In this document: piece after piece, positions 1 to 21,815 of the stretch
How the letters are laid out: the number at the start of each line of letters is the position of its first letter
Position numbering within the stretch: the first letter of the stretch is position 1
From: a virus
Reading direction: 5' to 3' (one strand)
Length of the DNA: 21,815 nt
IMG/VR virus record: IMGVR_UViG_3300033144_002700
Location: 1-21,815 of that record
The notes under the pieces: generated by a model
The model's database searches: none
Told to the model about the DNA's origin: nothing
Seen by the model: only the letters and a program-made list of their open reading frames with translations
Program-made: the position numbers and the translations under genes

Positions 1-3000
1 CTGTAAGGGAATGCCACATTGAGTATGAACCTGTCTCCCTGACCGCTACCATTGTCCGGAGTTGTATCAACAGGTTTAGCGTCAGAATCGTATACCTTGT
101 CTTTTACAGCCCACACAGACTCTCCAACCCAAGTGTCTCCCCCAAACACACGAACAGGGATCCTGTTGTCATACCTCACTATCACCTTAGACTCAGCATC
201 TGGAATGAAAAACTCAACACCGTAAGATGTGTCAAACCATTCAAAATTAAGGAAGTACTCAGGAGCTGTATTGTCAATAGACTCACTGTGCTTGTATACA
301 CCGTACACCGTAGCCGACCCAGACGTGTCCGTAACCACTGCTGATCCCGTAGATTGAAGCGATGACAATATGGCATCAATCTGAGGAACCGTCTTATTCG
401 TGATGTTTACCCAAGCCTTTTGAACTCCGGACCCATTGTCTATGTGAATAAACCTCTCAAGAGTATCGTAATCGTTTACCACCTGAGCGTTGATTGTCGG
501 AATACAATCCTCCCACCTTTCATCAGCAAGAAGATATGTTTGACTAAGACTCCCGTCGCTAATACCAACCACCGCGTCAATCTTCTGGTAGTGACCCATG
601 AAGTTGTACTGGTTGATGTTTGAGTCAACTACATCTGCCACCTTTTTAACGATGTTGATTACATACAAAGGCTCGTGCCATTTCTGCACGTCTGCGTCAT
701 CTCCATTATGGCTTCCCTGAGCATAAGCCTCTTTGTAAATGATTCCGTTCGTTTTTATTTTAAAGTATTTTGATCTCCCAGAAGAAGATGTGTAATCCAC
801 AACACTGGCTATATCGAAAGTGTCGTTTCCGCCGGCAGCAACTCCGGCAGGGAACGGGGTAGAGAATTGAGATGATGCTCTCCATTTTCCGAAGGATACG
901 TATCTAGTTCCTCCATCATCGATACCCATAGATCCATTTTCGTTAGGATTTATCTCTCCGTTGTCGCGGATGATCCTAGCATAGGTTATCATATCAATGC
1001 CTGAATCTCTAGGGGAAGAAGGATAGTTGTCTGTGTCAAATGAGTATACCTCAGAGAAGAACCCCAATGGAGCCACCAGCTGTAGCTCGTATGATGTCGG
1101 GTTGAGTTTTATATCCGTAGCCTCATCAAGATCTGGAAAGTAAGCAGCGAACTCATCTGTTTTCTTACCTGTACTGCCCCCACCAAAACCATCAGCTGCT
1201 ACCAGAGAGTAGTATCCCAATCCTTGAGCGACAACTCTTTCTGCAGGATCCGTTCTTACGATTGAGAACGCTTTTGCCCAGCTAGGAAACTCATCTAACC
1301 CCTTAAAGGCCACTCCTGAAGCGAAGTAGTTAGGTTCGAATCCTAGCGGCCTGTAGTCTACAGGGGCGCCAGAGTTTTCCACTTTTAGGTTTACAATGTA
1401 ATTGTGGTGGTCGCATAACTGGGAGTCTTGGCTTGTTGGGGTGAACGGCCTGCTTCCTAGGTTTTGCCCAGTAACAAATCCAAAGCCATTGGTTAGCCCT
1501 TCATCTTGAGCGTCGATACACCCGCTCATGTTTACCTTCGTTCTGAACTTCGAACCCTCATCCAGTATATTGGCATACAGACATTTGTTGTCTTTAGCTT
1601 CCGCTGAAGTCATGTCGAATATCTCGTGGGTCTGATCCACAGTTCCGTTTACAGTAGCAGCTCTACTCGTTCCCTTGTAGGAGGTGCCTTTTGTAAGAGC
1701 GGACGCGACGTCTCTACGGTTAGGCATAGCAAAGTTCGTTGCTCCATTGATAGGATTAACATAAGTCCATTGACCCTGCTCGTCCCACAGGATTATACCG
1801 TATCCTGTTTTCTCTCCAAGCATAGAGTGCTTGTAATACGTCGCAGCATAAGGGTCGTTGTGACCAGCTTTGTCAATTTTTTCAACGGTAGGGAATGCAA
1901 CTTCTGGATTCCCTTCGTCGAGCATAGTAACCGAATCAGTAATGTCTCGAGAAGCATACTCCACGTTCATTAGATACAGAGACTTATTGAAGTATCTGAT
2001 CGCCTTGGCTCTAGTAATAGCAGCCATGACGCTTGTTACGTCACTTCCAGATAGATCTTCTTCAAACCCCCCACGATCAAACACATCTACTACTCCAAAC
2101 TGAGAGTCTTCAATGTCAATCTTTCCGCAGATGGTAGATATTGCCGGAACCCCAACAGGGTCTCCAGCTTGCCATGCATCTCTTCTGACCTCGATAAAGT
2201 CGTAATTCGATTCGTTGTTTATTCTGAACCTAAGATTAACCCCAAGTGTTGATGGAGACGAAATGTCTGGATCCTTCGAAATGGTCTGAACGTAAGGCTG
2301 CTTGTCACATCCTGACGACAGCGTTTTCACCACAGGTATCTGAGGTGTTGGTGCGCTCCATGAAGTTCTTTCTCCGGAATCTGAAACATATCTGAATGAA
2401 TATGTGTAATATCCAACAGGAAGCCCTGCAGATCCAAACACGAAGTCAGCTCCAGAGGGTGCCGTAGTAAGTTTGATGAATATCGGATGATCGAGAACTC
2501 TAGTCAAAACAAGCAAATGCTCGTCTAGGTTGAATCCGTCGAAGTACTTATCGGTACACTCCCCTTCTTTTGACCCAACGTCAACACCGCTATTGAGAAG
2601 CAGGTCATCAATGTTGAAAAGCATTGGAGTAACAACGTAGTCAGTGAAGTAGATTTCACCGCCAACACAGGATTCGTTTTTAGCGATCTGAAGCGGAGCA
2701 TCGATCGTTACAGGGAAATCAGCGGTCATAAGAACAATCAATCCATCTATACGAACGATAGGCGGATCTACCTTGGCTGAATCAGCCCAGAACTCTATAA
2801 TGTGATCATTTACCTCAACAATACCGATGCACTCGTAGGTAGAAGCAAGCGGAAGCCCCGTACCTCCAATGCACCGGTTGTCGATATTCGGGTACATAAC
2901 CTCTTCCCCGTTTATCTTTTTTCGAGATGCATTGTCTCCATCCATAGGGTTTGAACGCATATTACATGCGTCAATAGACTGACCCTCTTGAAGACCCATC

Positions 3001-3074
3001 AACTCGTCATCAATATCTCTATTGACACCGTTTGAGTAGTGCTTTATGTCATGCGGATGGTGCTGTTGTTTCAT
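1..3074 (-). CDS. Very large tail protein, partial (muzzle/tail-needle-like by position)
   Basis: An uninterrupted minus-strand frame starts at ATG 3074 (MKQQHHPHDIK...) and stays open to the left edge, at least 1024 codons, so the C-terminus is missing. The start overlaps the stop of the upstream gene as TAATG. The protein is rich in Gly, Asp, Ser, Thr and Tyr with short beta-like segments and no transmembrane stretch, as expected for an extended beta-rich virion component. In crAss-like phages the last and largest gene after the ring proteins encodes the distal tail 'muzzle', and the position here fits that. This is inferred from gene order; a generic tail hub or tail-fibre-carrying protein is the alternative. 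The gene's existence is near certain, the name is not. Confidence 0.72.
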   Translation of the reverse strand, partial: MKQQHHPHDIKHYSNGVNRDIDDELMGLQEGQSIDACNMRSNPMDGDNASRKKINGEEVMYPNIDNRCIGGTGLPLASTYECIGIVEVNDHIIEFWADSAKVDPPIVRIDGLIVLMTADFPVTIDAPLQIAKNESCVGGEIYFTDYVVTPMLFNIDDLLLNSGVDVGSKEGECTDKYFDGFNLDEHLLVLTRVLDHPIFIKLTTAPSGADFVFGSAGLPVGYYTYSFRYVSDSGERTSWSAPTPQIPVVKTLSSGCDKQPYVQTISKDPDISSPSTLGVNLRFRINNESNYDFIEVRRDAWQAGDPVGVPAISTICGKIDIEDSQFGVVDVFDRGGFEEDLSGSDVTSVMAAITRAKAIRYFNKSLYLMNVEYASRDITDSVTMLDEGNPEVAFPTVEKIDKAGHNDPYAATYYKHSMLGEKTGYGIILWDEQGQWTYVNPINGATNFAMPNRRDVASALTKGTSYKGTSRAATVNGTVDQTHEIFDMTSAEAKDNKCLYANILDEGSKFRTKVNMSGCIDAQDEGLTNGFGFVTGQNLGSRPFTPTSQDSQLCDHHNYIVNLKVENSGAPVDYRPLGFEPNYFASGVAFKGLDEFPSWAKAFSIVRTDPAERVVAQGLGYYSLVAADGFGGGSTGKKTDEFAAYFPDLDEATDIKLNPTSYELQLVAPLGFFSEVYSFDTDNYPSSPRDSGIDMITYARIIRDNGEINPNENGSMGIDDGGTRYVSFGKWRASSQFSTPFPAGVAAGGNDTFDIASVVDYTSSSGRSKYFKIKTNGIIYKEAYAQGSHNGDDADVQKWHEPLYVINIVKKVADVVDSNINQYNFMGHYQKIDAVVGISDGSLSQTYLLADERWEDCIPTINAQVVNDYDTLERFIHIDNGSGVQKAWVNITNKTVPQIDAILSSLQSTGSAVVTDTSGSATVYGVYKHSESIDNTAPEYFLNFEWFDTSYGVEFFIPDAESKVIVRYDNRIPVRVFGGDTWVGESVWAVKDKVYDSDAKPVDTTPDNGSGQGDRFILNVAFPY

Positions 3075-3847
3075 TATTTATGGTAGATTGAGCTTGTGTA
3101 TTCCTCTAAACTTTCTCTTTCGTAGCTATCCATAGCTGAGATTCTCATTCTGGCTTTCTTCATAGATCCATCAGCAGGGTCTGTAAGAACTTTTTTCGCG
3201 TCAGCCCAGAGTATTCTATACTTTCGAGGATCTCTTCGTTTAAGCGCATTGTAGAACCTTTCTTCTACGTAGTCATTGATTACCCTCTCGAAGAACCTTG
3301 GGATGACAGGAGCGGATCCTACGGAGCTCACAAGCCCATTAACCACGAGCCTGACGTGTGAGTATGATCGACAGTCGGTGCTAAACATTATAACCCCGTT
3401 CTGAACGTTCGCGTAATATTTGGTGCCAGAGAAGTAGCTTGACCTGAAGTTGTTGTACTGGTTAGGAAGGAACGGGTCGTGTGTTGAACTACCTCCTCCG
3501 TCTTTAACTCGAGCCGTGTATCCATCTCCTCCGCCTTTGTTGTTGAATGTGCGCTTCCAGTGGACAACTTGGCTAGTGGTGGGTCCGCAACACTCACCGT
3601 TGAACAGATGAATCTCACGAATGTTGAATACATTTTTAGGCATCTCCATAGCTAAGCTATCGGACGGCAGCTTGTTGTCAATGGTAATTTCATTGTAAAA
3701 AGTCTCATATGCCAGTTCCTGTAGGCAGTCTTGGATTCTAGACATGTACCATCCTTTGCTGAATCCGCTCCTCAAGGCTACATCGTCGAGAGTGGGTAGC
3801 ACTTCGGCCAGAACATGGTCTGCACTTATAAAGTCGTTACTATTCAT
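3074..3847 (-). CDS. Head-tail connector / ring protein (R1-like by synteny)
   Basis: 257 residues from ATG 3847. The N-terminal half has the segment MPKNVFNIREIHLFNGECC (about residues 69-87) followed by a Gly-rich loop, and the C-terminal part is a charged helix-rich segment containing FFERVINDYVEERFYNALKR. This architecture (beta core followed by an amphipathic helical tail) suits an oligomeric ring protein at the portal-tail junction. It sits between two similarly sized structural genes and the giant tail gene, with which it shares a TAATG overlap, implying coupled translation. In crAss-like phages the ring protein contacting the muzzle is encoded just upstream of it. Function is inferred from order and size; no catalytic motif is visible. 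Confidence 0.6.
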   Translation of the reverse strand: MNSNDFISADHVLAEVLPTLDDVALRSGFSKGWYMSRIQDCLQELAYETFYNEITIDNKLPSDSLAMEMPKNVFNIREIHLFNGECCGPTTSQVVHWKRTFNNKGGGDGYTARVKDGGGSSTHDPFLPNQYNNFRSSYFSGTKYYANVQNGVIMFSTDCRSYSHVRLVVNGLVSSVGSAPVIPRFFERVINDYVEERFYNALKRRDPRKYRILWADAKKVLTDPADGSMKKARMRISAMDSYERESLEEYTSSIYHK

Positions 3848-3849
3848 CG

Positions 3850-4578
3850 TTATCTATTTTGAGGGTCTTCAATGGTTGGAGGCTGTGGAGTCTGAGCAGG
3901 AGATGGAAGCTGGTTGCTTGTCTCGTCAGATCCTTGGTTCACTCTTTCTTCCGGAAGAAGCATTACGAATCTTCCTAAATCAAGAACCGCCTTCATCAGC
4001 TCTTCAATTCTTTCGTCTGGCAAAGGAACTTGATCGTCCAGCTTGCAAACGCTGCTTGGATCCAAAGAACACATTAATCCAATTTCAATGTCTGTCACGT
4101 TAATGCATTCTGTGCCGAGAATGTACACCCTATTAACGCTTTCTCCGTTATGCTTCTCTCCAACTCTGTAGAAGTAAGGTCTTGACGGCTCAGGGTGAGT
4201 GTGTTCGTCTTTGTACAGTAAGTATGATTCCCAAGCTGTAGTTGGCTCAAAGAACACCTGAGCGAACTGAGGCCCAGAGCAACAACATCCGGTTTCGTGG
4301 TTGTAAGTAATGTATTTAATCCCTTTTTCATTCGGCAGATCCATAATGGCATTCGGCAGGTCAAAATATTGGCGACCCTTGTTGTCTTTCTGAATTGAGA
4401 TTGATGAGAACGTGGACAGAAAGAGTCCGCTTCTAGTTACCTGAGATTGGTCAATACGGAGCCTGTTGGCTACCACTTGGATCCAATATAGGATCTGAGT
4501 CTGCCTGATGTCAGCATCATCGAATGCCTTGTTTAATGAGGTCTGTATGTCCTTTGCTACATATCTGTACGTTGCCAT
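3850..4578 (-). CDS. Head-tail connector / ring-type structural protein
   Basis: 242 residues from ATG 4578, whose A is also the last base of the upstream TAA stop (TAATG). The N-terminus (MATYRYVAKDIQTSLNKAF) is helical; the middle contains a Cys cluster, TGCCCSGP, near residue 97-104; the last ~35 residues are rich in Pro, Gln and Ser and probably disordered. It lies in a run of four structural genes of nearly equal length (242-257 residues) between capsid and giant tail protein, which matches the group of ring/tail proteins in crAss-like virions. Two nucleotides separate it from the next gene. I recognise no specific family from motifs, so only a general connector role is proposed. Confidence 0.55.
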   Translation of the reverse strand: MATYRYVAKDIQTSLNKAFDDADIRQTQILYWIQVVANRLRIDQSQVTRSGLFLSTFSSISIQKDNKGRQYFDLPNAIMDLPNEKGIKYITYNHETGCCCSGPQFAQVFFEPTTAWESYLLYKDEHTHPEPSRPYFYRVGEKHNGESVNRVYILGTECINVTDIEIGLMCSLDPSSVCKLDDQVPLPDERIEELMKAVLDLGRFVMLLPEERVNQGSDETSNQLPSPAQTPQPPTIEDPQNR

Positions 4579-5339
4579 TACTGGATGGATTGAATGAGAA
4601 GCTGAATATCTTGACTTGTGATACTATGTAGGCTTGTCCCATCTCCCTGCTTGTACGCTATGTATTGTAAAGCTTTGTTGAAAAGCACTTGGAAGGCTGT
4701 TTGAGGAAACTCAATGTCCTGCGCAAGTGAAGTAATTGGGGTTGGAGCTTTGGCCCAGATAATAGTTGTCAACTGTTGGTTTAAGGCAGGTCTTACCTCT
4801 AATTCTCTGTCAATGATTCCTGTACCATTGGGAGAGTAGTTTATAGGAGCTAGGTACGCGTACTCTTTGAGTTCGTCGCAAATAGCGCTTCCTTCGTAGC
4901 CTGCCTCAAATGGGTTTCCTCTATTGCTGCTCCATTCTTCAACCGTAAGCCTTTTACAGTCGTTGTCAGAGGAAACGTGATATAAGTCGTTTCTGTATGC
5001 TGAATTTTTAGGATCCACTACTGGAGTGAACGCCATGCCGGTAGTTTCCGTGGTCGGGAGAGGGTATATAGCCAAAATGGTCCACACCGGATCTGGAAAA
5101 ACAGAAAACGACACACGAGAGTCCTTCGATGTTTGAAAAACTCCCGCTGTCGTTAAGTCCTGTAATATTTCCTCGCCAATTTTTTTCTCGCCAAGAGCGA
5201 TGTTTATAACATTCACCAACCATTTAACTGAAGCGTTTATGGCAGGGATAATGTCTAGTGCGTCATCGTAATGATCTGCACCTTCTGCATCTAAAGCGAA
5301 TCGAATCTGATTCGCCATGTCTTGACCAAGTATTGGCAT
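4578..5339 (-). CDS. Head-tail adaptor / ring-type structural protein
   Basis: 253 residues from ATG 5339. The N-terminal ~50 residues form helices (DALDIIPAINASVKWLVNVI) followed by a beta-rich body with WTILAIYPLPTT and WAKAPTPITSLAQDIEFP, ending in a helical segment (AFQVLFNKALQYIAYKQGDG). The pattern of a helical start, a beta sandwich-like core and a closing helix with 'FP..F...L...A..YI..K' resembles phage adaptor/tail-terminator proteins that dock below the portal. It follows the capsid-proximal gene by 11 bases and overlaps the next gene by one base. Placement supports a connector role; the exact ring position cannot be decided from sequence alone. Confidence 0.55.
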   Translation of the reverse strand: MPILGQDMANQIRFALDAEGADHYDDALDIIPAINASVKWLVNVINIALGEKKIGEEILQDLTTAGVFQTSKDSRVSFSVFPDPVWTILAIYPLPTTETTGMAFTPVVDPKNSAYRNDLYHVSSDNDCKRLTVEEWSSNRGNPFEAGYEGSAICDELKEYAYLAPINYSPNGTGIIDRELEVRPALNQQLTTIIWAKAPTPITSLAQDIEFPQTAFQVLFNKALQYIAYKQGDGTSLHSITSQDIQLLIQSIQ

Positions 5340-5350
5340 TTTTCACGTTT

Positions 5351-6121
5351 TTAGTACGGAATGCTGGATTTGCTGTCTGAATCAACATCACCAACCTTCT
5401 TATATTTAATCTCACGATCGTTCTCGTCGAGTTCGATGCCGTCAATTCTGACTTTCTTTTTGTGCGCCGTTCTCTTCAAAGCATCATCAGCCATCTTTCT
5501 GACAAGCATCTTTCTGAGCTGGACAGTATCTGATGTCGAAACAGCGATGTCGTTTGACTTACACCTCTGGATCACCTGATAATCATTCATGCTGGAGACA
5601 ATAGTATTCTGCTCCGCCAGCTTTTCAGCGAAAGTAACGTCAACGTTCTGAACCTTATCGACGCTCTCGAAGAATTTAATGTTAAACAGCGAGTGTGCCT
5701 TCAGCCATTCTGCATCAATTCTGCTTCGAACAATTAACTGGCTAACACTAACCATTTCAATTCCTCTGGCAGTTCTTCTTTTTCCGTATCGGTAAAGCTT
5801 CTTAAAGCTGAATCCTTCTCCTCTTGGAGTATCAACCTCTCGGCCATACCTTTTGTCGCCGTAGATTCCGTATATAGTGCTGAATGCGAAAAATACAACT
5901 GCCTCATCAAGGTAGTCATCTTTTAGATCCACATACTCGTCTTCGCTTGAGTGGACTGGAGGAGCAGTCTTTAGCTCTTCAATGTCCCTACGCAAGTCTT
6001 CTAGAAACGACTTCGAAACCAAAACGGTCTCTTCTTTTTCATTCTTAATCTCTACAACTTCTTCAGAAGCCGCACCGATCTCCGCAACAGAGTCTTCGTC
6101 TGTGCTTTTAGTAATACCCAT
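5351..6121 (-). CDS. Virion-associated protein of unknown function, downstream of capsid
   Basis: 256 residues from ATG 6121, preceded by an A-rich leader. The first ~60 residues are acidic with a likely coiled coil (EIKNEKEETVLVSKSFLEDL); the middle is Tyr/Phe/Arg-rich (FFAFSTIYGIYGDKRYGREV, about residues 77-96); the C-terminal third is basic and helical (RKMLVRKMADDALKRTAHKK) and ends with an acidic/Ser tail. It is the first gene after the capsid terminator and so may be expressed at a lower level than the capsid. The position between capsid and ring proteins suggests an internal or neck-associated virion protein. I do not recognise the family. Confidence 0.5.
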   Translation of the reverse strand: MGITKSTDEDSVAEIGAASEEVVEIKNEKEETVLVSKSFLEDLRRDIEELKTAPPVHSSEDEYVDLKDDYLDEAVVFFAFSTIYGIYGDKRYGREVDTPRGEGFSFKKLYRYGKRRTARGIEMVSVSQLIVRSRIDAEWLKAHSLFNIKFFESVDKVQNVDVTFAEKLAEQNTIVSSMNDYQVIQRCKSNDIAVSTSDTVQLRKMLVRKMADDALKRTAHKKKVRIDGIELDENDREIKYKKVGDVDSDSKSSIPY

Positions 6122-6140
6122 TTTTTTTGATGTTAGTTAG

Positions 6141-6172
6141 AAAAATAGGGGAGCCCCAGTAAGGAACTCCCC
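6141..6172 (-). terminator. Rho-independent terminator after capsid gene
   Basis: Read leftward, a stem GGGGAG / CTCCCC (6172-6167 pairing with 6153-6148) is followed by TATTTTT (6147-6141). It begins eight bases after the capsid stop codon. It would end the scaffold-capsid transcript and limit read-through into the connector genes. Confidence 0.8.
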
Positions 6173-6179
6173 AATTAGA

Positions 6180-7418
6180 TTATTGTACGTCAATCCAAGC
6201 GCAACCGAGTGGGTTGTTGAATTTAACGCCCATGTTGGCATCTACCCACATCTCTTTGTAACGCTTAGGAATCCCGTCTTTACGATCGAGAGTTTCTCCT
6301 GAACGCTCTCCCCAGAGCTGGCATAGGTTGATGTTCTTCATATCAAGGATTATGATACGGTTCTTGAACGCAGCTGGGAAAGATGCGTCATCTTCGAATC
6401 GTTGGTAAGGTACCATTACGATACGTGATGAACCGATGTTCACCTCATTAAGAGCAAGCTTCGTTACCCCATCATCATCCGGTGCATAACGAGTCTTCTC
6501 GTCTTTGTATGCCTTAGATAGTTTGAGGTGAAGGCGAGGCGTCATGAAGGCGAACCTTACAGCACCGTATTCTCCGTATTCAGATGAAAGAACCATGTCT
6601 TCAAATGCATCAGTAAGAGTAGATGAAGTCGCTGCCGCGTTTGGAGATCCAGCCGCAACCATTGCAGGGAATACCCCACCAGTTGACTTAGCTACAGCCC
6701 CACTCTTAAGAGTGACTTCGCCTTGCTGACCATTCCAGAATGCGTTAGAGATATCAGTACGGAACTGACGCATCATCTGATCGCGCTCCATTTCAAGGAA
6801 GTTATTTGTAGTTCCGTTTCTCTTCAACTTGTGAAGTTCAACTTCGCCGTAACGAATAACTTTATTGAAAAGCTGGATGAAGTTGTGACGCTCGATCGTA
6901 TCAGCGCGGAAATACTGCGCCCATCCGTCAGCACCATCAGCTTCAATACTCGAATGATTCTGGAACTGATCCGAAGCGGAAACCGCTGGAAGAGAATCAT
7001 TAGTGTAAGGCTTTACAGTGATTTCTGAGGTAGTTGTGTTAATAGCAACAACAGTTCCTTTTTGGTTATTAGGATACACGATAATCGTGTCTGTGCTAAT
7101 ATTGTCAAGACCAGAAATTGGAATTGATTGAGTTGCAGGATATGTAGCAGCTGCTACTCCAGACGTAGCCGTCAAAGGCTCACGTTGGTAACCCATCTCC
7201 TTGTAGTAGTACTCATCAGAAGGTACTTCCATGAATTGCTTCATGTTGAGTAGCTTCAAATCGAAGAACTGTTGTGGAGAAGAGTCAAAAATTGATGTGT
7301 TGGTGAACTTCTGAACCAATAGGCTCAAGTCCTTTCCAAAGTTCTTAGCGTACTCAGAGCCAATGGAATTTAGGTTTACGTTTGCGAACTGATCGTTCGG
7401 CAGATTGTATAATGGCAT
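6180..7418 (-). CDS. Major capsid protein (HK97-fold type, crAss-like pattern)
   Basis: 412 residues from ATG 7418. The centre has the arrangement typical of Bacteroidetes-phage capsid proteins: FNKVIRYGEVELHKLKRNG, then an arginine/glutamine-rich helix (ERDQMMRQFRTDISNAFWNG), then KSTGGVFPAM, with later beta segments (RIVMVPYQRF, RIIILDMKNINLCQLWGE) and a C-terminus containing KFNNPLGCAWIDVQ. It directly follows an acidic scaffold gene, as major capsid genes usually do, with a 28-base gap, and it is closed by a strong terminator, consistent with very high expression. There is no N-terminal delta-domain-like extension, in keeping with the separate scaffold. Assignment rests on context, length and motif pattern. 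Confidence 0.8.
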   Translation of the reverse strand: MPLYNLPNDQFANVNLNSIGSEYAKNFGKDLSLLVQKFTNTSIFDSSPQQFFDLKLLNMKQFMEVPSDEYYYKEMGYQREPLTATSGVAAATYPATQSIPISGLDNISTDTIIVYPNNQKGTVVAINTTTSEITVKPYTNDSLPAVSASDQFQNHSSIEADGADGWAQYFRADTIERHNFIQLFNKVIRYGEVELHKLKRNGTTNNFLEMERDQMMRQFRTDISNAFWNGQQGEVTLKSGAVAKSTGGVFPAMVAAGSPNAAATSSTLTDAFEDMVLSSEYGEYGAVRFAFMTPRLHLKLSKAYKDEKTRYAPDDDGVTKLALNEVNIGSSRIVMVPYQRFEDDASFPAAFKNRIIILDMKNINLCQLWGERSGETLDRKDGIPKRYKEMWVDANMGVKFNNPLGCAWIDVQ

Positions 7419-7446
7419 TATTTCGGTTTTTTAATTTACAAATTGG

Positions 7447-8700
7447 TTAGCTATAAGGATCTTTCTTAAACTGTCCAGTAAGGTGCGAAATTGCATCTAG
7501 AGCTTGGTTATCTGTCGGCACTTGTTGTGCGCCTTTAGATCTCGGCTTCTTCGCTGCTACTCCTACCATCTTTTCAGTTGCCTTAGAAGCGCCTTTCTTT
7601 GTGGCGGACTTCGTCAGGCGGTCAATCACCTCATCTCCGTATAAAGCTAAAGCAAGCATTTCTGCTGCTCTCGGGCCATACGTGCCATCATCCTTGCGGA
7701 ACAGATCTTCAATGTTACCGTTATCTAGGTGCTGCTTAACCCTTTGCAGGTTAGACTTACCGAAGTTAGGGTACTTCTCTTTCAAGAGATCTAGGGAACC
7801 GGAGCCACTAGTTCTGAGAGCTTCTTGAAACTCTCCTTCACTAGCGATCATATCGGCACGTCGATCCTTAATCATTTTCTGATCTGAACTAAACGAACGC
7901 TTGGAGTTAGTGTATAACTCCTCTATTCGCTCATTGTAATCATCCTCATCAATGTCGCCCTTGTCTAACTTTACGTTTAACTTATCGTGCGAATCTTTGA
8001 AGTAGTGCTGGACAATGACCTCTTTGTCTTGTGACTTAAAGGGAGTGTCGAAGTCCAGTCTTGAGCCGGTGCTGTTGAATACCTCTCGATAATCCTCAGC
8101 GTTAGAGTGTGCCGTGATAGCTGCCTTGATGTCAGAAGGAAGATCTTTAAGTCCCTCCAAAATATCATCATGGTCTTTTCTAACCTGAGCACCTTCTTGG
8201 CTTTGCTGGCGCCATTTGTCTACCGATGTAAAGAACGTTTCAGGATCCTCGACCCCGTAGTTACTGGTGATAAAGTTAGACATTTCCTCTGGTACTTCAA
8301 AGTCAATGGCTTTTTCATTAGGTTTAGTGCCTCCTTTTGTTAATCCGAACGCGTCAGACTCCTCATCTTCACCTTCTTTATCCTCAGCGGCTGCGCCTTC
8401 ACTATCACCACCTTTGGATTCGGCTGAAGGAGCCTCTTCTTCCCCCTCTTTTTCCTCAGATTCTCCATTCATAGACTGAACCTGCTCGAGGATCGCCTTG
8501 TATTCAGGAGTTTCTTTTACCGACGGATTATCATTAGCCAAAACCTCTAACTGGTTCCAGTTACTCATAATCTCTTCTTCGGAAATTTGTTCTTCGTCTC
8601 GAGAGGCTTGCTGTTGTTGTTGTTCAGCAGCTCCTTGGCCTTCCCCTTCGTTTACGTCGTTAAATACAACGTCAGGGGCTTCTTGTTCTTCTTCGTTCAT
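7447..8700 (-). CDS. Capsid scaffolding protein
   Basis: 417 residues from ATG 8700. The first ~120 residues are extremely acidic and low complexity (Glu, Gln, Asp, Ser, with a QQQQQ run), the middle is helical and charged, and the last ~60 residues turn basic (ATKKGASKATEKMVGVAAKK) before QALDAISHLTGQFKKDP. An acidic, helix-rich protein with a basic C-terminal patch placed immediately before the major capsid gene is the standard signature of a phage scaffold, which guides procapsid assembly and leaves before or during packaging. A TATATTTG promoter box lies 19 bases upstream of the start codon, so scaffold and capsid form their own transcript. No protease motif is visible. Confidence 0.75.
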   Translation of the reverse strand: MNEEEQEAPDVVFNDVNEGEGQGAAEQQQQQASRDEEQISEEEIMSNWNQLEVLANDNPSVKETPEYKAILEQVQSMNGESEEKEGEEEAPSAESKGGDSEGAAAEDKEGEDEESDAFGLTKGGTKPNEKAIDFEVPEEMSNFITSNYGVEDPETFFTSVDKWRQQSQEGAQVRKDHDDILEGLKDLPSDIKAAITAHSNAEDYREVFNSTGSRLDFDTPFKSQDKEVIVQHYFKDSHDKLNVKLDKGDIDEDDYNERIEELYTNSKRSFSSDQKMIKDRRADMIASEGEFQEALRTSGSGSLDLLKEKYPNFGKSNLQRVKQHLDNGNIEDLFRKDDGTYGPRAAEMLALALYGDEVIDRLTKSATKKGASKATEKMVGVAAKKPRSKGAQQVPTDNQALDAISHLTGQFKKDPYS

Positions 8701-8718
8701 GTTTTACAATTTGATTAA

Positions 8719-8726
8719 CAAATATA
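8719..8726 (-). promoter_or_regulatory. Bacteroidetes-type promoter -7 box before scaffold/capsid
   Basis: The minus strand reads TATATTTG, a perfect match to the Bacteroidetes -7 consensus TAnnTTTG, between the portal stop codon and the scaffold start codon. A clear -33 TTTG is not seen at the usual spacing; TTTA occurs 14 bases upstream. The same octamer occurs before three other leftward genes in the window. Confidence 0.6.
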
Positions 8727-8732
8727 ACTCAT

Positions 8733-10979
8733 TTAACTCTTAAATGGGTTTTGATCTGGAGGGGTTCCGTTTGCTGCGTACTTCATCTCCTCTCGTTGAT
8801 TCTTTGCGCCCTCTTTTAGGAGAACCTTGTTTATGTCAGCCTCTCTACTGAGAGCTTGATTCGTTTCGTTTCTATCGATTGCGTCCTGCTCCTGCGCCAT
8901 CATAGAGCTATTCATTGCTGCCATCTCCTCTTGTTGGGCAATAGCTGACTGAGCGTCTTCTTTGTCCTTCATTCTAGAAGCCTGAAGCAGTTCTTTCTGG
9001 TAGTCTCTCAATGAGTCAGCAATCTGATCGGAGTCAGATCTTCCGTAAAGGTTTGCGAACCTAATATCATCGATAAGATTCATTTGACGTAGAGTGAACA
9101 ATAGTTCGTTTCCACTAGCCACGGCACTCTGCTCTCCTTCTGATCTGGTAATGAAGGTTCTAAACTCCTCCATCAACATGTCCTTAGTCATAACAATGTT
9201 GTGCATCCCTTTGTCGCCGACCATAATGGCTAGACGTCTTGGGTTTTCGGCATAAATTCGTTTACCAACACTAGCGATGTGTTGATGTGCCTGTCTCATT
9301 ATAGTTGTGAGGGCGTGGTAGAATGGTTCTTGAACAAGAGACCCTCTTTGGATCTGAGACTGGATTACACCAACAAGGGCGTCGGACCCACCTTGGGTTC
9401 CGGTCATAGCCTCATTGATGCCAGTAACGTCCTGAAGTCCTTGCTGAAGCTCTCCAACGATGTTGAAAATAGACATTGTTCCACTTCCAATTGTTGCCCC
9501 GTAAGTTCCCACAGCATTTTGTACACTTCCTGTTCTGGTCGTATCAACGAAGATCGGCTTCGACTTGTTGATGTTCCGCACGAGAGTTTCCTCTCCGTCT
9601 CTAGGGTCTACCGCTTCCTTAGCAATAACGGTACCTTCTCCTCTAGAGTTGTTGATGTGTGATTCAGCTACAGATATAAGTCTGTTGATCAATCGCTGTG
9701 GTTGGATGGCATCGTCGAGGGGGCTTAGAACCTCTCCTTTGTCATACGCCCAAGTGTAGCATTTGTATGGGAACTCTACGTTAGATGGGTCAAACGCGTA
9801 TTTCTCTTGATAAGGAAGCTCTCCCCATTCAAGAATAATATCTTCTGCCATATTCGCTCCTACTTCTTCTTTCGGAATGAACACGCAATACCTAAGAACA
9901 TCAACGAAGATTCTCTTCTTCTTTTTGTTGTTCCCTAGGATTTTTTTGTGAGCGTCAGTAGGCGGATCGATAAGGTCTTTGTCGGTGTACTCAGACTCCT
10001 CGTGGTTGATTCTCGTGAAGTGCGGGTAGCCGTAATCATCTTCTATGTACCCATACTCCTGTTGCTCCATGTCTTTCCAGTACACTTCATATACCGGAAT
10101 TTTAGAACCGCTAATAGCATAGTAGCTATGAACCATTTTCTGAGTACTGCCGCTTTCGTTCTGAGCATACCTCTCGATGGCTTCGCGCTCGTGCTTGCCG
10201 AGGTTCTGGTACTTCTCAAAAAGAGAAGGGGCATCCATGTAGCTCCACTCGCCCATGTATTCAGCATCGCTGAGGTCTGGCTTTTTGGCGCTTAGATCCC
10301 AGAAGAAGAATAGAGGATCTATAGAATCCCCTAAGTATCTGGAGTTCTGCTCAAATCCTTTGTAAATGCCAAGTCCTGACATAGCCAAGTTCTTACAGAT
10401 ACGGATCTTAAGTTCGTCCATGTCAATGTCTTGAGCTACAAACTTCAGCAGATTGTTGATGTCTGACTCGTGCTCTTCAATCCAAGAGTTTTCGAATATC
10501 TCTTCTGTCTCTATTGGGGTTTCTCCGATAGGTAGTCGGTCTTTAATGCCTTCCCTCATATCAGGATAGGCCGCAGCAGCCGCTTCATAGAACTGAAGTC
10601 TACCCAGCTCTTGTTCTCTTCTATTGATCGAGAAGTCTGAGGTAGCTCTGGCCTTGGCGTTAAACGAAAGTCTTATAGCGTTACCTTCGTATTGCTGAAC
10701 CATCGGCTTGATGAGGTTCTTCGCAATCTTCAGTCTGTTTTTCACATCACCAGACTCGTCTAGGAAGAAAGCTTCCAGATCCTCTTCGAAAATCCATTGA
10801 CCGTCACCACCCTTATAGAAAGACCAGTTCGTCAGAGTCTTGGCTATAAAGTTCCTGTGGAGAGGATGGTTTATAGATTGAAGACACCATCGGCCCCAGT
10901 CGGAGTGATAACGCTCATCCTTAGATTCAGGCGTCAACCTATTAGGTCGAATCGTACTTGTATTTACAAATAAAGGCAT
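8733..10979 (-). CDS. Portal protein
   Basis: 748 residues from ATG 10979, ten bases after the upstream gene. The length and layout match large podovirus portals: a helical N-terminal domain with RLKIAKNLIKPMVQQYEGNA (about 82-101), a mixed wing/clip region with SGSKIPVYEVYWKD (290-303) typical of crAss-like portals, a stem-like helix around QPQRLINRLISVAESHINNS (about 430-450), and a long C-terminal Gln/Met/Ala-rich helix (from about residue 655) that would form the barrel or crown. Portals form the dodecameric ring through which DNA is packaged by the terminase and to which tail proteins attach. The position between terminase and scaffold/capsid fits. The family is recognised from pattern and context; no search was made. 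Confidence 0.8.
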   Translation of the reverse strand: MPLFVNTSTIRPNRLTPESKDERYHSDWGRWCLQSINHPLHRNFIAKTLTNWSFYKGGDGQWIFEEDLEAFFLDESGDVKNRLKIAKNLIKPMVQQYEGNAIRLSFNAKARATSDFSINRREQELGRLQFYEAAAAAYPDMREGIKDRLPIGETPIETEEIFENSWIEEHESDINNLLKFVAQDIDMDELKIRICKNLAMSGLGIYKGFEQNSRYLGDSIDPLFFFWDLSAKKPDLSDAEYMGEWSYMDAPSLFEKYQNLGKHEREAIERYAQNESGSTQKMVHSYYAISGSKIPVYEVYWKDMEQQEYGYIEDDYGYPHFTRINHEESEYTDKDLIDPPTDAHKKILGNNKKKKRIFVDVLRYCVFIPKEEVGANMAEDIILEWGELPYQEKYAFDPSNVEFPYKCYTWAYDKGEVLSPLDDAIQPQRLINRLISVAESHINNSRGEGTVIAKEAVDPRDGEETLVRNINKSKPIFVDTTRTGSVQNAVGTYGATIGSGTMSIFNIVGELQQGLQDVTGINEAMTGTQGGSDALVGVIQSQIQRGSLVQEPFYHALTTIMRQAHQHIASVGKRIYAENPRRLAIMVGDKGMHNIVMTKDMLMEEFRTFITRSEGEQSAVASGNELLFTLRQMNLIDDIRFANLYGRSDSDQIADSLRDYQKELLQASRMKDKEDAQSAIAQQEEMAAMNSSMMAQEQDAIDRNETNQALSREADINKVLLKEGAKNQREEMKYAANGTPPDQNPFKS

Positions 10980-10989
10980 TTCGTGCTAT

Positions 10990-11559
10990 TTATGGTCGTT
11001 CATCAGCTCTGTCAGCGACGGCGCTCAAACTAGTCTTAACTTTTATTTTACCTTTTTCCTTATCCCTAACACTGATTCCAAATCCGGATTCCATTGCGAT
11101 AAGCATCTCTCCCAAGTTGCCAGATATCTTAATGACAAGATCGGCGTACTTTTTCTTGTCGTCTATGTCCATAACCTTCTTGTCATCATCAGATACGTAG
11201 ACGAGTTCCTCAAGGTTCTCGAATATCTTCTGCTGCATCATCTTTCCTCTGAACCTATTGCTAGGTCTAAAGGATGCCATTCTTTTGATGCCGAGGACTA
11301 TGTGATCAGGGATGTCTCCCTCGAGCATTTTCTTAGCGTCCCCTTTGTTCTGAGAAGCCCTACCGTAAGATTGAGCTACAGCTGCCTTTAATCTCTTGGC
11401 TACTGGATAGCCTGCTATCGGACTTGTTCGGTTTCCCATAAGCCAGCATAGTCTTAATTCCCTATCTTTCAGACCCATAAGTTCTGGATACTTAAGGAGC
11501 TCTGGGTAGTCGAGCGCCATATCTCTACCTGTAGGTTCAAATAATGTTATATCATTCAT
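10990..11559 (-). CDS. Conserved-position hypothetical protein upstream of portal
   Basis: 189 residues from ATG 11559, which overlaps the stop of the 54-residue upstream gene (ATGA). An internal near-repeat DYPELLKYPELMGLKDREL (17-35) is followed by WLMGNRTSPIAGYP and a helix with KRLKAAVAQSYGRA; the C-terminal half is strongly charged (DDDKKVMDIDDKKKYADLVI) with a likely helix. There is no recognisable catalytic motif and no membrane segment. The gene lies between terminase and portal, where phages may carry head-completion or packaging accessory proteins. It could be a small-terminase candidate as an alternative to the winged-helix protein at 15092, but nothing in the sequence proves it. 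Confidence 0.55.
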   Translation of the reverse strand: MNDITLFEPTGRDMALDYPELLKYPELMGLKDRELRLCWLMGNRTSPIAGYPVAKRLKAAVAQSYGRASQNKGDAKKMLEGDIPDHIVLGIKRMASFRPSNRFRGKMMQQKIFENLEELVYVSDDDKKVMDIDDKKKYADLVIKISGNLGEMLIAMESGFGISVRDKEKGKIKVKTSLSAVADRADERP

Positions 11560-11720
11560 CCAAACTTGCTTGTGTTAATAAGAGAAGAGGAGCATCGGTT
11601 CCTCTTCTTCTTTTTACGTTTCTTTTTTGACGCACCTTTTTTGCTCCCAACGTAAGCCTTTTTGATAAGGCTGGAATCGTTGAGCAAGGAGTTGTGCGCG
11701 TATTCAGAAGTGTAGGCCAT
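11556..11720 (-). CDS. Small Lys-rich protein (54 aa), tightly coupled
   Basis: A short frame starts at ATG 11720, overlapping the preceding stop as TAATG, and ends with a TGA that overlaps the next start as ATGA, so both ends show translational coupling. The product begins MAYTSEYAHNSLLNDSSLIK and has a central strongly basic run (SKKKRKKKKRNR, residues 31-42). Its first residues resemble those of the next gene upstream (MGYTSQRAQDAL). A 54-residue basic peptide inside the head-gene block could bind DNA or RNA or accompany packaged DNA. The coupling at both ends is the main evidence that the gene is real; function is unknown. Confidence 0.6.
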   Translation of the reverse strand: MAYTSEYAHNSLLNDSSLIKKAYVGSKKGASKKKRKKKKRNRCSSSLINTSKFG

Positions 11721-12049
11721 TACCTGTTTCCAGATACTGAGCCTTTTGGCTTGTTTCCAGACACGGCAGCCTTATTCTTCTTCTTCTGCTCCTCGTAGTA
11801 TGTTAACTTTGCAGTACCCCTATTGATGGCTTGTTGCTTATAGGTTCTAGCAGCTCTGTCTCTGACAGCCACGGCCCCTCCCTTAACGTTCTGCTTAGCT
11901 CTAACTTCTGATGTCTTAGCTTTGGAAACCGTGCTTTTTAGGCCCTTTTTTACTTCCGTCTTAGCTTCTTCTTTCTTGACTGGCGGATCAGTGTCTCTCG
12001 ATCCGTGTTTTGCTAGAGCGTCTTGAGCTCTTTGGCTTGTATAACCCAT
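11720..12049 (-). CDS. Small basic protein (109 aa), unknown
   Basis: 109 residues from ATG 12049. The composition is dominated by Lys, Ala, Arg, Ser and Thr (for example VKKGLKSTVSKAKTSEVRAK) with no hydrophobic core, so it is probably disordered or a single helix. The C-terminus repeats the SGN motif (AVSGNKPKGSVSGNR). It starts 19 bases after the terminator of the preceding head gene and ends in a TAATG overlap with the next small basic gene, with which it shares a similar N-terminus (M-[GA]-Y-T-S). A DNA-binding or internal virion role is plausible from charge and location; no family is recognised. Confidence 0.55.
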   Translation of the reverse strand: MGYTSQRAQDALAKHGSRDTDPPVKKEEAKTEVKKGLKSTVSKAKTSEVRAKQNVKGGAVAVRDRAARTYKQQAINRGTAKLTYYEEQKKKNKAAVSGNKPKGSVSGNR

Positions 12050-12067
12050 GGTTCAGTGTTTTTGGTT

Positions 12068-12098
12068 AAAAAAATAGAGGGGGCTATTACACCCCCTC
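12068..12098 (-). terminator. Rho-independent terminator after the 267-aa head protein gene
   Basis: Read leftward, GAGGGGG (12098-12092) pairs with CCCCCTC (12083-12077) across an eight-base loop and is followed by TATTTTTTT (12076-12068). It lies seven bases after the stop codon. Confidence 0.88.
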
Positions 12099-12104
12099 AA
12101 TGAC

Positions 12105-12908
12105 TTACAGTCCTAAGTAATCAGCAGCTGGGGTGTGTGTTCCGTCAAGAACAGCATCCATCTCTGTTGCAAAGGCAGCGTAATTCGTAGCTGTCGCATC
12201 AGCATACACACGAGTCTCCTCAGTGAAGTACACTTTGCCACCGCTAACACCGTTATGGTTTCTTAGGCGATTAAGCGTAATCTTCCATGTAGTGTACTGA
12301 CCTGTAGCTGAAGATGCGCTTGGAGCGTCCGCTTCAACCAATGCCGGAGTACCTGCAGGTGCAACGTATGGAGTTGTTACTGCTTCTACGGCTCCTGCCG
12401 GAGCAGTAGTAGAGAAGTCTCCGTCGTTCACATCGTTAAGCGTAAGCTCAACAACACCAGATCCGCCGCTTGCAGCGGTAACTCTAGTGCTTGCGTCTAA
12501 GTTGATACGGTCAATGAAAAGAGTTTTTAACTCATCAGCTGTTGGAGCAGATCCTACCCATACGGTGTATGAGCGAATACGTAGCAATTCACTCGCTTCG
12601 TTACGACCGTGGTTTCCGTTGGAAACTAGAACGTTGTTGAAGCCTGCAACTTTAGGAACCTCAATCGACATAACGTATTGAGAGTTTGCAGTAAGAGATA
12701 CTCCCGCTAAGTCGTATTCTTTTACTGACGCAGTTCCAGCTGCATAAGCTGATTTTACTACAGCAATTCCATCGCTAATTCTAACGGATTCAGAGAGTAA
12801 ATCTACTGATCCATCATTCAACTGCAGCTTGCCGCCCGATAGGACAACATCTGCCGCTACTGCTTGAATCGTGTTCAATACAGCAACATCTGTTGGTTTG
12901 TGTGACAT
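12105..12908 (-). CDS. Probable abundant structural protein (head decoration or tail-type)
   Basis: 267 residues from ATG 12908 (MSHKPTDVAVL). An in-frame codon further upstream would add 26 residues rich in Cys and Ile translated from the leader and promoter region, so it was rejected. The protein is Ala/Thr/Val/Ser-rich with many beta-forming segments (YVMSIEVPKVAGFNNVLVSN, TTWKITLNRLRN) and an Ala/Pro linker around residues 173-200 (APAGAVEAVTTPYVAPAG). Such composition is typical of virion proteins present in many copies. It has its own promoter box and a strong terminator, which supports high output. It could be a capsid decoration, head fibre or tail-tube protein; I do not recognise the family, and the structural role is inferred. 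Confidence 0.55.
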   Translation of the reverse strand: MSHKPTDVAVLNTIQAVAADVVLSGGKLQLNDGSVDLLSESVRISDGIAVVKSAYAAGTASVKEYDLAGVSLTANSQYVMSIEVPKVAGFNNVLVSNGNHGRNEASELLRIRSYTVWVGSAPTADELKTLFIDRINLDASTRVTAASGGSGVVELTLNDVNDGDFSTTAPAGAVEAVTTPYVAPAGTPALVEADAPSASSATGQYTTWKITLNRLRNHNGVSGGKVYFTEETRVYADATATNYAAFATEMDAVLDGTHTPAADYLGL

Positions 12909-12928
12909 AATAATTTGGTTTTTGTTTA

Positions 12929-12944
12929 CACAGAGCCAGTATCG
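12929..12944 (-). other. Leader hairpin before the 267-aa head protein gene
   Basis: In the ~80-base untranslated leader the minus strand contains GAGCC, a six-base loop and GGCTC. There is no following T-run, so it is not a terminator; it might stabilise the mRNA 5' end. A weaker CACC/GGTG stem followed by six Ts lies just upstream. Confidence 0.4.
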
Positions 12945-12988
12945 GCTCGGTACAGTTAATAAAAAACACCTGCACGGTGCAATCAATA

Positions 12989-12996
12989 CAAATATA
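12989..12996 (-). promoter_or_regulatory. Bacteroidetes-type promoter -7 box before the 267-aa head protein gene
   Basis: The minus strand reads TATATTTG, matching TAnnTTTG, just after the terminase stop codon and 80 bases before the start codon. No good -33 TTTG is present at the expected distance. Confidence 0.6.
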
Positions 12997-13014
12997 ATCT
13001 TTTTTCAGATACAT

Positions 13015-15090
13015 CTACCTACCGCTCCCAAGGTACCGTATTACCTTTCCGTTCTCATCGACAAGAGCTAGTCTCATTTTCCAGTTAGTGTCGGCATTCT
13101 GAACATACCTCCTCTGTCTGACGCTCTCCTCTGCACTGTCTATAAGCCTAGGCTCGTACTTAGAATGTGCCTGAGCGTTTATATACGCAAAAACCATTGA
13201 GAAGATACCGTCATCATAATTTGTCTTCAAATCTGCAGCTTGAAATCTTGTCTCACGATGAGACGACCTACCGGCCAGATCCTTTTCGACGAAGGTCTTT
13301 ATTTGCTCGAAGAACCACTCGATATAGATATTGGGTGCGTATGCGTCAATCATCTCAATGATCTTACCGGCGATGTAGCCGGCGGTGTTCGCCTTGTTGG
13401 CTATCCCCCAAAACTTGCTGGACGGGGTTTGCATGTGGGTAGGTAGAGCTCTGTTGGCCACCAATCTTCTACTGTACCCAACCATGTCTTGGAAGTCGAC
13501 ATACGAATCACCTATATTGCTCTCCACTAGTTCTTTAGCTCCGCCTCCGACCTGATCAAAGTAGAGACCTTGTAGGAGGCACTGGAGGTAACACTCCTTG
13601 TATGCCCTTACTCTCCAGAACACCATCGAGGCGCATGTATTGTTCAGAGCATCCCAAATTGAGGAGGACATCTTTGAGTGTCCAGTCTCAGAGTTAATTG
13701 GATCCGTTCCTTGGTACCATCGATATTCCCAATTCTCCCCCTGAGGAGGATGCTTGAACACCACGGAGGATGTTCTCTCGTCGCCCCGACCTTCCGTAGG
13801 AATGAATCTACTTCCGACAAGCTTGAATGGAAGAGCTCCATCTGGAGTGGGTGATGTCTGGTCGTATATCGGCTCAAAGTATCCATACTGAGGCTGATCG
13901 ACTGGGTTCATGTTGTAAATCTTCGAGAGGTACTTGTTGCATTCATCCACAGGGATTATGGTCAAAGCAGTTCTGAGGAACATGTCCTCAAGGGTTATTG
14001 GGTAGTGCTGGTGGAACTGAACCTTGGATGAGGCTGCGTCAACTCCAGTTACACCGTAGTACAGCTTCTTCTCTGATCTGTACCTCTCGTCCGTCATACC
14101 CTGCCTTGCATAGGCATCAAAGAACAATGGAATGATTCCATGCGCGTGATTGCCTTCTTTCCAGTTCTTGAGAGCTGACTTGAACTCCGCCTCGAATATA
14201 GCGCCACCCTTCCCCATTTCTCCACCAGTTCCCCAGCAGAACAATTGGCGTCTCATCTCCATTTGCTTGGTTTCTGGGTTGAAGAAGAATAGTGTTGGAC
14301 GACCTTCACGAACCATTTTTCCGAAAAGCTCCAATAGGCCAATTTCATCGATAAGAACAAGGTTAGGGGATCCACCGTTAATGGCATCTACAGCTGGAGT
14401 CGAAACCTCGATTCTAGAGTAAGATCCTTTAGTCTCACCCTTCTTAGCTTTTTCTTGAAGAGACAGGACGTTGTGAGCATCATTGTATGCCGGAAGCCTC
14501 AACCAATCTTCTATCTGACCAAAACCCCATCTAATCTTGTCTCGGAAAATTTCTTCACCCTTATCCTTGGTATGTGTGATAAATTTAACAAAGTACGACT
14601 TGTTGAAGTTAATCTTCTTCATCGCAGCCAGACCCATCGTGGTAGTGAAACCAATCTGGCGACCTTTACCGATGATACAGTTGTATCCGCTGTCCAGAAG
14701 GAACAGCAGGATCTGCTGTGGTTCCCAAGCTGTGTACTTGATCTTACCTCCTTGGGCGTCACCTTCCTTGAGGTAGCCATACTTGTTGGCGAAGTAAAGG
14801 GTGTTGTCCTGACATCTCTGGTACTCCTGAATGACGTAATCTTCCTGATCAGCCTCATCCCTGTAGTTCAGGATGTCGTCGTCCTCTGCCAGCCAGTTCA
14901 TGGCTTGCTTGACGTATATGTCGTAGGGCTTGTACTGGATCCGATTCTTCCAGCCCTTGTTGATGCTGTTTACCCATCTTACAAAAGATTTCGGGTACAC
15001 CGTTGGTGCATGAAACGGCATCCATTCCTTGGTCTCGATATGGATAACCTCTTTGCTTAGGTCAAATGGTAAGTCTGAATTGTCGCTCAT
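13015..15090 (-). CDS. terL: Terminase large subunit
   Basis: 691 residues from ATG 15090. A TTG at 15117 in the same frame would add nine residues, but the ATG lies one base after the upstream stop, with a GAGGA sequence just before it, and is preferred. The ATPase domain shows the terminase-type Walker A CIIGKGRQIGFTTT (about 138-151), Walker B LVLIDE (244-249) and a coupling motif GTGGE (287-291). The C-terminal nuclease domain is RNase H-like, ending in the conserved NYDDGIFSMVFAY near residue 624-636. The enzyme cuts concatemeric DNA and drives it through the portal using ATP. Length and motif spacing match crAss-like and related Bacteroidetes phage terminases. Confidence 0.93.
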   Translation of the reverse strand: MSDNSDLPFDLSKEVIHIETKEWMPFHAPTVYPKSFVRWVNSINKGWKNRIQYKPYDIYVKQAMNWLAEDDDILNYRDEADQEDYVIQEYQRCQDNTLYFANKYGYLKEGDAQGGKIKYTAWEPQQILLFLLDSGYNCIIGKGRQIGFTTTMGLAAMKKINFNKSYFVKFITHTKDKGEEIFRDKIRWGFGQIEDWLRLPAYNDAHNVLSLQEKAKKGETKGSYSRIEVSTPAVDAINGGSPNLVLIDEIGLLELFGKMVREGRPTLFFFNPETKQMEMRRQLFCWGTGGEMGKGGAIFEAEFKSALKNWKEGNHAHGIIPLFFDAYARQGMTDERYRSEKKLYYGVTGVDAASSKVQFHQHYPITLEDMFLRTALTIIPVDECNKYLSKIYNMNPVDQPQYGYFEPIYDQTSPTPDGALPFKLVGSRFIPTEGRGDERTSSVVFKHPPQGENWEYRWYQGTDPINSETGHSKMSSSIWDALNNTCASMVFWRVRAYKECYLQCLLQGLYFDQVGGGAKELVESNIGDSYVDFQDMVGYSRRLVANRALPTHMQTPSSKFWGIANKANTAGYIAGKIIEMIDAYAPNIYIEWFFEQIKTFVEKDLAGRSSHRETRFQAADLKTNYDDGIFSMVFAYINAQAHSKYEPRLIDSAEESVRQRRYVQNADTNWKMRLALVDENGKVIRYLGSGR

Positions 15091-15091
15091 G

Positions 15092-15649
15092 TCATTCCTC
15101 GTTGTCTTCGCGTCCAAAAGTAAACGGCAAATCCTCTTCCATTGCCTTATCGAACATCGGCAGCTTATACTTGATTCGGTGGAACGAACCTTTCCAAGCG
15201 TATGCCGGATTAATGTGGTAGACTATACTTCCTTTTCTCCCAGTCGAGACTACAGACCCTGATCTATCAAGTTCCTTCATGGATCTGTTGACCGTTCTAG
15301 TAGACATACCCAGAAACTCGGCTATCTTTCTATGTGTTAGACCATACGCGCTGTTGTCGTATTTCATATTTCCCAGCATCATACACAGGATCCTAAACGA
15401 ATTTCCGCTGAGCTTCTTGCAGAGCTCCATCTGAGTTTCTTGGTAGATCATAGCGAAGCTGAGACCTTTAGTGTTTCGCTTCTTGATGTCTTGAATGAAT
15501 TTCTCGGCGTCTTCCGGAATCCCCTCAGCGATAGGGATCATGCCCCCAGTCTGCTTGTCAACAACGTAGATGGTTTCGATCTCGAGAATGTTCTCGTCAA
15601 TCCTAGCCAGCTCGTTGTGTAGTAAGTGATATACTCTCTTCGTTCCCAT
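15092..15649 (-). CDS. Winged helix-turn-helix protein; candidate small terminase subunit
   Basis: 185 residues from ATG 15649. A helix-turn-helix spans about residues 104-128 (LTHRKIAEFLGMSTRTVNRS), followed by the wing-like GSVVSTGRKGSIVYHINPAY. This arrangement, preceded by KKLSGNSFRILCMML, resembles the RepL/MarR-like winged-helix group. It ends in an acidic tail. The stop codon is one base from the terminase large-subunit start, so the two are probably co-translated. Small terminases are DNA-binding proteins encoded just before the large subunit, which makes this a good candidate; a transcription regulator or replication initiator of RepL type is the alternative. The fold is seen in the sequence; the packaging role is inference. 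Confidence 0.6.
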   Translation of the reverse strand: MGTKRVYHLLHNELARIDENILEIETIYVVDKQTGGMIPIAEGIPEDAEKFIQDIKKRNTKGLSFAMIYQETQMELCKKLSGNSFRILCMMLGNMKYDNSAYGLTHRKIAEFLGMSTRTVNRSMKELDRSGSVVSTGRKGSIVYHINPAYAWKGSFHRIKYKLPMFDKAMEEDLPFTFGREDNEE

Positions 15650-15676
15650 TATTGTCTCAACAATTCTTCTTCGGTG

Positions 15677-16021
15677 TTAATTTCCATCGACCTTCCTTTT
15701 CTGCTCAGTGAGTATTTTCACGCTCCCCAGAACTTTCTTTAGGTACGATGCTCTCCTTTTATGCCCTTTAGATTCGAGTCTTATCATGGAGTTAAGCGCC
15801 CTCTCAAACTCCTCTGGGGTCATGTCTCCTTTAAGCTTATTACAGTCTCCACAGCAGTACAGCTTGTTCTTGTTCGCTCGTATTCCGCCGCGACTTTCCG
15901 GAATCAGGTGGTCAACAGTTCGGCTGAACTCGTCCATCTCATTCTTACAGTAATAACAAACCTTGGGGTTTACTTCTACTTTTACTCCGTAGATTCCCCA
16001 TCCATTTTTTCTCTTGCTCAT
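15677..16021 (-). CDS. HNH endonuclease
   Basis: 114 residues from ATG 16021; a TTG two codons upstream is less likely. The beta-beta-alpha metal motif is clear: CYYC (22-25), DHLIPESRGG (37-46) with the catalytic His38, and CCGDCNKLKGD (56-66) with the second Cys pair and the Asn, so zinc and active-site residues are intact. The C-terminal helices are basic. HNH proteins next to terminase genes in several phage groups assist DNA cleavage during packaging; others are homing endonucleases. Here it is 27 bases upstream of the winged-helix/terminase pair and in the same direction, which fits either. It begins immediately after a strong terminator, so its expression probably depends on read-through or its own weak promoter. 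Confidence 0.85.
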   Translation of the reverse strand: MSKRKNGWGIYGVKVEVNPKVCYYCKNEMDEFSRTVDHLIPESRGGIRANKNKLYCCGDCNKLKGDMTPEEFERALNSMIRLESKGHKRRASYLKKVLGSVKILTEQKRKVDGN

Positions 16022-16025
16022 ATCC

Positions 16026-16054
16026 AAAAAAAAGAAGCGGCACTACACCGCTTC
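16026..16054 (-). terminator. Rho-independent terminator after the 133-aa gene
   Basis: Read leftward, GAAGCGG (16054-16048) pairs with CCGCTTC (16040-16034) across a seven-base loop and is followed by eight Ts (16033-16026). It starts nine bases after the stop codon at 16063 and separates this gene from the HNH/terminase genes. Confidence 0.92.
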
Positions 16055-16062
16055 ATGTTCCT

Positions 16063-16464
16063 TTACGCTTCCTCTAATTTGCCGATTTTAACATCGAACA
16101 ACCAAGCAGGCATAGATACTGTCTTCTTGGACTTGTTCACATCAGCATGCTCACTAGGGAGCCAAACCTCATGACCTTTGATCGATAAGCAGATGCGCTC
16201 ACCCCGATCAGCAATTACCTTATTGAAGCCACAACTCTTGTTGCCAGATTCTTTTTTGCCCACTTTTTTGGTGGTCTTCTTTTTGGCTGGTGCAGGTTTA
16301 TGGTCTTCTGCTCCTTTTTGAATCTCAGCGAGCGTGGACTTTTTGTCCATGCCTAGATTGAAAGCAACGCGTTCGGATAAAGACCCGATGCTGTCGTCTT
16401 CTTGAAATTCAATGCCTAGATCGCCTGCTGCTTTTTGCCAGTCAGACTTCTTAAACTTTGACAT
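16063..16464 (-). CDS. Hypothetical protein with own promoter and terminator (133 aa)
   Basis: 133 residues from ATG 16464. The N-terminus (SKFKKSDWQKAAGDLGIEFQ) looks like a small helical module of SAP/HeH type that binds DNA or protein; a Lys/Pro/Thr linker follows (PAPAKKKTTKKVGKKESGNK, about 57-76); the C-terminal domain has ERICLSIKGHEVWLPSEHAD and MPAWLFDVKIGKLEE. It forms a single-gene transcription unit between a TATATTTG box and a strong terminator, which suggests high expression. A DNA-associated or virion role is possible but no family is recognised. Confidence 0.55.
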   Translation of the reverse strand: MSKFKKSDWQKAAGDLGIEFQEDDSIGSLSERVAFNLGMDKKSTLAEIQKGAEDHKPAPAKKKTTKKVGKKESGNKSCGFNKVIADRGERICLSIKGHEVWLPSEHADVNKSKKTVSMPAWLFDVKIGKLEEA

Positions 16465-16489
16465 AATCTTGATTTTTAGTTGATTTCAT

Positions 16490-16497
16490 CAAATATA
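16490..16497 (-). promoter_or_regulatory. Bacteroidetes-type promoter -7 box before the 133-aa gene
   Basis: The minus strand reads TATATTTG (TAnnTTTG consensus) 25 bases before the start codon. TTG lies 22 bases upstream and TTTTG 11 bases upstream, so a -33 box is possible. The upstream segment TTTGTCAGGT is shared with the box at 18520. Confidence 0.62.
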
Positions 16498-16523
16498 CAA
16501 AAACCTGACAAAAGGAAAACAAG

Positions 16524-16970
16524 CTATTTGCCAGCCTTTTTCTTTTTACTGGCCTTCTTCACGACTTTGAGCTTCGACGCCGGCTCCTCGCTTTCGACCT
16601 CAGCGATCATGTCTTCGAGATCCACTTGGTTGTCTTCAGCCTTCTCATCCATGAGTCCAGCCTCCTTGGCATCAGCGGTTGTCTCACTGGCCCGTTCTTC
16701 AACTCTAGCCATGATTATGTATCCCACGCCATAGGTCAGCAGCTGTAAGTGCAGATAATTGACCATCTCGATGTACGAGTCGTTCTTTTTCTCGGAGTAC
16801 ACCTTCATCACCGAGGTCTCGTTTGGATTACCTGCTTTTGTGAGAACAGTATTTCCTTTCTCGTCTCTCTCTGCAGCAATGACCTCGACACTCTTTCTGC
16901 CATCTTTGTTCTTGCATTCGATTCGGCACCCGATCTTGTCTAAGTACCTGCTAAATTCCTTTGCTTTCAT
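16524..16970 (-). CDS. Hypothetical protein with acidic linker and basic tail (148 aa)
   Basis: 148 residues from ATG 16970, overlapping the previous stop by four bases (ATGA). The first ~100 residues look like a globular domain with a Lys/Glu-rich surface (KEFSRYLDKIGCRIECKNKD) and a helix LHLQLLTYGVGYIIMARVEE; this is followed by an acidic stretch (EDNQVDLEDMIAEVESEEPA) and a C-terminal basic tail KKASKKKKAGK. The Lys-rich tail resembles those of DNA-binding proteins. It belongs to the early-looking accessory operon 18381-16524. No family is recognised. Confidence 0.5.
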   Translation of the reverse strand: MKAKEFSRYLDKIGCRIECKNKDGRKSVEVIAAERDEKGNTVLTKAGNPNETSVMKVYSEKKNDSYIEMVNYLHLQLLTYGVGYIIMARVEERASETTADAKEAGLMDEKAEDNQVDLEDMIAEVESEEPASKLKVVKKASKKKKAGK

Positions 16971-17503
16971 ATTCCTATCTGTTTTAGTATTCTCTTTAAT
17001 TCTGATTTGTTTTTGATGGTGCCGTTGAACACCATGTGACTTCCTCTTCCATGTGTGCCAGTCTTCTCTACCAGAACCTTCTTAAGGTGCTCATTGAAGA
17101 TCATAGACGAAGCATCTTCGAAAATATACTCCACCCAAGGACTTGTTTTTGGAGCGTCGCCTTTTACAGAATGTCTACCTCTTTTCCATTTCTTTCCTGT
17201 TGCCTGCTCGACCTTATTCAAGTAATCTTCTATGTCTTTATGATCTAGAGCTTTTACTCTTAACCACTTAACCCCTGCGTCAGGTATATAGAAAGAATCC
17301 TCATAAACTTCCCAATCACACCAACGGTATCGCTTATATCTTGCACCGTCGCAGTCTTCTCTTTTATCAGTGTCCTCTACGTCTTTCTTTTTTAAACCTT
17401 GTTCATGAACATCTTCAATCCCTCTGAAGTAGTCAACAACTTTTGCTTGATACTCAAAGCCCACATGAAACTCTTCTAATTCTGGAGTGTAGTATTTACT
17501 CAT
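16967..17503 (-). CDS. Conserved phage hypothetical protein (178 aa, EFHVGFEY type)
   Basis: 178 residues from ATG 17503, overlapping the upstream gene by eight bases and the downstream gene by four (ATGA). It begins MSKYYTPELEEFHVGFEYQA, an opening I associate with a family of uncharacterised proteins common in Bacteroidetes phages. The middle has Trp-rich KRYRWCDWEVYEDSFYIPD (about 58-76), and a later RGRHSVKGDAPKTSPWVEYI. The protein is mixed alpha/beta without signal peptide or membrane segment. Location in a string of small overlapping genes suggests a host-takeover or metabolism accessory role, which is unproven. Confidence 0.6.
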   Translation of the reverse strand: MSKYYTPELEEFHVGFEYQAKVVDYFRGIEDVHEQGLKKKDVEDTDKREDCDGARYKRYRWCDWEVYEDSFYIPDAGVKWLRVKALDHKDIEDYLNKVEQATGKKWKRGRHSVKGDAPKTSPWVEYIFEDASSMIFNEHLKKVLVEKTGTHGRGSHMVFNGTIKNKSELKRILKQIGI

Positions 17504-17711
17504 ATTCTTTTGGTTTTAGTCTTGGATATAATTCAATTAATGTATTCTTTACTCCTTCATTATGTAGTGCATTTTCCAACTGCTGAATATAAGTCTTTAC
17601 AGCTTCGTCAACTTTAAAGTGATTATACTCTGTTGGAGAAATTTTTACAGAAACATAATGGCTTGACTTATTATTTTCTTGCCTTTCTTCAAGCATCTCT
17701 ATTGTACTCAT
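17496..17711 (-). CDS. Small hypothetical protein (71 aa)
   Basis: 71 residues from ATG 17711, 12 bases after the preceding stop and overlapping the next start by eight bases. The sequence is polar and probably helical, with YVSVKISPTEYNHFKVDEAV in the centre and a Lys/Glu-rich end (LYPRLKPKEYE). No conserved motif or membrane segment is seen. Tight packing with same-strand neighbours is the main support. Confidence 0.5.
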   Translation of the reverse strand: MSTIEMLEERQENNKSSHYVSVKISPTEYNHFKVDEAVKTYIQQLENALHNEGVKNTLIELYPRLKPKEYE

Positions 17712-17723
17712 CTTCTTTTTGGT

Positions 17724-17936
17724 TTAAAGGTTTCTACTTTCATAACATTCCTTACAATACTTCAACTCCTCCCCATCTTCACCACAAGGAACAAACATCC
17801 ATAACTCTAAAGGCTGCTTTAGGAACTTGGCGTAGTTGACCGTTATCTCCCAAGATTGACTGATAGCCCATCCGTATGATCCACCAGTGTCCTCACATAG
17901 CTCCAGAACAAAATCTGTCATACTAACTAGCTTCAT
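17724..17936 (-). CDS. Small hypothetical protein (70 aa) with C-terminal Cys motif
   Basis: 70 residues from ATG 17936, overlapping the upstream gene's stop as ATGA. Its C-terminus has Cys at PCGEDGEELKYCKEC (C-x9-C-x2-C), a pattern that could bind a metal ion with partners, though only three Cys are present. The N-terminal part (MTDFVLELCEDTGGSYGW) is unrecognised. It is part of the coupled run 18381-17724. Confidence 0.5.
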   Translation of the reverse strand: MKLVSMTDFVLELCEDTGGSYGWAISQSWEITVNYAKFLKQPLELWMFVPCGEDGEELKYCKECYESRNL

Positions 17937-18136
17937 GATCCCACCTCCTCTATTGATTCTTTTCCAGCCCGAATCATGTTAATGGTCCCAAGACTTGAGT
18001 ACCTACTTACCCGACTTATGATTTCTATTTTCTGCCCGATAAAAATACCTTTAGCCTGATGCTTATCACTAGCCGATATATGCTTATCTATTAGCAGCTG
18101 TCCGTTTGATAATTCCAATTTACATCTGAACATCAT
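17933..18136 (-). CDS. Small hypothetical protein (67 aa)
   Basis: 67 residues from ATG 18136, overlapping the previous stop as ATGA; a second ATG follows immediately and either may be used. The fold looks beta-rich (CKLELSNGQLLIDKHISA) with GQKIEIISRVSRYSS in the middle. No family is recognised. Confidence 0.48.
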   Translation of the reverse strand: MMFRCKLELSNGQLLIDKHISASDKHQAKGIFIGQKIEIISRVSRYSSLGTINMIRAGKESIEEVGS

Positions 18137-18381
18137 GATCCCGCCTCCAGTGTTATGGTCCCGTGGAACTGTTCGAATTGGTCCTTGCCAAATTTATTTT
18201 CAAGAATCTGTGACGGACCTTCAGGGCTTAAAGCTATTCCGCTAAAATTAGCTCCAGAGTCTACGCCGCCGGTTACAAGTACTGGTGATACGTCGTCGTG
18301 GTTCTTTAAGACAACTACATTCCCAATGTAGAATATGTTTTCAATAGGTTCAGGATCCCTCTCCTTAATAGTGATTTTCAT
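18133..18381 (-). CDS. Small hypothetical protein (82 aa), beta-rich
   Basis: 82 residues from ATG 18381. The sequence has several short hydrophobic strands (IENIFYIGNVVVLKNHDD, VSPVLVTGG) and a mixed C-terminus, suggesting a compact beta domain. It heads the coupled group of small genes and has a TATATTTG box about 140 bases upstream. Function unknown. Confidence 0.5.
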   Translation of the reverse strand: MKITIKERDPEPIENIFYIGNVVVLKNHDDVSPVLVTGGVDSGANFSGIALSPEGPSQILENKFGKDQFEQFHGTITLEAGS

Positions 18382-18390
18382 AATGATGTA

Positions 18391-18573
18391 TTAGTTAGTA
18401 AATAGATGTCGATGAAGACTGACGCTTAGAGAAGTAGTCGGTCCGATTAGACCAGACCAACCACAACTCCTATATCCTGCGCCAAGGACAATGGTGTACA
18501 TTCCCCACCAAGGGCACAGCAAATATAGTAAATTATCCTTATACCTGACAAACGGAACCCGAAATGTTTTCAT
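18391..18573 (-). CDS. Possible small protein (60 aa), doubtful
   Basis: A 60-codon frame from ATG 18573 (MKTFRVPFVRYKDNLLYLLC...) ends nine bases before the next gene. Trp, Gly, Tyr and Cys are frequent (WWGMYTIVLGAGYRSCGW) and the last residues are Ser/His/Leu-rich. Against it: a TATATTTG box at 18520 lies inside, so the transcript for the downstream gene may start here and the segment may be leader. Could be a small phage protein or a chance frame. Confidence 0.28.
   Translation of the reverse strand: MKTFRVPFVRYKDNLLYLLCPWWGMYTIVLGAGYRSCGWSGLIGPTTSLSVSLHRHLFTN
18520..18527 (-). promoter_or_regulatory. Bacteroidetes-type promoter for the leftward accessory operon
   Basis: The minus strand reads TATATTTG with TTTG 21 bases upstream, the closest match in this window to the full Bacteroidetes promoter (TTTG, ~19-21 bases, TAnnTTTG). 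It would give a ~130-base leader before the 82-residue gene. Confidence 0.6.
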
Positions 18574-19426
18574 TCTGTCAATATACCCACTACCTAACTA
18601 ATTGAAAACCAACCCCTCTTCCTATCTAATTGTAGTTATTATATATGTTTACTTACTATTAAGTATTGATCCTGCCCCTCCCAGTATTCAGTTCACCAGA
18701 ATAATGTGTGGCACTATACTGCTATATAGCTAACTCTACTCTTTCTTATTAGTATATGCATCGATATTGGATGCGTCCGCATATCCGAGCGCATGTTCGT
18801 CCGCATATATAGGTACCTGCTATATAGATACCCCTCCCCCTTAATTTATTGGTAGTCAACAAGTTAGGGATGCCTATTTCCTGTCTGGGAGAAAAAACTA
18901 CTAGGGGGGCGTTTACAGGGTGTTCGTGTATGTGGGGGTACTATTATATACATCCGGCCCCTCCCCTATCTGAGGGAAAACCGAACCGCGACAAATGCAC
19001 CTTATGAGAGGGCGTAACTATCTTTACCTCTTTTTGGGGCTAATTGATTGAGGGCCAACACGTTACAGGGGGTGATTATTGTCGTTATTTGGCCTATTTG
19101 TCGTGGTTTTGGGGGGTTGTGAGTTGTTTTGGCGCTCGTCTGTAGGAAGAAGTACATAACCCAATCCCCTTAATCCCAGTGATACCAACGCTTTGCGGCT
19201 GCATTGCGCTCGCATCACCTTAGCATACTACACACACACGGTTAACACTATATTAAGCCTATTATGTTAAGATGTCCAACTAATTACGCTAATTTTATTC
19301 TATTGATCCTCAGTTAGTTACAAGTTATTTGTTGCGTTCTCGTAACTTTTATTGAAGTATCAGCGTTACACTATACAACACCAACAAACAAACATTCATC
19401 AATACACACACTAACACACATACATT
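18574..19426. other. Gene-free divergent region; candidate origin or control region
   Basis: About 850 bases separate leftward and rightward genes and carry no credible coding frame. The first third is A/T-rich with short direct repeats (listed separately). The middle has C-rich runs on the plus strand (CCCCTCCCCC, CCCCTCCCC) and then G-rich runs (GGGGGGCG, GTGGGGG, TTTTGGGGGG). The last ~60 bases before 19427 are A/C-rich, nearly free of G, and probably form an unstructured leader. A hairpin GTGAT/ATCAC (19179 and 19214) encloses a G/C-rich segment. No exact rightward TAnnTTTG box was found. Such a region may hold the replication origin and the promoters for both arms. Confidence 0.5.
18719..18827. 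repeat. Nested pair of 11-base direct repeats
   Basis: CTGCTATATAG occurs at 18719-18729 and 18817-18827, and between them CGTCCGCATAT occurs at 18774-18784 and 18798-18808 (24 bases apart, near two helical turns). A small hairpin GCATC/GATGC (18758-18774) lies between. Repeats of this size and spacing resemble protein-binding iterons or operators. Confidence 0.55.
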
Positions 19427-19891
19427 ATGTCAGTAGTAACAAAACAAGCGCCGAAAGGCAAAGCAACTAAGAAGGCTAACAAGCTAACGAAGGCGGACAA
19501 AGAACGCAGAGCAAAGCAACCCGCGAAGATGAACAAGCGAGCAGCGAGCGACCTTGCAGCCGTGCAAGCATTCGATAAGGACAACACCAATGCATACAAG
19601 CGCCTGCAGATGACGGCTAAAGTAAAGCGCGTTGATTCTATGGGCCTAAATAAGGCGCTTAAGGACTTCTTGAAGGCGGCCAAGGAAACGATGACGGCTA
19701 AAGAGCTAAAGTGCCTTACATTCGCTAACGTGAAAGCGGCCATAGAAGTGAGTCCAAAGTACAAGGACTTGCAGTTATTCACTGAGGGCCAAATGACGCT
19801 CATTTGTAACAAGGTGCTAAAGGGTCACAACCAACATATCGCACGTGCCGCAAAAGTGGAGCGTCAGAACAAAGCACAGGCAAAAAAATAG
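19427..19891 (+). CDS. Lys/Ala-rich basic protein (154 aa)
   Basis: 154 residues from ATG 19427 after an A/C-rich leader. The first ~45 residues are dominated by Lys, Ala and Arg (APKGKATKKANKLTKADKER), as in DNA- or RNA-binding tails; the rest is helical and still basic, with SMGLNKALKDFLKAAKETMT and QMTLICNKVLKGHNQHIARA. No catalytic motif or membrane segment. It is the first rightward gene, next to the candidate origin and directly upstream of the structured stretch at 19892. A nucleic-acid-binding role, possibly with that RNA, is plausible from charge and position only. Confidence 0.6.
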   Translation: MSVVTKQAPKGKATKKANKLTKADKERRAKQPAKMNKRAASDLAAVQAFDKDNTNAYKRLQMTAKVKRVDSMGLNKALKDFLKAAKETMTAKELKCLTFANVKAAIEVSPKYKDLQLFTEGQMTLICNKVLKGHNQHIARAAKVERQNKAQAKK

Positions 19892-20151
19892 TATTGCCTA
19901 GGGTGTACGCAATAGCGTGAACCGGTGCCACATTGGAACCACCACACCCACTAGTTAACCGCCGCCGAAAGGTAGCAACCGGACAAATGCACGTCTTTAC
20001 GTGTGCCCTCTTTAGGGTGTCCAATAGTGTTGCCACTTAGTATGCGTATTATAATAGCGGGGACATCTTGAATGGATTGCATTAATACTAACAATGCAGC
20101 ACCCTTGTGACTCGGGGTTAATAGACCAACAACACAGACACGGAACAGCCG

Positions 20152-20169
20152 TATCAATTGATAGCTATC
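20152..20169. repeat. Overlapping palindromes
   Basis: TATCAATTGATA (20152-20163) is a perfect 12-base palindrome that overlaps GATAGCTATC (20160-20169), a perfect 10-base palindrome. They may be alternative hairpin arms of the RNA or a dimeric protein site. Confidence 0.4.
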
Positions 20170-20359
20170 TGGCAGCATCTTGTTAATCATCGCCGCGATT
20201 GAAATATCGCCGAGAACCTTAGTAAAGGGGAAACAGTCAGAACAAACAACAACCTATTCACCACTACAAACGTGAGTAGGCCACAGGTCACAATGATCTG
20301 TACACTAAAGTGTCCGCTGTATCTGCGTAGTGGACGATAAGCTCAACGCAGAGACAACT

Positions 20360-20395
20360 AGCACCGAGGCAACCATAAGACCTCGGTGCTTTTAT
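20360..20395 (+). terminator. Terminator-like hairpin ending the structured RNA region
   Basis: AGCACCGAGG (20360-20369) pairs perfectly with CCTCGGTGCT (20381-20390) across an 11-base loop and runs into TTTAT. The T-run is short, so termination may be partial; the tRNA begins three bases later. Confidence 0.7.
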
Positions 20396-20397
20396 AT

Positions 20398-20471
20398 GTT
20401 CCAGTAGCTCAGTGGCAAGAGCACTCGCCTACAAACGTGAGAGGTCGCAGGTTCGAATCCTGTCTGGAATA
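20398..20471 (+). tRNA. tRNA with an apparent eight-base anticodon loop (identity unresolved)
   Basis: A full cloverleaf can be drawn: acceptor GTTCCAG/CTGGAAT (20398-20404 with 20464-20470, first pair G-U), D stem GCTC/GAGC, anticodon stem CTCGC/GTGAG (one G-U), T stem GCAGG/CCTGT with the standard TTCGAAT loop, discriminator A 20471. CCA is not encoded. The anticodon loop reads CTACAAAC (20429-20436), eight bases; taking the T as position 33 gives anticodon ACA (codon UGU, Cys), which is unusual because Cys tRNAs normally have GCA. Total length 74 instead of 73 reflects the extra base. It could be a frameshift-type or decoy tRNA, a decayed gene, or affected by a sequencing error. Confidence 0.85.
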
Positions 20472-20490
20472 CTCATCAACAATCAATACA

Positions 20491-20598
20491 ATGATCACAC
20501 TTAACTGCCAATGCTGCGGGAAACAATTCCTGAACGCAAGCCAAACACATTCAGCAACTACGTGCATCATCTGCACAGTTAACGCCAAGAAAACATGA
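20491..20598 (+). CDS. Tiny zinc-ribbon-like protein (35 aa)
   Basis: A 35-residue frame from ATG 20491, after the tRNA. It has two Cys pairs, C-x2-C at residues 6-9 (CQCC) and C-x2-C at 25-28 (CIIC), spaced as in minimal zinc ribbons. A longer version of this frame starting at 20386 would read through the tRNA and is rejected. Its TGA overlaps the next start (ATGA). Role unknown; such ribbons often mediate protein or nucleic acid contacts. Confidence 0.55.
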   Translation: MITLNCQCCGKQFLNASQTHSATTCIICTVNAKKT

Positions 20599-20825
20599 AC
20601 ACACCAGAACGTATCAACGACATCCTAGACGGTGCAGGATCCTCATTCTATTCAGACGAGGTAAAGCACGTAAGAGCAAACGTATTCCAATCAATCGAAC
20701 ACAGCTGCATAGTTCACTACACTAACGCCGAACTTTACTACCTTGACGAAGAAATGTTAATGGTTATGAAGGGTGCCGACGAGGTAATCGAGACAAGCAA
20801 AGGCACCGCATACGCATTCAATTAA
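20595..20825 (+). CDS. Small hypothetical protein (76 aa)
   Basis: 76 residues from ATG 20595, coupled to the zinc-ribbon gene by ATGA. The sequence is acidic with a helical start (ERINDILDGAGSSFYSDEVK) and beta-like VIETSKGTAYAF end. No membrane segment or known motif. It is part of a string of tiny rightward genes with A/C-rich start contexts. Confidence 0.5.
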   Translation: MNTPERINDILDGAGSSFYSDEVKHVRANVFQSIEHSCIVHYTNAELYYLDEEMLMVMKGADEVIETSKGTAYAFN

Positions 20826-20837
20826 TCTCTATCAACC

Positions 20838-20987
20838 ATGAAATACAAGCTCAACAGGCGTAGAAGAATCGGAGACTCGAACTTCTACATAAGCAGCGGA
20901 GGGCTGTTCTGGACAAGAGCACCCAAAACGCCGGTGACTGGGATAACCCAGCGCGGTAAAACTAAACCATTCTTCACCTGTAACTAG
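20838..20987 (+). CDS. Very small basic protein (49 aa)
   Basis: 49 residues from ATG 20838 (AACCATG context), ending in TAG. It begins MKYKLNRRRRIGDSNFYISS and has a Trp/Arg centre and a Lys/Thr/Phe end. Positive charge is high. Start context and close spacing (12 bases) to its neighbours support it; function unknown. Confidence 0.45.
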   Translation: MKYKLNRRRRIGDSNFYISSGGLFWTRAPKTPVTGITQRGKTKPFFTCN

Positions 20988-20993
20988 ACAGCC

Positions 20994-21140
20994 ATGAAAC
21001 CTAAACCAGAGAAATACAGCAGCGCATTCAGCAACGAAGCATCCAGAGTAGCAGCAGCATTCTGCACTGAACTATGGATGAACACCCTAGACGGAAACAT
21101 ATTTTTACAGGAGATCCAACGTAGGATCCAAGACAATTAA
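20994..21140 (+). CDS. Very small hypothetical protein (48 aa)
   Basis: 48 residues from ATG 20994, six bases after the previous stop. The sequence (YSSAFSNEASRVAAAFCTEL in the first half, DGNIFLQEIQRRIQDN at the end) looks like two amphipathic helices. No family is recognised. Confidence 0.45.
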   Translation: MKPKPEKYSSAFSNEASRVAAAFCTELWMNTLDGNIFLQEIQRRIQDN

Positions 21141-21160
21141 TCATCAAACATCGAGACATC

Positions 21161-21343
21161 ATGAAAAATTCAATCAACTCAAAAGCAGTAAAGAACGAAG
21201 TGTTAGCCGCAAAAGCTAAAGGACAGACTTCTAAGGTATCAACCAAGGTGGTATCCGAGACAGCGATCCTGTTAGGGTTCGTGCTCGCACTAGGTGCCGC
21301 AATCACCATCAACGCTATAAACCATGGCTTCCCGTCATTCTAA
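21161..21343 (+). CDS. Small single-pass membrane protein (60 aa)
   Basis: 60 residues from ATG 21161. A Lys-rich N-terminal half (KAVKNEVLAAKAKGQTSK) precedes one hydrophobic segment, ETAILLGFVLALGAAITI (about residues 33-50), followed by a short tail (NAINHGFPSF). The positive-inside rule would put the N-terminus in the cytoplasm. Small membrane proteins of this kind in phage early regions may affect the host membrane or superinfection; nothing specific is shown. Confidence 0.55.
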   Translation: MKNSINSKAVKNEVLAAKAKGQTSKVSTKVVSETAILLGFVLALGAAITINAINHGFPSF

Positions 21344-21353
21344 ACCCATAACT

Positions 21354-21686
21354 ATGTCAGGTAAAACCAAAAAATGGAAGGTTGTCGGGGAGCTCGATAA
21401 CATCCAGATCGTACAGGAGAAAGACCTCGGAGAAGGCGACATTCAAGACCATGGAGTAGCAAGAGTAGGCTGCTGGAGTCATGAGGTGCCAGACTACCAC
21501 GAGGCTGAGGAGAACGCTCACCTCATGTCAGCATCACCAGATCTACTCAAGGCGCTCACCGAACTAACAGATTTCTTGAAGTTCAACCACCCAGAGGAGG
21601 GGCGGAAGTACGACGATGACAGACACGAGGAGCTAACCGCCGAAGCAGAGGCAGCAATCAGGAAAGCTAAGAACCAAAACCCATAA
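21354..21686 (+). CDS. Phage small protein of the 'AAPELLEAL' type (110 aa)
   Basis: 110 residues from ATG 21354, 10 bases after the previous stop; an in-frame ATG at 21324 would overlap the membrane protein by 20 bases and is less likely, because the ATAACTATGTCAGG context at 21354 matches that of the next gene. The core ENAHLMSASPDLLKALTELT followed by a terminal AEAAIRKA helix is the pattern of a very common but uncharacterised family in phage accessory regions. No catalytic residues are known for it. Confidence 0.65.
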   Translation: MSGKTKKWKVVGELDNIQIVQEKDLGEGDIQDHGVARVGCWSHEVPDYHEAEENAHLMSASPDLLKALTELTDFLKFNHPEEGRKYDDDRHEELTAEAEAAIRKAKNQNP

Positions 21687-21688
21687 CC

Positions 21689-21815
21689 ATGTCAGTATCA
21701 AATCCAGACAACAACGTGGAACTAGTATTGAACCTCATGAACTTCAGCCCATTCGGAGCAATGGGTCAAGCATTCATTATCAACGCCATCCGAGAGTACT
21801 CGGAGACTGTAGTAG
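21689..21815 (+). CDS. Phage hypothetical protein, partial at right edge
   Basis: A frame opens at ATG 21689, two bases after the previous stop, and is still open at the window end after 42 codons. The segment LVLNLMNFSPFGAMGQAFII followed by NAIREYSE resembles a family of small phage proteins of unknown function with a conserved 'MNFS.GA..QAF...AI' core. Its C-terminus is missing. Confidence 0.6.
   Translation, partial: MSVSNPDNNVELVLNLMNFSPFGAMGQAFIINAIREYSETVV

What the first reader, a model, noticed from the sequence alone, without database searches (positions are those of the whole stretch)
19892..20395. Large structured phage noncoding RNA upstream of a tRNA
About 500 gene-free bases carry many independent perfect stems, including a possible three-way junction (GGACA/TGTCC around two hairpins with identical CTTT loops), nine- and seven-pair stems in succession, and an H-type pseudoknot, ending in a 10-pair terminator-like hairpin just before a tRNA. 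GOLLD and ROOL are known large ornate phage/prophage RNAs often near tRNAs; this could be a member, a distant relative or a new class. I did not recognise their conserved sequences here.
Basis: partly seen in the sequence, partly recalled or inferred. Interest (0 to 1): 0.82.

Follow-up and report, generated by a model that had tools for sequence, protein, structure and literature searches.

The report
Structured phage early RNA beside tRNA
A phage, probably of Bacteroidota bacteria, carries about 500 non-coding bases at the head of its early genes that look like a genuine folded RNA ending next to an odd tRNA; it matches no known RNA family, and related phages carry folded RNAs at the same place, some cut off by self-cleaving ribozymes.

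Summary
The anatomy is real. 19892-20395 is non-coding in all six frames. It holds the two-hairpin junction with identical UCUUUA loops, 9- and 8-pair stems, an H-type pseudoknot (20311-20352; 10/2000 shuffles as good, best of 170 windows in the record) and a 10-pair terminator-like hairpin 8 bases before a tRNA-like gene. Folding energy alone (z about -2.6) is not exceptional here. GOLLD, ROOL and every other Rfam family fail. New: 20237-20301 resembles the tRNA itself, with the same 13-base anticodon loop and 3' strand (5/4000 shuffles), and the tRNA has an 8-base anticodon loop. No independent homologue was found, so covariation could not be tested on this RNA. One terminase relative (L014) shares two colinear motifs at the matching place, with two compensated pairs. 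Other relatives have large non-coding stretches at the head of the early operon; one such leader family covaries strongly (17 of 44 pairs changed on both sides, 0/500 shuffles). Hammerhead-like ribozymes, a tRNA-like element and terminators sit at these boundaries. Best reading: a discrete, fast-evolving early phage RNA separated from downstream mRNA by a terminator and/or tRNA processing. Trans or cis function is undecided.

The parts
18574..19426 (.). Divergent intergenic region between the late (-) and early (+) modules; presumed promoters
   Evidence: ORF layout; the same divergent layout in L014, L016, L017, L019
19427..19891 (+). g154, first early gene, 154 aa, Lys/Ala-rich, no family match
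   Evidence: codon log-odds +0.28, though it was in the training set
19892..20395 (+). Candidate structured non-coding RNA
   Evidence: non-coding in six frames; folds and motifs
19901..19949 (+). 5' three-way junction: GGGTGT/ACACCC around ACGC-AAUA-GCGU and GGUG...CACC; contains ACATTGGAACC shared with L014
19961..19976 (+). GCCGCC-GAAA-GGUAGC hairpin (GNRA loop)
19981..20022 (+). GGACA/TGTCC junction with two UCUUUA-loop hairpins
   Evidence: an L014 counterpart with two compensated pairs
20027..20170 (+). Central domain, structure uncertain
   Evidence: MFE only
20233..20320 (+). tRNA-like junction: ACAGU/GCUGU closing stem, anticodon-arm-like hairpin, T-arm-like hairpin, extra ACAC-UAAA-GUGU hairpin
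   Evidence: alignment to the tRNA reached in 5/4000 dinucleotide shuffles
20264..20276 (+). CTACAAACGTGAG, identical to 20429-20441 in the tRNA anticodon arm
20311..20352 (+). H-type pseudoknot, stems of 8 and 7 pairs, L2 = 0
20360..20390 (+). 10-pair terminator-like hairpin followed by TTTATAT
20398..20472 (+). tRNA, cloverleaf complete, 8-nt anticodon loop CUACAAAC, isotype not assignable
   Evidence: ARAGORN 'tRNA-??? (acaa)'; Rfam tRNA 58 bits

Best explanation
The 504 bases encode a discrete, structured, non-coding RNA made early in infection. The early operon is transcribed rightward through g154, the RNA, the tRNA and the small early genes. The 10-pair hairpin ends part of the transcripts; where transcription reads on, the tRNA directs RNase P (5') and 3' tRNA processing (3'), which separates the structured RNA from the downstream mRNA. 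Relatives show a comparable boundary with other devices: a hammerhead-like ribozyme, a tRNA-like 3' end, or a terminator. Shown here: non-coding status, the stems and pseudoknot beyond chance, the tRNA-like module, the position, and covariation in one relatives' leader family. Inferred: transcription, early timing, processing, and that the released RNA rather than the passage of polymerase is the functional product.
For: Non-coding in all frames. H-type pseudoknot the best of 170 windows, p about 0.005; longest stem p about 0.007. Terminase relatives (about 54-71% identity) show the same divergent layout where the contig reaches it, with 0.4-1.3 kb of non-coding sequence at the head of the early module. 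L014 (64% relative) has, in the gene-free stretch after its first early gene, ACATTGGAACC.CCAC.C.C.CTA (E about 0.004; 75/4000 shuffles) followed by GGAC..GCCAG-UCUUUA-CUGGC..GUCC (such a hairpin in 1/4000 shuffles), colinear with the window and with two compensated pairs. Leader RNA of L050/L051/L072: 22 of 83 pairs changed on both sides against 8.1 in shuffles, 0/500; a model of it found L079 at E 4e-12, in the gene-free stretch upstream of its terminase, and with L079 added 17 of 44 pairs are compensated, 0/500. Hammerhead-like cores with conserved GGTTAA stem I follow that leader in L072 and L079 and lie between the first early ORFs in L038, L043, L062. L218's long non-coding leader ends in a 104-nt element with 7-pair acceptor and T arm.
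Against: No covariation data for this RNA: its only copies are the same phage. Folding energy is not exceptional within the phage. Models of two of its modules find nothing convincing in relatives, and the covarying leader model does not hit it. In the window the RNA follows a gene, whereas in L050/L072/L079 it precedes the first gene. No transcript data. The early promoter and the host phylum are inferred only.
Confidence: 0.5

Rival explanations
1. Cis-acting leader: the pseudoknot, the competing tRNA-like junction and the terminator hairpin form an attenuator or antitermination element that sets how much polymerase reaches the tRNA and the early genes; the RNA itself has no separate role.
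For: The pseudoknot and the junction's closing stem are mutually exclusive and lie directly upstream of the terminator-like hairpin. Leaders in L079, L216, L218 and L072 carry GTTCTTTGACAT-like words that resemble, from memory, the boxA of Bacteroidota rRNA operons.
Against: 504 nt with several modules is more than an attenuator needs; no boxA-like word was found in the window by the scan; no ligand or protein partner is suggested.
Confidence: 0.22
2. Degraded tRNA array: the stretch is the remains of duplicated tRNA genes and spacer, with one recognisable pseudo-tRNA (20237-20301).
For: The tRNA aligns along most of its length to 20234-20301 (score 102, 5/4000 shuffles); relatives also have odd tRNA-like elements.
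Against: Explains only about 70 of 504 bases; the pseudoknot, the two UCUUUA hairpins and the terminator are not tRNA parts; the L014 counterpart has no tRNA call.
Confidence: 0.13
3. tRNA mimic or decoy: the anticodon-arm copy inside the RNA and the 8-base-loop tRNA together absorb or escape a host tRNA-cutting defence.
For: Identical 13-nt loop and 3' strand in both; altered anticodon loops in phage tRNAs have been proposed as escape from anticodon nucleases (PMC10264068).
Against: No defence system or cognate host tRNA is known here; one module only.
Confidence: 0.08
4. DNA element (origin or packaging/regulatory region) or unremarkable spacer.
For: Inverted repeats occur in origins; the fold energy is ordinary for the genome.
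Against: Several helices hold one G-U pair on the + strand (read); the pseudoknot and the relatives' covariation are RNA features.
Confidence: 0.07

Closest known systems
ROOL RNA (RF03087)
   Same: large structured RNA of phages and prophages, often near tRNAs (PMC12286853)
   Different: no match above cut-off to the 574-position model in this phage or relatives; shares no sequence or tested structure
GOLLD RNA (RF02032)
   Same: large phage RNA near tRNAs; tRNAs sometimes lie in its linker region (PMC12286853)
   Different: no match at E <= 10 in 25 records; here the tRNA follows the RNA
Early-leader RNA of L050/L051/L072/L079 (found here, model R3)
   Same: non-coding, several hundred nt, at the head of the early module of terminase-related phages; in L072 and L079 followed by a hammerhead-like element
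   Different: the window does not match its covariance model; the window RNA follows the first early gene
Gene-free stretch of L014 (contig 3300025326_000125)
   Same: lies between the first early gene and the next small genes, ends in a terminator hairpin; shares the ACATTGGAACC and GGAC-UCUUUA-GUCC motifs in order
   Different: the rest is not alignable; the R1 model gives only 5.7 bits for the shared hairpin; no tRNA call

Membership tests
ROOL | match to RF03087 above the gathering score | tested here: not met
ROOL | homo-oligomeric RNA cage | not testable with these tools
   needs biochemistry or cryo-EM
GOLLD | match to RF02032 above the gathering score | tested here: not met
Any other Rfam 15 family | match at or above gathering score | tested here: not met
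   only tRNA at 20398-20471; the best sub-threshold hits elsewhere look like chance
tmRNA | tRNA-like ends plus tag reading frame | tested here: not met
   ARAGORN reports only a tRNA; no Rfam tmRNA match
Hammerhead ribozyme | CUGANGA / GAAA core with three stems and a NUH site | tested here: not met
   none in the window; found in relatives
Early-leader RNA family R3 | match to the covariance model of L050/L051/L072 | tested here: not met
   best in-window score 2.8 bits with filters off
Same RNA class as L014 | shared sequence and structure in order | tested here: inconclusive
   two colinear motifs beyond chance, no full-length model match

The most novel reading that the evidence does not exclude
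A new class of large phage RNA: early-operon RNAs that diverge fast in sequence and are each separated from the following mRNA by an exchangeable device (hammerhead ribozyme, tRNA-like element, true tRNA or terminator); the window's member also carries an internal copy of the adjacent tRNA's anticodon arm.
Probability: 0.3. Interest if true: 0.75.

Novelty: new variant of a known kind. Interest (0 to 1): 0.5.

Why it matters
Large phage RNAs such as GOLLD and ROOL are known but their functions are not. A phage group whose early operons repeatedly carry structured RNAs, separated from the mRNA by ribozymes or tRNAs, would give a comparative system in which the separating device and the RNA can be studied apart.

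Tried and rejected
GOLLD/ROOL and all Rfam families (one search used a wrong accession and is not evidence about GOLLD). blastn of the region alone against phage and plasmid records: only chance hits. Models R1 and R2 against relatives: nothing convincing. Loop-loop pairing of the UCUUUA loops with GUAAAG (20222-20227) and CUAAAG (20305-20310) is possible but expected by chance too often to count. An H-type pseudoknot that I saw by eye before the L014 terminator was not among the best candidates there. One search used a mis-registered structure string; replace it.

Full report
What was checked. The window is an IMG/VR virus record of 21,815 bases. It encodes a P22-type portal, a terminase and other genes on the minus strand; after an 853-base divergent intergenic region, small genes run on the plus strand. 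Two further contigs of the same phage (G001, G002) carry the region with at most one substitution, at 20024; G002 extends the early module by about 7 kb, in which no further tRNA was found.

The observation. The 504 bases are non-coding in all six frames. The strongest single feature is the H-type pseudoknot at 20311-20352, reached by 10 of 2000 dinucleotide shuffles and by no window of the record that does not contain it. The 10-pair hairpin at 20360-20390 is followed by TTTATAT. The energy of the whole stretch is only moderately low (z -2.67) and several other windows of this phage, coding ones included, are as low, so energy is not the argument.

The tRNA and its echo. The tRNA at 20398-20472 has a complete cloverleaf but an 8-base anticodon loop, CUACAAAC, so no isotype is assigned. 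The RNA contains CTACAAACGTGAG, identical to the tRNA's loop and 3' stem strand, within a module that aligns to the tRNA from acceptor to T arm (score 102; 5 of 4000 shuffles) and folds as a junction with anticodon-arm-like and T-arm-like hairpins. The pseudoknot and the closing stem of this module use the same bases.

Relatives. Terminase relatives were collected. Those whose contigs reach far enough show the divergent layout, with 0.4-1.3 kb of non-coding sequence at the head of the early module. L014 (64% terminase identity) has a gene-free stretch, as in the window, after the first early gene and before a terminator hairpin. It shares ACATTGGAACC.CCAC.C.C.CTA (75/4000 shuffles) and, a few tens of bases on, a GGAC...GUCC bracket around a UCUUUA hairpin (such a hairpin in 1/4000 shuffles), where GCACG/CGUGC in the model of the window corresponds to GCCAG/CUGGC, two compensated pairs. 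The motifs were chosen after seeing both sequences, so these numbers flatter the match; full-length models do not link the two. I call homology probable, not shown.

A real RNA at this position in relatives. L050, L051 and L072 have alignable leaders; 22 of 83 consensus pairs are changed on both sides against 8.1 expected, 0/500 shuffles, and sliding the partners removes the signal. The structure came from these three sequences, so an independent test matters: the model R3 found L079 (E 4e-12) in the gene-free stretch upstream of its terminase, and with it 17 of 44 pairs are compensated. The window does not match this model.

Boundaries. Hammerhead-like cores with a conserved GGTTAA stem I follow the leader in L072 and L079 and lie between the first early ORFs in L038, L043 and L062; their stem II sequences covary (GCUU/AAGC, GUCU/AGAC, GUCC/GGAC), which I read off the sequences. 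Rfam scores two of them at 18-22 bits, below its cut-off. L218's leader ends in a 104-base tRNA-like element found by a strict acceptor plus T-arm scan; L014 has a terminator; the window has a terminator-like hairpin and a tRNA. The common factor is an element that can separate the leading RNA, or the first gene, from what follows. This is the basis of the proposed mechanism; the processing itself is inference.

What it is not. ROOL and GOLLD models give no match above cut-off here or in 22 relatives' records; no other Rfam family fits; it is not a tmRNA and contains no hammerhead core.

Limits. No covariation on the RNA itself, no transcript, no known host; the Bacteroidota assignment rests on promoter-like TATATTTG words in relatives and on a recurrent AATCAATATCAAC word before early genes, read with general knowledge. 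Functional claims are therefore marked as inferred.

Noticed in passing
L216:5237-5582 (+) and L216:1707-1769 (-): A 60% terminase relative carries a tmRNA (ARAGORN tag AKVINLFTPQLRVAA; Rfam tmRNA_permuted 71.7 bits) and a Pistol ribozyme (58 bits).
   Followed up: no
L072:5918, L079:275, L038:5889, L043:3305, L062:6119 (all -): Hammerhead-like ribozymes with conserved GGTTAA/TTAACC stem I at early-operon boundaries; the two checked score below Rfam's cut-off.
   Followed up: partly
L047:9252, L070:17462, L080:13284 (-); L027:7931, L040:10035 (-): 62-base tRNA-like elements with acceptor, D-like and T arms but little room for an anticodon arm, and longer-insert versions of 110 and 158 bases.
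   Followed up: no
L079:491, L216:3633, L218:1991, L072:6247 (all -): GTTCTTTGACAT-like words inside early leaders, resembling boxA of Bacteroidota rRNA operons from memory.
   Followed up: no
L088:4264-9683: Recurrent AATCAATATCAAC word just before early genes, perhaps a leader or ribosome-binding signal.
   Followed up: no
window:20398-20472: Phage tRNA with an 8-base anticodon loop (ACAA), a possible four-base decoder or nuclease-resistant tRNA.
   Followed up: partly
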